A DNA stretch of 64,000 bases from Pseudoduganella violacea. GTDB lineage: Bacteria; Pseudomonadota; Gammaproteobacteria; Burkholderiales; Burkholderiaceae_D. Location of the stretch: positions 558,001 through 622,000 of the forward strand of contig NZ_JACHXD010000001.1 in the NCBI RefSeq assembly GCF_014191875.1, read 5' to 3'. The notes below the pieces were generated by a model that saw only the letters and a program-made list of their open reading frames with translations, had not been told where the DNA came from and did not search any database. This document shows, piece after piece, positions 1 to 64,000 of the stretch (within the stretch, counting starts at the first letter, position 1; each line of letters starts with the position of its first letter). Made by a program: the position numbers and the translations under genes.

Positions 1-72
1 AGCTACTGCATCCGTCTGAAGCGACGCTACGACGGCACCGAGCAGACATTTATCGTGACGTGCCCAAACTAG
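1..72 (+). CDS. 3' end of a hypothetical protein gene (partial)
   Basis: An open frame enters from the left edge and ends at TAG 70-72, giving 23 C-terminal residues ending in FIVTCPN. The stretch is basic and ends 54 bases before the rdgC start. The product cannot be recognised from this tail. It is listed because the frame stays open to the window edge and codon use is normal, but a chance open frame is possible at this length. Confidence 0.4.
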   Translation, partial: SYCIRLKRRYDGTEQTFIVTCPN

Positions 73-126
73 GCCATGTAAAATGTCGATCCCCAAGGAT
101 TAAGATCAACAAGGCAAGCAAAACTT

Positions 127-1023
127 ATGTGGTTTAAGAATCTACAGATTTATCGTCTGCCCGCTCCGTGGGCTTACACTCCCGAACAACTCGAAGAAGC
201 ACTCCGTCCGCATGCGTTCACGCCGGCCAGCAGCAATGAGCTGATGCGCCAGGGCTGGGATACGCCGCGTCCGAACGGCGGCCTGGTTCACGTGGTCAAC
301 AAGCAGATGCTGATCCTGCTCGGCACCGAGAAGAAGCTGCTGCCGTCCACCGTGATCAACCAGGTGGCCAAGGCGCGCGCCGCCGAGATGGAAGAACAAC
401 AAGGTTTCGCTCCTGGCAAGAAAGCCATGAAGGAACTGAAAGAACGCGTGGCCGACGAATTGCTGCCGCGCGCCTTCACCATCCGCAGCAATGTGTGGAC
501 CTGGATCGACCCGGTCAACGGCTGGCTGGTGGTCGATGCTGCCAGCCCGGCCAAGGCCGATGACGTCATCAAGCTGCTGCTCAAAGCCGTCGACCGCATG
601 CCGCTGGAAAGCCTGCGCGTGCAGCGTTCCCCGGTGGGCGTGATGACCGCCTGGCTGCAGGACGACGAGGCGCCGGCCGGCTTCACCATCGATATGGATA
701 CCGAACTGCGCGCCACCGGCGAGAGCAAGGCGGCGGTGCGCTATGTGCGCCACTCGCTGGAACCGGAAGAGGTGCGCCGCCACATCGCGGCCGGCAAGCA
801 GTGCACCCGCCTGGCCATGACCTGGGACAGCAAGATTTCCTTCGTGCTCACCGAGTCGCTGGCGATCAAGGGCGTGAAACCGCTCGACGTCATCAAGGAA
901 AACGAATCGTCCACCCGCAACGACGAAGAACGCTTCGACGGCGACTTCATGCTGATGACCGGTGAGCTGAGCAAGCTGATGGCCGACGTGGTCGAAGCGC
1001 TGGGCGGCGAAGCGACGGCCTGA
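127..1023 (+). CDS. rdgC: Recombination-associated protein RdgC
   Basis: The 298-aa product matches RdgC in length and in its N-terminal pattern ([11 protein letters not shown], then LLPSTVINQ near residue 75 and a KKAMKELKE helix near 100). RdgC is a nucleoid-associated protein that forms a ring around double-stranded DNA and limits RecA access; this is known for the family. There is no signal peptide, as expected for a cytoplasmic DNA-binding protein. The ATG at 127 opens directly into the conserved N-terminus. The gene stands alone and converges on the methyltransferase pseudogene, with a hairpin terminator between them. Confidence 0.95.
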
Positions 1024-1047
1024 TTCCGGCCGCCGGCTTTCCCTGAG

Positions 1048-1068
1048 CAGGCCCGCCATGCGGGCCTG
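1048..1068. terminator. Hairpin terminator between convergent genes
   Basis: A perfect 9-bp GC-rich stem (CAGGCCCGC / GCGGGCCTG) with a 3-base loop lies between the convergent ends of rdgC and the methyltransferase gene. It is followed by TTTGCTT on the plus side. The T-run is short, so strength is uncertain, but placement fits a shared terminator. Confidence 0.65.
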
Positions 1069-1073
1069 TTTGC

Positions 1074-2612
1074 TTATCGGGCCACGCCCAGCGCCTTGAA
1101 GATGGGCAGCAGGAATTCGCCGAACTTGCCGGCGCGCCGTTCCAGCTCCGCCAACTGCTCCTGGTCGGAATCGATCACCTTGCCCTCGATGATGATGCGC
1201 TGCCCCAGGCTTTGCAGAATGCCGTTGGCGAAACGCGCCCAGTCTTGCGGCAGGCGCTGGCCATCCTGGCGCGCCAGCAGGAAGAGCTGGTGGAAGCGAT
1301 CGGCCGTGACGGCGCTGCCGGTAACCGGCGAAGCCAGGGCGCCCTGTTCCAGGCCTTCCGCAGACAGCTGGCAGAGCTTGCGGTTCAGCTTATCGGTCAG
1401 CGGCTGGGCGCGCGCGATGGTTTCCTCGTCCTGCACCGGCTGCACCTGCAAGGTCCCGGCCAGAATGAACAACGCCTGGATGACTTCACCCTGCGTCACG
1501 CCCTGCGCTTCGCAGTTGCGCGCGATCTGCTCCACGCTCTTGGGCTGGTAGTCGGCCAGGCAATCGATCACCGGACGGTAGACCCGCTCGTGCAGTTCGA
1601 CTTCGCCGCGCGCGGTGCTGGCCTTCAGCGTCAGAAGATGGCGCGGAATAGTCAGGATCATGCGCTGCGCCAGCCATTTTTCACGGCGCGCCTGCAGGCT
1701 GAGGCGGCGTGCGCCGTGCACCCAGTAGTCGCGGCGGAAAGTCTGGTTGACAAGGAAATCGCGCACGGTTTGCCGTAATGAGGGGTCTTCGATTTCATCC
1801 AGAATTTTGGACTGCTCGGGGCTGAAATTGGCGACGTCGATATGGTCCAGATAGTGGGCGGAGCAGGCGAAATTCAGCTTGGCCGGTTCCAGCCATTTCG
1901 TCATCGACGAGAAAGACATGGGCAGCCAGTCGCGGTTGAAATACTCATGCGCCAGATAACTGCGATCCAATTTTTTCATGCTCTCGATCTTGGCTGCGAT
2001 CTGCGGATTGGCGCTGAGGAAGCCCGGTCCGCTGGCCAGCAGGCGTTCGGCAAACTGCAGCGCATCGTTGATGCGTGGCGCAATGCCCTTGCCGGGCGCG
2101 CCCATCACCTGGCTGTACTCGGTCAGCAGATCGCGCATGGGCACCATGGCGGCCCAGCCGGGCTGGGTGTTGTAGCTGATGTAGAGCACACCGCCCAGCT
2201 TCAGCTTGCGGCGGATGAAGTCCACGATGACAGCGCGGTTCTCGTCCGAAATCCAGCTCCAGATGCCGTGCAGGCCGATGCTGTCGAAGTCGGGCAGGTC
2301 GTCGCGGCGGCAGAATTCGGCGAAGGCCTGGTCGTACAACTGGGCCTGGGCGCCCGAGGCGCTGGCCAGCTCCTGCGCGAAGCCGGCCTGGGAAGGGTTG
2401 AAATCGGTGCCATACCAGGTGTGGCCGGAACTGGCGGCATGGATATTGATGCTCATGCCCTAGCCGAAGCCCAGTTCGCAGCAGTTTCTCACTTCAGGAA
2501 ACACCAGGCCGGCGTGAAGGAAGGCCAGCCGCGCGCGCATCTGGCTCAGCTCGGAATACGTACCATAGGTATAGGTGATATCGGCGATATAGCCGGCAGA
2601 CCAATCGGGCAT
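1074..2612 (-). pseudogene. Class I SAM methyltransferase with regulatory domain, interrupted by an in-frame amber codon
   Basis: Reading from ATG 2612 (AGGAG ribosome site just upstream), the frame gives MPDWSAGYIADITYTYGTYS and then CCELGFG before a TAG at 2462-2460 (codon 51). The same frame then continues from GMSINIHAA for 460 more residues to 1074. Relatives of this family (methyltransferase with a C-terminal MethyTransf_Reg domain) carry glycine-rich SAM motif I here, typically with Gln where the TAG stands, so one C-to-T change (CAG to TAG) explains the break. An ATG two codons after the stop (2456) could restart translation, but that product lacks motif I and should not bind SAM normally. 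Alternatives are a sequencing error, amber suppression or a recent null allele. Confidence 0.8.
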
Positions 2613-2707
2613 GACAACTCCTGTTCAAAGTGGTTGATGCAAGGACCGGTGTTTAAATTGGTTGTCGAATATATATCGGATTGCATGGGTCTGGCGTACG
2701 GTAGGCG

Positions 2708-2742
2708 AAAAAAAGCACCGGCCGCGTGCTGGCGGCCGGTGC
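2708..2742 (-). terminator. Rho-independent terminator of the asparaginase-like gene
   Basis: An 11-bp perfect GC-rich stem (arms 2715-2725 and 2732-2742, 6-base loop) is followed on the minus strand by seven T residues (A-run at 2708-2714 on the plus strand). It lies 28 bases past the stop of the minus-strand asparaginase-like gene. This is a textbook intrinsic terminator. Confidence 0.85.
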
Positions 2743-2769
2743 CCCGTTTACTGCTGGCTTGCTAGTGTC

Positions 2770-3255
2770 TTACAGCGGCTGGAACACGCCGGCCGCCTTA
2801 TTCTTCTGCACATTGTCCCAGGCGAAAATCTGGCCGTTCATCGCCACGTAGACGCCGGCCGGCAAGGTTTGCGCCACGGCGCAGGCGAAGCCCAGATTGA
2901 AGAAGGCGTCCGAGTTGTCGATCTCGTAGGGGATCATGGCGCCGGTCAGCACGATGGTCTTGCCCAGGTCGGCCGGGCCGAGCACGGCCGCGGTTTCCTT
3001 CATGGTGTCGGTGCCGTGCACGATGACGATGGCTTTCTCCGAGGCGGCGCGGCAGGAGGCCAGCACGCGTGCCCGGTCGCTGTCCTGCATATCGAGCGAA
3101 TCGAGCAGGGGCAGCTGTTCCAGCTGCACGCCGATGGTGATGCGCGCGCGCGCGATGGCGGCAGGCAGGTGGCTGTCGGAGAAGCCCAGGGTGCCGTTCA
3201 GTTCATTGTAATGCTTGTCGAAAGTGCCGCCGGTGGCGATGATGCGCAAGGTCAT
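2770..3255 (-). CDS. Short asparaginase-domain protein
   Basis: The 161-aa product has both threonine-containing motifs of the asparaginase N-terminal domain: ATGGTFDKHY near residue 10, and VHGTDTMKETA in mid-protein, followed by VLTGAMIPY. It stops at about half the length of classical L-asparaginases (about 330 aa), so it has the N-terminal catalytic domain without the C-terminal domain. Stand-alone short versions exist in betaproteobacteria, so this is probably natural rather than truncated. The start at 3255 (MTLRIIATGG) is chosen because the conserved strand begins there; the upstream open frame is not conserved-looking. Whether it hydrolyses asparagine cannot be told from sequence. Confidence 0.8.
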   Translation of the reverse strand: MTLRIIATGGTFDKHYNELNGTLGFSDSHLPAAIARARITIGVQLEQLPLLDSLDMQDSDRARVLASCRAASEKAIVIVHGTDTMKETAAVLGPADLGKTIVLTGAMIPYEIDNSDAFFNLGFACAVAQTLPAGVYVAMNGQIFAWDNVQKNKAAGVFQPL

Positions 3256-3407
3256 GGTTCTGTCATCTAAAGGTTGCAAAATAGGACAATGATAACGTGA
3301 AGCCCGCCGCCTGTGCGGTCCGTCCGCCGCAAAAAAACTTTGCCGCCGTGCTCTGGCAAAGTGAGGCATCGTTGAGTACACTGGATTTTTTGCCAAGCTC
3401 CCGTCCC

Positions 3408-4160
3408 ATGAAAGCGCTCGCACCCGGCACCGTGATTTTCCACCGCCATCGCGGTTATGGCGTGATCACGGCCGTCAACCTGCTGACCGGCTGGATCGCC
3501 GCCCGCTTCGGCAGCGAGTCGCGCACGCTCGACCTGAACTTATCGACGGACGAAGTGCAATTCGCCGACGGCGAAGCGATCCTGTTCCGGCGCGCGCCGC
3601 CCGACCGCATGCCGCACGCGCGGCTCATGGCCATGGTGCGCGAACTGCACCGCGCCGGCTATCAAAAGCTCTACCTGTATGCCTGGCCCAAGCCCTCCGG
3701 CCTGCACTGGCGCTGGCATCTGTTCAGCGGTCCACGCGACTGGATGCAGCGTTCTTGGCGCGAAGGCTGGTACGGTTCCGGCGCCGACTACAACGTCAAT
3801 CCCGTCATGGGCTGGGGCGACAAGCCCGGTGCCAGCACGCACGAACTGATCGACGCCCTGGCCCGTTTCGATCCGCAAGGCCTGGCCCAAGCCCTCGGTC
3901 GCGACGAAGACCACAGCGCCTGGTTCGAGCAAGTGTGCGAGGCCCTGCTGCCCGGCTATATGTACAGCCTCGACATGCAGCGTCCCGACGGCGGCCCGCT
4001 GCTGGACGCGCCGGCGGTGCCCGTCATTCCCGTGCGCGCCACCCTGCCGCCGTACAGCGGTCCCGACATCGGCTGGCCGCCCGGCTGGCACGGCCTGTGG
4101 AGCAAAGTCCACGTTCTGCCCGCTCGCCGGCCCGACTTCAGCGGCATCCCCGAAACCTGA
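3408..4160 (+). CDS. Conserved hypothetical protein
   Basis: A 250-aa product starting MKALAPGTVIFHRHRGYG. The N-terminal 60 residues look like a small beta-barrel (GTVIFHRHRGYGVITAV...GWIAARFGSESRTLDL), resembling barrels that recognise ligands or nucleic acids. The rest is rich in Trp and Tyr (HWRWHLFSGPRDWMQRSWREGWYGSG). There is no signal peptide or membrane segment. I cannot assign a function. An upstream in-frame ATG at 3297 would overlap the promoter region shared with the divergent asparaginase gene, so 3408 is preferred. The gene ends 10 bases before palindromic repeat copy A. Confidence 0.7.
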   Translation: MKALAPGTVIFHRHRGYGVITAVNLLTGWIAARFGSESRTLDLNLSTDEVQFADGEAILFRRAPPDRMPHARLMAMVRELHRAGYQKLYLYAWPKPSGLHWRWHLFSGPRDWMQRSWREGWYGSGADYNVNPVMGWGDKPGASTHELIDALARFDPQGLAQALGRDEDHSAWFEQVCEALLPGYMYSLDMQRPDGGPLLDAPAVPVIPVRATLPPYSGPDIGWPPGWHGLWSKVHVLPARRPDFSGIPET

Positions 4161-4170
4161 ATGCCGCAGC

Positions 4171-4301
4171 TTTGATCTGCCTCAACAAATGTCCCACCCT
4201 GGTGTCAGGCACGGGAGTCGGACATTCCTTGATTTTGCGCAAACAATGTCCCACCCTGGTGCCTGACACCAGGGTGGGACATTGTTTGCGCTGGATCAAA
4301 C
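4171..4301. repeat. Palindromic intergenic repeat, copy A
   Basis: This is a two-unit element. Unit 1 (about 4187-4226) is an imperfect palindrome TGTCCCACCCTGG...CGGACA. Unit 2 is a perfect inverted repeat with 25-base arms (4237-4261 and 4267-4291) around a CCTGA loop, core TGTCCCACCCTGGTG. GATC-containing edges flank it. Related elements occur at 13493, 33308, 40601 and 53473. It sits between convergent genes and its right edge contains the stop codon of the dehydrogenase gene. It could act as a bidirectional terminator or be a REP/BIME-like element. Confidence 0.9.
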
Positions 4302-5291
4302 GGGCGGGCGCTGGTAGCCGGGGTTGAGGATGGTCTGGCAGCGGCCGGCTTCGAAGTCGAGCAGGTTTTGGAAGGCGTGCTGGAAGTAGAGCTCGTAACT
4401 GTCTTTTTCGACGTAGCCGAGGTGGGGCGTGGCGAGCACATTCGGCATGCGCAGCAGCGGCGAGTCGGGCGGCAGCGGTTCGGTGGTGAAGACGTCGAGT
4501 GCGGCCGCGCCGGGATGGCCGGCTTGCAAGGCGGCCTCGAGCGCGTCGTCGGCGACCAGCTCGGCGCGGCTGGTGTTGACGAACAGGGCGTCCGGTTTCA
4601 TGCGCGCCAGGTCGGCGGCGGTGACGATGCCGCGCGTGGCCTCGTTCAGGCGCAAGTGCAGGGTCAGCACGTCGGCTTCGGCGAAGAAGGCTTCGCGCGT
4701 GGCGGCGGCGCGCAGGCCGTCGGCGACGGCGGCCTGGCGGCTGTTCTCGCTGCCCCAGACCAGCACGTCCATGCCAAAGGCGCGCGCATAGCCGGCAATC
4801 ATCTTGCCGATCTTGCCGTAGCCCCAGATCGCCAGGGTGCGGCCCTTGAGCACCGTGCCGATGGTGTTGAAGTGTTCGTTGGTGGAGACGGTCTGCCACT
4901 GGCCTTCCTTGAGCCGCGCGGCGTACGGCACCAGCTTGCGCTGGGCCGCCATGATCAGCGCCCAGGTCAGCTCGGCCGGGGCGGTGGGCGAGCCGATGCC
5001 TTCGGCGATGGCGATGCCCAGCTCGGTGGCGGCGTCGACGTCGATGTGGCCGCTGACCTTGCCGGTCTGCGAAATCAGCTTGAGGTTGGGCAGCTTGCTG
5101 AGCAGGGCGCGGTTGAAGCTGCTGCGCTCGCGGATCAGCACCAGGGCGTCGAACGGGGCCAGGCGGGCGGCCAACTGGCCCAGGCCGCGGCTGGAGTTGG
5201 TGAAGACTTTGACTTCGTGTTCATTTAGCAACTGAAAACAGTCGAGTTTCCGAACAGAATCTTGATAATCGTCAAGTATCGCAATTTTCAT
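4296..5291 (-). CDS. D-2-hydroxyacid dehydrogenase family protein
   Basis: The 331-aa product has the NAD-binding fold of D-isomer 2-hydroxyacid dehydrogenases: AIWGYGKIGKMIAGY with GxGxxG at 157-162, then VNTSRAELV and TPHLGY, which carry the family Arg and His positions. Such enzymes interconvert 2-keto and D-2-hydroxy acids with NAD(P)H; the substrate here is unknown. Length is normal. The start MKIAILDDYQ fits the first beta strand. The TGA stop (4298-4296) lies inside the GATCAAAC edge of repeat copy A, so the last residues (RPPV) may have been set by repeat insertion. No operon partner. Confidence 0.88.
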   Translation of the reverse strand: MKIAILDDYQDSVRKLDCFQLLNEHEVKVFTNSSRGLGQLAARLAPFDALVLIRERSSFNRALLSKLPNLKLISQTGKVSGHIDVDAATELGIAIAEGIGSPTAPAELTWALIMAAQRKLVPYAARLKEGQWQTVSTNEHFNTIGTVLKGRTLAIWGYGKIGKMIAGYARAFGMDVLVWGSENSRQAAVADGLRAAATREAFFAEADVLTLHLRLNEATRGIVTAADLARMKPDALFVNTSRAELVADDALEAALQAGHPGAAALDVFTTEPLPPDSPLLRMPNVLATPHLGYVEKDSYELYFQHAFQNLLDFEAGRCQTILNPGYQRPPV

Positions 5292-5642
5292 GGCTTTTAG
5301 CGCCTTTTTGGCGGTGGGAAGTAGCGAATTAACGGGTTTGCGAAAAACGGAAATAGCCTACTACAATGGTCAACAACTATTCCTACATTTTTGTCTGTGT
5401 GGGCCATGGACGGGTGTACAATCGGCCCACCTTTGGAACTCAGCATTGGGTTCCCGCAACAGATGTTCCATCAGCCCGGCTATCCTGACCGGGTTGCGCG
5501 CCCTCGAGAAATCGGGCGCTATCGACATGACCGCCGTATCGCCGAAGCATTTCGAATGACTTTCCGAGCGCAAGCTATCAGCTGACGACGATCCTGCCGT
5601 GCCGGGACAAGACCAGAATTCTTTATTGGCATTGGAGGTACT
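5292..5642 (+). promoter_or_regulatory. pckG promoter and structured leader region
   Basis: A possible sigma-70 promoter is TTGCGA (5338-5343), 18-bp spacer, TACAAT (5362-5367). Downstream are several inverted repeats: GTGGGCC/GGCCCAC (5399-5405 with 5424-5430), CCCGG/CCGGG (5475-5479 with 5489-5493) and GCGCCC/GGGCGC (5498-5503 with 5514-5519). A transcript from this promoter would have a leader near 270 bases, long for a housekeeping gene. The ribosome site TTGGAGG lies just before the pckG ATG. An open frame at 5290-5559 has no ribosome site and is not called. Confidence 0.45.
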
Positions 5643-7505
<1,863 letters not shown>

Positions 7506-7532
7506 TTATCCAAGCCGTCCCGGTTCGATGAG

Positions 7533-7560
7533 ATGCCCCGCCAAGTGCGGGGCATTTTTC
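7533..7560 (+). terminator. Rho-independent terminator of pckG
   Basis: A perfect 9-bp stem ATGCCCCGC / GCGGGGCAT (7533-7541, 7547-7555) with a 5-base loop is followed by a run of T residues. It starts 27 bases after the pckG stop. Confidence 0.9.
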
Positions 7561-7611
7561 TATTGGCCGTTGTAGAATTCTTCGGGTGAAAAATATTCCG
7601 AAGATGCCAGC

Positions 7612-8412
7612 ATGGCTGACCTGACACTGGACCGCGCCCTGGTCGATAGCGCCGATGGCCCTTTCCTGTTCGTGGTGGCGGGCCGCAGCCAGGACACCGA
7701 GTTTGCCCAGGGGCCGCACCGGCACGCGCGCGGCCAGCTATTCGGCTCGCTGCAGGGTTTGCTATCGGTCGGCATCGAGAGCGGCGTGTGGGTGGTGCCG
7801 GCCATTCATGCCGTGTGGCTGCCGCCCCAGTATGAGCATTCGGTGCGTTCCCACGGCCCTTTCAACGGCTGGAGCGCCTTCATCACCGAGGCGGCGTGCG
7901 AGAACCTGCCCAAGCAGCCCTGCACCCTGCGCGTATCCGGCCTGCTGCGCGAAGCGGTGCTGCGTGCCAGCACCTGGCCCTACGAAGCGCTGGACAGCGT
8001 GCGCGAACATGTGGCGGCCGTCATCGTCGATGAAATCCGCCATTTGCCGGCTGAGACTTTCGGCTTGCCGCTGCCGAAGGATGCGCGCCTGCTGCGCATT
8101 GCGCGCGCCCTGATCGACAACCCGGCCGACGAGCGCGATCGGGAGCAGTGGGCAAGCTGGGGCGCGGTCAGCACGCGCACGCTGAGCCGCCGTTTTGTCG
8201 ACGAGACAGGATTCAGCTTCACGGCCTGGCGCCAGCGCGCCCGCTTGCTGCGCGCGCTCGAACTATTGGCGGCGGGCGAGCCGGTGACGCGCATCGCCAT
8301 CGACCTCGGTTATTCCTCGGCCACGGCCTTCATCAACCTGTTCCGGCGCACCTTCGGGGCAACGCCGGCGGTCTATCGCGAACGTTTGCAGCGCGGCGCT
8401 GCCGGCGAGTGA
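7612..8412 (+). CDS. AraC-family transcriptional regulator
   Basis: The 266-aa product has an N-terminal cupin-like sensor (HRHARGQLFG near residue 25, then WVVPAIHAVWLPP) and a C-terminal pair of helix-turn-helix motifs (WGAVSTRTLSRRFVDETG, then IAIDLGYSSATAFINLFRR and FGATPAVYRE). This matches short AraC regulators that control a neighbouring transporter in response to small molecules. It is paralogous to the regulator at 42242-43093. Here no transporter is adjacent, so the target is unclear; autoregulation or action elsewhere is possible. Confidence 0.88.
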   Translation: MADLTLDRALVDSADGPFLFVVAGRSQDTEFAQGPHRHARGQLFGSLQGLLSVGIESGVWVVPAIHAVWLPPQYEHSVRSHGPFNGWSAFITEAACENLPKQPCTLRVSGLLREAVLRASTWPYEALDSVREHVAAVIVDEIRHLPAETFGLPLPKDARLLRIARALIDNPADERDREQWASWGAVSTRTLSRRFVDETGFSFTAWRQRARLLRALELLAAGEPVTRIAIDLGYSSATAFINLFRRTFGATPAVYRERLQRGAAGE

Positions 8413-8444
8413 ACGCCGCATCGCATCTCATTGCATCGCGTCGC

Positions 8445-8825
8445 TCATAGATCCCCGGCCAGCAATTCCCGGCCTTGCTGTATGGCCTGCTCTTCGGTGG
8501 CGGCGAATTTCACCGCGAAGCCGAAAGCCTTGCTGGCCGTTGCCGCCACCAGGCGCATCGCTGCCGGAATAGGCTTCTCTCCTTCGACGACAATCATCCC
8601 GCGGCATAGCTCACGCATGCGCTCCTTGACCTTCTTGAAGAAGAGCGCCTTCTCCTTGCGCTCCTCTTGCGTTTCATCCGCATGATCCTCGTGCCTATGA
8701 TTGGTAATCAGGACGAAGGGCTGGTCTTGCGCCAGGAGCTGCTGGATTTGCTCCGTAACGGGAATGCTGGATTCCACTTCTTCCCTGATGTAGACGAAGG
8801 GCGCTTGTGAGATATCGATGAACAT
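8445..8825 (-). CDS. Hypothetical protein
   Basis: A 126-aa soluble protein, MFIDISQAPFVYI..., with a charged His/Asp/Glu/Lys-rich middle (NHRHEDHADETQEERKEK) and an alpha/beta-looking C-terminal half (CRGMIVVEGEKP...FAATEEQAIQQGRELL). An AGGAAA ribosome site precedes the ATG at 8825. The alternation of strands and helices resembles small sensor or STAS-like folds, but I do not recognise a family. It is divergent from the rtcB operon and shares the 8826-8980 upstream region. Confidence 0.6.
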   Translation of the reverse strand: MFIDISQAPFVYIREEVESSIPVTEQIQQLLAQDQPFVLITNHRHEDHADETQEERKEKALFFKKVKERMRELCRGMIVVEGEKPIPAAMRLVAATASKAFGFAVKFAATEEQAIQQGRELLAGDL

Positions 8826-8980
8826 GCTGGTTTCCTGAAAAAGAGAACGTTGAAAAAGGCGTACAAGGCAGGCTTGTGCGCCATTGCCAGCATGTCAGTT
8901 GTCCCGATCCGGCGCTCCTACGGATGCGCCAATGCGTAGCGCGTAGCTGCCATTTCGCAGGCGCATGGATCAAAAAACGC

Positions 8981-9010
8981 TTGACACCTGATTCGGGACG
9001 GGTGCAGAAT
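8981..9010 (+). promoter_or_regulatory. Probable sigma-70 promoter of the rtcB operon
   Basis: TTGACA (8981-8986) is a consensus -35 box, followed after 18 bases by CAGAAT (9005-9010), a 4-of-6 match to the -10 consensus. Initiation would fall near 9017, giving a leader of about 210 bases before rtcB. No sigma-54 motif is evident, unlike the RtcR-controlled enterobacterial rtcBA operons. Confidence 0.65.
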
Positions 9011-9057
9011 CCGCTCCACTGATTTTTTGTTCAACCCAATTCTTAGAAAGGACGACC

Positions 9058-9096
9058 ATGCCACGTACGGCTATCACATCGCAGCACACTCGATAG
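9058..9096 (+). CDS. Putative 12-aa leader peptide of the rtcB operon
   Basis: A short frame MPRTAITSQHTR with an AGAAAGGA ribosome site 7 bases upstream lies inside the presumed rtcB leader RNA. Its TAG stop overlaps the first base of a stable hairpin (9096-9118) and precedes a terminator. This order (promoter, ribosome site, short ORF, alternative hairpins, structural gene) is typical of translation-coupled attenuation. No run of one amino acid stands out, so what would be sensed is unknown. Too short for coding statistics; the case rests on the ribosome site and context. Confidence 0.45.
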   Translation: MPRTAITSQHTR

Positions 9097-9230
9097 CCCT
9101 GAGTAGCGCGCTCGGGGCCAGGCAATCTTGCCGCCCTGAGCCGGTCGTTCTTTTGACATGAACCCCGGTGAGGAAACTTGCTGGGGTTTTTTGTTTTCCA
9201 AAACCCCGGCGTAACGAAAGACGTTATGCC
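9096..9230 (+). promoter_or_regulatory. rtcB leader RNA with mutually exclusive hairpins
   Basis: Five structures can be drawn. P: 9096-9103 with 9111-9118, 8 bp. U: 9141-9150 with 9160-9168 (CCGG and GTTC pairing with GAAC and CCGG). T: the terminator 9161-9188. AT: GCTGGGGTTTT (9180-9190) with AAAACCCCGGC (9200-9210). S: GGCGTAACG (9208-9216) with CGTTATGCC (9222-9230). U competes with T, T with AT, and AT with S. S encloses the rtcB start codon (9226) in its 3' arm and the GAAAG ribosome site in its 5' arm and loop. Both transcription and translation of rtcB could therefore be switched. Pairings are read directly; function is inferred. Confidence 0.65.
9161..9192 (+). terminator. Intrinsic terminator inside the rtcB leader
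   Basis: Arms of 12 bases (9161-9172 and 9177-9188) pair throughout, allowing G-U pairs, around a GAAA tetraloop, and six T residues follow (9187-9192). It lies downstream of the predicted promoter and upstream of rtcB, with no full gene before it. A transcript from 9017 would end near 9192 as an RNA of about 175 bases. Confidence 0.8.
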
Positions 9231-10434
9231 AATCAAACAAAGCCTGCACAAAGGCCTGGTGCCTGTGCACATCTATACGGATGACATCGATCATTCGGCC
9301 ATCCAGCAACTGCTGAATATTTCAAACCTGCCCATCGTGCATCCGCACGTGGCGGCCATGCCCGACGTGCATGCCGGTATCGGCGCCACCGTCGGCAGCG
9401 TGATCCCGACGCGCGGCGCCATCATTCCGGCCGCCGTCGGCGTCGACATCGGCTGCGGCATGAATGCCGTGCGCACCACGCTGACCGCCAGCCAACTGCC
9501 CGACAGCCTGGCCCGCGTGCGCAGCGCGATCGAAACGCTGGTGCCGGTCGGTTTCGAGCAGCACGCCTTCGACAAGGTGCGCGGCTCGGCCCATGCCCGC
9601 GTCGGCCGTCCGCTGAACGACCGCCTGGACCGCATCGTGGCGCGCCACAAAGGCATCATGAAGATGCAGCACAAGTTCGCGCAGACCTGGATCTGCCAGA
9701 TTGGCACGCTGGGCGGCGGCAACCACTTCATCGAGTTGTGCATCGATGAGGCGCAGCGCGTGTGGATCATGCTGCATTCGGGATCGCGCGGCATCGGCAA
9801 TGTCATCGGCCGCTACTTCATCTCCGCCGCGCGCAAGGAAATGATGCGGCACAAGGTGAACCTGCCGGACCGCGACCTGTCCTACTTCAGCGAAGGTTCG
9901 GAACTGTTCGACGATTACGTGGAAGCGGTGGACTGGGCCCAGGACTACGCCATGCTGAACCGGCGCGAAATGATGCGCCGCGTGGTGGCTGCACTGGAGC
10001 CGCATGTTCCGCCGTTCAAGCTCGATGGCGAGGCGATCAACTGCCACCACAACTACGTGGCGCAGGAATCGCACTTCGGCCACAAGCTGTACGTCACCCG
10101 CAAGGGCGCTATTTCGGCGCGCGAAGGCGAGCTGGGAATCATCCCCGGCAGCATGGGCGCCCGCAGCTACATCGTGCGCGGCAAGGGCAACGAGGAATCG
10201 TTCTGCTCCTGCTCGCACGGCGCGGGCCGCCGCATGAGCCGCAGCGAGGCGAAACGCAAATTCAACCGTTTCGACCTGGCCGAACAGACCGAAGGCATCG
10301 AATGCCGCAAGGATGGCGGCGTGGTGGATGAAATCCCCGCCGCCTACAAAGACATCGACCAGGTCATGGCGCACCAGTCCGACCTCGTCGAAATCGTGCA
10401 CACGCTGAAGCAAGTCGTGTGCGTGAAAGGGTAA
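9226..10434 (+). CDS. rtcB: RtcB-family RNA ligase
   Basis: The 402-aa product is an RtcB ligase, which joins RNA 2',3'-cyclic phosphate or 3'-phosphate ends to 5'-OH ends using GTP and Mn2+. Visible active-site elements are VGVDIGCGMN with Asp74 and Cys77, GGGNHFIEL, HSGSRGIGN, CHHNYV, and SHGAGRRMSR with the His (331) expected to be guanylylated. The start MPIKQSLHKG at 9226 follows a GAAAG ribosome site; the frame upstream runs through the terminator and is unlikely to be translated. It heads an operon with a 48-aa protein, an AAA+ ATPase and a vWA protein. No RtcA cyclase or RtcR regulator is nearby. Confidence 0.95.
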   Translation: MPIKQSLHKGLVPVHIYTDDIDHSAIQQLLNISNLPIVHPHVAAMPDVHAGIGATVGSVIPTRGAIIPAAVGVDIGCGMNAVRTTLTASQLPDSLARVRSAIETLVPVGFEQHAFDKVRGSAHARVGRPLNDRLDRIVARHKGIMKMQHKFAQTWICQIGTLGGGNHFIELCIDEAQRVWIMLHSGSRGIGNVIGRYFISAARKEMMRHKVNLPDRDLSYFSEGSELFDDYVEAVDWAQDYAMLNRREMMRRVVAALEPHVPPFKLDGEAINCHHNYVAQESHFGHKLYVTRKGAISAREGELGIIPGSMGARSYIVRGKGNEESFCSCSHGAGRRMSRSEAKRKFNRFDLAEQTEGIECRKDGGVVDEIPAAYKDIDQVMAHQSDLVEIVHTLKQVVCVKG

Positions 10435-10437
10435 GTC

Positions 10438-10584
10438 ATGAAAGTAACCATCAAACTGCCGAAACCGCGCAACCCGCTGGCCGTCCTGGCACGCCAGCGC
10501 AAGGCGGGAGGCCACCAGCGCAACGAGCAATCGCGGCGCGAATTGAAACAGCAACTGCGCCGCCAACTGGCGCGAGAGGAATAA
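10438..10584 (+). CDS. 48-aa basic protein between rtcB and the AAA+ ATPase
   Basis: The ATG is three bases after the rtcB stop, and the stop is four bases before the ATPase ATG. The product MKVTIKLPKPRNPLAVLARQ... is strongly basic (about 14 Lys/Arg) and probably forms a long amphipathic helix in its second half (RRELKQQLRRQLARE). The tight spacing on both sides strongly suggests a translated gene. A role in binding RNA or bridging RtcB and the ATPase is only a guess; no family is recognised. Confidence 0.7.
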   Translation: MKVTIKLPKPRNPLAVLARQRKAGGHQRNEQSRRELKQQLRRQLAREE

Positions 10585-10588
10585 GTAC

Positions 10589-11662
10589 ATGCAATCTGCA
10601 ATCATGTTGAACCAGGAGCAGGCGATCGACTTCCTGCTGCACGTAGCGATCACGCGTCCGGTATTCATGTGGGGTCCGCCGGGCATCGGCAAGAGCGCGC
10701 TGGTGCGCCGCTTTGCCGACGCGGTGGGCATGGAGTGTGTGTCACTGCTGGGCAGCCAGCTGGCACCGGAAGACTTGCTGGGCATTCCGCAGATCGACGG
10801 CAAATGCTCGCGCTTCTTCCCGCCGGCGAACATCGTGCGCGACGAACCGTTCGTGCTGTTCCTGGACGAGCTGAATGCGTCCTCGCATGAGATTCAGAAG
10901 GCGTTCTATTCGCTGATCCTGGACCAGCGCATCGGCGAATACAGCCTGCCGAAAGGAACGGTCGTCATCGGTGCCGGCAACCGCGCCAAGGATGCGGCCA
11001 TCGTCAAGCCTATGCCGTCGGCGCTGGTGAACCGCATGGTGCATATTCACCTGCGTTCGGACCACCGCCAATGGCTGGCGTGGGCGGCCACGGAGGGCGG
11101 CATCCATCCATGGGTGCTGGAGTACATCCAGCTGCGTCCCGACCACCTGTGGAGCGAGCCGCCGAAGCATGAGGAACCGTTTTCCACGCCGCGCAGCTGG
11201 CATATGCTGTCCGATGCGCTGAATTCCTTCGGCGAGGAGGCCAGCGACGATATGCTGGACGCACTCGCCTACGGCCTGCTGTCGCCGAACCATGCCGGCA
11301 ACTTCAAAGGCTTCCTCAAGCAGCTGCGCCACAAGCACGGCCTGCACGCCATCCTGAAAGGCGAGCAGCATTGGCCGGATGCGCCGGGGGACCGCGACGT
11401 GTTGTACTTCCTGGCGCAATCGTTCCGCGCGCATCTGCTGAAGGAATTGCCGGCGGAAGAAGCGTCGGTGCGCAGCACCCACCATGCGCTGTCGATGCGC
11501 GCCAAGGACATGCTGCGCGACCTGGCGCGCATCAGCGTCGAAATCGCGCAGTCGATCCTGGGCGAGGATGGCGAAGGCCGCCGCCTGCCAGCCTGGTTCC
11601 TGGTCGAAGTGGCGCGCGACTTGCCGCGCCTGGCCGGGCGCGGCAAGAAAGAGAGCGCATGA
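10589..11662 (+). CDS. MoxR-like AAA+ ATPase
   Basis: The 357-aa product has Walker A GPPGIGKS (29-36), Walker B LFLDELN (90-96) and sensor region VIGAGNR, the pattern of MoxR/RavA-type AAA+ ATPases. Such ATPases act as chaperones or remodellers with a vWA-domain partner, which is encoded immediately downstream with an ATGA overlap. An alternative start at 10604 (MLNQEQ) is possible. The rtcB linkage suggests action on RNA ligase or RNA-protein complexes, but that is inference. Confidence 0.9.
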   Translation: MQSAIMLNQEQAIDFLLHVAITRPVFMWGPPGIGKSALVRRFADAVGMECVSLLGSQLAPEDLLGIPQIDGKCSRFFPPANIVRDEPFVLFLDELNASSHEIQKAFYSLILDQRIGEYSLPKGTVVIGAGNRAKDAAIVKPMPSALVNRMVHIHLRSDHRQWLAWAATEGGIHPWVLEYIQLRPDHLWSEPPKHEEPFSTPRSWHMLSDALNSFGEEASDDMLDALAYGLLSPNHAGNFKGFLKQLRHKHGLHAILKGEQHWPDAPGDRDVLYFLAQSFRAHLLKELPAEEASVRSTHHALSMRAKDMLRDLARISVEIAQSILGEDGEGRRLPAWFLVEVARDLPRLAGRGKKESA

Positions 11663-13458
11663 GCAAGGACCAAAAGCAGGATTCGGCGACGCTGGCGCGG
11701 CAGGCCGGCATCGTGATGGTGCAGGCCCACCTGGTGCTGGGGGCTGTCGCCAAGGGCGCCCGAATCTGCATCGACGAAGGGCAACACCATGTGCGCGCGA
11801 AAGGCTGGGTCGCCGTTGCGCTCAATGGCACCATATGGCTGCATCCAAAGCGGCGCGCACGGCCGGAGGAGTGGGCCAGCGTCATCGGCATCGTGTTGTC
11901 TTGCCTGGGCCTCGGGATGGTGCGCCAGCGTGAGCCCGCCGCGCTGTGGGAAGTGGCCAGCCTGGTGACGGCCTTGCGCTTTTGCGCGGAGCTGAAGCTG
12001 GGCGAGCTGCCGGAAGAGTGGCGCTTGCCCGAATGCGAGGACGCCAGCGTGGAAAGCCTGTTCCAGCGCTTCTGCATTGAGGGTTGTCCGGAACCCTTGC
12101 AGGCGTGGTATGCCGATATCGGCGGCGGCGAGCCCTTGTTCGTCGCACTCGATGAGAAGCTGTTGCCATGGCAGCGCAAGATACTGTGGCATGAGCTGCT
12201 GGCGGATGGCATTGCGCGCGGCGTCGGCAGGGCGATTGCCATCGCTGGCGGCGCGCCGGCGGACCAGGCGATCAAACCGCAAAGCCGCGAGTACCGCGCG
12301 CGTCGCCGCATGATGGATTGCTATCCCCTGCTTGGCGCGCTGGCGGCCAGCTTCGACCTGGAGAACGATATCCGCATCTGCCAGCAATACGATATCCGCG
12401 TTGCCGCCATCGATGTTGGCGCGCGCCGCATCTGGATCAATCCGGCGGCTGGGCTGAACGACGATGAAACCCTGTTCGTGCTGGCCCACGAACTGCTGCA
12501 TGCGGGCCTGAACCACGCGTCGCGGCGGCGCGGACGCGATCATGTGCTGTGGAACGTCGCCTGCGATTTCGCCATCAATAGCTGGCTGATCGAAATGCAG
12601 GTCGGCGTGCCGCCCGCCATCGGCCTGCTGTACGACGCCGCGCTGGCGGGACAGTCCGCCGACGAAATCTACGATGGCCTGGCAAGCGATATGCGCCGCG
12701 CGCGCAAGCTGGCCACGCTGCGCGGCGCCGGCGCGCCCGATTTGATCGGCGAAGACAGCGGTGGCCAGTTCGCCGATGCCGAGGAATACTGCCGCCGCGC
12801 GCTGGCGCAAGGCATGGACCGCTGGGAGCACGATGGCCGCCGCGGCACGGTGCCGGCCGGCCTGCTGGAGGAGATCCGCAGCCTGGCGCAGCCGCCGATC
12901 CCCTGGGATGCCCGGCTGGCGCACTGGTTCGACGAGCGCTTCCCGCCGCTCGAAATGCGCCGCAGCTATGCGCGGCCATCGCGCCGGCAAGGCGCAACAC
13001 CGGATATTCCGCGTCCCTCGCTGAGCAAGCCGCCCGAGGAGGAACGCAAGAGCCGCGTCTTCGCTGTGCTGCTCGACACCTCCGGTTCGATGGAGCCGGC
13101 CATGCTGGGAAAAGCGCTGGGCGCGATCGCCAGCTATGCCATGGCGCGCGACGTCATCGCCGTGCGCCTGGTGTGCTGCGATGCGGCGGCCTACGACTGC
13201 GGCTGGGTCGAGCCGGAAAACCTGCTGCACCGTTTCACCCTGCGCGGACGCGGCGGCACCGTGCTGCAACCGGGCTTCGACCGCCTGCGGGAGCTGGCGA
13301 ACCAAGGCGAGCTGCCCGCGCATGGCCCGGTGCTGGTCATCACCGACGGCTGGTGCGAAGACAGGCTCGAAACCCGCATGGACCACGCCTACCTGATGGC
13401 CGACGGACGCCGCCTACCCTTCACACCACGCGGCGAAGTGTTCCACATCACCCCATAG
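11659..13458 (+). CDS. vWA-like metallopeptidase-type protein (MoxR partner)
   Basis: The 599-aa product combines a zinc-peptidase motif HELLHAGLNH (277-286) in its middle with a C-terminal von Willebrand A-like domain bearing a MIDAS motif DTSGSM (from Asp473) and VITDGW. This layout matches the predicted metallopeptidase/vWA-like family (DUF2201 type) usually encoded with MoxR ATPases. No signal peptide is present. The start overlaps the ATPase stop (ATGA at 11659), so the two are likely translationally coupled. The first 250 residues are not recognised. It ends at a palindromic repeat, closing the operon. Confidence 0.85.
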   Translation: MSKDQKQDSATLARQAGIVMVQAHLVLGAVAKGARICIDEGQHHVRAKGWVAVALNGTIWLHPKRRARPEEWASVIGIVLSCLGLGMVRQREPAALWEVASLVTALRFCAELKLGELPEEWRLPECEDASVESLFQRFCIEGCPEPLQAWYADIGGGEPLFVALDEKLLPWQRKILWHELLADGIARGVGRAIAIAGGAPADQAIKPQSREYRARRRMMDCYPLLGALAASFDLENDIRICQQYDIRVAAIDVGARRIWINPAAGLNDDETLFVLAHELLHAGLNHASRRRGRDHVLWNVACDFAINSWLIEMQVGVPPAIGLLYDAALAGQSADEIYDGLASDMRRARKLATLRGAGAPDLIGEDSGGQFADAEEYCRRALAQGMDRWEHDGRRGTVPAGLLEEIRSLAQPPIPWDARLAHWFDERFPPLEMRRSYARPSRRQGATPDIPRPSLSKPPEEERKSRVFAVLLDTSGSMEPAMLGKALGAIASYAMARDVIAVRLVCCDAAAYDCGWVEPENLLHRFTLRGRGGTVLQPGFDRLRELANQGELPAHGPVLVITDGWCEDRLETRMDHAYLMADGRRLPFTPRGEVFHITP

Positions 13459-13492
13459 CTGCCGACCGTAAGCGCACCGAATGGCCGAGTTC

Positions 13493-13526
13493 GTGTCCGG
13501 TCGGTGCCAGGCACCAAGGTGGACAC
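13493..13526. repeat. Palindromic intergenic repeat, copy B (single unit, divergent)
   Basis: An inverted repeat GTGTCC...GGACAC encloses GGTGCC-A-GGCACC. Read on the minus strand it matches the core of the longer repeats at 4171, 33308, 40601 and 53473 (TGTCCACCTTGGTGCC). It lies between the convergent vWA protein and aminotransferase genes. It is a lone, diverged unit of the family and a probable bidirectional hairpin. Confidence 0.7.
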
Positions 13527-13545
13527 GGGCTGAGCTGTATGTGGT

Positions 13546-14748
13546 TTAGGCGGCGTGGGAGAGGGCGCGTTCGAGTTCGGCCATGCCGGCGGGGAGGTCG
13601 AGGCGGGCGCCAGCGCTTTGCATGCTGGAGCCGAGGGCGTGCAGGGTGCGGAACAGGTTGTGGGCGCGGCTTTGCTCGCCCATCTGGCCGATGCGCAAAA
13701 TATTCAATCCGAACGCGCCCGAAATCTCGACCTTGTGCACGCGCGACATGTGCGCGCGCACGGCGTCGGCCGAGACCTGCTCCGGCGTGACGATGCCGAC
13801 CACGGAATTGAGCCGGTGCTGCTTGGGTACGAGCAGTTCCAAGCCCATGGCTTCGATGCCGGCCTGCAGCGCTTCCGAGCATTGCAGGTGGCGGCGGAAG
13901 CGCTGTGGCAGGCTCTCGCTGCAGACCAGGCGCAGCGCCTCGTGCAGGGCCAGGATGCCGGAAACGGGCGCTGTGTAGTGGTAGGATTTTTGGTTCCAGA
14001 ATTTGTCGGCCAGTTGGGCGTCCAGACACCAGTGGAAGGGCAGGGCTGTGCGCTTGGCGATCTTCTTCTGCCACGCGTGTTCGGAGAAGGCCAGCAGCGA
14101 GACGCCGGGAATCGAGGACAGGCCTTTCTGCCCGCCCGTGATCACGGCGTCGATCTGCCAGTTGTCCATCTCCAGCGGCATGGTGCTCAGCGTGCAGACC
14201 GCGTCGACGATGACCAGGCAGCCATGCTCTTTGGCCAGGCGCGCGATGCGATCCAGGCTGCGGTTGCAGACCGTGTTCGAGGTTTCGCCCTGCACCATGG
14301 TGATGGCGTCGAAGCGGCCGTTGCGCAGCGCGGCCTCCACCTGTTCCACGCTGGCGCTTTCATTGCTGCCCGCTTCCAGCAGCACCGGTTCGCCGCGCAC
14401 CCGGCCCACCATCTCGGCCATGCGCCGGCTGAAGTAGCCGTTGCAGATGCAGAGCACGCGGTCGCCCTCGTGCACCAGGTTGGCGACCGCCATTTCCATC
14501 GCCGCCGAGCCGGGACCGCTCACGCCCATCACATAGGGGGAGTTGGTTTGGAACACATAGCGCCCCATCTCCTGCACCTGCCCGATCACCTTGTTCATGG
14601 TCTCGCCCAGATGGTTGATGACGATGGAGTTGGCCGCCGCCACGCGCTGCGGAATCGGCACCGGGCCGGCGCCCATCATCAGCAGGGGCTCGTCGGGCAG
14701 AATCTGCTCCAGCGGGACGATATGCGGAATGCTCACGGCTTCGATCAT
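13546..14748 (-). CDS. Class V pyridoxal-phosphate aminotransferase (serine/alanine-glyoxylate type)
   Basis: The 400-aa product belongs to the alanine-glyoxylate/serine-pyruvate aminotransferase group: MMGAGPVPIP at the N-terminus, SGPGSAAMEMA near 77, VDAVCTLS with the cofactor Asp at 182, and ITGGQKGLSS with the probable PLP lysine at 208. The start at 14748 (MIEAVSIPHI) has an AAGGGAAG ribosome site; the frame extends 16 codons further upstream without one. The precise amino donor cannot be fixed from sequence. It is monocistronic and divergent from the TetR gene. Confidence 0.87.
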   Translation of the reverse strand: MIEAVSIPHIVPLEQILPDEPLLMMGAGPVPIPQRVAAANSIVINHLGETMNKVIGQVQEMGRYVFQTNSPYVMGVSGPGSAAMEMAVANLVHEGDRVLCICNGYFSRRMAEMVGRVRGEPVLLEAGSNESASVEQVEAALRNGRFDAITMVQGETSNTVCNRSLDRIARLAKEHGCLVIVDAVCTLSTMPLEMDNWQIDAVITGGQKGLSSIPGVSLLAFSEHAWQKKIAKRTALPFHWCLDAQLADKFWNQKSYHYTAPVSGILALHEALRLVCSESLPQRFRRHLQCSEALQAGIEAMGLELLVPKQHRLNSVVGIVTPEQVSADAVRAHMSRVHKVEISGAFGLNILRIGQMGEQSRAHNLFRTLHALGSSMQSAGARLDLPAGMAELERALSHAA

Positions 14749-14842
14749 CGGACTTCCCTTTCCATTGGTTGAGATTGTCGAATTATCATAAGCCATTTAG
14801 TACGGTCATGCTTTTTTCCTCCAAAAAGAAAGCTTTGGCATG

Positions 14843-14862
14843 TTTCGCACACCTGTGCTAAA
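14843..14862. promoter_or_regulatory. TetR operator, site 1
   Basis: TTTCGCACACCTGTGCTAAA is a 20-base near-palindrome with one mismatch, just upstream of the TetR start at 14872. It overlaps the spacer and likely -10 of the TetR promoter. An almost identical perfect copy lies at 15535-15554, so it is very probably the operator of this regulator. Confidence 0.75.
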
Positions 14863-14871
14863 GTAATTCGC

Positions 14872-15492
14872 ATGGATGCCCTGACCGCAAAAAGTGAAGC
14901 CACATATACCGCCATCATTGCCGCCGGCTGTGAGATGGCGGCGGCCGAGGGCATCGGCAAGCTGTCGCTGGGCGAGATTGCCAAGCGCACCGGCATCAGC
15001 AAGAGCGGGGTGTTTTCCCGCGTCGGTTCGCTGGAAGCCTTGCAGATCGCGGTGCTGGACGAGTACGACCGGCGCTTTGCCGAGCAGGTTTTCCTGCCCA
15101 CCTTGCAGCTGCCGCGCGGCTTGCCGCGCCTGACGGCCCAGGTCAGCAACTGGATCCGGCGCGCTTGCGACGAGGCGCTGAGCAGCGCCTGTCTCTACAC
15201 GGCGGGCGCCTTCGAGTTCGACGACCAGGACGGCGGCGTGCTGCGCGACCGTTTGCAGGACGGCGCCCTGCGCTGGCGCGCTTCCATGCGCAAGACCATC
15301 CTGCAGGCGATGGAAGCCGGCCAGTTGCGTCCCGATACCGAGCCGGAACAACTGGTGTTCGAGATTTACAGCCTGATCGTGGGCCTGGTGCACGATGTGC
15401 GCTTCCTGCGCGACGCGGACGCTCCGCGCCATATGCAGCGCGCTTTCAACCGTTTGATTTCGACGTACAAAAGCTTCAACGATATGGCGTAA
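14872..15492 (+). CDS. TetR/AcrR-family transcriptional regulator
   Basis: The 206-aa product has the TetR N-terminal helix-turn-helix (AAAEGIGKLSLGEIAKRTGISKSGVFSRVGSLEALQ, about residues 24-58) and a variable C-terminal ligand-binding domain. Length is typical. The same palindrome precedes its own gene and the downstream small-membrane-protein/isomerase unit, so it probably represses both and itself. A hairpin with a T-run separates it from the downstream operon. The inducer is unknown. Confidence 0.9.
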   Translation: MDALTAKSEATYTAIIAAGCEMAAAEGIGKLSLGEIAKRTGISKSGVFSRVGSLEALQIAVLDEYDRRFAEQVFLPTLQLPRGLPRLTAQVSNWIRRACDEALSSACLYTAGAFEFDDQDGGVLRDRLQDGALRWRASMRKTILQAMEAGQLRPDTEPEQLVFEIYSLIVGLVHDVRFLRDADAPRHMQRAFNRLISTYKSFNDMA

Positions 15493-15498
15493 GAAGGC

Positions 15499-15523
15499 GG
15501 CCGCGGCCTGTTTGCGGCTTTTT
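15499..15523 (+). terminator. Probable terminator after the TetR gene
   Basis: A GCCGC / GCGGC stem (15500-15504, 15514-15518) with a 9-base loop is followed by five T residues. It lies between the TetR stop and the second operator, which fits separate transcription of the downstream unit. Confidence 0.5.
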
Positions 15524-15534
15524 CTTTAATTAAA

Positions 15535-15554
15535 TTTCGCACACCTGTGCGAAA
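15535..15554. promoter_or_regulatory. TetR operator, site 2
   Basis: TTTCGCACACCTGTGCGAAA is a perfect 20-base palindrome located 13 bases before the start of the 36-aa membrane protein gene. It matches the site upstream of the TetR gene at 19 of 20 positions. Confidence 0.8.
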
Positions 15555-15566
15555 CGGAGATTGAAA

Positions 15567-15677
15567 ATGAGCATCCTGCTGCTGTTAGTCCCCCTGGCCC
15601 TATACTTGGCCTATCCGCGCGGCCTGGTTTCCGTGCTGCGTTCCCTCCCCAACAGTAACGAAGACTTCGTTTTATGA
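15567..15677 (+). CDS. 36-aa single-span membrane protein
   Basis: MSILLLLVPLALYLAYPRGL begins with a hydrophobic helix, followed by a short polar tail. It starts 13 bases after the second TetR operator with a weak GGAGA site, and its TGA overlaps an ATG in the isomerase frame, so coupling is likely. There is no family assignment. The conserved position between operator and enzyme makes it a plausible small gene, but size limits certainty. Confidence 0.5.
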   Translation: MSILLLLVPLALYLAYPRGLVSVLRSLPNSNEDFVL

Positions 15678-15685
15678 GGACCGCC

Positions 15686-16297
15686 ATGCAAGAACCCATC
15701 GAGTTTTACTTCGACTTCATTTCGCCCTACGCCTATCTGGCCACCACCCGCATCGACCAGCTGGCGGCGGCGCATGGGCGCAAGGTGCGCTGGCGCCCGG
15801 TGCTGCTGGTGACGCTGTTCCAGGCCATGGGCAACCAGCCGGCGCCGCTGGTGCCGCTGAAGTGGCGCTATGTGCAGCATGATCTGGAGCGCAGCGCGCG
15901 CGCCGCCGGCATTCCCTACCGCTTGCCGCCCGGCTTTCCCAAGCTGATGGTCGATCCCGGCCGCGCCATGCTGTGGATCGAGGAGCATTACGGCAGCGAC
16001 AAGGCGGCCGCCTTCGCCCGCAACAGCATGAAGGCGTACTTCGCCGACGGCGTCGACATCGACGACAAGGACGTCCTGGCCGGCATTGCCGCCGCGCTGG
16101 GCGTTGAACGCGAGGCGCTGCTGGCGGGCATGGCCGACAGCGCCATCAAGGCGCGCTTCAAGCAGGCCAGCGAGCAGGCGATGGAGCTGGGCGTCTGCGG
16201 TGTCCCCTTCGTGATTGCCGATGGCGAGCCATTCTGGGGCAATGACCGCTTCGACCAGCTGGAAGCCTGGCTGGCCGGACAGCGCCAGGCGGCATAA
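15686..16297 (+). CDS. 2-hydroxychromene-2-carboxylate isomerase family protein
   Basis: The 203-aa product has the thioredoxin-fold DsbA/HCCA-isomerase signature: FYFDFISPYAYLA at the N-terminus and GVCGVPFVIADGEPFWGNDR near 170-190. Characterised members act in naphthalene-type aromatic degradation using glutathione; others are general thiol-transfer enzymes. The start at 15686 has GAGGA upstream; an in-frame ATG at 15674 overlaps the preceding stop. It is under probable TetR control with the 36-aa membrane protein, suggesting an inducible detoxification role. Substrate unknown. Confidence 0.87.
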   Translation: MQEPIEFYFDFISPYAYLATTRIDQLAAAHGRKVRWRPVLLVTLFQAMGNQPAPLVPLKWRYVQHDLERSARAAGIPYRLPPGFPKLMVDPGRAMLWIEEHYGSDKAAAFARNSMKAYFADGVDIDDKDVLAGIAAALGVEREALLAGMADSAIKARFKQASEQAMELGVCGVPFVIADGEPFWGNDRFDQLEAWLAGQRQAA

Positions 16298-16305
16298 GGG
16301 GCGCT

Positions 16306-17226
16306 TCAGCGCGCCGCGGCGGCCAGCAGTTGCGCGCGCATCCAGGCATGCGCCGCCGTGCCGCTGTGGCGCATGTGGTGGTAAACCTTGAGCGTGTATG
16401 GCGGCAGCTCGAACGGCGCCGGATAGATGGTCACCGGCGCCGCCGCCTGCAAGGTCTGCGCCGCATGGCGCGGCACCGTCATGATCAGCGGCGAGCGCGC
16501 GATGATGAAGGGTGCGGCCAGCACCGATGGCAGCTGCACCGCCACATCGCGCTGCAGGCCTTGGCGCTGCAAGGCCTTGTCGATGGTGCCGCTGGCATCG
16601 TTCCACGGCGTGACCACCACATGGCGCGCCGTCAGATACTGTTTCAGATCCAGACTGCCCTGGATCGTGGGATGCTCGCGGCAAGCGATCACCACATACT
16701 CGTCGCTGAGCCAATCGAAGCTTTCGATGCCGGGCAGGGGCTGCATCGGATCGTTCTCGTAGCCGAGCGCGAAATCGATGCGCCCCGCCGCCAGGTCCTC
16801 GGCCGGTTCGCCGCCGCGCGAATACACCACCTTGATGCGCAAGCGCGGCGCGGCGTGCTGCACGGCCGCGAGCAGCTGCGGCAGGATGGCAAACGCCGTG
16901 TAATCGGTGGCGGCGAAGACGAAGGTGCGCTCGCTGCTGGCGGCATCGAAGGAGGACGCATCGGACAGGCCGCGCGCCAGCAGCTCCAGCGCCGCCGCCA
17001 GCGGCTCGGCCATACGCTCGGCAAAGGCCGTGGCCTGCATGCCGCTGCCGGCGCGGACCAGCAGCTCGTCGCCCAGCGTGGCGCGCAGCCGCGCCAGCGC
17101 GTGGCTCAAGGCCGAGGGACTCATCGCCAGCTCGTCGGCCGCCGCGCTCACTGAGCGGTGGCGCAGCAGGGCGTCAAAGGCCAGCAGCAGGTTCAGGTCG
17201 AGGCGGCGCAGGATCGGATGCTGCAT
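16306..17226 (-). CDS. LysR-family transcriptional regulator
   Basis: The 306-aa product has the LysR winged helix-turn-helix (LDLNLLLAFDALLRHRSVSAAADELAMSPSALSHALARLR) followed by a periplasmic-binding-like effector domain. The start at 17226 (MQHPILRRLD) matches the usual N-terminus and length; an upstream ATG at 17265 adds 13 residues and also lacks a clear ribosome site. It is divergent from the GNAT gene, the usual arrangement for a LysR regulator and its target. Confidence 0.9.
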   Translation of the reverse strand: MQHPILRRLDLNLLLAFDALLRHRSVSAAADELAMSPSALSHALARLRATLGDELLVRAGSGMQATAFAERMAEPLAAALELLARGLSDASSFDAASSERTFVFAATDYTAFAILPQLLAAVQHAAPRLRIKVVYSRGGEPAEDLAAGRIDFALGYENDPMQPLPGIESFDWLSDEYVVIACREHPTIQGSLDLKQYLTARHVVVTPWNDASGTIDKALQRQGLQRDVAVQLPSVLAAPFIIARSPLIMTVPRHAAQTLQAAAPVTIYPAPFELPPYTLKVYHHMRHSGTAAHAWMRAQLLAAAAR

Positions 17227-17320
17227 GATGTTCACAGTCGGCTGAAATAAATGCAGCGCATGCATGGTTGGAATGCCCTAGTATAGGCACTTTCAGCCCA
17301 AGAGTTAAAGAGTCCCGAGC

Positions 17321-17803
17321 ATGACTATCCATATCCGCGCCGCCGGCGAACAAGATTCCGCCCTGATCCTGCGTTTCATCACCGAATTGGCTGTCTACGA
17401 GAAAGCCGGCGATCAAGTGGCCGCCACCGTCGACACCATCCGTTCCAGCCTGTTCGGCACCGGCAGCCCGGCGCGCGCCCTGATCTGCGAAGTCGATGGC
17501 GAAGCGGTCGGTTATGCCGTTTACTTCTTCAGCTATTCGACCTGGCAGGCGAAGAAAGGCTTGTACCTGGAAGACCTGTACATCTCGCCCTCGGCGCGCG
17601 GCGTGGGCGCGGGCAAAGGCATGCTGCGCCATCTGGCGCAAGTGGCGGTGCAGCAGGGTTGCGGACGTTTTGAATGGAGTGTGCTCGACTGGAACCAGCC
17701 GGCCATCGATTTCTACCTGTCGATCGGCGCGCAGCCGCAGGCTGAGTGGGTGCGCTACCGGATGGCCGATAGCGCCTTGCGCGATTTCGCGGCTGGCGCT
17801 TGA
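17321..17803 (+). CDS. GNAT-family N-acetyltransferase
   Basis: A 160-aa GNAT enzyme. LYLEDLYISPSARGVGAGKGML (about 86-107) carries the acetyl-CoA pyrophosphate-binding loop (R/Q-x-x-G-x-G/A), and WNQPAIDFY follows. The pattern resembles diamine/polyamine or thialysine acetyltransferases, so an amine substrate is plausible but unproven. It is divergent from the LysR gene. A 9-bp inverted repeat spans its stop codon (17791-17799 with 17808-17816), without a T-run. Confidence 0.88.
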   Translation: MTIHIRAAGEQDSALILRFITELAVYEKAGDQVAATVDTIRSSLFGTGSPARALICEVDGEAVGYAVYFFSYSTWQAKKGLYLEDLYISPSARGVGAGKGMLRHLAQVAVQQGCGRFEWSVLDWNQPAIDFYLSIGAQPQAEWVRYRMADSALRDFAAGA

Positions 17804-17826
17804 AAGCGCGCCAGCCGGCATAAGGC

Positions 17827-20679
17827 TTACTTCTTCTTCAGCAGCGGGCCGAGATACTTGCCGGTAACGCTGGCCGGATTGGCCGCCACGTCTTCCGGCG
17901 AACCGGCGGCGATGATCTGGCCGCCGCCCGCACCGCCTTCCGGACCCAGGTCGACGATCCAGTCGGCCGTCTTGATCACGTCCAGATTGTGCTCGATGAT
18001 GACCAGCGTATTGCCCTGGTCGCGCAGGCGGTGGATCACCTTCAGCAGCAGGTCGATATCGTGGAAGTGCAGACCGGTGGTCGGCTCGTCCAGGATATAC
18101 AGGGTGCGGCCCGTATCGCGCTTGGACAGTTCCAGCGACAGCTTGACGCGCTGCGCCTCGCCGCCCGACAGTGTGGTGGCGCTCTGCCCCAGCTTGATAT
18201 AGCCCAGGCCCACGTCGAGCAGGGTTTGCAGCTTGCGCGCGATGACCGGCACCGGCTTGAAGAACTCGTGCGCGTCTTCCACCGTCATGTCCAGCACTTC
18301 GGTGATGCTCTTGCCCTTGTAGTGCACTTCCAGGGTTTCGCGGTTATAGCGCTTGCCGTGGCAGACGTCGCAAGGCACGTACACGTCCGGCAGAAAGTGC
18401 ATCTCCACTTTCAGCACGCCGTCGCCCTGGCAGGCTTCGCAGCGGCCACCCTTGACGTTGAAGGAGAAACGGCCGGCGCTGTAGCCGCGCTCCTTGGCCG
18501 CCGGTACGGTGGCGAACAGGTCGCGGATCGGCGTGAACAGGCCGGTGTAGGTGGCCGGATTCGAACGCGGCGTGCGGCCGATCGGCGCCTGGTCGACCGA
18601 GATCACCTTGTCGAAGTGTTCCAGGCCGCTGATGCTGTCGTGCGGCGCCGGTTCCGTCTGCGAGCCATACAGGTGGCGCGACAGGGCGGGATACAACGTG
18701 TCGTTGACCAGGGTTGATTTGCCGGAACCGGAAACGCCGGTGACGCAGGTCAGCAGGCCGACCGGCAGGTCCAGCGACACCTTCTTCAGATTATTGCCGG
18801 TGGCGCCGCTGATGCTCAGCTGGCGGTCCGGGTCGGGCTGGTGGCGCTTCTTCGGCACTTCGATTTTCAACGCGCCGCTCAGATACTGGGCCGTCAGCGA
18901 TTGCTTGTTCTTCAGGATGTCCTTCAGCGAGCCGGACGCGATCACGTCGCCGCCATGCACGCCCGCGCCTTTGCCCATATCGACGATGTAGTCGGCAGTG
19001 CGGATCGCATCTTCGTCATGCTCCACCACCAGCACGCTGTTGCCGATGTCGCGCAGATGGCGCAGGGTGTCGATCAGGCGGTCGTTGTCGCGCTGGTGCA
19101 GACCGATGGATGGCTCGTCCAGCACGTACATCACGCCGGTCAGGCCGGAGCCGATCTGCGAAGCGAGGCGGATGCGCTGCGCCTCGCCGCCCGACAGGGT
19201 GTCGGCGCTGCGGTCGAGCGACAGGTAGTCCAGGCCCACATTGTTGAGGAAGGTCAGGCGCGACACGATCTCCTTGATCACGCGGTCGGCGATATCCTTT
19301 TTCGCGCCTTTCAGCTTGAGCTGCTCGAAGAAGCTCAGCGTATCGCGCAGCGGCTTCTCGGCGATCTCGTAGATGGCCTTTTCCTGCTTGCCGCTGCCGA
19401 CTTTCACGTAGCGCGCTTCCACGCGCAGGCGCGCACCCGAGCAGGAAGGGCACTTCTTCTCGTTGATGAACTTCGCCAGTTCCTCTTTCACCGCCATCGA
19501 ATCGGTTTCGCGGTAGCGGCGCTGCAGATTGTTCACCACGCCCTCGAAAGTGTGCTCCTTGATGACGGTCTTGCCGCGCTCATTCACATACGAGAATGGA
19601 ATCGTGTTCTTGCCCGAACCGTGCAGCACCACGTTCTGCGCATTGGCCGGCAGCTTCTCGAAAGGCTCGTCGATATCGAAGCCATAGTGATCGGCCAGGC
19701 TGGTCAGCATCTGGAAGTAGAACTGGTTGCGCCGGTCCCAACCCTTTACCGCGCCGGAAGCCAGCGACAGATTGGGGAAGGCGACGATGCGTTTGGGATC
19801 GAAGAACTCGATATGGCCCAGGCCATCGCATTCCGGGCAGGCGCCCATCGGATTATTGAAGGAGAACAGGCGCGGCTCCAGCTCCTGCAGCGAATAGCCG
19901 CAGGTGTTGCAGGCGAATTTATTGGAATACACATGCTCCACACCGGTATCCATCTCATACGCCATGGCGCGGCCATCGGCCAGGCGCAGCGCGGTCTCGA
20001 AGCTTTCGGCCAGGCGCTGTTTCAGCTCGGCGTTGACCTTGATGCGGTCGATCACCACGTCGATGGTGTGCTTCTCGGTTTTCTTCAGCTTGGGCAGCTC
20101 GTCCACTTCATAAATCTTGGCATCGTGGGTGCCGCTCTGCACGCGGAAGCGCACGAAGCCCTGGGCCTGCATCTGCTCGAACAGGTCGACGTGCTCGCCC
20201 TTGCGGTTGGCCACCACCGGCGCCATGATCATCAGCTTGGTGCCCTCGGGCATGGCCAGCACGGCGTCGACCATTTGCGACACCGATTGCGCCGCCAGCG
20301 GATTGTCCGGATGGTCGGGGCAGTAAGGCGTGCCCACGCGCGCATACAGCAGACGCAGATAATCGTGGATCTCGGTCACGGTGCCCACGGTCGAACGCGG
20401 ATTGTGCGAGGTGGCTTTCTGCTCGATCGAGATAGCGGGTGACAAGCCCTCGATCAGGTCCACGTCCGGCTTTTCCATCAGCTGCAGGAACTGGCGGGCA
20501 TAGGCCGACAGCGACTCCACATAGCGGCGCTGGCCTTCGGCATACAGGGTGTCGAAAGCCAGCGAGGATTTGCCGGAACCCGACAAGCCGGTGATGACGA
20601 TCAGCTTGTTGCGGGGGAGGTCGAGATTGATGTTTTTCAGGTTATGCGTGCGCGCGCCGCGGATGCGGATCTGTTCCAT
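17827..20679 (-). CDS. uvrA: Excinuclease ABC subunit A
   Basis: The 950-aa product is full-length UvrA, the damage-recognition ATPase of nucleotide excision repair. It has two ABC modules: [11 protein letters not shown] near 33 and [11 protein letters not shown] near 645, two LSGGEAQR signatures, and zinc-finger CxxC pairs (CNTC...CPEC and CEAC...CDVC). The start [17 protein letters not shown] is canonical. It is divergent from ssb with a LexA-type box between them, as in E. coli. Confidence 0.98.
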
Positions 20680-20789
20680 TGTCTGTGCCTTGGTAGCGGT
20701 GGGCCAAAAACGGTGAACCTTGTACTATAGCCGGGTTTGCCAAACAGCGCTGTGGGCAGCTTGCGCTGGATCAGCTGGCCGCTGGCAAA

Positions 20790-20809
20790 TACTGTATATA
20801 ATACCAGTA
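20790..20809. promoter_or_regulatory. LexA (SOS) box between uvrA and ssb
   Basis: TACTGTATATAATACCAGTA matches the CTG-N10-CAG SOS box with extended TA...TA flanks. It sits 111 bases before uvrA and 102 bases before ssb in the divergent spacer. Both genes are SOS-regulated from a shared region in E. coli. A TATAAT at 20871-20876 is a likely -10 for ssb. Confidence 0.85.
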
Positions 20810-20910
20810 TTCAAAACCGCATGCTGGCGTCCGCCACAAATTTTCCGCAGGTCAGCCAGCGGCGCTGACATATAATTCTTGTTTGCTTAATTTCACCGCA
20901 GGAGTAATAC

Positions 20911-21408
20911 ATGGCATCTGTCAACAAAGTCATCATCGTCGGCAATCTGGGCCGTGACCCGGAGATTCGCTACATGCCTAGCGGTGATGCCATCGCCAAT
21001 ATCGCGGTCGCCACCTCCTACAAGAGCAAGGACCGCAATACCGGTGAGCAGAAAGAGCTGACCGAATGGCACCGCATCTCCTTCTTCGGCCGCCTGGCTG
21101 AAATCGTGGGCCAGTACCTGAAAAAAGGCTCCTCCGTCTACGTCGAAGGCCGTCTGCAGACCCGCAAGTACACCGACAAGGACGGCGTCGAGAAATACGC
21201 GACCGACATCATCGCTGAAAACATGCAGATGCTCGGTGGCCGTCAAGGTATGGGTGGCGGCGACTCGATGGACGATGGCATGGGCTATGACGCCGCTCCA
21301 GTGAGCCGTCCAGCATCGCGCCCGGCGCCAGCCCCGGCCCCGGCGCCACGTCCGGCAGCGCGGCCAGCGCCGAACTTCTCGGATATGGATGACGATATTC
21401 CGTTCTGA
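20911..21408 (+). CDS. ssb: Single-stranded DNA-binding protein
   Basis: The 165-aa product has the OB-fold ([21 protein letters not shown], then [22 protein letters not shown]), a Gly/Ala/Pro-rich linker and the acidic tip DDDIPF used to recruit repair partners. Length is normal. GCAGGAG precedes the ATG. It is followed by a bidirectional-looking terminator. Confidence 0.97.
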
Positions 21409-21430
21409 GGAACACCCCATCCAAGGGTAT

Positions 21431-21475
21431 AAAAAAACCCTGCAACTCATTGAAGTTGCAGGGATTTTTGTTTTT
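21431..21475. terminator. Terminator after ssb
   Basis: A perfect 10-bp stem CCCTGCAACT / AGTTGCAGGG (21438-21447, 21454-21463) with a 6-base loop has A residues on its left (21431-21437) and T residues on its right. It could act in both directions. The remaining 150 bases to the M4 peptidase stop hold no other feature I can support. Confidence 0.9.
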
Positions 21476-21627
21476 GGATGTGTGTGAATGCCGTTGAGGT
21501 CGTATTAGTGCGGGCTGCCTGTCGATAGCAACAGTGATAGGTCGCACGATTTTGGGCCAGACGGCAGGGTGAAAACGCGAGCGCAGCGCCTTGCCAAGCT
21601 GCGCTCGCGATGTAGAAGCATGTAGCT

Positions 21628-23712
21628 TTAGTGGTTAGCGACGATATCGGCGATCGTGGCGTCGATGGTTGGAATGAAGGCCTGCACCTGGGTGGCGGAC
21701 GTCACGGTTTTCAGCAGATTGCGACCCTTGCTCAGACCCACGGGTGTAATGTACGAAGAAATCTCCGCTGGTTCATTGACATGTTCCGTGAAACGCAGGG
21801 ACACGCCAACTTTCTTCCCGACTGTCAAAGCATCGTTTTTGCGCTCGGCATAAGGACTGGCCAAAGCGTCCGCCATGATTTTCATCGGTGCCGACTGGCG
21901 GGTACTTTCTCCGGAGTTGATCCGATGATTCCAGATACCGTTATTGGACGAGTCGATCCCGCGGCCAAATTCATTCTGGAAGACCGCGCCGATCAGTTGG
22001 TAGTGGCTGCCTGCCGGGTCGCTTGGTAAGAAAGCTTGCGCTTCCGTGCTCAGGGCAATGCCATCGACAATCGATTTGACGCTGGGATTGCTGCTGTAGG
22101 CGGCCGCGAATTCCACCAGGGTTTTCGGTACGCCGGCCGCCGCCATATTGTCGGTCCAGTATTTGAGTCCGCCGGGGTCGCCAGGACGGCCGGTGTAGGC
22201 CAGATACAGCTGTTCCGCCAGCCATTTATAGTTATCGCAATTGACGCCCACGGCATTAAAGGCGGTGCTGACCTGGCTCACATTGTAGCCGCGGTTGCTG
22301 GCCGCTTGTTCCACGCCGCAAGCGCCTTCATTGAAAGTACTCAGCTCAGTCCAGTACAAACGATTGGCATCGAACATCACCTCGAATGCTTTACGGGTAT
22401 TCCAGCCGGGCGAGGTCGCCAGCAAATAAAACGCCTTATTGTAGACACCGCTGCTGTAATGCACATTGTCGAACGGCGAGACATTGGCGGCATTGTCCTT
22501 GGAATTGCCATCCAGCGGAGGGTTGTACATATAGCGCAAGGCGTCGGTGGTCTTCGTTATAGCGGCGCCGGATTTGAAATCATTCGTACCCTTCAAATAA
22601 TATTCCAGCGCCTCGCCGGCCATATCGGAAAATGCTTCATTCATCCCGCCCGAATGCGCAAAGTAGAGCAGCTTGGAATTTTGCTCGGTAAAGCCGTGGC
22701 TCACCTCATGCGCGATCACATCGGCCGATACCAGCGGATAGAACTGGTTGAGGCCATCGCCAAAGATCGTGGTGCCGCCGGTCCATCCCGCGCCTTCGTA
22801 GTTTTGGCCATAATGCACGCGCATGACCAACTGTTGCTGGATCGGACCGACGCCGAACCAGTCGCGGTACATCTTGACCGTGGCATTGCCGAAGAAATGC
22901 GCATCGTTCATGGGAGCGAAGGCGCCGTTCACCGCCCTGTAGGTATTGCGCGGGCAATTGAACTGGAAGGCGGTGCTGACATTTGCCGTGCCATTGTTTT
23001 GATCGACGGTCTTGATCGTGCCGTTGTCCATGGCGCAGTTGCTGCTGACGTCGAGCGGGCCGTAATTGACGCCAAATTCGTACTGGCCGGTCTTGCTGTT
23101 GCCGCCAGGCCCGGTGGCGTTGACGCGGGCCAGGCCATCCCACTGTTTGACGACCTCTCCCGTATTGGCATCCATTAAGAAGAATGGCCGGCTCGGCTGG
23201 TTGCCATTGGGCGCGAAGAACGACACCAGGTAGACCAGGCGGGCGGACTTGCTCTTCTCGTCCAGGTGTACATATAACTGAACCTGTTCTTCCTCAAATT
23301 TTGCTTTTGGCACTTTGCTCTTGGCCAGATTCAAGATGGCGGACGAAGACAGCTGCGGCGTTGCGGTCGGCACATCGCTGGCCAGACCCTGGATGATGGC
23401 GCCAGTCAGCGATGGTGCCGCTTTGCTGTTGTCGCGATGCTCAACCACATTGCTATTTAAAACAGGAATCCCACGATATAACTGCTGATAACGGGTCAGT
23501 ACCTTGCCATTCGGAAGGGTCTGGCTATAAAGCGCTTTCAAATCGCTATTGCCGAGTCCCAGTTTTTCCGCCGTTGTGGCGGAGCTCTTCGCCAGTGCGG
23601 CGGAATATTTGGGGGCAATCGTATCGATATCGACACGGCTTGCAGCCTGCACTCCAGTAGTACCAAATGCGAGTGCTACCCATACTGCCCCTTTTTTTAA
23701 AGTCGCTTGCAT
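21628..23712 (-). CDS. Secreted M4 (thermolysin-like) metallopeptidase with DUF4214-type C-terminus
   Basis: The 694-aa preproprotein begins with a signal peptide (cleavage likely after GVQA near residue 23), an FTP/PepSY-like propeptide, then the M4 catalytic domain with zinc motif HEVSH (His335, His339) and third-ligand helix GGMNEAFSD. The C-terminal about 180 residues (LYLAYTGRPGDPGGLKYWTDNM...) look like a DUF4214 domain, common in exported and surface proteins. The start at 23712 has a GGGGAG ribosome site; the ATG 12 bases upstream has none. It is divergent from two M12-type peptidases, forming a secreted protease locus. Confidence 0.9.
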   Translation of the reverse strand: MQATLKKGAVWVALAFGTTGVQAASRVDIDTIAPKYSAALAKSSATTAEKLGLGNSDLKALYSQTLPNGKVLTRYQQLYRGIPVLNSNVVEHRDNSKAAPSLTGAIIQGLASDVPTATPQLSSSAILNLAKSKVPKAKFEEEQVQLYVHLDEKSKSARLVYLVSFFAPNGNQPSRPFFLMDANTGEVVKQWDGLARVNATGPGGNSKTGQYEFGVNYGPLDVSSNCAMDNGTIKTVDQNNGTANVSTAFQFNCPRNTYRAVNGAFAPMNDAHFFGNATVKMYRDWFGVGPIQQQLVMRVHYGQNYEGAGWTGGTTIFGDGLNQFYPLVSADVIAHEVSHGFTEQNSKLLYFAHSGGMNEAFSDMAGEALEYYLKGTNDFKSGAAITKTTDALRYMYNPPLDGNSKDNAANVSPFDNVHYSSGVYNKAFYLLATSPGWNTRKAFEVMFDANRLYWTELSTFNEGACGVEQAASNRGYNVSQVSTAFNAVGVNCDNYKWLAEQLYLAYTGRPGDPGGLKYWTDNMAAAGVPKTLVEFAAAYSSNPSVKSIVDGIALSTEAQAFLPSDPAGSHYQLIGAVFQNEFGRGIDSSNNGIWNHRINSGESTRQSAPMKIMADALASPYAERKNDALTVGKKVGVSLRFTEHVNEPAEISSYITPVGLSKGRNLLKTVTSATQVQAFIPTIDATIADIVANH

Positions 23713-24051
23713 GAAACTCCCCATAAATGATTATTGTTGGCACTTGATCCCAAGTGCTGGCAGGGAAAATGAATTATTCATTTTCTAATTTAATTTATCA
23801 CATAATTGTATAAATATAAATTGTTCGAGGGTTGCATTTGGCATCTGTTGTCTCAACGATGGAAATGTTGACTGTTGTGTAAATTGGCGAGAATCCATGC
23901 AAACGGGCTGCGACAGAATGGCATGGCGGAGTTCCAAAAAAGCATATGAGTGGACGGGAAACTCATAAGACGGAGCTCGCGCATCAAAGTACTGTGCATC
24001 CGCGCGTATTGCGGCGGTCAACCAAGTGGCATAGATAAAAGGACTTTTACG
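23713..24051. other. Divergent intergenic region between secreted proteases
   Basis: This 339-base spacer is notably AT-rich in its left half (23765-23825) compared with its neighbours and must hold the divergent promoters for the M4 and M12 peptidase genes. No convincing operator palindrome or small gene was found. Short frames here lack ribosome sites. Confidence 0.5.
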
Positions 24052-25812
24052 ATGAAAGGTTTAAGCGCTTTTATATCGCAATTTACGATGGCCAGTGCCT
24101 TGCTTATTCCCGCAGCGGGATGGGCGCAAACCGTGGACTTCTTTACCGCCATACCGGCCGGCCAAGCCGGCAAAATGGATGCGGTCCAATCCCGGCACCT
24201 GGGCCAGATCCAGGGCCGCGCCACCACCAAGGAAGTGACGCTGATCCGCCTGAACGCTGCGGCATTCCAGGCCAGCAGCCTGCGCATGGCCATGCCCGGT
24301 AGCAAACCCTTGGACTTCAACAAGACCCAGCTGGAAACGCGCAGTCCCACCGACGCCACCTGGTATGGCAAGCTGGCCGGCATTCCCGGCACGGCGATCC
24401 TGGTCATCCGCGACGGCAATGTGACGGGCAGCGTGCGCGATAACGGCAATCTGTACAGTATCGAACCGCTGGGCCAGGGCGTGCATGCCCTGATCAAGGT
24501 CGACCAGAGCAAATTCCCCGAGGACGAGCCGCCATCGTTCCGGGAAAAGCAAAGCCAAAAGCCGGCCCCGCTGCCGGAGACAAAACAGTCCGCCGCCCAG
24601 GCTGACGGGCCGACCGTCATCAATGTGCTGGTGGCGTACACGGCGTCGGCGCGCACCTCGGTGGGCGATATCAACGCCACCATCGACCTGGCCGTGGCTG
24701 AGGCCAACCAGTCCTACATCAACAGCAATATCAATATCCGCCTGGCCAAGGTCAACACCTTCGAGGTCGGCTATTCCGAAAGCGGCAAAAGCTACGAGCA
24801 GATCGTGCAGGACTTCAAGGGCTTGAACGATGTGGTGAATAACCGCAATATCACGGCAGCGGATATGTCGGTCCTGATCGTCAACCAGTCCGATTACTGC
24901 GGCATGGCCGATGCGATCATGGCCAATGCTTCCACCGCCTTCGCGGCGGTGCATATCGGTTGCGCGACGGGCTACTACTCCTTCGCCCACGAACTGGGCC
25001 ATCTGCAGGGTGCGCGCCACGACATCGCCAACGATTCGAGCCAGCAGCCCTTCCCGTATGGGCATGGCTTCCAGCACACGGCGCCCGCTCCGGCATGGCG
25101 CACGATCATGGCTTATAACTGCGCCGGCAATTGCAACCGTCTGCAGTACTGGTCGAATCCATCGGTGACGTATAACGGCTACGCGATGGGCAATACCGGC
25201 ACCGCAAACAATGCGCGCGTGCTCAACGAAACGGCGGCCACCATCGCCAGCTTCCGCAACACGCAGGCCTATACGCGCTGCGCCGCCGAGCATGAAACCT
25301 GCACGGTCAGCGGCACGCGCAATATCGCCTACGGGGCAAACGGGAAGTTCGTGTACCGTACCGTGACCGGCAGTTTTGTCTGCGATAACGGCACCTTCGG
25401 CGACCCGCTGCCAGGCACGCCGAAAGCCTGCTATGCCGGCAAGATCGGCTATGCCTACTGCACCGCCGAACATCAGAACTGCAGCTTCGCCGGCACGCAG
25501 TCGATCGCCTATGGTGCGGGCACCAAGTTCGCGCACCAGCTGGCCACCAATAACATCATGTGCGATAACGGCACTTTCGGCGACCCGAATCCTGGCGTGG
25601 TGAAAGCCTGCTATTCAGGGCCATCCGGTTATGCCTACTGCTCGGCCCAGAACGGCCAATGCGCCGTCAGCGGCACCAAGACTGTCGCCTATGGCGCCAA
25701 CGGCCAGTTTTACTACCGCACCGTGAGCGGGCCGATCGCCTGTACCGACGCGGCTTTTGGCGATCCCGCCTTTGGCATCGGCAAGGCCTGCTTCGTCGGC
25801 CCGGCACTGTAG
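24052..25812 (+). CDS. Secreted reprolysin-like (M12) metallopeptidase, tandem copy 1
   Basis: A 586-aa protein with a signal peptide (cleavage near GWAQ, about residue 26), a propeptide, then a metzincin domain with HELGHLQGARH (His313, His317, His323) and Met-turn IMAYNC. The last about 180 residues are three Cys-bearing repeats of about 55 residues (pattern Y-x-x-C-x-A-E/Q...C...SGT...YGA...F...C...FGDP...KACY). Similar repeats occur as accessory domains on secreted hydrolases. AAAAGGA precedes ATG 24052. The adjacent gene encodes a close paralogue of identical length. Confidence 0.9.
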   Translation: MKGLSAFISQFTMASALLIPAAGWAQTVDFFTAIPAGQAGKMDAVQSRHLGQIQGRATTKEVTLIRLNAAAFQASSLRMAMPGSKPLDFNKTQLETRSPTDATWYGKLAGIPGTAILVIRDGNVTGSVRDNGNLYSIEPLGQGVHALIKVDQSKFPEDEPPSFREKQSQKPAPLPETKQSAAQADGPTVINVLVAYTASARTSVGDINATIDLAVAEANQSYINSNINIRLAKVNTFEVGYSESGKSYEQIVQDFKGLNDVVNNRNITAADMSVLIVNQSDYCGMADAIMANASTAFAAVHIGCATGYYSFAHELGHLQGARHDIANDSSQQPFPYGHGFQHTAPAPAWRTIMAYNCAGNCNRLQYWSNPSVTYNGYAMGNTGTANNARVLNETAATIASFRNTQAYTRCAAEHETCTVSGTRNIAYGANGKFVYRTVTGSFVCDNGTFGDPLPGTPKACYAGKIGYAYCTAEHQNCSFAGTQSIAYGAGTKFAHQLATNNIMCDNGTFGDPNPGVVKACYSGPSGYAYCSAQNGQCAVSGTKTVAYGANGQFYYRTVSGPIACTDAAFGDPAFGIGKACFVGPAL

Positions 25813-25858
25813 GGCGCATCCCCCATTTCCGATTAAGTTGGACTGATAGGAGATACTC

Positions 25859-27619
25859 ATGAAGAGATGCTCAAACTCTTTATTAGCATTGCTCGCCTTG
25901 GTCTTCACGCTGTTGATGCCTGTGCCAGGGTGGGCGCAGGCATTGGAGTTCTTCACGCCCGTATTGACCGGCAAGGCCGATGACCTGGATGCCGTCCAGG
26001 AACGCAAGCTCGATCAGATCGCAAAGCGTCCGACCAGCGCCAGTGTGACGCTGGTGCGTTTGAACGAGGCGGCATCAAAAGCGGGTAGCCTGCGTATGAC
26101 CATCCCCGACCGCAAACCGCTCGACTTCGCGCGGGTGCAACTGGAAAGCCACAGCGCCAGTAACGTCATCTGGTCCGGCAAGCTGTCCGCCCGGAATGGC
26201 ACGGCGACCCTGGTCTTCCGAAACGGGAATGTTACGGGCACGGTGACGGAAGAGGGCAATCTGTACGGAATCGAACCGATCGGCAATGGTCTGCATGCGC
26301 TGATCAAGGTCGATACGGCAAAGTTCCCGCCCGACGAATCGCCTTCGTTCCTGGAGAGGGAGCGGCGTGCCGCGCCTTTGCCGAAGGCGGCATCGTCCTC
26401 GCCTGCCACGGACGGGCCAATCACCATCAATCTGCTGGTGGCCTATACGCGGAGCGCGAGCGGTGCCGTCGGCGATATCGATGCGACAATTCAGCTGGCA
26501 ATGGCGGAAGCCAATCAAAGCTATATCAACAGCAACGTCAATTTGCGGCTGAAAATGGTGAGCACATTCGAGGTCACTTACTCCGAGAGCGGTAAGGACT
26601 ACGACCAGATTCTCGTCGATCTCAAAAAGATGAACGATGTTCTGAACAGCCGCAATATCACGGGCGCGGACATCGCCATGCTGGTGGTAAACCAGGATGA
26701 ATCCTGCGGCCAGGCGGATGAGATCCTGGCGACGGCTCCCACCGCCTTCGCCGCCGTGCATATTGGCTGTGCCACCGGCTATTACTCGTTTGCGCACGAG
26801 CTGGGGCATTTGCAGGGCGCGCGCCATAATATGGGCAACGATCCCACCCAGACCCCCTTCGCTTACGGGCATGGCCACCAGCATACATCGTCGGCACCGG
26901 CCTGGCGGACGATTATGGCTTACGAATGCAAGGGCGAGTGCGCCCGTCTGCAATACTGGTCCAATCCTGATGTGAATTACAACGGCTTCCCGATGGGAAC
27001 GGCCGACACCAGCAACAATGCCAGGGTGTTGAATGAAACCGCCGCCACCATCGCCGCTTTCCGCAACACGCAAGCCTATACCCGTTGCGCCGCCGAGCAC
27101 GAAAACTGCAGCTTCAGCGGAACGCGGACGGTTGCCTATGGCGCCAATGATAAATTCGTGTACCGTACCGCCAGCAACGGCATCGCCTGCGATAACGGCG
27201 CGTTCGGCGATCCCCTTCCGGGCGTGCCGAAAGCCTGCTATGTGGCGAGGATAGGCTACGAGAAGTGCGCGAACGAATGGGGGAACTGCGTCTTTAACGG
27301 AACGCAATTCGTCGCTTTCGGCGCCGGCAGCAAGTTCGCCTTCAAGCTGGCCAGCGGCAGCATAGGCTGCAATTACGACGTCTTTGGCGATCCGGCTTTC
27401 GGCACGCCGAAAGCCTGCTATATCGGACCGGCCGGCTTCACATACTGCGCCGCAGAGAATGGCCAATGCGCCGTCTCAGGCACCAAGACTGTCGCCTATG
27501 GCGCCAACGGCCAGTTCTTCTACCGCACAGTGAGCGGGCCGATCGCCTGCAGTGACGACGCCTTTGGCAATCCTGCCGTTGGCATCGGCAAGGCCTGCTT
27601 CGTCGGCCCGGCGCTGTAA
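25859..27619 (+). CDS. Secreted reprolysin-like (M12) metallopeptidase, tandem copy 2
   Basis: This 586-aa paralogue of the upstream gene has the same domain order and the same zinc-motif position (HELGHLQGARHN, His313). It also has a signal peptide ending near GWAQ and three C-terminal Cys repeats. It starts 46 bases after the previous stop with TAGGAG upstream, so the two are probably co-transcribed. The third repeat and protein end are nearly identical in both copies (GPIAC...GIGKACFVGPAL), indicating duplication with later conversion or selection at the C-terminus. Confidence 0.9.
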   Translation: MKRCSNSLLALLALVFTLLMPVPGWAQALEFFTPVLTGKADDLDAVQERKLDQIAKRPTSASVTLVRLNEAASKAGSLRMTIPDRKPLDFARVQLESHSASNVIWSGKLSARNGTATLVFRNGNVTGTVTEEGNLYGIEPIGNGLHALIKVDTAKFPPDESPSFLERERRAAPLPKAASSSPATDGPITINLLVAYTRSASGAVGDIDATIQLAMAEANQSYINSNVNLRLKMVSTFEVTYSESGKDYDQILVDLKKMNDVLNSRNITGADIAMLVVNQDESCGQADEILATAPTAFAAVHIGCATGYYSFAHELGHLQGARHNMGNDPTQTPFAYGHGHQHTSSAPAWRTIMAYECKGECARLQYWSNPDVNYNGFPMGTADTSNNARVLNETAATIAAFRNTQAYTRCAAEHENCSFSGTRTVAYGANDKFVYRTASNGIACDNGAFGDPLPGVPKACYVARIGYEKCANEWGNCVFNGTQFVAFGAGSKFAFKLASGSIGCNYDVFGDPAFGTPKACYIGPAGFTYCAAENGQCAVSGTKTVAYGANGQFFYRTVSGPIACSDDAFGNPAVGIGKACFVGPAL

Positions 27620-27661
27620 ATATGGAAGGCGGTCGCTAACGTCGCCATGGCATCTGAAAAA

Positions 27662-30265
27662 TCAGGAAATCAGGTCGCTGGCGGCGATGGTGGCCGCCGT
27701 TTCGCCTGGCTGCAGCACGTAGGCCTGGCTGCCGGCAGGTAGTGCCAGATCGCCTTTCAGCAGGGCGGCGAAGATGGGGGCGGCGCCGCCATCTTCCGTG
27801 GACGCGGCGGCGCTTGCGCCGTCGTCTGCCCGCAGCCGCGCCAGGAAGTCCGCGCTGGATTCGCCGGCAAGCCGCGTGACGATACACTCTTCGCCGCCGC
27901 GCAGCCTGACCCGCTGGCCGCGCGCGGCCGCATGCAGCAGGGCCAGCTCGTACATGGAGGGCCGCACGCCGCTGGCGAAGTACGCGATCAGCGCCGGGCA
28001 GATCGCCGTGATGGCCGCATGCGAGGAGGCGGCGTTGTTGAATTCGAACTCGCCTTTGGAATAGACGTCGAGCCAGTGCAGACGCTGTTGTTCCAGGTCG
28101 AGCACCAGCGGCAGGAAAATGCCGTTCTCGCCTTGCAGATCGAATTTCAGCTGGACCGTGCGCGGATCGAAGTGCGCGCCATGCTTGTCGTCGCGCAGCA
28201 TCAGGCCGGCAAAGGCATGCTCCAGCTCCTCAAAAGGCATGCCGCCATAATTATTCACCACGGCGACGGCGTAGCGGATGCCTTCCTGGCGCGCCTGGCC
28301 GCAGTCGATATCGACAAATTCGGTCGCTCCGTCCGGATGCCGCGCGCTGCGCAGGTCGCCCGCGCTGCGCGCGATGCCGGCGCCGCTCTTGCCGGTCAGC
28401 GTCAATTGGTAGTAGGAGCAGACGCCGAGATACGCCCAGGCCTCATCGTAAAAGGCGACCGACAGGTCAAGGTCGGTGGTATGGCCGCCGCGTTGCGGCT
28501 CGCACCAATGCAGGAACAGGCGCAGCGTTTTCGGAAATTCGAGATCGATATCGATGGCTGAACCGCGCGGCAGCTGGATCGCCGAACGGCTGGCCGTTCT
28601 TTCGTTGAACGGCGCCATAACCGTATCCAGCGTCCTGTCGATGACGAAATCGTTGTAGTGCTCTTTTTGCGCGAAGCGGCGCAGCAGTTCGCCTTCCACC
28701 AGCGCCAGGGCGCGGCTGATGGCCGCCGGCGTCAGGGAGGGGCGCTGGTCCGGGCCGAATACGCCCTTGGCCGCTTTGCCCTTGGGCCAGTAGACGCGCG
28801 CGGCCGCCGGCGCGCCGCGCGTGGGCAGCAGCGCCGCCAGCGTCAGCAACACAGGCGTCGCAAAGCGCTCCACCATGCTGGCGAAGGTGGTCAGCAGCTG
28901 TTCTTCCGCGCCAGCGTCGCCGCCGGCGATGCGCAGGGCATGGTCGAAGCGGCGCGCCAGTTCGCCGGGACGTTGCGACAAGAGGCGCAGCATGCCGCTG
29001 CTGTCCTTTTGCTGGGCGCTTTGCTCCAGGCGCGCGTAGTAGCTGCGGAAAAGCGGCGCGGGCGTGCCGTCAGGCGCCTTCTTGCGTACGATGGCGAAGG
29101 AGTGCGCCACGCCCGGATAGCGCTTCTGGTATTCGTGCGGATGCAGGAATTCCCCCAGCCATACCCAATAGGAGCGATGGCGCAGCATGTCTTCCGTGCG
29201 CGATTCGGGGGAAAGGCTTTCCAGATAGGCGAGCAGGGCGCGCCGCAGCGGACGGCCAAGCTTGGCCAGTTTGAAGCGCTTGTTCAGCTGCGCTATGGGT
29301 ATGGTCTGGCGCTGCAGCCAGTAAGACCCTGGGGCGAAGAAGGCCTGATATTTTGGCATTGCGCGCAGCGTCGCGGTATCTCGTTCGCGGAAAATCGTAT
29401 CGCCTTGCAGCGCGGGGTCCGCACCGGAATAGGCGGCCAGCAGGCGCAGGGCATCGGTGGCGCTGTTGAAATAGGGCGCCGCCGCCGCCATCACGGCATC
29501 GGGCGCGAGGTGCCGCAGCAGGCTGCCGAACAGCAGGGCCACGTTTTCGCGCACCGGAATGGCAGCCGGCATCCAGTCCAGGATGGCGGCGCCGCGTTCG
29601 CGTATCAAGGCTTGGAAATCATCCTTGTCCACCGGCGACAAGGCTTGCTTGCGTTCGCAGAAGGAGACGAAGAGCGCCTGCGCGCTGGCTTCGAGCGACT
29701 CGCCCAGCGTCAGCAGCTTGAGCGGCGTTGCCGCCGCTGGCGGCGCCGTGGCGCGCTCCGGGGCGGGCAGGAAGAAGGGCGAGCCGGGATCGACCTGCCG
29801 CTCGCACACCGGGCAGGCCGAGTAATTGCTGCCGTCGAAACAGGCGCTGCACACCACATGGCGGCAAGGATTCAGCACATGGGTGGTATGCGTCTGGCCG
29901 CAGTGCAGGCAGGCTTGTCCTTCGGCTTGCATGAAGTGGCTCAGCACCTTGCGGCACCACAGGTCGAAGGTATTGTCCGGCACGTCCTCGGGGAAGCGGC
30001 GGAACAGGGGCTGGTGGCGGCGCTGGCCGCCGAACGCGGTCAGCAGCGTGGCCAGTATGTTTTGCTGCAAGGCGCCCAGTTGCGCTGCCGTGCCGGTGGC
30101 CAGGCGCGCGCGCAAGCGCGTCGAGATGGCATAGCCGATGCCCGCCAGATTGATTTCAAACGCTTCCAGATGCGACGCTGGCAGCTGGCCGTCCCCCGCC
30201 GCGGCGAAGACCTGGGACTGGCGTCGCAGCAGTATCGCTGCGCTGGCGGGAAAGCTTGTTTGCAT
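27662..30265 (-). CDS. RING-finger protein with TerD-like C-terminal region (MXAN_6230/SCO0854-like)
   Basis: The 867-aa product has a complete C3HC4 RING pattern: Cys119, Cys122, Cys134, His136, Cys139, Cys142, Cys151, Cys154. RING fingers are rare in bacteria. A long helical middle follows, and about residues 590-770 contain TDLDLSVAFYDE and a later strand-rich segment resembling the TerD stress domain. The whole resembles the bacterial MXAN_6230/SCO0854 RING family. No signal peptide, so likely cytosolic. The start at 30265 has an AGGA site; the 20-codon upstream extension looks non-coding. It sits between secreted proteases and a subtilase unit. Ubiquitin-like ligase activity is unproven. 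Confidence 0.75.
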   Translation of the reverse strand: MQTSFPASAAILLRRQSQVFAAAGDGQLPASHLEAFEINLAGIGYAISTRLRARLATGTAAQLGALQQNILATLLTAFGGQRRHQPLFRRFPEDVPDNTFDLWCRKVLSHFMQAEGQACLHCGQTHTTHVLNPCRHVVCSACFDGSNYSACPVCERQVDPGSPFFLPAPERATAPPAAATPLKLLTLGESLEASAQALFVSFCERKQALSPVDKDDFQALIRERGAAILDWMPAAIPVRENVALLFGSLLRHLAPDAVMAAAAPYFNSATDALRLLAAYSGADPALQGDTIFRERDTATLRAMPKYQAFFAPGSYWLQRQTIPIAQLNKRFKLAKLGRPLRRALLAYLESLSPESRTEDMLRHRSYWVWLGEFLHPHEYQKRYPGVAHSFAIVRKKAPDGTPAPLFRSYYARLEQSAQQKDSSGMLRLLSQRPGELARRFDHALRIAGGDAGAEEQLLTTFASMVERFATPVLLTLAALLPTRGAPAAARVYWPKGKAAKGVFGPDQRPSLTPAAISRALALVEGELLRRFAQKEHYNDFVIDRTLDTVMAPFNERTASRSAIQLPRGSAIDIDLEFPKTLRLFLHWCEPQRGGHTTDLDLSVAFYDEAWAYLGVCSYYQLTLTGKSGAGIARSAGDLRSARHPDGATEFVDIDCGQARQEGIRYAVAVVNNYGGMPFEELEHAFAGLMLRDDKHGAHFDPRTVQLKFDLQGENGIFLPLVLDLEQQRLHWLDVYSKGEFEFNNAASSHAAITAICPALIAYFASGVRPSMYELALLHAAARGQRVRLRGGEECIVTRLAGESSADFLARLRADDGASAAASTEDGGAAPIFAALLKGDLALPAGSQAYVLQPGETAATIAASDLIS

Positions 30266-30569
30266 GGGGCCATCCTGGCTGGGCAAAAAGAAAAGCGGAG
30301 GATGGCATGGCCATCGTCCGCGCATGGGGTGAGAAGGAAAGCGGCCAGACTGAATTGGAGTAGAAGGAAGTCCGGCCTAAGCCTTCTCGAATGCAATCGT
30401 AACCCATCTTGCCCGGATCGCTCAAGCCGTTTTCATTTTTTGACAAGTACTTTTATGTAGATGAGATGCCGACAATTTCGCGACAAACTTGCCGTCCTTG
30501 CATCCTATAGTGGTTGAGCGCCTCCGGCCCAAACCAGGGGCGTGAAGATCCACTTAAAAAGGAAGACCT
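30266..30569. other. Divergent intergenic region (RING gene / subtilase unit)
   Basis: This 304-base spacer must carry divergent promoters for the RING-finger gene and the subtilase unit. The ribosome site AAGGAAG for the 90-aa gene lies at its right end. I found no convincing -35/-10 pair or operator. Confidence 0.4.
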
Positions 30570-30842
30570 ATGCAGATCGTCGTGCAGCTCGAAGCCGGGA
30601 CGGCGCGTCTTTTCCAGCAGCAGCGAAGGGAGGCGGCGGCGGCAAACGAGCTGGCGCAGGTGCTGGCGCAGTCGGGCCTGGCCCTGCAAGCGCTGCATCC
30701 GGACAGCGGCGACCCTGCGCTTTCAGGCTTTTTCCACATCGATGTTCAGGATCAGGACATCGCCGCGCGCGTAATCGAACGCCTCCTGCAGGTACCGGGC
30801 GTGGAGGCAGCATACCTCAAGCCGCGCGACGAAGCGCCCTGA
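30570..30842 (+). CDS. 90-aa stand-alone pro-domain-like protein
   Basis: MQIVVQLEAGTARLF... ends in RLLQVPGVEAAYLKPRDEA, which aligns with KQLAQQPMVSAAYVKPPAEL at residues 123-142 of the downstream subtilase, the end of its presumed pro-domain. It therefore looks like a free-standing copy of the protease pro-domain (inhibitor I9-like ferredoxin fold). AAGGAAG precedes the ATG and the protease gene starts 40 bases later. A role as inhibitor or folding chaperone of the protease is inferred. No signal peptide. Confidence 0.7.
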   Translation: MQIVVQLEAGTARLFQQQRREAAAANELAQVLAQSGLALQALHPDSGDPALSGFFHIDVQDQDIAARVIERLLQVPGVEAAYLKPRDEAP

Positions 30843-30882
30843 AAGAAAGAGACCACAGCAAGCAATCCAAGGAGGATGTGCG

Positions 30883-32673
30883 ATGCAAAAGAACCGTGTA
30901 TTTCCCGCCGGGCAGCGTTCTGCCGGGCAGCGGCCGGGCGATCCGCCCGGCGGCGGCGGCGCTTTCCCGCCGGGACCGAGCAGCGAATGGGAGCTGATCG
31001 TCGTGGCGGAGCCGGGCTATGGCCTGCGGGCCAAGCGCGATGGCGTCGAATCGGCGTCGGGCGCCGACGTGGCGCCGCTGGCGCGTCTGCTGGAGGCCGA
31101 GCAGATCGTGCTGGAGCCGCTGTTCGGCAATGAGGACCGGCTGCGCCGCGAGAAGCAGGCTGCGCCGGCCGTCGATGGCGCCGAGCTGCCGGACCTGTCG
31201 GTGTTCTACCGCGTGGAAGCGGCGCCCGAGCGCATGGCGGAACTGGCCAAGCAGCTGGCGCAGCAGCCCATGGTCAGCGCCGCTTATGTAAAGCCGCCCG
31301 CCGAACTGGCGCACGCGGCGCGCGACGTGGAGTGGGAAGCGCTCAATTCCATGACGCCCGATATCCAGGACGCGCCGCCTGTCACCGCCGACTTCACCAG
31401 CCGCCAGGGCTATCTGGATGCGGCGCCTGGCGGCATCGATGCGCGCTATGCCTGGACCCAGAGTGGCGGCGGCGGCAGCGGCGTGCGCGTCATCGACCTG
31501 GAGTGGGGCTGGCGCTTCAGCCATGAAGACCTGATCCAGAACCAGGGCGGCATCGTCGGTGGCACCGGCTCCAGCGACACCAACCACGGCACCGCCGTGC
31601 TGGGCGAGATCAGCGGCGACCGCAATGGCATCGGCATCACCGGCATCGCGCCGGAGGCCGTGATCAGTGCCGTGGCCTTCTCCATGCCGACGGCAACGGC
31701 CATCCGCGACGCGGCCGACCGCCTGCGACCGGGCGACATCATGCTGCTGGAAATCCACCGGCCCGGCCCGCGCTACAACTTCGCCGGGCGCGACGACCAG
31801 CTGGGCTATATCGCCGTCGAATGGTGGCCCGACGATTTCGCCGCCATCCGCTATGCCAGCAGCAAGGGCATCATCGTGGTGGAGGCGGCCGGCAACGGTG
31901 CCGAGAATCTGGACGACGGCTTGTACAACGCGCGTCCCGCCGGCTTCCCCGCCACCTGGACCAACCCCTTCAACCGCGCCAATCCGCAGTGCGGCGCCGT
32001 GGTGGTGGGGGCGGGCGCGCCGCCGCCGGGCACGCACGACCACGATCACGGTCCGGACCGTTCGCGCCTGGGCTTCTCCAACTTCGGCGCGTGCATCGAC
32101 GCCCAGGGCTGGGGCCGCGAAGTGACCACCACCGGCTATGGCGACCTGCAGGGCGGCACCAACGCGGACCTGTGGTACACCGACCGTTTCAGCGGCACTT
32201 CAAGCGCATCGCCCATCGTGGTGGGCGCGCTGGCCTGCACCCAGGGCGTGCTGCGCGCGCGCGGGCGCATTCCGCTGTCGCCGGCAAGGGCGCGCGATGT
32301 GCTGCGCAGCACCGGCTCGCCGCAGCAAGACGCGCCGGGCCGCCCGGCCACCCAGCGCATCGGCAACCGCCCCAATCTGCGCCAGATCCTGGCGGCCGTC
32401 ACGGCGCCCGTTGCGCCCTGGGTCGGCGTGCAGTTCCACGGCACGGTGCCGGCGGGCGCCAGCCGCCGCTGGTTCACTTACAACTGGCCGGCGCACTGGC
32501 ATGTGCTGTGGACGGTGATTCCGACCACGCCGCGACCCGGCGCGCCGCAGATCAAGTGGCAGGTGCAGGTGGAACGCGCCTCCGATGCTTACATCACCTA
32601 TTGGATCACCATCACCAACGTCAGCGCCGCGCCCTGCGATATCGAAGCGCGTTATGCGGTGCTGGGCTGGTAA
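30883..32673 (+). CDS. Subtilisin-like S8 serine peptidase with extra C-terminal domain
   Basis: The 596-aa product has the S8 triad: Asp205 (VRVIDLEW), His235 (TNHGTAVLG) and Ser440 (FSGTSSASP), with oxyanion Asn338 (AAGNGA). Residues 35-145 look like a pro-domain ending at SAAYVKP. Residues 513-596 form an extra domain (VGVQFHGTVPAGASRRWFTY...EARYAVLGW) that recurs as the separate downstream gene. There is no signal peptide; the N-terminus is Gly/Pro-rich, so location is unclear. AAGGAGG precedes the ATG. Confidence 0.9.
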   Translation: MQKNRVFPAGQRSAGQRPGDPPGGGGAFPPGPSSEWELIVVAEPGYGLRAKRDGVESASGADVAPLARLLEAEQIVLEPLFGNEDRLRREKQAAPAVDGAELPDLSVFYRVEAAPERMAELAKQLAQQPMVSAAYVKPPAELAHAARDVEWEALNSMTPDIQDAPPVTADFTSRQGYLDAAPGGIDARYAWTQSGGGGSGVRVIDLEWGWRFSHEDLIQNQGGIVGGTGSSDTNHGTAVLGEISGDRNGIGITGIAPEAVISAVAFSMPTATAIRDAADRLRPGDIMLLEIHRPGPRYNFAGRDDQLGYIAVEWWPDDFAAIRYASSKGIIVVEAAGNGAENLDDGLYNARPAGFPATWTNPFNRANPQCGAVVVGAGAPPPGTHDHDHGPDRSRLGFSNFGACIDAQGWGREVTTTGYGDLQGGTNADLWYTDRFSGTSSASPIVVGALACTQGVLRARGRIPLSPARARDVLRSTGSPQQDAPGRPATQRIGNRPNLRQILAAVTAPVAPWVGVQFHGTVPAGASRRWFTYNWPAHWHVLWTVIPTTPRPGAPQIKWQVQVERASDAYITYWITITNVSAAPCDIEARYAVLGW

Positions 32674-32693
32674 AACGTCAAGGAGAACAGATC

Positions 32694-32948
32694 ATGAGAG
32701 TTGGAGTGCAATTTACCGGTTCGGTCCCCGCAGGCGCCACCCGCCGCTGGTTTACGTTCAACTGGCCGCAGGGCTGGCATGTGGCGTGGAATGTGGTCTC
32801 CACGTCGCCGCGCCCCGGTTCGCCCCAGGTGGACTGGGATGTGGAGGTCGAACGGGCCGACGCCAACAACCTGACGTACTGGATCAGCGTGCGCAATGTC
32901 ACGCCTGACCCGGTGAATATCGAAGCGCGTTACGCGGTGCTGAACTGA
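32694..32948 (+). CDS. 84-aa stand-alone copy of the subtilase C-terminal domain
   Basis: MRVGVQFTGSVPAGATRRWF...EARYAVLN matches the C-terminal 84 residues of the upstream subtilase along its full length, with roughly 60% identity by eye. It starts 20 bases after the protease stop with an AAGGAG ribosome site. The fold is predicted all-beta, with several Trp. It may bind the protease, its substrate, or the same target as the fused domain. Duplication of one domain as a separate gene suggests a multi-subunit or competing-ligand arrangement. Confidence 0.75.
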   Translation: MRVGVQFTGSVPAGATRRWFTFNWPQGWHVAWNVVSTSPRPGSPQVDWDVEVERADANNLTYWISVRNVTPDPVNIEARYAVLN

Positions 32949-32959
32949 AAGGGGGAGAT

Positions 32960-33292
32960 ATGCGTATCGTGATCGAAACCGACGAGCAGTCCGGCGCCGC
33001 CGGAAGCCGCGCCGCGCCGCGTGTGGTGGCGGATGACGCCGCCACCCTGGGCGCCGCCGGCAACGAGCCAGGGCGCGCCGCAACGGCCACCGATGCCGGT
33101 CCGCCATCGGCCCAATTGCTGCGGGCGATTGGCGAAGCCGGCGCCCTGCCGCCGGCGCCGGGCGGCGCGCGCGACGGCATGGATGGCGGCGGTCCGCCGC
33201 TGGAACTGGTGCAGGCCTTGCGCCGCGTATCATCCGACGCCGGCAGCCGGACGCCGGAGGGTGACAGCAGCGGCGGCGGCGCGCCGCAGTAA
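32960..33292 (+). CDS. 110-aa Gly/Ala/Pro-rich hypothetical protein
   Basis: MRIVIETDEQSGAAG... is low-complexity and likely disordered, with one possible helix (PPLELVQALRRVSSDAG). GGGGGAGAT precedes the ATG, 11 bases after the previous stop, so it is the last gene of the subtilase unit. No family is recognised. It could be a substrate or binding partner of the protease; a precursor-peptide role is not excluded but there is no clear core motif. Confidence 0.55.
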   Translation: MRIVIETDEQSGAAGSRAAPRVVADDAATLGAAGNEPGRAATATDAGPPSAQLLRAIGEAGALPPAPGGARDGMDGGGPPLELVQALRRVSSDAGSRTPEGDSSGGGAPQ

Positions 33293-33307
33293 GGTCGCGC
33301 CAGAGCC

Positions 33308-33438
33308 ATTTGCGCTAAATCAAACAATGTCCACCCTGGTGTCAGGCACCAGAGCCGGACATTCTTTGATCTAGATCAGTAAATGTCCCACCCTGGTGCC
33401 TGACACCAGGGTGGGACATTTTTTGCGCTGGATCAAAC
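33308..33438. repeat. Palindromic intergenic repeat, copy C
   Basis: Two units as in copy A. Unit 2 has perfect 17-base arms (33382-33398, 33404-33420) around CCTGA, core TGTCCCACCCTGGTG, with GATCAAAC edges. Unlike the other copies it lies between two plus-strand units (subtilase unit and RND operon). The 110 bases to its right contain no intact gene; they may hold the eroded end of a lost minus-strand gene. Confidence 0.9.
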
Positions 33439-33550
33439 CGGCGGCGTATTGAAAATGCGAGTAGCGGAGCGGTGAGTGGGCTGCAGGCGGGGCTTGCCCT
33501 GCCTTGGCGTCTGTGCCCGCGGGATGACCCAGGACGCGAGTTTTCGGACT

Positions 33551-33594
33551 GAGTAATTGCTCATATTATGAACCTTCAATTTGAGCAATTACTC
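33551..33594. promoter_or_regulatory. Paired operators upstream of the RND efflux operon
   Basis: GAGTAATTGCTC (33551-33562) and GAGCAATTACTC (33583-33594) are reverse complements of each other and each is nearly palindromic (GAG-N-AATT-N-CTC). Their centres are 32 bases apart, about three helical turns. They lie just before the adaptor gene start at 33621. A TetR-type repressor site is likely, but no regulator gene is adjacent. Confidence 0.7.
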
Positions 33595-33620
33595 ACGTTT
33601 ACTCGTCCAAGGGAAATCCA

Positions 33621-34775
33621 ATGTTCAAACAAAGAATTGCCGCGTCGGCCGCGCTGCTGCCGCTGGCGGCTTTGCTGTCGGCGGCGTTGACGGCTTGCGC
33701 GCCGTCGGGGAATGCCGCGTCCGGCCCGCCGCCGCTGCCCGTGGTGGGAGTGGCTCATCCAGCGAGCGCGCTGGTGGGCGAAAGCCTGGACTACACCGGC
33801 CGCGTCGAGCCGGCGCAGCGCGTGGAAGTGCGCTCGCGCGTGGCGGGCTATCTGGCGGCCATCAAATTTCGCGATGGCCAGGTGGTGAAACAGGGCGATC
33901 CCCTGTTCGTCATCGACCAGCGGCCGTTTTTGGCGGCGCGCGACCGCGCGCGCGCCGGCCTGGCCCAGGCCAAGGCGCGCCAGACCTTGGCGGCGGCCCA
34001 GTTGCAGCGCCTGACGCGCACCCAGGAAACCGGTGCCAGCAGCGCGGAGGAGCTGGACCGCGCGCGCGCCGAAGCCGACGGCGCGCAGGCGGCGGTGCTG
34101 ATGGCGCAGGCCGAGTTGCGCAACGCGGAGCTTGAGCTGGAGTTCAGCACCATCACGGCGCCCATCAGCGGCAAGCTGTCCGACCGCCGCATCGACGTGG
34201 GCAATTATGTCGCGGGCGGCGCGGCCCAGGGCGCGCCGCTGACCACCATCGTCTCGCTCAGTCCCGTGCGCGTGACGGTGGACATCACCGAGGCCGACTT
34301 CCAGCGCCTGCGCCGCCAACCGCGCTTGCCGGAACAGGTGCAACTGCAGTTCGACGGCGCCGCCGCGCCGCTGCGCGCCGATATCGACTTTATCGACAAT
34401 GAGGCGAGCAGCAAATCGGGCACGGTGCGCGTGCGCGCCAGCCTGCCAAATCTCGATCATGCGCTCTTGCCCGGCTATTTCGCGCGCGTCAGCATTGCGG
34501 CGGCCGAGCCGCAGCCAAGGCTGACCGTGCCCGATGCGGCGATCCAGAGCGAACCGCTGCGCAAGCTGGTGCTGGTGGTCGATGCCGAAGGCAAGGTGGC
34601 GCCGCGCGCGGTGCAGCTGGGTGGACTGGTGGGCACGCAGCGCGTGGTGCTGGCGGGGCTTGGCGCGCAGGACCAGGTGATCGTCAGCGGCGCCCAGCGC
34701 GTCAAGCCGGGCGAGCGGGTGCAATTGGCGCCGGCGGCGGCTGGGGCCAAGCCTGTGCACGGCAAGGGAGCGTAG
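33621..34775 (+). CDS. RND efflux periplasmic adaptor (membrane-fusion protein)
   Basis: The 384-aa product has a lipoprotein-type N-terminus (LTACAPSG, lipidated Cys likely near residue 23), the barrel-sandwich motif (VEVRSRVAGYLAAIKFRDGQVVKQGDPLFVID), a coiled-coil hairpin and C-terminal barrel. It links the inner-membrane pump to the outer-membrane channel. AAGGGAAA precedes the ATG. It is the first gene of a complete three-gene efflux operon. Confidence 0.93.
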   Translation: MFKQRIAASAALLPLAALLSAALTACAPSGNAASGPPPLPVVGVAHPASALVGESLDYTGRVEPAQRVEVRSRVAGYLAAIKFRDGQVVKQGDPLFVIDQRPFLAARDRARAGLAQAKARQTLAAAQLQRLTRTQETGASSAEELDRARAEADGAQAAVLMAQAELRNAELELEFSTITAPISGKLSDRRIDVGNYVAGGAAQGAPLTTIVSLSPVRVTVDITEADFQRLRRQPRLPEQVQLQFDGAAAPLRADIDFIDNEASSKSGTVRVRASLPNLDHALLPGYFARVSIAAAEPQPRLTVPDAAIQSEPLRKLVLVVDAEGKVAPRAVQLGGLVGTQRVVLAGLGAQDQVIVSGAQRVKPGERVQLAPAAAGAKPVHGKGA

Positions 34776-34779
34776 CCCG

Positions 34780-37700
34780 ATGCGCTTTTCCCATTTCTTT
34801 ATCCAGCGTCCCGTTTTCGCGGCGGTGCTGTCGATTCTGCTGACCCTGATCGGTGGGGTGGCGGCTTTCAAGCTGCCGATTTCGGAGTTCCCCGAAATCG
34901 TGCCGCCCACCGTCACCATCAAGGCCACTTATCCGGGCGCTTCGGCGCAGGAAATCGCCGATACCGTGGCCGCCCCCATCGAGCAGGAGTTGAACGGAGT
35001 GGATGGCATGCTGTATCTGTCCTCGCAGTCGGTGGGCGACGGCAAGCTGACCATCAGCGCCGTCTTCCGTCCCGGCACCAATGTGGACGAAGCCCAGTCC
35101 CTGGTGCAGAACCGCGTGGCCATCGCCGAGCCGCACCTGCCGGAGGAAGTGCGGCGCCTTGGCGTGGTGGTGAAAAAATCCTCGCCCGATCTGATGATGG
35201 TGGTGTACTTCGTCTCGCCCAAGGGCACGCATGACCAGCAGTTCATCTCCAATTATGTCAGCGCGAACGTGAAGGACACGCTGGCGCGGCTGGACGGCAT
35301 CGGCGACTTGTACACCCGTGGCGCGCGCGATTTCTCGATGCGCGTCTGGCTCGATCCGGCCAAGGTGGCGGCGGTCGGCATGACCGCGCCGGAAGTGGTG
35401 GCCGCCATCCGCCGCGCCAATGTGCAGGTGGCGGCGGGCGTGTTGAACCAGCCGCCCGGCGCCGGTGAAGGCGCTTACCAGATGCAGGTGCAGACCCAGG
35501 GCCGCTTGCGCAGCGTGGAGGAATTCCAGTCCATCGTCATCGCGCCCAGCGCCGACGGCGGCGGCGTGGTGCGCCTGCGCGATGTGGCGCGGGTGGAGGC
35601 CGGAGCGCTCGACTATACCGAGAACGGCTTTGTCGACGACCAGACCGCGGTTGCCATCGGCGTCAGCCAGAAGCCCGGTTCCAATGCGCTGGCCACGGCC
35701 GACCGCGTGATCGCCCAGCTGGAGCAGCTCAAGCAGAAGTTCCCGGAAGACTTCAACTACCACGCCTACTACAACCCGACCAAATTCATCCGCGCCTCTA
35801 TCGAGAAGGTGCGCGACACCATCTTCGAGGCCGTGCTGCTGGTCTGCCTGGCGGTGCTGCTCTTCCTCGGTTCCTGGCGCGCGGCGCTGATTCCGATTCT
35901 GGCCATCCCGGTTTCGCTGGTCGGCACCTTCGCGCTGATGGCGGGTATGGGCTATACCCTCAACACGCTCTCATTATTCGGGCTGGTGCTGGCCATCGGC
36001 ATTGTGGTCGACGACGCCATCGTGGTGGTGGAAAACGTGGAGCGCCATATCGAACACGGCCTCTCGCCGTTCGAGGCGGCGCGGCGCAGCATGAACGAAG
36101 TGGGCTTCGCCCTGATCGCCATCGCCCTGGTGCTGGTGGCGGTGTTCGTGCCGACCGCCTTCATCAACGGCATCTCGGGCATGTTCTACCGCCAGTTCGC
36201 GGTGACGATCGCCGCCTCCACGGTGATCTCGGCCCTGGTTTCGCTGACCTTGTCGCCGGCGCTGGCCGCCGTGCTGCTCAAGCCGCGCGACGCGGCCTAT
36301 GCGGCCAGCCTGGCCGGGCGCTGGATGGCGGGCTTCGACCGCGTCTTCGGCCGCCTCTCGGCCGGCTATGAAAGCCTGACCGGTTTCACCCTGTCGCGCC
36401 GCTGGCTGATGCTGCCGCTGTACCTGCTGCTGCTGGCGCTGACGGTGTGGCGCTTCGGCGCGACGCCGACCGGCTTCGTGCCGCAGCTGGACCGTGGTTA
36501 TGCCATCGTGTCGATCCAGTTGCCGCCGGGTTCCACGCTGGCGCGCACCACCGAGGTGGTGCACGACGCGGCGCAGCGCCTGCTCAAGCAGCCGGGCATC
36601 GCCCACACCTCGGCTTTTGCCGGCACCGATGGCGCGACGTTCACCTCGGCACCGAATGCGGCCGTGATCTTCGCCGTGTTCAAGGAGTTCGATGAGCGTG
36701 GCCGTGAGCATCTGGACGGTCCCGCCATGCTGGCCGCCATGCGCAAGACGCTGGCGCCGATCAGCAGCGCGCGCGTGCAGGTGATTCCGCCGCCGGCCGT
36801 GCCGGGCATCGGCACCGGCGGCGGCTTCAAGCTGCTGATCCGCGACGTCAACGGTCAGGGACCGCAAGCCTTGCAGGCGGTGGCGCGCGAGATGGTGGGC
36901 GCCGCGTCCAAGCTGCCGTCGGTGGCGAACGCCTTCACGCCGTATAACGCGCTGACGCCGCAGCTGAAGGTCGATGTGGACCGCACCCGCGCCGAGATGC
37001 TGGGCCTGACCATGGACCGCATCAATGAAACCATGCAGAGCTATCTGGGGTCGGTCTTCGTCAACGATATGAACCTGATGGGCCGCGTGTGGCGCGTGAC
37101 GGCGCAGGCCGACGCACCTTACCGCCGCACGCCGCAAGACCTGGCGGCGCTGAAGACGCGGGCCTCGAACGGCGCCATGGTGCCGCTGGGCAGCGTGGCC
37201 AGCTTCAGCGAAAGCACGGCGCCATTCCGCGTGCCGCGCTACAACCTGTATGCGGTGGCCGAAATCCAGGGCGCGACCAAGCCGGGCTTCTCGTCGGGCC
37301 AGACGATTGCGGCGATGGAGGAGCTGATGCGGGCGCGCCTGCCGGCCGGTTTCGACTACGAATGGACCGAGCTGGCCTTGCAGGAAAAAGAGGCGGGCGG
37401 CTCCACCCTGGTGGCGCTGGTCCTGGCCGTGGTCTTCGTCTACCTGCTGCTGGCGGCCCTGTTCGAAAGCTGGTTGTTGCCGCTGTCGGTGGTGCTGATC
37501 GTGCCGATGTGCGTGCTGGCGGCGCTGCTGGGCGTGTCCTGGCGTGGACTGGACAACAATGTGCTGACCCAGATCGGCATCGTGGTGCTGATCGGCCTCG
37601 CCGCCAAGAACGCCATCCTGATCGTGGAGTTCGCGCGCCAGGCCCATGCCGAAGGCGCCAGCGCGGCGCAGGCGGCGATCGCCGCCGCGCGTACCCGTCT

Positions 37701-37929
37701 GCGGCCGATCCTGATGACGTCCCTGGCATTCCTGATGGGCGTCTTGCCGCTGGTGTTTTCCAGCGGGCCGGGGGCCGAGATGCGTCAGTCCATGGGTACG
37801 GCGGTGTTTGCCGGGATGATCGGCGTGACCGTATTCGGACTGGTGTTCACGCCGCTGTTCTTTACCTTGCTGGCGCGCCGCCGGCGCGAGCGGAACGCGG
37901 TGCAGCAGATGATGGGAGAACAAGCATGA
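34780..37929 (+). CDS. RND multidrug efflux pump, inner-membrane subunit
   Basis: The 1049-aa product has the AcrB/HAE1 pattern: MRFSHFFIQRPVFAAVLS at the N-terminus, two large periplasmic loops, twelve membrane helices and GIVVDDAIVVVENVER near residue 407, which bears the proton-relay acidic pair. HAE1 pumps export hydrophobic drugs using proton motive force. It begins four bases after the adaptor stop and overlaps the outer-membrane gene by ATGA. Full-length; substrate not predictable. Confidence 0.95.
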   Translation: MRFSHFFIQRPVFAAVLSILLTLIGGVAAFKLPISEFPEIVPPTVTIKATYPGASAQEIADTVAAPIEQELNGVDGMLYLSSQSVGDGKLTISAVFRPGTNVDEAQSLVQNRVAIAEPHLPEEVRRLGVVVKKSSPDLMMVVYFVSPKGTHDQQFISNYVSANVKDTLARLDGIGDLYTRGARDFSMRVWLDPAKVAAVGMTAPEVVAAIRRANVQVAAGVLNQPPGAGEGAYQMQVQTQGRLRSVEEFQSIVIAPSADGGGVVRLRDVARVEAGALDYTENGFVDDQTAVAIGVSQKPGSNALATADRVIAQLEQLKQKFPEDFNYHAYYNPTKFIRASIEKVRDTIFEAVLLVCLAVLLFLGSWRAALIPILAIPVSLVGTFALMAGMGYTLNTLSLFGLVLAIGIVVDDAIVVVENVERHIEHGLSPFEAARRSMNEVGFALIAIALVLVAVFVPTAFINGISGMFYRQFAVTIAASTVISALVSLTLSPALAAVLLKPRDAAYAASLAGRWMAGFDRVFGRLSAGYESLTGFTLSRRWLMLPLYLLLLALTVWRFGATPTGFVPQLDRGYAIVSIQLPPGSTLARTTEVVHDAAQRLLKQPGIAHTSAFAGTDGATFTSAPNAAVIFAVFKEFDERGREHLDGPAMLAAMRKTLAPISSARVQVIPPPAVPGIGTGGGFKLLIRDVNGQGPQALQAVAREMVGAASKLPSVANAFTPYNALTPQLKVDVDRTRAEMLGLTMDRINETMQSYLGSVFVNDMNLMGRVWRVTAQADAPYRRTPQDLAALKTRASNGAMVPLGSVASFSESTAPFRVPRYNLYAVAEIQGATKPGFSSGQTIAAMEELMRARLPAGFDYEWTELALQEKEAGGSTLVALVLAVVFVYLLLAALFESWLLPLSVVLIVPMCVLAALLGVSWRGLDNNVLTQIGIVVLIGLAAKNAILIVEFARQAHAEGASAAQAAIAAARTRLRPILMTSLAFLMGVLPLVFSSGPGAEMRQSMGTAVFAGMIGVTVFGLVFTPLFFTLLARRRRERNAVQQMMGEQA

Positions 37930-39353
37930 AGAAATGGCTATTGCGCGTGAGCGCGGCGGCTTGCGCGGCGGCGGGACTGGCCGCCTGCGCCGTGGGACCG
38001 GATTACCGCAAGCCGCAGGCATCGGCAGTGCCCGAACGCCTGCCTTCGGCCGTGGCCTCAACTGCAGCCGATCAGGGCTTGCGCGAAGGTTTGCCGCAAG
38101 CCCTGTGGTGGCGCGAGTTCGGCGATGCGCGGCTGGAAGCGCTGGTGCAGCAGGCCTGGCAAGGCAACTACGACCTGCGCATTGCGCTGGCGCGGGTGCA
38201 GGCCGCCTCCGAACAGGCCAATGTGGCGCGCGCCGCGCGCTGGCCCGGCGCCAATCTGGAAGGCGCGGCCAGCCATGCGCGCCTGAACGCGGGCGAAAGC
38301 CCGGACGGCGTGGCGCGCATCGCGAATCCCGTCCAGGCGGCGCTGGTCTTCGGCTGGGAATTGGACTTGTTTGGTCGCGTGCGGCGCGGCGTGGAAGCGG
38401 CGCAGGCTTCGCTCGAAGAGCGCGAAGCCTGGCGCGAGGACATGCGGCGCCTGATCCTGGCCCAGGTGGTGGACAGTTATCTGGAGCTGCGCGGCGCGCA
38501 GATGCTGGAACTATGCCTGCAGGCGCAGATCGACAATGAGCGGCAAACCTTCGGCCTGGTGCGTGAACGCGTCGCCGCCGGCCGCGCCGCGCGCGCCGAG
38601 CAGTTGCGCTACGAAGCGCAACTGAGCCTGCTGGCGGCGCGCCTGCCGCTCTACCGCGCCCAGACCCGCGCCGCGCGCAATCGCCTAGCCACTTTGAGCG
38701 GCCTGAGTCTGGATGCGGCGCCGCTGGCGGCGCTGGATCAGCCGCAGGCCTGGCGCCTGCCGGACAGCCTGCTGCTCGACGCGCCGGCCGCGCTGCTGGG
38801 ACGCCGTCCCGATGTGCGCGCCGCCGAAAGGGCGCTGGCGGCGGCCACGGCGCGCGTGGGCGTGGCCCAGGCCAACCGCTTCCCGCGCATCAGTCTTGCG
38901 GCCCTGCTGGGCGGCAGCGGCGTGGCCGGCGAATGGCTGGGCGGCGAGGCATCGCGCTGGCGCGCCGGCGGCACGCTGTCATGGTCGCTGTTCGACGGCG
39001 GCGCGCTCGCCGCCAGCCAGCGCGCCGCATCGGCCGACGTCAGCGCCGCTGCGGCCGGCTTCGACAAGGCCGTCGCCATCGCGCTGGAGGAAAGCGATAC
39101 CGCCATCGCCAACTGGACGCAATTGCGCCAGCGCGCGCGCCAGCTGCAAGGCGCGCAGGAACTGTCGGCCGAAAGCGCGCGGCTGGCGCGCATCCGTTAC
39201 CGCGAAGGCACGGAAAGCCTGCTCGGCGTGCTGGAAGCGGAACGCACCGCGCTGGCCGCGCAAGAGCAGCTGCTCTCGGCCAGCCGCGACCTCGCCCTCG
39301 CCACCGCGCGCAGCTATGTCGCTGTCGCCGGTGGTTTCGACCAGGGCCATTGA
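37926..39353 (+). CDS. Efflux outer-membrane lipoprotein (OprM/NodT family)
   Basis: The 475-aa product starts with a lipoprotein signal (AGLAAC, Cys near 21) followed by AVGPDYRKP, the NodT-family opening. Two repeated coiled-coil/beta-hairpin halves follow (LVFGWELDLFGRVRR and LSWSLFDGG motifs). It forms the TolC-like exit duct of the pump. It could also serve the type I secretion system at 43.6-53.5 kb, which has no local duct, but that is speculative. Confidence 0.93.
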   Translation: MKKWLLRVSAAACAAAGLAACAVGPDYRKPQASAVPERLPSAVASTAADQGLREGLPQALWWREFGDARLEALVQQAWQGNYDLRIALARVQAASEQANVARAARWPGANLEGAASHARLNAGESPDGVARIANPVQAALVFGWELDLFGRVRRGVEAAQASLEEREAWREDMRRLILAQVVDSYLELRGAQMLELCLQAQIDNERQTFGLVRERVAAGRAARAEQLRYEAQLSLLAARLPLYRAQTRAARNRLATLSGLSLDAAPLAALDQPQAWRLPDSLLLDAPAALLGRRPDVRAAERALAAATARVGVAQANRFPRISLAALLGGSGVAGEWLGGEASRWRAGGTLSWSLFDGGALAASQRAASADVSAAAAGFDKAVAIALEESDTAIANWTQLRQRARQLQGAQELSAESARLARIRYREGTESLLGVLEAERTALAAQEQLLSASRDLALATARSYVAVAGGFDQGH

Positions 39354-39381
39354 TCACTGAATAGAAAGTAGAAAGGAATTT

Positions 39382-40590
39382 ATGTCGCATACCCCCACCC
39401 ATGCCCAAGCGCGGCCCGCCGCGCAAGGACAGGCATCCATCGTGTTGAAACTGCTGCCCATCGTGCTGGCCGTCTTTGTCGGCTTTCTGACGATAGGCTT
39501 GCCGCTGCCGGTGCTGCCCCTGCATCTGCAAAACACCCTGGGCATGAACACCCTGGTGGTCGGCCTGACGGTCGGCAGCCAATTCGCTTTTGCCCTGCTG
39601 TCGCGCGCCTGGGCCGGCGGACTGGCCGACACGCGCGGCGCGCGGCGCGCCGTCCTCACCGGCTTGCTGGTGGCTGCCGCCTCGGGCATCGCCTATCTAT
39701 GCTCGCTGGCCTTCACCGGGCAGCCCTCCACGGCGCTGGCCGTGCTGCTGCTGGGACGCCTGCTGCTGGGCTGCGGCGAAAGCCTGGTGGTGACGGGCGC
39801 CTTGAGCTGGGGCGTGGGCCTGGTCGGACCGCAGAACGCGGGCAAGGTCATGGCCTGGGTTGGCATCGCCATGTACGGCGCCTACGCGCTGGGCGCGCCG
39901 GCCGGCATGGCGCTGTACAGCGCCTACGGCTTTGCCGGCGTCGCCAGCGCCACCGCCCTGGTGCCGTTGCTGGCGCTGCTCATCGTGCTGCCGGTGCGCG
40001 GCATCGCGCCCGCCGCCGCGCGCCGCCTGCCGTTTTATAAAGTGCTGGGCAGCGTCTGGGTGCCGGGTCTCGGCCTGGCCCTGTGCAGCACCGGCTTCGG
40101 CGTCATCACCGCCTTCATCGCCCTGCTCTTCGCCGCCCGCCACTGGGACAACGCCGCGCTGGCCTTCACCGCCTTCGGCCTGGCCTTCATCGGCGCCCGC
40201 CTGCTGTTCGGTCACCTGCCCGACAAGATCGGCGGCGCGCGCGTGGCCCTGGTCTGCGTGCTGATCGAAGCGCTCGGCCAGTTGCTGATCTGGGGCGCCG
40301 AGCACAGCCTGGCGGCCTATGTCGGCGCCGCCCTGACCGGCTTCGGCTACTCCCTTGCCTTCCCCGGCTTCGGCGTCGAAGCGGTACGGCGCGCCCCGCC
40401 GCAAAGCCGCGGCGCCGCCATGGGCGCCTTCGTCGCCTTCCTCGACATCTCGCTCGGCCTGACCGGCCCGGCGGCCGGCGCTGTTGCCACCGCGGCCGGC
40501 GTCAATGCCGTCTACCTGTGCGGTGCCGTGCTGGTCCTGCTCTCCGCCCTGGTCGCCGCCTGGCTCTGCACCAAGAAAGTGCCTGCCTGA
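39382..40590 (+). CDS. MFS transporter (YhhS/arabinose-efflux type)
   Basis: The 402-aa product has twelve hydrophobic segments and MFS signatures (SRAWAGGLADTRGARRAVL between helices 2 and 3; LLFGHLPDKIGGARVAL between 8 and 9). Pattern and length suit YhhS-like exporters. AGAAAGGAA precedes the ATG, 28 bases after the efflux channel gene, so it may be the fourth cistron of the efflux operon. Repeat copy D follows its stop. Confidence 0.88.
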   Translation: MSHTPTHAQARPAAQGQASIVLKLLPIVLAVFVGFLTIGLPLPVLPLHLQNTLGMNTLVVGLTVGSQFAFALLSRAWAGGLADTRGARRAVLTGLLVAAASGIAYLCSLAFTGQPSTALAVLLLGRLLLGCGESLVVTGALSWGVGLVGPQNAGKVMAWVGIAMYGAYALGAPAGMALYSAYGFAGVASATALVPLLALLIVLPVRGIAPAAARRLPFYKVLGSVWVPGLGLALCSTGFGVITAFIALLFAARHWDNAALAFTAFGLAFIGARLLFGHLPDKIGGARVALVCVLIEALGQLLIWGAEHSLAAYVGAALTGFGYSLAFPGFGVEAVRRAPPQSRGAAMGAFVAFLDISLGLTGPAAGAVATAAGVNAVYLCGAVLVLLSALVAAWLCTKKVPA

Positions 40591-40600
40591 GCAGTTTGGG

Positions 40601-40729
40601 TTTGCGCCAGATCAAACAATGTCCGACCCTGGTGTCAGGCACGAAGGTCGGACATTTCTTGATTAATCTCAAAGAATGTCCGGTTCTGGTGCCTGACACC
40701 AGGGTGGACATTGTTTGTGCTAGATCAAG
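40601..40729. repeat. Palindromic intergenic repeat, copy D
   Basis: Two units between convergent MFS genes. Unit 1 pairs TGTCCGACC with GGTCGGACA (40619-40654); unit 2 (40675-40712) is imperfect, GGTTCTGGTG versus CACCAGGGTGG. The GATCAAGC right edge contains the stop codon of the DHA2-type MFS gene. It is the most diverged two-unit copy. Confidence 0.85.
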
Positions 40730-42131
40730 CGGGGGCGCTGGGGCGCAGGGCCAGGGAGGCGAGGGCGGCGGCCAGGCTGAGCACGGCGGTGGCGCTGAAG
40801 GCGGCTTGGTAGCCGGCCAGCGGGGATTGCTGGGCGGCGATGGCGTGGGCCAGGGTGCTGAGCAGGGCGATGCCGAGGGCGGCGCCGAGCTGGCGCGCGG
40901 TGTTGAACAGGCCGGAGGCGAGGCCGGCTTCGCGCCCCGGCACGCCGGCCAGCGCGGTGTGGGTGGCGGTCATCAACATCAGGCCCAGGCCGAGGCCGGT
41001 CAGCACGGTGGGGCCGAGCACGTCGTTGGCGAATACCGGCTGGGCCGGCAGATGACTCAGCCATTGCAGGCCGGCGGCGCTGCACAGGCCGCCATAGAAG
41101 GGCAGGCGGCGCAGGCCGCCATCCAACAGCGGCCGCGAGACGATGGCGGCCACGGCCAGCGCCAGACTCATGGGCAGTAGGGCGAGGCCGGTGTCGAGCA
41201 CGCCATAGCCGGCCACTTGCTGCAGCACCAGCGAGCTCAGGTAGCTGGCGGCCGTCAGTGAGGCGCCCAAGCCCAAAACGACAATATTACCCATGCGGAC
41301 ATTGTGCAGGCGGAAGATGGCCAGGGGCAGCAGCGGCTGGGCCACGCGCCGTTCGCACTGGAGGAAGGCGGCCAGCAGCAGCGCGGCGGCGGCCAGGGCC
41401 AGCCGCACCGGCGCGCTGCTCCAGCCCAGCACGGCGCCCTGGGACAGGCCGTAGATCAGCGCGCCCATGCCCAGCGTGACGCTGGCCGCGCCGGCCAGGT
41501 CCAGCGGTGGGCGATCGCGCGCCGCCGCCGCGCCGCCGCCTTGCAGGCTGAGCGAGACGGCTGCCATCAACAGCAGGCCGGGCGGCACATTGACGAACAT
41601 AACCCAGCGCCACCCGGCCTGGGCGGTCAGCACGGCGCCGATCAGCACGCCGCAGGCCGAGGCGATGGCGCTCGAGGCGGCCCAGCAGGAAATCGCGCGG
41701 CCGCGCGCCGCGCCATGCGGGTAGACGGCGACGATGACGGCCAGGGTCGAGGTGGCGAGGGCCGCGGCGCCCAAGCCTTGCACGGCGCGCGCGCCAAGCA
41801 GCAGGGTGGGGCTGGCGGCCAGTCCGCCGGCCAGGCTGGCCAGCGTGAACACGGCCAGTCCGGCTTGCAGCACGCGGCGCCGGCCGAACAGGTCGCCGGC
41901 GCGCGCGGCCAGCAACATGCAACCGCCTAGTACCAATAGATAGGCGTCGACCACCCAGGGCAGCTGGCTGGCCGACAGGCCCAACTCGGCCTGCATGCTG
42001 GGCAGGGCGACGTTGACGATGGCGCCGTCCATCACCACCATGAAGGAGGACAGGCAGGCGATGGCGACCGCCACCCAGGGCGGCAGATGGGGGCGCAAGA
42101 GCGCGGGAGGCAGGACGATAGGGCTGGACAT
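40725..42131 (-). CDS. DHA2-type MFS drug-efflux transporter
   Basis: The 468-aa product has about fourteen hydrophobic segments and the DHA2 opening (FMVVMDGAIVNVALPSMQAELGLSASQLPWVVDAYLL), motif A RAGDLFGRRRVL and motif C-like GWRWVMFVNVPPG. Start 42131 has an AAGGAG ribosome site; the open frame extends upstream but without one. It is divergent from an AraC regulator, which probably controls it. The TGA stop is inside the edge of repeat D. Confidence 0.9.
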   Translation of the reverse strand: MSSPIVLPPALLRPHLPPWVAVAIACLSSFMVVMDGAIVNVALPSMQAELGLSASQLPWVVDAYLLVLGGCMLLAARAGDLFGRRRVLQAGLAVFTLASLAGGLAASPTLLLGARAVQGLGAAALATSTLAVIVAVYPHGAARGRAISCWAASSAIASACGVLIGAVLTAQAGWRWVMFVNVPPGLLLMAAVSLSLQGGGAAAARDRPPLDLAGAASVTLGMGALIYGLSQGAVLGWSSAPVRLALAAAALLLAAFLQCERRVAQPLLPLAIFRLHNVRMGNIVVLGLGASLTAASYLSSLVLQQVAGYGVLDTGLALLPMSLALAVAAIVSRPLLDGGLRRLPFYGGLCSAAGLQWLSHLPAQPVFANDVLGPTVLTGLGLGLMLMTATHTALAGVPGREAGLASGLFNTARQLGAALGIALLSTLAHAIAAQQSPLAGYQAAFSATAVLSLAAALASLALRPSAPA

Positions 42132-42241
42132 GGGAACTCCTTGGTCATGGCGGCGGCCGGCTGGCCGCCCTGCCTCCAGTGTTAGACAAGCCCGGCCTGC
42201 GGTGATATCGTTGTTTGGACTAAAAATAGCGAAATCCAGCC

Positions 42242-43093
42242 ATGCTGCCTCATCTGTCCCCGCCGCCTGCCGGCGCCGCGCCGTCCGCGCCGGGCGCCGA
42301 TCCGCTGATCGACCCGGCCGAGCGTGCCGACGGACCGGCCCTGATCGCACTGTGGGCGGCTGACGAGCGCAACCCCGAGTTCGGCCTTGGCACCCGGGAA
42401 TACGATTGGCACCGCCACCTGCGCGGCCAGCTGTTTTGCGTGGAAAGCGGTCTGATCCATGTGCGCACGCGCCACGGGTCCTGGCTGTTGCCGCCGCACC
42501 GGGCCGGCTGGATTCCACCGGGCGAGGCGCACCAGATCAGCGTCAGCGGCGCCATGAGCGGCTGGGCGGTGCTGGTGGCACCGGCCGCCAGCGCTATGCT
42601 GCCGGCCCAGCCTTGCGTCCTGGGCCATAGCGCCCTGCTGCGCGCCCTGGTGCAGCGCGCGGCGGACTGGAGCGGCCAGGCCCAGCTCAGTGCGCACCAG
42701 GAACGTTTATTGGCCGTGCTGCTGGACGAAGTGGCGCTGGCGCCGCGCGAACGCCTGCATCTGCCCCTGCCCAGCGACCGCCGGCTGCAGCGCATCGCCG
42801 CCGCCATCCTGGCCGAGCCGGGCGCGGGCCGCACCTTGGCGCAGTGGGCGGCCTGGGGCGGCTTGTCGGCGCGCAGCCTGAGCCGGCTGTTCCTGGCCGA
42901 GACCGGTTGCAGCTTCGCCCAATGGCGCCAGCAGGCCCAACTGCTGCGCGCGCTGGAGCGCCTGGCCCAGGGCGAGCCGGTGGCCGGCGTGGCCGATGCG
43001 CTCGGCTATGCCAATCCGAGCAGTTTCATCGCCATGTTCCGGCGCAGCTTCGGCGCTTCCCCCGCCCGGTATTTTGCCGGCAAGCGCGATTAA
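42242..43093 (+). CDS. AraC-family regulator of the divergent MFS gene
   Basis: The 283-aa product has a cupin-like N-terminal sensor (WHRHLRGQLFCVESG, WLLPPHRAGWIPP) and two C-terminal helix-turn-helix motifs (WGGLSARSLSRLFLAETG, VADALGYANPSSFIAMFRR). It is a paralogue of the regulator at 7612-8412. The 110-base divergent spacer with the efflux gene suggests it activates that gene in response to an exported compound. The first ATG is used; the N-terminal 25 residues are Pro/Ala-rich. Confidence 0.9.
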   Translation: MLPHLSPPPAGAAPSAPGADPLIDPAERADGPALIALWAADERNPEFGLGTREYDWHRHLRGQLFCVESGLIHVRTRHGSWLLPPHRAGWIPPGEAHQISVSGAMSGWAVLVAPAASAMLPAQPCVLGHSALLRALVQRAADWSGQAQLSAHQERLLAVLLDEVALAPRERLHLPLPSDRRLQRIAAAILAEPGAGRTLAQWAAWGGLSARSLSRLFLAETGCSFAQWRQQAQLLRALERLAQGEPVAGVADALGYANPSSFIAMFRRSFGASPARYFAGKRD

Positions 43094-43604
43094 ATTTCCC
43101 CCATCCCCGGTTTAGGGGAGGGGTGTGATCTTGCTGTAAACATATGTTAATGATTTCCCAACATTACCACCCGTCCCGAGGGCCGCCCCTGCCGCCCAGT
43201 CTCCAAACCATGTTTCTCTTGCATGCAAGCAAGGAAAACTTGCTTTTTCGTCGAGTTGTGGGGTCGACACATGGTGAAAATAAAGTGCCGTCTGGAAACA
43301 CGTGCGGGTTATACTTGCCGCTGATCAAGAGCCCCCCTTGTGTTGGGCGCTCCCCGCTTCGCATTCTGTCGACAGCTGATCACGGCCCGGTTTTTTGTTA
43401 CTTTCCGTGGCTAAAGTTCAGCTAATTGTTGACGTTAAGAATGGAAAGCGGGCTTGCTGCGACGCAATTAGTTGAGTGGCAACAAATAAAAACAGTAACA
43501 CCCGGCAGCAATACAGGTAGATAGAGAGTGGAGTCGCAGGCTTGGCCGACATCTCCATTTATCCAGACAGAACTTCAGTAGCAGTACCCCAAGGAGAATG
43601 GAAA
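43094..43604 (+). promoter_or_regulatory. Upstream region of the giant repeat-protein gene, with a terminator
   Basis: This 511-base gap holds a terminator-like hairpin (43227-43233 with 43239-43245, AAGCAAG/CTTGCTT, GAAAA loop, T-run to 43248). It presumably insulates the giant gene from the AraC gene. Downstream about 350 bases must hold the promoter and leader; TTATACT near 43310 is a possible -10 without a good -35. AAGGAG at 43591 is the ribosome site. No small gene is supported. Confidence 0.5.
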
Positions 43605-46600
43605 ATGAGTATCGTCACCAGCATGTCCACCAAGCAGATTTCTGAGCTGACTACGGCCCAAATCGCCGGGCTGGTCACTTCGGATATCGCCGGCTTGAAC
43701 TCGGACCAGTTCCGGGCCCTGACGACGACTCAGATACAGGCCTTCACCACCAACCAGGTGCCGGCGTTTACCACGGCCCAGATGGCCGCCGACATGACCA
43801 CGGACCAGATCGTGGCCCTGACCGCCAACCAGGCGGGGGCGCTGACCACGCTGCAAGTTGCCAATCTCTCGACCAATAATATCGTTGCCCTGGAGACGGC
43901 CGACCTGGCCGCCCTGAAAACCGCGAATATCGCCGCCCTGAAGTCGGCGCAGGTGGCGGCCATCACCACCACCCAGATCGGCGCCCTCGGCACCGCCCAG
44001 GTTGCCTCGCTGAGCACCGCCAGCCTGGCCAGCGGCATCACGACCGACCAGATCGTAGCCCTGAGTTCGGACCAGGTCGGCGCCCTGAGCACCGGCCAGT
44101 TCGCGTCGCTGAGCACCAATTCGATCGCCGCCATCGAAACGGCCGATATCGGCGGCCTGAAAACGGCCGTGATTTCCTCGTTGAAATCGGCGCAAGTCGT
44201 GGCCTTGACCACCGGCCAGGTTGGCGCCCTGAGCACCAACCAGGTTACCGCCCTGAGCAGCGCCGCGACGGCCGGCTTGAGCACCGACCAGGTGGTGGCC
44301 CTGTCGTCCAACCAGGCTGCCGTGCTGAGCTCGAGCCAGGTGAACGCGCTGTCGACCAATGCGATTGCCGCGATTGAAACCGGCGACTTCGCCGCCCTGA
44401 AAACCAGCGTCATCGGCGCCCTGGGCAGCAACCAGACCAAGGCCCTGACCACCGACCAGATCGTGGCCCTGAGCACCAACCAGGTTGTCGCGCTGAGCAG
44501 CGCCGCCATGGTGGGCTTGAGCACCGACCACGTCGTGGCCCTGTCGTCCAACCAAGCTTCGGTCCTGAGCTCGAGCCAGGTCAACGCCCTGTCGACCAGC
44601 GGCATCGCCGCCATCGAAACCGGCGACTTCGCCGCCCTGAAAACGGCCGTGATCGGCGCCCTGTCGAGCAACCAGGCCAAGGCCCTGACCACCGACCAGA
44701 TCGTGGCCCTGACTTCGAACCAGGCCGCGGCCCTGAACAGCCAGCAAGTGGCGGGTCTGGGCACCGACGCCATCGTCGCCCTGGAAACGGCCGACCTGCT
44801 CGCCTTGAAAACCTCCGTGATCGGCGCCCTGAGCACCAGCCAGTTCGCCGCCGTCACCACCAACCAGATCGGCGCCATGTCCACCGCGCAGGTTGCGTCG
44901 CTGAACACGGCCCAACTGGCAGCGGGCTTGACCACCGACCAGGTGGTGGCCCTGTCGTCCAACCAGATCGGCGCCCTGAGCACCGGCCAGTTCGCCGCCC
45001 TGGGCACCAGCTCGGTGGCCGCGATTGAAACGGCCGACATCGGCGGCCTGAAAACGGCTGTGATCGCCGCCCTGAAATCGGCGCAGATGGCTGCGTTCAC
45101 CACCGACCAGATCGTGGCGCTGAGCACCAACCAGATTACCGCCCTGAGCAGCGTCGCCATGGCGGCGCTGAGCACCGACCAGGTGGTGGCCCTGTCGTCC
45201 AACCAGGCCGCGACCCTGAGCTCGAGCCAAGTCAACGCCCTGTCGACCAACGCGGTTGCCGCCATCGAAACCGGCGACTTCGCCGCCCTGAAAACAGCCG
45301 TGATCGGCGCCCTGTCGAGCAGCCAGGCCAAGGCCTTGACCACCGACCAGATCGTGGCCCTGACTTCGAACCAGGCTGCGGCCCTGAACAGCCAGCAAGT
45401 GGTGGCGCTGGGTACCGACGCCATCGTCGCCCTGGAAACGGCCGACCTGGCCGCGCTGAAAACCTCGGTGATCGCCTCCCTGAGCACCAGCCAGTTCGCC
45501 GCCGTCACGACCAACCAGATCGGCGCCATGTCCACCGCCCAGGTTGCGTCGCTGAACACGGCCCAGCTGGCAGCGGGCTTGACCACCGACCAGGTGGTGG
45601 CCCTGTCGTCCAACCAGATCGGCGCTCTGAGCACCGGTCAGTTCGCCGCCCTGAGCAGCAACTCGGTGGCCGCGATTGAAACGGCCGACATCGGCGGCCT
45701 GAAAACCAATGTGATCGCCGCCCTGAAATCGGCGCAGATGGCCGCTTTCACCACCGACCAGATCGTGGCGCTGAGCACCAACCAGATTACCGCCCTGAGC
45801 AGCGTCGCCATGGCGGGCTTGACCACCGACCAGGTGGTGGCCCTGTCGTCCAACCAGGCCGCGACCCTGAGCTCGAGCCAAGTCAACGCCCTGTCGACCA
45901 ACGCGGTTGCCGCCATCGAAACCGGCGATTTCGCCGCCCTGAAAACGGCCGTGATCGGCGCCCTGTCGAGCAACCAGACCAAGGCCCTGACCACCGACCA
46001 GATCGTGGCCCTGACTTCGAACCAGGCCGCGGCCCTGAACAGCCAGCAAGTGGTGGGTCTGGGCACCGACGCCATCGTCGCCCTGGAAACGGCCGATCTG
46101 GCCGCGCTGAAAACCTCGGTGATCGCTTCCCTGAGCACCAGCCAGTTCGCCGCCGTCACCACCAACCAGATCGGCGCCATGTCCACCGCGCAGATTGCGT
46201 CGCTGAACACGGCCCAGCTGGCAGCGGGCTTGACCACCGACCAGGTGGTGGCCCTGTCGTCCAACCAGATCGGCGCTCTGAGCACCGGTCAGTTCGCCGC
46301 CCTGAGCAGCAACTCGGTGGCCGCGATTGAAACGGCCGACATCGGCGGCCTGAAAACCAATGTGATCGCCGCCCTGAAATCGGCGCAGATGGCCGCTTTC
46401 ACCACCGACCAGATCGTGGCGCTGAGCACCAACCAGATTACCGCCCTGAGCAGCGTCGCCATGGCGGCGCTGAGCACCGACCAGGTGGTGGCCCTGTCGT
46501 CCAACCAGGCCGCGACCCTGAGCTCGAGCCAGGTCAACGCCTTGTCGACCAACGCGGTTGCCGCCATCGAAACCGGCGACTTCGCCGCCCTGAAAACGGC

Positions 46601-49600
46601 CGTGATCGGCGCCCTGTCGAGCAACCAGGCCAAGGCCCTGACCACCGACCAGATCGTGGCCCTGACTTCGAACCAGGCCGCGGCCCTGAACAGCCAGCAA
46701 GTGGCGGGTCTGGGCACCGACGCCATCGTCGCCCTGGAAACGGCCGACCTGCTCGCCTTGAAAACCTCCGTGATCGGCGCCCTGAGCACCAGCCAGTTCG
46801 CCGCCGTCACCACCAACCAGATCGGCGCCATGTCCACCGCGCAGATTGCGTCGCTGAACACGGCCCAACTGGCAGCGGGCTTGACCACCGACCAGGTGGT
46901 GGCCCTGTCGTCCAACCAGATCGGCGCCCTGAGCACCGGCCAGTTCGCCGCCCTGGGCACCAGCTCGGTGGCTGCGATTGAAACGGCCGACATCGGCGGC
47001 CTGAAAACCGCGGTGATCGCCGCCCTGAAATCGGCGCAGATGGCCGCTTTCACTACCGACCAGATCGTGGCGCTGAGCACCAACCAGATTTCGGCCCTGA
47101 GCAGCGTCGCCATGGGGGGCTTGAGCACCGACCAGGTGGTGGCGCTGTCGTCCAACCAGGCCGCGACCCTGAGCTCGAGCCAAGTCAACGCCCTGTCGAC
47201 CAACGCGGTTGCCGCCATCGAAACCGGCGACTTCGCCGCCCTGAAAACGGCCGTGATCGGCGCCCTGTCGAGCAACCAGACCAAGGCCCTGACCACCGAC
47301 CAGATCGTGGCCCTGACTTCGAACCAGGCCGCGGCCCTGAACAGCCAGCAAGTGGTGGCGCTGGGTACCGACGCCGTCGTCGCCCTGGAAACGGCCGACC
47401 TGGCCGCGCTGAAAACCTCGGTGATCGCCTCCCTGAGCACCAGCCAGTTCGCCGCCGTCACCACCAACCAGATCGGCGCCATGTCCACCGCGCAGATTGC
47501 GTCGCTGAACACGGCCCAGCTGGCAGCGGGCTTGAGCACCGACCAGGTGGTGGCCTTGTCGTCCAACCAAGTAGGCGCCCTGAGCACCGGCCAGTTCGCT
47601 GCCCTGGGTACTAGTGCTGTCGCCGCGATTGAAACGGCCGACATCGGCGGTCTGAAAACCAATGTGATCGCCGCCCTGAAATCGGCGCAGATGGCCGCTT
47701 TCACCACCGATCAGATCGTGGCGCTGAGCACCAACCAGGTTGCCGCGTTGAGCAGCGTCGCCATGGCGGCCTTGAGCACCGACCAGGTGGTGGCGCTGTC
47801 GTCCAACCAGGCCGCGACCCTGAGTTCGGGCCAGGTCAACGCCCTGTCGACCAACGCGATTGCCGCCATCGAAACCGGCGATCTGACCGCGCTGAAAACC
47901 GCGGTGATCGCCGCCCTGGGCAGCAACCAGGCCAAGGCGCTGACCACCGACCAGATCGTGGCCCTGAGCACCAACCAGGTGATCGCCCTGAGCAGCGCCG
48001 CCATGGTGGGCCTGAACTCCGACCAGATCGTGGCCTTGTCGTCCAACCAGGCCGCGACCCTGAGCTCGAGCCAAGTCAACGCCTTGTCGACCAGCTCGGT
48101 GGCAGCCATCGAAACCGGCGATTTCGCCGCCCTGAAAACGGCCGTGATCGGCGCCCTGTCGAGTAACCAGGCCAAGGCCCTGACCACCGACCAGATCGTG
48201 GCCTTGACCTCGAACCAGGCTGCGGCCCTGAACAGCCAGCAAGTGGTGGCGCTGGGCACCGACGCCATCGTCGCCCTGGAAACGGCCGACCTGGCGGCGC
48301 TGAAAACCTCGGTGATCGCTTCCCTGAGCACCAGCCAGTTCGCCGCCGTCACGACCAACCAGATCGGCGCCATGTCCACCGCCCAGGTTGCGTCGCTGAA
48401 CACGGCCCAGCTGGCAGCGGGCTTGACCACCGACCAAGTGGTGGCCCTGTCGTCCAACCAGGTGGGTACGCTGAGCACCGCCCAGGTGGCCGCTCTGGGT
48501 ACCAGCGCCGTGGCTGCGATTGAAACGGCCGATATCGGCGCCCTGAAAACGGCCGCCATCACGGCCCTGAAATCGGCCCAGGTCGCTGCCCTGACCACCG
48601 ACCAGTTTGCCGCCCTGGGTTCCGCCCAAGTCGCCGCCCTGAGCACGGCCAATATCGCCAGCGGCCTGACCACCGACCAGGTGGTGGCCCTGACCACGAC
48701 CCAGGCTTCGGCCCTGAGCTCGTCCCAGCTGGCTGCCTTCAGCACCGCCGCGGTCGCCGCGCTGGAAACAGCCGATATCGTGGCCCTGAAGTCGAGCGCC
48801 ATCAGCGCCCTGAGCAGCAACCAGGTTGCGGCCCTGGGCACCAACCAGCTGATGGCCATCGAGACCGCCGACATCGGCGCGCTGAAAACTGCGGCCATCC
48901 GCGGCCTGAGCACCGACCAGATCCAGGCGATCACGACCAGCCAGATCAAGGCGCTGACCTCGAGCCAGGTGTGCGCCTTGACCTCGACCCAGGTGCAAGC
49001 CCTGACCTCGGACCAGATCAACGCCTTCACCTCGCCGTTCTACACCCCGGTGGTGCTGGACTTGAACGGCAACGGCATCGAGACCCTGTCGACCGAGGCC
49101 GGCGTGAACTTCGACCTGCTGGCCAACGGCAGCAAGCTCAACACCGGCTGGGTGGGCGGCGGCGACGGCCTGCTGGCCCTGGACCGCAACGGCGACGGCA
49201 TCATCAACGATGGTTCCGAACTGTTCGGCTCCGGCACCACCCTGGTCAATGGCCAGAAAGCCGGCAATGGCTATCAGGCCATGGCTGAGCTGGACAGCAA
49301 CGGCGACGGCGTCCTGAGCGCTGCCGACAGCGCCTTCAGCCAGCTGCGCGTCTGGGTCGACGGCAATGCCGACGGCGTGAGCCAGGCGGCCGAGCTGAAA
49401 TCGCTGGCCGAGCTGAACATCGCCAAGCTGGACCTGAAGGCACAGCAGAACGTGTCCTGGAACAACGGTAACCTGGTGGGTCTGACCTCGACCTACGAGA
49501 CCACCGATGGCCAGACCCACGCCGCCGCCGACGTCTGGTTCGCCGCCAAACCGGCTGCCGCCACCAGCAGCGTCAGCAGCCTGGTGCAAGCGATCGGTTC

Positions 49601-49832
49601 CTTCAGCAACGAAGCGGCCGCCGTGGCAGCGCCGAAGCTGGATGCCGCCCAGGCGCTGAACGGCAGCAGCGTGGCCGCCAACGCCGCCTCTATGGCCGGT
49701 GCGATCCGCAGCTTCGAAGCGGCCAACAAGCCGAACGGGGCGGAAAACATGGCTTCCAGCGAAGAAACCTTGCGTCTGAAAGCCCTGAACAGCGCTGCCG
49801 GCCACGGTTTCCTGGCTGCTCCGCAGAAGTAA
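43605..49832 (+). CDS. Giant octapeptide-repeat protein, type I secretion substrate
   Basis: The 2075-aa product is made almost entirely of eight-residue repeats with consensus (L/I)-(S/T)-(T/S)-(D/N/A)-Q-(I/V)-x-A, about 220 copies from residue 5 to about 1800. Occasional variants read ETADIAAL or LKTAVIGA. The C-terminus (from about 1811, VVLDLNGNGIETL) has calcium-binding-type loops DRNGDGIINDGSE (about 1859), DSNGDGVLSAAD (about 1896) and DGNADGVSQ (about 1918), as in RTX-like exported proteins. There is no N-terminal signal peptide; the exporter genes follow. Start 43605 has AAGGAG; an in-frame ATG at 43542 lacks one. It is probably a surface filament, S-layer or adhesin. Confidence 0.88.
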   Translation: MSIVTSMSTKQISELTTAQIAGLVTSDIAGLNSDQFRALTTTQIQAFTTNQVPAFTTAQMAADMTTDQIVALTANQAGALTTLQVANLSTNNIVALETADLAALKTANIAALKSAQVAAITTTQIGALGTAQVASLSTASLASGITTDQIVALSSDQVGALSTGQFASLSTNSIAAIETADIGGLKTAVISSLKSAQVVALTTGQVGALSTNQVTALSSAATAGLSTDQVVALSSNQAAVLSSSQVNALSTNAIAAIETGDFAALKTSVIGALGSNQTKALTTDQIVALSTNQVVALSSAAMVGLSTDHVVALSSNQASVLSSSQVNALSTSGIAAIETGDFAALKTAVIGALSSNQAKALTTDQIVALTSNQAAALNSQQVAGLGTDAIVALETADLLALKTSVIGALSTSQFAAVTTNQIGAMSTAQVASLNTAQLAAGLTTDQVVALSSNQIGALSTGQFAALGTSSVAAIETADIGGLKTAVIAALKSAQMAAFTTDQIVALSTNQITALSSVAMAALSTDQVVALSSNQAATLSSSQVNALSTNAVAAIETGDFAALKTAVIGALSSSQAKALTTDQIVALTSNQAAALNSQQVVALGTDAIVALETADLAALKTSVIASLSTSQFAAVTTNQIGAMSTAQVASLNTAQLAAGLTTDQVVALSSNQIGALSTGQFAALSSNSVAAIETADIGGLKTNVIAALKSAQMAAFTTDQIVALSTNQITALSSVAMAGLTTDQVVALSSNQAATLSSSQVNALSTNAVAAIETGDFAALKTAVIGALSSNQTKALTTDQIVALTSNQAAALNSQQVVGLGTDAIVALETADLAALKTSVIASLSTSQFAAVTTNQIGAMSTAQIASLNTAQLAAGLTTDQVVALSSNQIGALSTGQFAALSSNSVAAIETADIGGLKTNVIAALKSAQMAAFTTDQIVALSTNQITALSSVAMAALSTDQVVALSSNQAATLSSSQVNALSTNAVAAIETGDFAALKTAVIGALSSNQAKALTTDQIVALTSNQAAALNSQQVAGLGTDAIVALETADLLALKTSVIGALSTSQFAAVTTNQIGAMSTAQIASLNTAQLAAGLTTDQVVALSSNQIGALSTGQFAALGTSSVAAIETADIGGLKTAVIAALKSAQMAAFTTDQIVALSTNQISALSSVAMGGLSTDQVVALSSNQAATLSSSQVNALSTNAVAAIETGDFAALKTAVIGALSSNQTKALTTDQIVALTSNQAAALNSQQVVALGTDAVVALETADLAALKTSVIASLSTSQFAAVTTNQIGAMSTAQIASLNTAQLAAGLSTDQVVALSSNQVGALSTGQFAALGTSAVAAIETADIGGLKTNVIAALKSAQMAAFTTDQIVALSTNQVAALSSVAMAALSTDQVVALSSNQAATLSSGQVNALSTNAIAAIETGDLTALKTAVIAALGSNQAKALTTDQIVALSTNQVIALSSAAMVGLNSDQIVALSSNQAATLSSSQVNALSTSSVAAIETGDFAALKTAVIGALSSNQAKALTTDQIVALTSNQAAALNSQQVVALGTDAIVALETADLAALKTSVIASLSTSQFAAVTTNQIGAMSTAQVASLNTAQLAAGLTTDQVVALSSNQVGTLSTAQVAALGTSAVAAIETADIGALKTAAITALKSAQVAALTTDQFAALGSAQVAALSTANIASGLTTDQVVALTTTQASALSSSQLAAFSTAAVAALETADIVALKSSAISALSSNQVAALGTNQLMAIETADIGALKTAAIRGLSTDQIQAITTSQIKALTSSQVCALTSTQVQALTSDQINAFTSPFYTPVVLDLNGNGIETLSTEAGVNFDLLANGSKLNTGWVGGGDGLLALDRNGDGIINDGSELFGSGTTLVNGQKAGNGYQAMAELDSNGDGVLSAADSAFSQLRVWVDGNADGVSQAAELKSLAELNIAKLDLKAQQNVSWNNGNLVGLTSTYETTDGQTHAAADVWFAAKPAAATSSVSSLVQAIGSFSNEAAAVAAPKLDAAQALNGSSVAANAASMAGAIRSFEAANKPNGAENMASSEETLRLKALNSAAGHGFLAAPQK
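44400..48140 (+). repeat. 651-base tandem super-repeats inside the giant gene
   Basis: A marker at the start of an AAAAC(G/C) stretch recurs at 44640, 45291, 45942, 46593 and 47244, exactly 651 bases apart (217 codons, 27 octads plus one residue). A shorter 240-base step separates 44400 from 44640, and 47244 to 48135 is 891 (651 plus 240). Units are nearly identical over long stretches, so unequal crossover or gene conversion keeps them alike. Copy number may vary between isolates or be mis-assembled from short reads. Confidence 0.9.
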
Positions 49833-49863
49833 GCAATGCCCCATCCGGGGGCAAAACCGGGCA

Positions 49864-49937
49864 GGGGACGGGGGACCGTCCCCCTGTTTCCTGGAATCAA
49901 AAGCGGCAAGACGACCAGTCTTGCCGCTTTTTTCATG
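49864..49937 (+). terminator. Terminators between the repeat-protein gene and its exporter
   Basis: Two hairpins lie in tandem. GGGGACG/CGTCCCC (49864-49883) is followed by a strong one with 14-base arms (49899-49912 and 49918-49931), loop GACCA, and a T-run. They lie between the giant gene stop and the ABC gene. This would let most transcripts end after the substrate gene, with some readthrough into the exporter genes, as seen for other type I systems. Confidence 0.9.
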
Positions 49938-49998
49938 CATTTGCTTTTGACGGCCTAGAGTAGAATCCTTGAGCGATAACACTGCGCCAAGCTCACTA

Positions 49999-52143
49999 AT
50001 GTCCGAAAAATTTCCACATACCGCAATCCAGTGCCTGACGGCCGTCGCCCAGCATCACGGCTTGCAGATCAATCCGGAGCGCTTGATCGACGACTATGCC
50101 CTGGGTGCGGTGGAACCCGCTCCCGGCGTGCTGCTGCGCATTGCTAACGACATTGGCCTGAAAGCCAAATCGGACAATCTGAGCTGGGAAAAGCTGCTGG
50201 CCCAGGGCGGCGTCTTTCCGCTGCTGGCCCGCCTGAAAAACCAGAATATGGTGATCGTGGTCGGCGCCACCGGCGCCGGCGCCGGCGCCAAGGTGGCCGT
50301 GCTCAATCCGGCCGCCCGCAATGCCGAAGTGGTGATGCTGGACCGCGCCCAGTTCACCGAATACTGGACCGGCGAAGTGCTGTTCCTGAAACGCCAGCAC
50401 AAGCTGACCGACCCCAACCAGCCCTTCGGCCTGCGCTGGTTCATTCCCGAAATCCTCAAGCAGAAGGCGGCCTTCCGCGACATCCTGATCGCCGCCATCG
50501 CCATGCACCTGCTGTCCTTGGCCTCGCCCATGTTCTTCCAGTTGGTGATCGACAAGGTGCTGACCCACCAGAGCATCAGCACCTTATGGGTGCTGGCCGC
50601 CGGCATCGTCATGGCGCTCTGCTTCGACGCCCTGTTCGGCTTCCTGCGCCAGATGCTGACCCTGGCCGCCAGCAACAAGATCGATATGCGGCTGACGCGG
50701 CGCACCTTCGGCCACCTGCTGTCACTGCCCATCGACTACTTCGAGACGACGACGGCCGGCATCATCACCCGCCATATGCAGCAGCTGGAGAAAATCCGCA
50801 GCTTCCTCACCGGCCGCCTGTTCTTCACCGGCCTCGACTTGCTGGCGCTGCTGGTCTTCCTGCCCATCCTGTTCTCCTACTCCTTCAAGCTGACCATGGT
50901 GGTGCTGCTGTTCGCCGCCATGATCGCCGGGGTGGTGATGGCCATGGTGCCGACCTTCCAGCGCCGCCTCAACGCCCTGTACACGGCCGAAGGCATGCGC
51001 CAGGCCATGCTGGTGGAAACCATCCACGGCATGCGCACGGTCAAAGCCCTGGCCATCGAGCCGGCCCAGCGCCGCGACTGGGACCAGCGCTCGGCCGAGG
51101 CGATCAATATGCACTTCCGCGTCGGCCAGATCTCGATCACCGGCAACGCCGTCACCGACTTCCTGGGCAAGATGATGCCCGTGACCCTGATCGTCATCGG
51201 CGCCCAGGACGTGTTCGACCAGACCCTCTCGATCGGCGCCCTGATCGCCTTCCAGATGCTGTCGCAGCGCGTGACCCAGCCCCTGATCTCCATCGTCGGC
51301 CTGGTCAACGAATACCAGGAAACCGCGCTCTCGGTGCGCATGCTGGGCGAGGTGATGAACCGCGCGCCCGAAGGCCGCGCCGGCGCCGGCGGCCTGCGTC
51401 CGGTGCTGACCGGCCAGATCAAGTTCGAGGACGTGACTTTCCGCTACCCCGGCTCGCAGACCAATGCGCTGGACCGCACCAGCCTGACCATCGAACCGAA
51501 CACCGTAGTCGGCATCGTCGGCCGCAGTGGCTCGGGCAAGACCACGCTGACCAAGGTGATCCAGGGTCTTTACAATATCCAGGAAGGCATCGTGCGCTTC
51601 GACGGCTTCGACGCGCGCGAGATCGAGCTGGCCCACTTGCGGCGCCAGATCGGCGTCGTCCTGCAGGAGAACTTCCTGTTCCGCGGCACCGTGCGCGAAA
51701 ACCTGGTGGTCACCAAGCCCGACGCCACTTTCGAGGAAATCGCCGAAGCGGCGGCGGCGGCCGGCGCCGACGAATTCATCGAGCGCCTGCCGCAGGGCTA
51801 CGACACCCTGCTCGAAGAGAATGCATCGAACCTCTCGGGCGGCCAGAAACAGCGCCTCTCGATCGCCCGCACCCTGCTGGCCAAGCCGCGCATCCTGATC
51901 CTGGACGAAGCGGCCAGCGCGCTCGACCCGGAAAGTGAAGCCATCTTTATCCGCAACCTGTCGCGCATCGCCGTGGGCCGCACCGTGGTGATGATCTCGC
52001 ACCGGCTGTCGACCCTGGTCAACGCCGACTCCATCCTCGTGATGCAGCGCGGCCGCCTGGTCGACGCCGGCCGCCACGAAGAACTGCTCACCCGCAGCGA
52101 CACTTATCAGCACTTATGGAACCAGCAAACAAGCCACCTGTGA
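49999..52143 (+). CDS. Type I secretion ABC transporter with C39-like domain
   Basis: The 714-aa product has an N-terminal C39-peptidase-like domain (about 1-130) in which the catalytic Cys position is Thr and the His position is Asn, so it is a degenerate substrate-binding domain as in HlyB. Six membrane helices follow, then an ABC domain with Walker A GRSGSGKTT, LSGGQKQR signature and Walker B ILILDEAAS. ATG 49999 is preferred; a TTG 30 bases upstream in frame is an alternative, and neither has a strong ribosome site. It overlaps the adaptor gene by 28 bases. Confidence 0.92.
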   Translation: MSEKFPHTAIQCLTAVAQHHGLQINPERLIDDYALGAVEPAPGVLLRIANDIGLKAKSDNLSWEKLLAQGGVFPLLARLKNQNMVIVVGATGAGAGAKVAVLNPAARNAEVVMLDRAQFTEYWTGEVLFLKRQHKLTDPNQPFGLRWFIPEILKQKAAFRDILIAAIAMHLLSLASPMFFQLVIDKVLTHQSISTLWVLAAGIVMALCFDALFGFLRQMLTLAASNKIDMRLTRRTFGHLLSLPIDYFETTTAGIITRHMQQLEKIRSFLTGRLFFTGLDLLALLVFLPILFSYSFKLTMVVLLFAAMIAGVVMAMVPTFQRRLNALYTAEGMRQAMLVETIHGMRTVKALAIEPAQRRDWDQRSAEAINMHFRVGQISITGNAVTDFLGKMMPVTLIVIGAQDVFDQTLSIGALIAFQMLSQRVTQPLISIVGLVNEYQETALSVRMLGEVMNRAPEGRAGAGGLRPVLTGQIKFEDVTFRYPGSQTNALDRTSLTIEPNTVVGIVGRSGSGKTTLTKVIQGLYNIQEGIVRFDGFDAREIELAHLRRQIGVVLQENFLFRGTVRENLVVTKPDATFEEIAEAAAAAGADEFIERLPQGYDTLLEENASNLSGGQKQRLSIARTLLAKPRILILDEAASALDPESEAIFIRNLSRIAVGRTVVMISHRLSTLVNADSILVMQRGRLVDAGRHEELLTRSDTYQHLWNQQTSHL

Positions 52144-53471
52144 AATCGCGCGAGGCCGGCACCGAAATCGAGTTCCTGCCCGACGCCGACGCCATCGAGC
52201 GCTCGCCGCTGCCGCGCTATGTGCGTTTGACGCTGCACCTGCTGACGGCCGCCTTTGTCACCTTTATCGTCTGGGCCAGCCTGTCCCAGGTCGAAAAGGT
52301 GGTGAGCGCGCACGGCCGCCTGGTCAATCCGCTGCCGAACATCATTGTGCAGCCGCTGGAAACCTCGATCGTGCAGCGCATCGAAGTGCGCGTCGGCCAG
52401 GTCGTGAAAAAAGGCCAGGTGCTGGCCACGCTCGACCCCACCTTCACCCAGGCCGACGAGCAGCAGCTGCGCAACCGCCTGGCCAGCCTCGACACCCAGA
52501 CCGACAGCCTGCGCGCCGAACTGGAAGGCAAACCGGTGGCCGCCACCGCCACGGGCAGCGCCGACCAGGTGCTGCAAGGCCAGCTGGCCTCCGAACGCCA
52601 GGGCAATTTCCAGGCCCAGCGCACCAGGATGGACCAGAACATCGAGCGCCTCAAAGCCAGCATCGAGACCAGCCGCCGCGACCAGCAAGTGCTGGCCCAG
52701 CGCGTCAAATCGCTGACCGAGATCGAAGCCATGCAGGAAAAGCTGCTGTCCGAGAATTTCGGCGCCAAGATGCACCTGCTGGAAGCGCGCGACCGCCGTC
52801 TCGAGGTCGAGCGCACCATGGTCATGGGCCGCAACCGCGAAATTGAGCTGGGCCGCGAACTGGCCGCCGCCGAAGCCGAACGCGCCGCCTTCAACAAAAG
52901 CTGGCGCCAGAAAGCCATGGAAGACCTGCTGGCCGCCACGCGCGACCGCGACGGCATCAACGAGCAGCTGGCCAAGGCCGACAAGCGCCACCAGCTGGTC
53001 CAGCTGACCGCCCCGGCCGAAGCCGTCGTGCTGGAAGTCGGCAAGCTCTCGCAAGGCTCGGTGGTGCGCGAAGCCGAGCAGATGTTCGTGCTGGTGCCGC
53101 TCGGCGCCCAGCTCGAAGCCGAAGTGCAGATCGACTCCGCCGACATCGGCTACATCAAGCGCGGCGACCCGGTGCATTTGAAACTGGACGCCTTCCCCTT
53201 CCAGCAGCACGGCGCGCTCGACGGCAAGGTCCGCACCGTCAGCGAAGACTCCTTCAAGCGCGAGCAAGCCACGCCCGGCCAAGGCACCGACGCCTACTAT
53301 GTGAGCCGCATCGACTACGGCAACAACCGTCTGAAAAAGATGGAAGGCAAAAGCCGCCTGCTGCCCGGCATGACGGTCACGGCCGAGATCGTCGTCGGCA
53401 AGCGCAGCGTCATGTCCTACCTGCTGTGGCCGCTCACCAAAGCCCTCGACGAATCCATCCGCGAACCCTAA
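52116..53471 (+). CDS. HlyD-family type I secretion adaptor
   Basis: The 451-aa product has one N-terminal membrane helix (about 38-58), a biotinyl-lipoyl-like barrel (VQRIEVRVGQVVKKGQVLATLDPTFTQADEQQL), long coiled coils in the middle and a C-terminal barrel. HlyD-type adaptors bridge the ABC transporter and an outer-membrane TolC-type channel. It starts inside the ABC gene, so translation is coupled. No TolC homologue follows, and repeat copy E lies directly after the stop. Confidence 0.92.
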   Translation: MEPANKPPVKSREAGTEIEFLPDADAIERSPLPRYVRLTLHLLTAAFVTFIVWASLSQVEKVVSAHGRLVNPLPNIIVQPLETSIVQRIEVRVGQVVKKGQVLATLDPTFTQADEQQLRNRLASLDTQTDSLRAELEGKPVAATATGSADQVLQGQLASERQGNFQAQRTRMDQNIERLKASIETSRRDQQVLAQRVKSLTEIEAMQEKLLSENFGAKMHLLEARDRRLEVERTMVMGRNREIELGRELAAAEAERAAFNKSWRQKAMEDLLAATRDRDGINEQLAKADKRHQLVQLTAPAEAVVLEVGKLSQGSVVREAEQMFVLVPLGAQLEAEVQIDSADIGYIKRGDPVHLKLDAFPFQQHGALDGKVRTVSEDSFKREQATPGQGTDAYYVSRIDYGNNRLKKMEGKSRLLPGMTVTAEIVVGKRSVMSYLLWPLTKALDESIREP

Positions 53472-53472
53472 G

Positions 53473-53603
53473 GTTTGATCTGCCGCAAACAATGTCCCAC
53501 CCTGGTGTCAGGCACCGGAGTAGGACATTCTTTGATTTAGATCAGCAAATGTCCCACCTTGGTGCCTGACACCAGGGTGGGACATTTTTTGATTTGGCGC
53601 AAA
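53473..53603. repeat. Palindromic intergenic repeat, copy E
   Basis: Two units between the convergent adaptor and epimerase genes, beginning one base after the adaptor stop. Unit 2 pairs TGTCCCACCTTGGTG with CACCAGGGTGGGACA (one wobble/mismatch) around CCTGA, followed by TTTTTT. Order and spacing match copies A and C. Confidence 0.9.
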
Positions 53604-53617
53604 GGGTTGTGGCGGGC

Positions 53618-54511
53618 TTAGCCGGCGAGGGTGCGGGTGATGCCTTCGGCCAGGCTGATTTTGGGGTGCCAGCCGGGGAGTTGCGGGTAGCTAGTCCAGG
53701 GGACCATCACTTCGCGCGGACGGTAGGCACGTCCGCCCCATTCGATGTCGAGCGGGAGGCCGCTGACTTTGGCATACAGGGCGGCCAGCTCTTTCAAGGG
53801 CAGGGGGGCGCCGCTCGAGATGCCGTAGGCGGCCATGGCTTCTTCCTGGGCGCCGCTTTGCAGGCGATCGAAGGCCTGCAGGAAGGCGTCCAGCACATCG
53901 TCGATGTAGACCAGGTCGATCAGTTGGCCGCCGGGGGACATGGCCAGCGCCGTTCCGGCTTGCGCGGTCTTTTTCAGCAGGTGCAGCAGCTTGGGGCGCT
54001 GGTCGCCGGGACCATAGGTGTCGAATAGCTTGAGCGTGCAGACGCGCAGCCCGGCGCATTCGGCGTAGTAGCGCAGGATGGCTTCGAAGGCCTGCTTGGT
54101 GGCGGCGTACAGGCAGACCGGGTTGTAGTCGCCGTCCTCATAGTGCTGCCATGAGGTGCCGGCATTCACCAGCAACTTGACGCCGTTGGCGGCCATGGCT
54201 TCGGCCAGCTGGGTGGAGAACAACACATTGGACTGGATCAGGCGCTCGACATCGGCCGCCGTGTGCTGGGCCAGGAACAGCGAGGCCAGATGGAATACGC
54301 CTTGCGGCGCGGCCTGGCGCACGATTTCGATCAGCCCCGCCGTGCTGCCGTCATGTTCATGGATGTGCAGGGCCGGATGCTCCAGCCCTTCTCGCGCGGA
54401 GCCGGGACGCAGCAGCAGATGCACCTGCCAGCCTTCGCGCGCCAGCCGCTGCGCCAGCGCCGCGCCGATAAAGCCGCTGGCGCCGGTCAGCAGGACGGAG
54501 CGCGTAGTCAT
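53618..54511 (-). CDS. NAD(P)-dependent sugar epimerase/reductase
   Basis: The 297-aa product is an extended short-chain dehydrogenase: GASGFIGAAL (GxxGxxG, about 10-16), a Tyr-x3-Lys pair in LYAATKQAF, and LIDLVYIDDV. In this cluster it could be the final reductase/epimerase forming a CDP-3,6-dideoxyhexose. The start at 54511 overlaps the upstream gene's stop (ATGA). It is the last gene of the minus-strand glycan cluster. Confidence 0.85.
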   Translation of the reverse strand: MTTRSVLLTGASGFIGAALAQRLAREGWQVHLLLRPGSAREGLEHPALHIHEHDGSTAGLIEIVRQAAPQGVFHLASLFLAQHTAADVERLIQSNVLFSTQLAEAMAANGVKLLVNAGTSWQHYEDGDYNPVCLYAATKQAFEAILRYYAECAGLRVCTLKLFDTYGPGDQRPKLLHLLKKTAQAGTALAMSPGGQLIDLVYIDDVLDAFLQAFDRLQSGAQEEAMAAYGISSGAPLPLKELAALYAKVSGLPLDIEWGGRAYRPREVMVPWTSYPQLPGWHPKISLAEGITRTLAG

Positions 54512-55080
54512 GCCGCGCTCCCGCGATAGACGAAGGGGGAGGCGAAATCGGCCAGCGCGGCAAAGCCCTGGTCGCGCTGCGACAGCACCGGATTGTCGCC
54601 CGGCCAGGCGATGCCGGCCGAGTTCCACAGGATGCCGCTGTCGTGCGCCGGCGCGTAGACGGTGCTGACCTTGTACATCATCAGCGCCTGTGCGCTCAGG
54701 GTGTAGAAGCCGTGCGCCACGCCCGGTGCCAGATACAGCATATGGCCGTTCTCGCCGCTCAGTTCCATGGTCAGGTGCTGGCCATAGGTGGGCGAGCCGA
54801 CGCGCAGGTCGACAGCCGCATCGAGCACCGCGCCTTGCACGCAATAGACCAGTTTCGTATGGTCTTGCGGCGGGGTCTGGAAATGCAGGCCGCGCAGCAC
54901 GCCGCGCTGCGAGGCGGAGTAGTACTCTTCGCGGAACACGGTTTCCAGTCCGTGCTCGCGGAACAGCTCTTCGTGGAAGGTTTTCACGAAGTGGCCGCGT
55001 TCATCGCGCAGGATGTTGGGAATGATCTGGAAGCAGCCTTCCAGCTTGGTAGGCAGGATGATCATGGGTGGCTTCTTCAT
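54508..55080 (-). CDS. dTDP-4-dehydrorhamnose 3,5-epimerase-like protein
   Basis: The 190-aa cupin-fold protein matches RfbC-type epimerases: RDERGHFVKTFHEELF, EEYYSASQRGVLRGLHFQ with the catalytic His, then KLVYCVQGAVLDAAVDLR. With rfbF-G-H nearby it may epimerise a CDP-4-keto-dideoxy sugar at C5, as AscE does in ascarylose synthesis, rather than make rhamnose. Translation starts where the preceding stop ends (TAAATG). A second Met at codon 6 is an alternative. Confidence 0.85.
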   Translation of the reverse strand: MKKPPMIILPTKLEGCFQIIPNILRDERGHFVKTFHEELFREHGLETVFREEYYSASQRGVLRGLHFQTPPQDHTKLVYCVQGAVLDAAVDLRVGSPTYGQHLTMELSGENGHMLYLAPGVAHGFYTLSAQALMMYKVSTVYAPAHDSGILWNSAGIAWPGDNPVLSQRDQGFAALADFASPFVYRGSAA

Positions 55081-55845
55081 TTAGCTGCGCGCTCCTTGCT
55101 CGCTCAGCAGGACCAGGGGATTCGATACCAGCTTGTCCCAGCCCCAGGCGTCGGCCTTCTTGGCCAGCAGCAGGGCTTGCAGACGTTCGCAGCAGAAGGC
55201 CATGCTGCGTTCCAGATAGCCTTCGCGCTCGATGTAATGATAGCGGTAGAAGCGCGCCATGACCTTTTCCAGCGCGCCGACGATCTCGATAAACCACGCG
55301 ATTGGAATATATGCGACAGTCGGCGCCGTGATGAAGGCGTTCTGACTGAGAAAGTCGCTGGCTTCCTGGTCGGTGATGACGCCGCAGTCGATTGCAGCGC
55401 CGAAGTAAAGCAGCAGGTCGCGCGCGATGCCGTTGGCGGCGTACTGGCGCAGCACCGAACCCTGGAAGGTCACCATGGCCGGGATGATGGGCGTCTTGCC
55501 GTCGCCGTAGAAATGCTCGGGCAGCACGCGCGCCAGCAGGTCGGGATGGGCATGGTAGTTGAAGCCGCGCAGTTCGCCGATGGGCTGGGTCAGCGCGAAG
55601 CGGCGGTAGTGGCAGAAGCCGACGAAGCCTTCGGCCTGCGATTCGATCAGCATGCGGCGGATCGCGTACAGGGCCACGTATTCGCCCAGGTAGCGGTTCT
55701 TCATCGCCAGCTCGGGATAGCTCTGGCTCATGGCGATGCCTTTTTCTGGCACGTGGCTGCCGGTGCCGATCATGGTCATGAAATCGGGCAGTTGCCAGGC
55801 GGAGGGCGCGTGGGCGATGCAGTAGAAGTGGATATTCTGTTCCAT
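55081..55845 (-). CDS. DUF4422-like putative glycosyltransferase
   Basis: The 254-aa product has HFYCIAHAPS near the N-terminus, NRYLGEYVALYAIRR near 50 and VGFCHYRRFAL near 75. The Cys-His-Tyr-Arg-Arg segment is typical of DUF4422-type proteins found in polysaccharide clusters and regarded as glycosyltransferases. Fused to neighbours with minimal spacing, so part of the same operon. Substrate unknown; the assignment rests on one motif and context. Confidence 0.6.
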   Translation of the reverse strand: MEQNIHFYCIAHAPSAWQLPDFMTMIGTGSHVPEKGIAMSQSYPELAMKNRYLGEYVALYAIRRMLIESQAEGFVGFCHYRRFALTQPIGELRGFNYHAHPDLLARVLPEHFYGDGKTPIIPAMVTFQGSVLRQYAANGIARDLLLYFGAAIDCGVITDQEASDFLSQNAFITAPTVAYIPIAWFIEIVGALEKVMARFYRYHYIEREGYLERSMAFCCERLQALLLAKKADAWGWDKLVSNPLVLLSEQGARS

Positions 55846-55855
55846 GGTGCAGGGC

Positions 55856-56518
55856 TTAGACGGGAACGGCTTTGATCAGGAAATGGGAAGGCAGGGCGTC
55901 GGCCAGTGTGTGCGCGGGATCGGCGCCCAGCAGCTGCGCCATCTGGTGCAGCGCGGCGCTGACCGCTGCGGAAGGCGGCTGCGCGTCGTCCAGCGTGCGT
56001 CCGCCCACCACCTGGAAGCCGCATTCGGCAAACAGCGTCATCAGCGAGGCGCGCGTGTACAGGCGCTGCTGATGCTTGGACAGCGTGCCTTGTTCGCCGT
56101 ACAGCATGGCGCCCCGGTTCAGCGCGAGCTGGGTCATCCAGTGTTGGCTGTTGCGCACATGGACCACGACGCTGCAGTCGGCCGCAATCACCTTGCGGAT
56201 ATTGGCCAGCACGCGCCAGGGATCGCGCAGGCTTTCCAGCGTGCCGTCGAAGATCCAACAGTCGGCCTGGGCGAAATAGCTGTAGAAGGCCGGCCCGACA
56301 TGGTCCAGGTTCGCCTGGTGCACCATATCGTAGTGCGCGCGCGCGGCGCCGGCTTCCTGCGCCGTGGCCGCCAAGCCTTGGTAGAAGGTGGCGGGATAGC
56401 TTTGCTTGTAGCGCTGCGCCAGCGCGCCGCCGTTATGGCCGAATTCGAGCAGCTGGCGCGCGTTCGGCGGCAGCAGCGCGAACAGCGGCGCGATGTGGGA
56501 AGGTACTTGGTCGCTCAT
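55856..56518 (-). CDS. SAM-dependent methyltransferase-like protein
   Basis: The 220-aa product has an N-terminal LLEFGHNGGALA segment at the position of SAM motif I, a later WIFDGTLESLRDPWRVL stretch typical of methyltransferases that act on sugars or lipids, and LYTRASLMTLFAECGFQVV. Motif I is unusual (EFGHNGG instead of ExGxGxG), so binding may be altered. Overlaps the OGT-like gene by ATGA. Possibly modifies the glycan. Confidence 0.7.
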   Translation of the reverse strand: MSDQVPSHIAPLFALLPPNARQLLEFGHNGGALAQRYKQSYPATFYQGLAATAQEAGAARAHYDMVHQANLDHVGPAFYSYFAQADCWIFDGTLESLRDPWRVLANIRKVIAADCSVVVHVRNSQHWMTQLALNRGAMLYGEQGTLSKHQQRLYTRASLMTLFAECGFQVVGGRTLDDAQPPSAAVSAALHQMAQLLGADPAHTLADALPSHFLIKAVPV

Positions 56519-59364
56519 ATCGTTTGGGATGCGGGAATATCGTCCAGCAGCAAAGTCTGATAGCCGAGGCGCAGAATTTGCTGGATGCGTTCAACAGGAT
56601 AGCGGGCGGCGCGCAGCGCCAGGTAATGCTCCGCAGTGTAGCTGGAAAAGGCGGCCAGCCGCGCCGCCAGCAGGGCATGGAAGGCCGCGCCGTCGTGCAG
56701 GAAGCATTGCTTGCGGTGGGCGTCGAGCAGTAGCTGCAGCCATTCGATGGCGGCGTCCATGGCCGGCAGCTGGTCCGCGCGCGGCGCCGGCGCGGCTTGC
56801 GCGCTCAGGGCTTCGTGCAGGTAGACGCAGCCGCGCTGCGAGAGCAGGGCGAGCCAGGTGGCCGCCGCTTCCAGCGCGCCGTAGCGCCGCCCTTCGAAGC
56901 GGCCCAGGGTGGCGTCGGCGTCGGCACGGCGCAGCAGGGCGGCGCTCAGGCTGCCCAGCGGATTGCTTTGGCTGTTCAGCATCAGCTGGCCCATCGAGGG
57001 GCCGGTGACCAGGGTGTCGACCGGCAGCAGAGGCGCGGCGAGCAGGGGCTGGCCGGCGGCATCGAGGCCGTCCTGGCTGGAAGTGACCAGGGCGATGTCC
57101 GGATTGTCGGCGAAGCAGGCCAGCATGCGCAGCAGCTTGTGCGGATGCAGGCGGCTGTCGGCCGTCAGCACATTGACGAACTGGCCGCCGCACAGCGCCA
57201 GGCAGCGCTGCAGATTGTCGGCCGCGTCCACCCCCGGCTTGCGCCGGTATTTGATGCGGGCATCGGCTTGCAGGCGCGGCGCCAGCACGGCTTCGTGGCG
57301 CGTGTCGGCGCTGCTGTCGGCGATCACCACCTCGATATGGGCGTAGGTCTGCGCCAGCGCGCTGTCCAGCGCCGCCAGCGGCGAGGGACTGGCTTCGTCC
57401 AGCGGCAGCAGGATGCTGACCAGCGGGCCGGTCGGGCGCGCCGTGGCGGCAGCGGCGCCGGCGTCGGCGCGCAGCTCGCCGCGCGCCACGCGCAGATAGG
57501 CCGCTTCCAGGTCGCGCACGAATTGCGGGCTGTTGAACAGATCCGATTCCATCCGGTTCTCGGCCAGGCGCTGGCGCAAGGCGGCCAGCTCCTGCGGCGA
57601 CTGGGCCAGGGCCACGGCTTTTTCCTCGTATTCCTCGGCACTGAACGTGACGAGTTCCGGCAGGCCGGCGGCGCGCAGCAGGCTGCCCGCCATGCGGCCC
57701 GCGAAGCAGCGCCCGACCTGGGTCAGCAGCGGCAAGCCCGCCCATAGCGCGTCGCTGGCCGTGGTGCCGGCGTTGAAGGGCAGGGTGTCGAGGAAGAGGT
57801 CGGCCACGCGGAAGCGCGCAAGATACTGGGCCGGCACCACGCGTCCGGCGAAGATCAGGCGCTCGGCGCCGATGCCGGCCTTGACGGCTTCCTGCGTCAG
57901 ATTGCGCTTGGCTTCCTCGCCATCGGCCAGCAGCCACAGGACCGCGTTCGGCACGCGCCGCAGGATGCGCATCCAGAGCGCGAAATCTTGCGGCGTGAAT
58001 TTGTGGTTGTTGTTAAAGGAGCAGAAGACGAAAGCGTCTTCCGGCAAGCCGCATTCGGCGCGGCTGGGTGCGACGCCGATGGCGCGCTGGCGGTCGTTGA
58101 TCTGGAAGCAGCGCGGCAGGTAGAGCGGCTTTTCGCTGAAGTGCGGCGCCAGTTCCGGCGGCAGCACGAATTCGTCGGCGATCACATAATCGATTTCGGG
58201 CAAGCCGGTGCTGCCGGGGAAGCCGAGCCAGGTCATCTGCACCGGGGCCGGACGGTAGGACAGGATGTCGGGTCGCGCACCGAGGGTCAGGCCGTGCAGG
58301 TCGACCAGGATATCGATTTCGTGCGAGCGTATAAATTCGGCCGCCTGCTCGTCCGTCAGGCCGCCGATGCGCACATAGTGGTCCATCGCATTCACCACGC
58401 GCGCGCGCAGCGGCGAGCCGTCCTCGCGGCTCCAGCTGAAGGCGAACACCTCCACCAGCTGGCGGTCGTGCAGTTCGAACAGCTCGGCGGTCAGGATCGA
58501 GACCGCGTGCGAACACAGGTCGGAAGAGAGGTAGCCGATGCGCAGGCGCGGATGCACATAGCCGGCGGCTGGCGCCAGCGGCGCCACACCATGCAGCACC
58601 TTCTCCTGCACGAAGCGGCGCGCGGCGGCCAGCTGCACCACCGGGTCGCCGCAGGCGCTGAGCGTGGCCAGGGCCGAGGTGGCGCCCAGCAGATCGTCGG
58701 CACTGAGGCCGGCAATCGGCTGCAGGGCCGGCCAGCGGCACTGCTTCTGGCGCAGGTGCACCCAGTGCGTGATCACGCTGGGCTGCTGCGGATTGAGTTC
58801 CAGGCTCAGGGTCAGCATGGCTTCCGCTTCGCCGTAGCGGTCGAGGATTTCCAGCAGGCGGCCCAGATTGTTCAGCGCCTGGATGCGCAAGGCATTGCCG
58901 TCCGGCCGCGCCGGATCGACCAGCTGCAGCGCGGTGCGCCAGCTGTCGAGCGCCAGTTCCTGCTGCTGCAGGCGCTCCTGCAAGGTGCCCAGGTTCAGGC
59001 GCGCTTCGGCAAAATCGGGACGCAGGGTCAGCGCGCTGCGGTAAGCGTCTTCCGCGCCGGACAGATCCTCGGTCTGCACCAGCAGCACGGCCAGGTTGAA
59101 CCAGGCCGCGTGCATCAGTGGCGAGACGGTGTGCGCGATCCAGCTGCGGTACAGGGCGATGGCTTGCGCCGGCTGGCCGCTGGCGCCCAATTGGGCCGCC
59201 ACGCCGAACAGCTCGGGCAGCGGCAGGGCGCCGTCGGCGGCCAGCGCGAACGCCAGGGTGGCCGCCTGCGCCTGCCGCCCTTCGGCCAGCGCCCGCCCCA
59301 GTTCCGCCAGTCCCAGCGGACCTTCCGTGGCAGTGTGGGTGGAGGACGGGGCGGCGGACGTCAT
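56515..59364 (-). CDS. TPR protein O-glycosyltransferase (SPINDLY/OGT-like) fused to a GT2-like domain
   Basis: The 949-aa protein has TPR-type helices (about 1-210), an OGT/SPINDLY catalytic region (about 270-640: GYLSSDLCSHAV, DILVDLHGLTLGARPDILSYRPAPVQMTWLGFPGS, FCSFNNNHKFTPQ, DTLPFNAGTTASDALWAGLPLLT), and a C-terminal GT2-like domain (PLVSILLPLDEASPS...). OGT-type enzymes put sugars on Ser/Thr of proteins. Its location beside a Ser/Thr-rich secreted repeat protein is suggestive. Length and fusion are unusual. Confidence 0.85.
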   Translation of the reverse strand: MTSAAPSSTHTATEGPLGLAELGRALAEGRQAQAATLAFALAADGALPLPELFGVAAQLGASGQPAQAIALYRSWIAHTVSPLMHAAWFNLAVLLVQTEDLSGAEDAYRSALTLRPDFAEARLNLGTLQERLQQQELALDSWRTALQLVDPARPDGNALRIQALNNLGRLLEILDRYGEAEAMLTLSLELNPQQPSVITHWVHLRQKQCRWPALQPIAGLSADDLLGATSALATLSACGDPVVQLAAARRFVQEKVLHGVAPLAPAAGYVHPRLRIGYLSSDLCSHAVSILTAELFELHDRQLVEVFAFSWSREDGSPLRARVVNAMDHYVRIGGLTDEQAAEFIRSHEIDILVDLHGLTLGARPDILSYRPAPVQMTWLGFPGSTGLPEIDYVIADEFVLPPELAPHFSEKPLYLPRCFQINDRQRAIGVAPSRAECGLPEDAFVFCSFNNNHKFTPQDFALWMRILRRVPNAVLWLLADGEEAKRNLTQEAVKAGIGAERLIFAGRVVPAQYLARFRVADLFLDTLPFNAGTTASDALWAGLPLLTQVGRCFAGRMAGSLLRAAGLPELVTFSAEEYEEKAVALAQSPQELAALRQRLAENRMESDLFNSPQFVRDLEAAYLRVARGELRADAGAAAATARPTGPLVSILLPLDEASPSPLAALDSALAQTYAHIEVVIADSSADTRHEAVLAPRLQADARIKYRRKPGVDAADNLQRCLALCGGQFVNVLTADSRLHPHKLLRMLACFADNPDIALVTSSQDGLDAAGQPLLAAPLLPVDTLVTGPSMGQLMLNSQSNPLGSLSAALLRRADADATLGRFEGRRYGALEAAATWLALLSQRGCVYLHEALSAQAAPAPRADQLPAMDAAIEWLQLLLDAHRKQCFLHDGAAFHALLAARLAAFSSYTAEHYLALRAARYPVERIQQILRLGYQTLLLDDIPASQTI

Positions 59365-59392
59365 CGCATGGCGCGGCTTGCGGCAGCCGCCA

Positions 59393-60712
59393 TCAGAAGT
59401 TGACGCCGAAGAAGGCTTCCAGCTTGTCCACCACGTAGTCCAGCATTTCGCGCGTCAGGCCGGGGTAGACGCCGACCCAGAAGGTGTCGTTCATCACGCG
59501 GTCGGTGTTGGTCAGCTCGCCCGAGACGCGGTAATTGCGGCCGATCATATACGGCTGGCGCGTCAGGTTACCGGCGAACAGCAGACGGGTGCCGATCTTG
59601 TGCTGGTCCAGATAGGTCAGCAGGTCGACCCGCGCCACATTCGCTTCCGGCTTCAGCGTCATCGGGAAACCGAACCAGGACGGATCGGAGTGCTCGGTCG
59701 CTTCCGGCAGGATCAGGAATTCGGCGCAGGATTGCAGGCGTTCCTTGAGGTAGGCGAAGTTGTCCTTGCGCGCCTGGATGAAGCCTTCCGCGCGGTCGAT
59801 CTGGGCCAGGCCGCAAGCCGCCTGCATATCGGTGATCTTCAGGTTGTAGCCCAGGTGGCTGTAGGTGTACTTGTGGTCGTAGCCTTCCGGCAGGGTGCCC
59901 AGCTTCCAGCAGAAGCGCTTGCCGCAGGTATTGTCCTTGCCCGGCGGGCAGTAGCAGTCGCGGCCCCAGTCGCGGAAGGATTCGGCGATCTGCTTCAGCT
60001 CATGGTTGTTGGTGAAGACGGCGCCGCCCTCGCCCATGGTGATGTGGTGGGCCGGATAGAAGGACATGGTGCCGATGTCGCCGAAGGTGCCCACCATCTT
60101 GCCGTGGTAGGTCGAGCCGAGGGCGTCGCAGCAATCCTCGATCAGCCACAGATTGTACTTTTTGCACAGCGCGACGATCACGTCCAGATTGTAGGGGTTG
60201 CCCAGGGTGTGGGCCAGCATGATGGCCTTGGTCTTGGGCGAAATTGCCGCCTCGATCTTGGTCGGATCGATATTGTAGTTGCCCAGTTCCACGTCGACGA
60301 AAACCGGCACCGCGCCGAATTGCAGGATGGGGTTGACGGTGGTGGGGAAGCCCGCGGCCACGCCGATCACCTCGTCGCCCGGCTGGATGGCGCGCGCGCC
60401 CAGCTTGGGCGAGGTCAGGGTATTGAAGGCCACCAGATTGGCCGAGGAGCCGGAGTTCACCGTGATCAGGTGCTGCACGCCGATCAGTTTCGCCAGCTTG
60501 GCTTCGAACTGGTCGTTGAAGCGGCCGGTGGTCAGCCAGGCGTCGAGCGAGGCGTCGACCATCAGCGCCATTTCGGGCGCGCCCACCACCTTGCCGGCGG
60601 GCGGAATCACGGTCACGCCGGGTTCGAAGGCGCGCGGCTGGCTGGCCAGGGCGCCGTACTGGCCCACCAGTTGCAGGATCTGTTCGCGCAGTTGTTCTTT
60701 GCTTTGGCTCAT
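59393..60712 (-). CDS. rfbH: CDP-6-deoxy-4-hexulose 3-dehydrase
   Basis: The 439-aa product is a PLP enzyme of the DegT fold. The usual lysine is replaced by His in [12 protein letters not shown], and Cys ligands for an iron-sulfur cluster are present ([18 protein letters not shown]). These traits define RfbH/AscC (E1), which removes the C3 hydroxyl of CDP-4-keto-6-deoxyglucose. A reductase partner (RfbI/E3) is normally needed and is not in the window. The start MSQSKEQ lies four bases after the rfbG stop. Confidence 0.95.
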
Positions 60713-60716
60713 GGCT

Positions 60717-61799
60717 TTACTTGTTGTCGCTGTGTTGCTGTTGATAGTCGTGGATCTGCGCCAGCGTGAAGGCGCGCATATCCTCTTGCCGGGCATGGGC
60801 CTTATGCCATGCCACGATATGGTCGATGGTCTGGCCCAGGTGCCAGCGCGGCTGCCAGTGCAGGCGGCCGCGCGCCTTGGAGCAGTCCAGTTTCAGATAG
60901 GTCGCCTCGTGCGGCTGCGGCGCGCCGTCCAGTTCCCAGGACGCGCCCTCGCCCCAGCTCGCGCACAGGCGGCTGATGATCCACTCCACCGGCCGCGCGT
61001 CGGTATCGTGCGGGCCGAAGTTGAAACCTTCGGCGTATTCCGCGCCGTGCAAGTAGAGGTGCTCGGCCAGGCTCAGATAGCCCGACAGCGGCTCCAGCAC
61101 ATGCTGCCAGGGCCGGATCGCATGCGGGCTGCGGATGCGTACCGCCTGCCCGGCGGCGATGGCGCGCATCATGTCGGGGATCAGGCGGTCTTCCGCCCAG
61201 TCGCCGCCGCCGATCACATTGCCGGCGCGGCCCGAGCCGAGCGCCACGCCATGCTGGGCGTACTGCGCCGGATTGAAATAGGAATTGCGGTAGGCCGAGG
61301 TCACCAGCTCGGCGCATGCCTTGCTATTGCTGTAAGGGTCGTAGCCGCCCATTGCCTCGTTTTCGCGGTAGCCCCAGGGCCATTCCTTGTTCTCGTAGCA
61401 CTTGTCGCTGGTGACGTTGACCACGGCCTTGATGCCGGGCGTGGCGCGCACCGCCTCGAACAGATTGACCAGCCCCATCACATTGGTGGCATAGGTTTCC
61501 ACCGGATGCGCATACGAGTAGCGCACCAGCGCCTGGGCCGCCATATGGATGACGATCTGCGGCCGCGCCGCCTGCAGCGCCGCGCGCAGCGCCTCGGCAT
61601 CGCGGATATCGCCGATGGCCGACTGCATGCCCTGGCCCACGCGCGCCGCCTCGAACAGGCTCGGTTGCGAGGGTGGGGCGAGGGCGAAGCCGCTTACCTC
61701 GGCGCCCAGCGCCTGCAGCCAGAGGCTGAGCCAACTGCCTTTAAAGCCGGTATGGCCGGTCAGGAAAACCCGCTTGCCTTGCCAGAACGATGGGTTCAT
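60717..61799 (-). CDS. rfbG: CDP-glucose 4,6-dehydratase
   Basis: The 360-aa short-chain dehydrogenase-type product has [14 protein letters not shown] near 15 (NAD-binding), [12 protein letters not shown] near 126 and [12 protein letters not shown] with the catalytic Tyr and Lys. It converts CDP-glucose to CDP-4-keto-6-deoxyglucose. It is flanked by rfbF (ATGA overlap) and rfbH, the normal order. Start MNPSFWQGK is canonical. Confidence 0.95.
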
Positions 61800-62569
61800 G
61801 TCCAGATCTTCCACGGCGCCTTGCCGCTCTGCCACAAGTCCTCCAGGTGGAATTTGTCGCGCAGCGTGTCCATCGGCTGCCAGAAACCGTTGTGGCGGTA
61901 GGCCGCGATCTGCTTGTCGCGCGCCAGGTTTTCCATCGGTTCCTTTTCCCAGATGGTGGCGTCGTCGGCGATATAGTCGATGACTTTCGGCGAGAGCACG
62001 AAATAGCCGCCGTTGATCCAGCTGCCGTCGCCCTGCGGCTTCTCGCGGAAGCTGTCGATGACGTCGCCGTGCATTTCCACCGCGCCGAAACGGCCGGGCG
62101 GCTGCACCGCCGTCATGGTGCCGAGCAGGCCATGCTGCCGATGGAAGGCGATGCTGGCGCCGATATCGATGTCGGCCACGCCGTCGCCGTAGGTGAAGCA
62201 GAACGCTTCCTCGTTCTCGACGAAGCGCTGTACGCGTTTCAGGCGGCCGCCGGTCATGCTGCTGTCGCCGGTGTCGACCAGGGTCACGCGCCACGGTTCG
62301 GCGTGGCGCTCATGCACTTCCATCGCATTTTTTTGCAGGTCGAAGGTCACGTCCGAGGTGTGAAGGAAGTAGTTGGCGAAGAATTCCTTGATGACGTAAC
62401 CCTTGTAGCCGCAGCAGATCACGAAATCGTTGATGCCGTGGGCCGAATAGGATTTCAGGATATGCCAGAGGATCGGCTTGCCGCCGATCTCCACCATCGG
62501 CTTCGGTTTGACGGTGGTCTCTTCGCTCAGCCGTGTACCCAATCCGCCGGCCAGAATGACTGCTTTCAT
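61796..62569 (-). CDS. rfbF: Glucose-1-phosphate cytidylyltransferase
   Basis: The 257-aa product starts [38 protein letters not shown], the nucleotidyltransferase signature, followed by GDGVADIDI with metal-binding Asp residues. It makes CDP-glucose from CTP and glucose-1-phosphate, the first step of the CDP-3,6-dideoxyhexose pathway. It is the first gene of a block with 132 bases of free DNA upstream, where a promoter may lie. Confidence 0.95.
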
Positions 62570-62701
62570 ATTATTCTCGATCAGTTAGGTGGTTGCAGTC
62601 GCCAGGGTCGCCCTGCAAGCTATTGTAACCCCGCCGTTGTGGGAGAAGAAGCCGATTTGCGCCCCCTTGTCCGGGTATTTCCGCCTTTTGCCACAGCCGT
62701 T

Positions 62702-63178
62702 TCAGGCGGCGGGGGCACCCTCGAGGTAGCGCACCACGCGCGCCGGATTGCCGGTGACCAGGGCATAGGGCGGCACCGAACGGGTGACCACCGCCCCCGC
62801 GCCGACCATCGCATGATGGCCGATGGTGACACCGGGCAGGATCACGGCGGCGGCGCCGAGAGAGGCGTGGTCCTCGATGACGGTGGCCGGAAACTGCTCG
62901 GGATAGCACTTCGAACGTGGGAATTTATCATTGGTAAACGTCACGTTTGGGCCGATGAAGACATTATTGCCCACGCGCAGGCCATCCCACAGATAGACTC
63001 CGCACTTGACGGTGACGTTGTCGCCGACGACCACATCGTTTTCGATGAAGCAGTGGGCGTTGATATTGCAATTATCGCCAATCACGGCGCCGGCCAGCAC
63101 CACGCTGAACTGCCACACCTGGCTGCTGGCGCCGATCTGCGTGCTGTGCACGTCCGACAGGGGATGGATTCTGGCCAT
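62702..63178 (-). CDS. Left-handed beta-helix sugar acyltransferase (FdtC/QdtC-like)
   Basis: The 158-aa product has repeated hexapeptide turns typical of LbH acyltransferases ([81 protein letters not shown]). It matches enzymes that acetylate an amino group on 3-amino-3,6-dideoxyhexoses, and the gene sits right after a DegT-type aminotransferase. The acyl donor is probably acetyl-CoA. It starts 12 bases after the aminotransferase stop. Confidence 0.87.
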
Positions 63179-63190
63179 TGGCGCGCCTCC

Positions 63191-64000
63191 TCAATCCTGC
63201 AGGGCGTGGCGCACCGCGGCCGCCACAGCGTCCACCTGCTCCATGCCCAGGTGCGGGCCGACCGGCAGGCTCAGAACCTCGCGGTGGATCGCTTCGGCGA
63301 TCGGGAAATCGCCTTCCTTGTAACCCAGTTCGGCATAGGCCTGCTGCAGATGCGGGGCGATCGGGTAGTGCACGATGGTGCCGATGCCCTGCTCGGCCAG
63401 GCGCTGGGCCAGCAGGTCGCGCCGCGCGTGGCGCACCACGTACAGGTGCCACACCGGTTCGGCCCAGGCCGGGACGTGCGGCAGGACCAGGCCGGGAATG
63501 CCGGCCAGCAGCTCGCTGTAGCGCGCGGCCTGGGCGCGGCGCAGGGCGTTGCCCTCGTCCAGCGCGTCCAGCTTCACATTCAGCACGGCGGCCTGCATTT
63601 CGTCCAGGCGCGAGTTAAAGCCCTGCACCAGGTTGTGGTACTTCTTCTGCGAGCCGTAATTGCGGTAGGTGCGCAGCAGCTCGGCCAGGGCCGCGTCGTC
63701 GGTGACGATGCCGCCGGCGTCGCCCAGGGCGCCCAGGTTCTTGCCAGGATAGAAGCTGAAGGCGGCGGCGTCGCCCAGCTGGCCGCTGCGCTTGCCGTGG
63801 CACAGGGCGCCATGGGCCTGGGCCGCGTCTTCCACCACTTTCAGCTTGTGCTTGCGCGCGATGGCGGTGATGGCCGGCATATCGGCCGGCTGACCGTACA
63901 GGTGGACGGCGACGATGGCCTTGGTGCGCGGCGTGATGGCCGCTTCGATGCGGGCCGGGTCGATGTTATAGGTCGCCTCCACCGGCTCTACCGGGATCGG
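63191..64000 (-). CDS. DegT/DnrJ/EryC1/StrS-type sugar aminotransferase (5' end beyond window)
   Basis: The 270 visible residues include [26 protein letters not shown] and [17 protein letters not shown] with the PLP lysine, typical of amino-sugar aminotransferases such as FdtB/QdtB. The frame stays open to the right edge, so roughly 100 N-terminal residues are missing. With the LbH acyltransferase it would produce an acylated amino-deoxy sugar. The partner ketoisomerase is not visible. Confidence 0.9.

Follow-up and report, generated by a model that had tools for sequence, protein, structure and literature searches.

The window analysed here (the whole stretch of 64,000 nucleotides of Pseudoduganella violacea DNA) carries rtcB on its forward strand, followed by genes for a small basic protein, a MoxR-like AAA ATPase and a DUF2201 metallopeptidase/VWA protein, and preceded by a conserved leader RNA whose match ends 36 nt ahead of rtcB (Table 1). 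A sigma-70-type promoter lies upstream of the leader, and transcription would start just downstream of it, near position 9017. Taken alone, the promoter scan is weak evidence: this was the sole sigma-70-like match between 7500 and 11000, where 0.7 matches are expected by chance.

Table 1. The rtcB leader and its downstream genes in window coordinates, and GNAT-type leader copies at other loci
Feature	Position	Strand	Basis
Sigma-70-type promoter, TTGACA (8981-8986), 18 nt spacer, CAGAAT (9005-9010)	8981-9010	+	promoter scan; similar boxes in homologues
Conserved leader RNA	9046-9190	+	model R1 match, 119.6 bits
Segment a, leader ORF's ribosome site and 5' strand of closing stem P1	9046-9057	+	
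Leader ORF MPRTAITSQHTR, 12 codons, ATG 9058, stop TAG 9094-9096	9058-9096	+	
Segment b, partner of b' over the stop codon	9069-9075	+	fold, covariation
Segment b', holds the ORF stop codon	9092-9098	+	fold, covariation, homologues
Segment c, partner of d if free of ribosome	9096-9104	+	predicted folds
Segment d, partner of c (ON) or e (OFF)	9110-9118	+	predicted folds, covariation
Small hairpin P4, 4 pairs, fits both states	9121-9132	+	fold, covariation
Segment e, partner of d (OFF), partly in antiterminator (ON)	9133-9141	+	
Antiterminator hairpin, 9135-9150 with 9160-9173	9135-9173	+	predicted
Segment f, partner of a (no ribosome) or g (ON)	9143-9154	+	predicted folds
Intrinsic terminator g:h, 9160-9172 with 9177-9189, GAAA loop, then T-rich tail	9160-9189	+	
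Segment i, possible partner of h (9183-9190) in read-through RNA	9200-9207	+	predicted
Hairpin with rtcB start codon, loop AAAGA	9208-9230	+	
rtcB	9226-10434	+	PF01139, 436 bits
Small basic protein, 48 aa, KPRNPL motif, no known family	10438-10584	+	
MoxR-like AAA ATPase	10589-11662	+	AAA_5, 41.4 bits
DUF2201 metallopeptidase/VWA protein	11659-13458	+	
GNAT-type leader copy	L143:6899-7049		
GNAT-type leader copy	L149:7083-7233		
GNAT-type leader copy	L151:4751-4901		
GNAT-type leader copy	L152:7001-7147		
GNAT-type leader copy	L154:7001-7151		
GNAT-type leader copy	L136:7001-7147		

The leader is more stable than all of 200 shuffled sequences (folding z = -6.98). Its minimum-energy fold comprises the closing stem P1 (12 pairs, 9046-9057 with 9143-9154), which takes in the ORF's ribosome site, a stem round the ORF stop, an arm at 9110-9141, the terminator and a hairpin over the rtcB start. 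Two competing helices (9096-9104 with 9110-9118, and 9110-9118 with 9133-9141) are predicted to connect the position of a ribosome on the ORF to the terminator. A first-pass annotation of this DNA had proposed a promoter, a short ORF with its own ribosome site and a GNRA-loop terminator ahead of rtcB, and all of these are present: the TTGACA/CAGAAT boxes, an ORF whose ATG follows an AAAGGA site, and a terminator of 13 pairs with its GAAA loop, the pairs being a feature of the sequence and termination itself predicted. The antiterminator that it placed at 9141-9150 with 9160-9168 turned out to be the core of a larger predicted helix, and its downstream pairing (9180-9190 with 9200-9210) recurs, slightly trimmed, as the h:i pairing of the non-terminator fold. 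P1, the stop-codon stem and the two competing helices had escaped it. Its general proposal, a chain of base-sharing alternatives that reads like a transcription switch, is supported by the folding and covariation analyses below.

In a first DNA search, 20 of 145 family genomes had matches; after L017-L021, counted as chance, were dropped, 16 copies in 15 genomes were left, and these were aligned with MAFFT (alignment A1) and made into the model R1. R1 matched 87 of 392 family genomes at an E value of 0.001 or better; its strong matches, scoring at least 58 bits, numbered 79 copies in 73 of the 392, and the matches outside this set, one at 43.9 bits (L160) and the rest below 39, were all treated as chance. 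The genome of P. violacea itself has a single strong copy, the next R1 match scoring 19.6 bits. Searches at 1e-6 of 399 genomes sampled from the order and 274 from the class, run with filters under which weak matches are lost, found the leader only in G000 and in one further member of the family. Named genomes scanned with a pattern yielded 33 loci (19 in Janthinobacterium, four in Collimonas, four in Undibacterium, one in Massilia glaciei and five in MAGs, of which two are labelled Rhodoferax), and the pattern was absent from the viral contigs scanned. Judged from its sequence, the leader is a real, conserved RNA without an Rfam family at threshold, as none reaches its gathering score in the 64-kb window. 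The best match below threshold is His_leader (RF00514; 24 bits, E = 0.095, gathering score 49); this and other weak matches over the terminator (SdsR, NsiR1, anti-hemB), as well as one to Burkholderiales-2 inside rtcB, were set aside as terminator-driven or chance. A tRNA-like element was also considered and rejected, ARAGORN finding none in the window.

For comparison among homologues we used an alignment of 84 rows (A2), made of 79 fetched matches, the window and four named loci, in which L073 and L063 repeat L099 and L139. The 43.9-bit match L160, which has no ORF, was excluded from the ORF counts, leaving 83 rows, and from the folding scan, and was kept within A2 for both helix covariation tests. 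The homologues are close kin, and the counts are therefore not independent. Promoter-like boxes occur at most 110 nt upstream in 75 of the 83 rows according to a loose pattern. A short ORF of 9-16 codons follows a purine-rich ribosome site in all 83, its translation being predicted only, and ends in TAG in 82 rows and in TAA in one (L159). A TAG in frame with the start codon is found at one fixed position of the switching helix in 82 of 83 rows. Reading from the start, this structural stop comes first in 81 of 83, the exceptions being L159 and L114, where an earlier in-frame TAG cuts the ORF two codons ahead of the structural stop. The distances from start to structural stop in these 82 rows are 34, 37, 40 or 49 and differ by whole codons, unlike the spacers between non-coding segments, which vary by single bases. 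The N-terminal peptides vary by group (MPRTAI, MFEQAGSK, MYQQAS, MPRNTA, MRNFAI). Because start, frame and stop are kept among homologues, and because the stop codon lies inside a switching helix, the short ORF is likely the sensor of the system and not incidental to it.

The helices of the resting fold are conserved as pairs. In A2, 95.6% of the cells are paired, against at most 55.3% in controls with slid partners, and both partners have changed in 18 of the 38 pairs (5.8 in shuffled alignments), so that the leader passed the check for compensatory changes put forward in the first-pass annotation. None of 500 shuffles reached the observed value on any of five measures, and in the closing stem P1 (helix 1) five of nine pairs have changes on both sides. 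A2 was fitted to nearly the resting structure, which favours that structure; the MAFFT alignment A1, older than the model, already shows the helices, with some pairs changed on both sides. The ON helices taken with P4 are paired in 92.8% of cells, and their covariation score exceeds that of all 500 shuffles. However, six doubly changed pairs, against a shuffle mean of 4.7, are reached by 52 of the 500 shuffles, and the support for the ON helices is thus mostly conservation: the ON-specific helices hardly vary, and neither do segments c, d, e and g. Such near-invariance would fit bases that have two partners. The antiterminator's two innermost pairs are absent from 29 and 38 of 80 distinct rows.

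The predicted behaviour of the leader was obtained by folding 78 homologues (L159 and L160 excluded) up to just short of the 3' strand of the terminator, a ribosome being represented by masking all bases up to 12 nt beyond the first base of its A-site codon. The antiterminator has a mean probability of 0.09 in the ribosome-free leader. This rises to 0.95-0.98 when the A site lies 4-10 codons ahead of the stop, is 0.66 at three codons ahead, and drops to 0.11-0.16 for the last two codons and for the stop itself. The leader is accordingly predicted to be OFF without a ribosome, ON with one positioned 4-10 codons ahead of the stop, and OFF again with one at the last two codons or the stop. The competing helices follow the same course, c:d having a probability of 0.94-0.97 and d:e of 0.02-0.05 in the stalled state, against 0.01 or less and 0.96 with a ribosome at the end of the ORF. 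When the stretch from the stop to g was shuffled 300 times, an equally large switch appeared three times for the window, three for L092, two for L103 and eight for L148; the exception among the five leaders tried is L140, which is predicted to antiterminate without a ribosome and to show no switch, 66 of its 300 shuffles being as good. Over the 78 homologues, the probability of the antiterminator in the free state exceeds 0.5 in 9%.

At equilibrium the terminator prevails. With c free and no downstream RNA, it is favoured by 11-20 kcal/mol in eight leaders; once segment i has been made, it is still favoured by 2.7 kcal/mol in the window and by 0.8 to 17.5 (mean 6.6) kcal/mol over 37 of the 51 rows in which rtcB is the next gene. 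As the terminator is more stable in every state, the ON state must rest on kinetics. In the GNAT-type leader L149, the energies of the stalled and stop states hardly differ. The h:i pairing is predicted in 27 of the 37 rtcB rows folded. We also considered that this pairing might open the hairpin holding the rtcB start codon, an idea left unsupported, the start codon being paired whichever fold is adopted (probability of being unpaired 0.03 and 0.08 on average over the same 37 of 51 rows). The hairpin itself is of the type GGCATAAC...GTTATGCC, with outer arms that a loose pattern picks out in 47 of 51 rtcB rows, and is possibly a second, translational control.

Together, the leader has the anatomy of a ribosome-mediated attenuator, with a leader ORF, a terminator and a predicted ribosome-dependent antiterminator, and very probably acts as a transcription attenuator of this kind on rtcB. 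This interpretation is based on the conservation of the leader, the covariation of its resting fold and the upkeep of its ORF, to which folding adds the three predicted states; that the RNA is made, that ribosomes stall on it, that rtcB output follows, and the nature of the inducing signal are what we infer from them. A polymerase starting near 9017 would make the leader with its 12-codon ORF. If no ribosome is present, the helices P1 (a:f), P2 (b:b') and d:e would form, and the terminator g:h would end transcription. If the ORF is translated promptly, the ribosome at the stop would cover b' and c, leaving d:e to form, no antiterminator, and again termination. A ribosome stalled at least four codons ahead of the stop would leave b' and c free, and pairing of c with d would release e and f, which would pair with g before h is made and let the polymerase read into rtcB. 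Read-through would extend to the genes for the small basic protein and the MoxR-VWA pair, and in the longer RNA the h:i pairing would help to hold the ON form. Since a stalled ribosome would give the ON fold, slowed translation, whether through inhibitors, damaged ribosomes or damaged tRNAs, would induce an RNA repair ligase. As to the cause of the stall, general translation stress is our safest guess and tRNA damage the most interesting one.

The genes that follow the leader vary. The next gene is rtcB in 51 of the 83 rows (three with split matches), a GNAT gene in six and neither in 26; rtcB is thus not the next gene in 32 of 83 rows and may not be the only or the main target. Among the 26 rows with neither, 24 are directly followed by a basic protein of 56-60 residues with a KPRNPL-type motif, and in a 25th (L097) the small protein was seen by eye. 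In rows with rtcB, the same basic protein, of 47-60 residues, lies within 2.2 kb after it in 40 of 51, one of the 11 rows without it having less than 2.2 kb of DNA. Three examples of the protein gave no Pfam match at E = 1 and none over the NCBIfam cut-offs. From its recurrence next to the leader, the small KPRNPL protein may be the most constant of the leader's targets. A second leader copy lies ahead of one or two GNAT genes in relatives of the window's genus (six rows, Table 1); the one GNAT protein tested shows weak similarity to RimI and to spermidine acetyltransferase. Remnants of rtcB lie between the leader and the next gene in L144 and L147, and by eye in L102, which suggests that rtcB can be lost while the leader stays.

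Among other explanations, the closest keeps the same attenuator and makes its ORF a dedicated tRNA sensor, acting through Asn, His, Tyr and Asp (NAY) codons in the 3' half of the ORF. NAY codons are read by queuosine tRNAs, which colicin-E5-type nucleases cut, so that a ribosome would stall once RtcB's own substrates were cleaved, and their repair would be induced. NAY codons do make up 149 of 450 codons after codon 5 in frame 0, against 5% and 14% in the other frames and a nucleotide-shuffle mean of 87.6 (sd 8.1); with one sequence per cluster (25) they are 55 of 176 against a shuffle mean of 36.6, one shuffle in 2000 being as high, and the choice among them differs by lineage (N, H/N or Y/D/H). 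However, part of this excess is explained by an A-rich, G-poor loop. Moreover, the ORF in the window has one NAY codon; such codons are missing beyond codon 5 in five of 83 rows, two of which lack them altogether; in Janthinobacterium they sit among the last three codons, for which an OFF or mixed state is predicted; and diverged leaders of other Burkholderiales show no excess by eye. For these last four reasons the NAY sensor is kept only as a rival, and we hold it to be unlikely. Similarly, there is only a small chance that the leader senses damage directly, its control codons being those of tRNAs cut by anticodon nucleases, so that a broken tRNA would stall the ribosome and switch on its own repair ligase together with the small basic protein, which perhaps acts on the stalled ribosome.

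A stand-alone small RNA, Y-RNA-like or bound by RtcB and ended at about 9192, is less probable still. The first-pass annotation had suggested such a released RNA of about 175 bases as a partner or substrate of RtcB, and the length of the terminated RNA, its long closing stem and the presence of leader copies ahead of other genes would suit a free RNA. Nevertheless, TROVE/Ro60 gave no match in the P. violacea genome (a control search was positive in Deinobacterium), the ORF keeps its frame, and there is no Rfam match at threshold; that the leader also fronts genes other than rtcB speaks against a role tied to RtcB. The Y-RNA reading, prompted by the closing stem, was dropped on the lack of a TROVE match and on the ORF evidence. 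A metabolite riboswitch ahead of rtcB would equally be a conserved structured RNA with a terminator and a possible antiterminator, but here the most conserved bases lie in the switching helices and not in an unpaired pocket, and about a quarter of the leader is an ORF whose frame persists while its sequence changes from group to group; we regard a riboswitch as highly improbable. Hardly more credible is a constitutive terminator in a relic leader, with rtcB expressed from another promoter: the equilibrium preference for the terminator in all states and the loci that keep the leader with rtcB remnants would agree with it, but the promoter boxes, the ORF frame and the competing helices are conserved, and the small gene so regularly follows directly in rows without rtcB or GNAT next.

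The attenuator reading can be compared with the his operon leader, in which a leader ORF is combined with OFF helices alternating with ON helices. The window leader follows the same alternating-segment logic as RF00514, but has one His codon and no His run in its ORF, rtcB downstream, and an extra closing stem over the ORF's ribosome site. A nearer counterpart is armZ (PA5471) of P. aeruginosa, described in portions of two papers as an 'RtcB-like RNA ligase' under the leader peptide PA5471.1 and as an RtcB-like anti-repressor of MexZ (PMC12057347, PMC13041342). The attenuation proposed there has complete translation leading to the terminator and a stalled ribosome to transcription; activation follows from an amber codon placed at position 3, induction upon loss of tRNA 3'-end repair (Cca) acts through codons 3 and 4, and the PA5471.1-armZ system responds to ribosome-targeting antibiotics, as given in those portions (PMC12057347, PMC13041342). 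In the corresponding part of the review, the mechanism still needs confirmation (PMC12057347). Like the window, this system has a leader peptide ahead of an RtcB-family gene, although control in the window is something we infer. Unlike armZ, the gene in the window is a canonical rtcB accompanied by the small basic protein and MoxR-VWA genes, and codons 3-4 of PA5471.1, compared by its description only, are Gln-Phe, unlike those of the window leader.

In Salmonella, the rtcBA operon depends on the protein activator RtcR, which binds or senses tRNA fragments according to part of the source (PMC7790460). This RtcR/sigma-54 system likewise induces RtcB upon RNA damage, through a protein, whereas the window has a sigma-70-type promoter and a cis RNA. 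The P. violacea genome as a whole gave no RtcR (PF06956) match, a control search being positive in E. coli, and the known route of rtcB control therefore appears to be absent. The claim of the first-pass annotation that no leader switch had been described stands for canonical rtcB, for which we found no leader-peptide or transcription-attenuation control in a literature search with most subscription journals outside it, and falls for the RtcB-like armZ, where a leader peptide is on record. The kind of attenuator is thus a known one with a precedent on an RtcB-family gene; as far as we have seen, what is new is the RNA family itself, along with the genes that it accompanies and its occurrence on a canonical rtcB.

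RtcB was found in 35 of 150 genomes of the order at 1e-50, and the upstream DNA was read at 29 RtcB loci besides the window. A similar plan in unlike sequence is present at six of the seven next-closest rtcB loci (L192-L198). In these six (L192-L197, 73-80% identity), a GC-rich terminator lies 20-49 nt before the gene. Upstream of the terminator, five have a short ORF preceded by a ribosome site, and L197 has an ORF with a weak site, seen by eye; the automatic scan missed that ORF, and also L194, where the best-scoring terminator lies farther up. By eye, their leaders look unlike that of the window, and their peptides are not NAY-rich. A near terminator was absent at the other 23 of the 29 loci. 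Of three RtcB2-PrfH loci over the TIGR03073 cut-off (the window RtcB scores 150.6 bits, against a cut-off of 271.8), two, L161 and L163, have an ORF of 12-13 codons with a good ribosome site 184-200 nt ahead of the listed start (MKNTLLPFADLFS and MQQLHLQYLFGI). RtcB2-PrfH operons thus resemble the window in the short ORF ahead of the gene at two loci, and differ from it in that a scan of the three found no terminator. At L161, the end of the ORF is by eye complementary to a stretch just ahead of the gene.

If the attenuator operates as proposed, it would represent a route to RNA repair beyond RtcR, in which failing translation would be read directly and repair switched on. This leader, armZ and the ORFs ahead of diverged rtcB and RtcB2-PrfH genes together suggest that control by leader peptides has arisen, or been retained, on more than one occasion in the RtcB family. 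The model of the leader and the small KPRNPL protein also provide a sequence handle on other genes that are perhaps induced by ribosome stalling.
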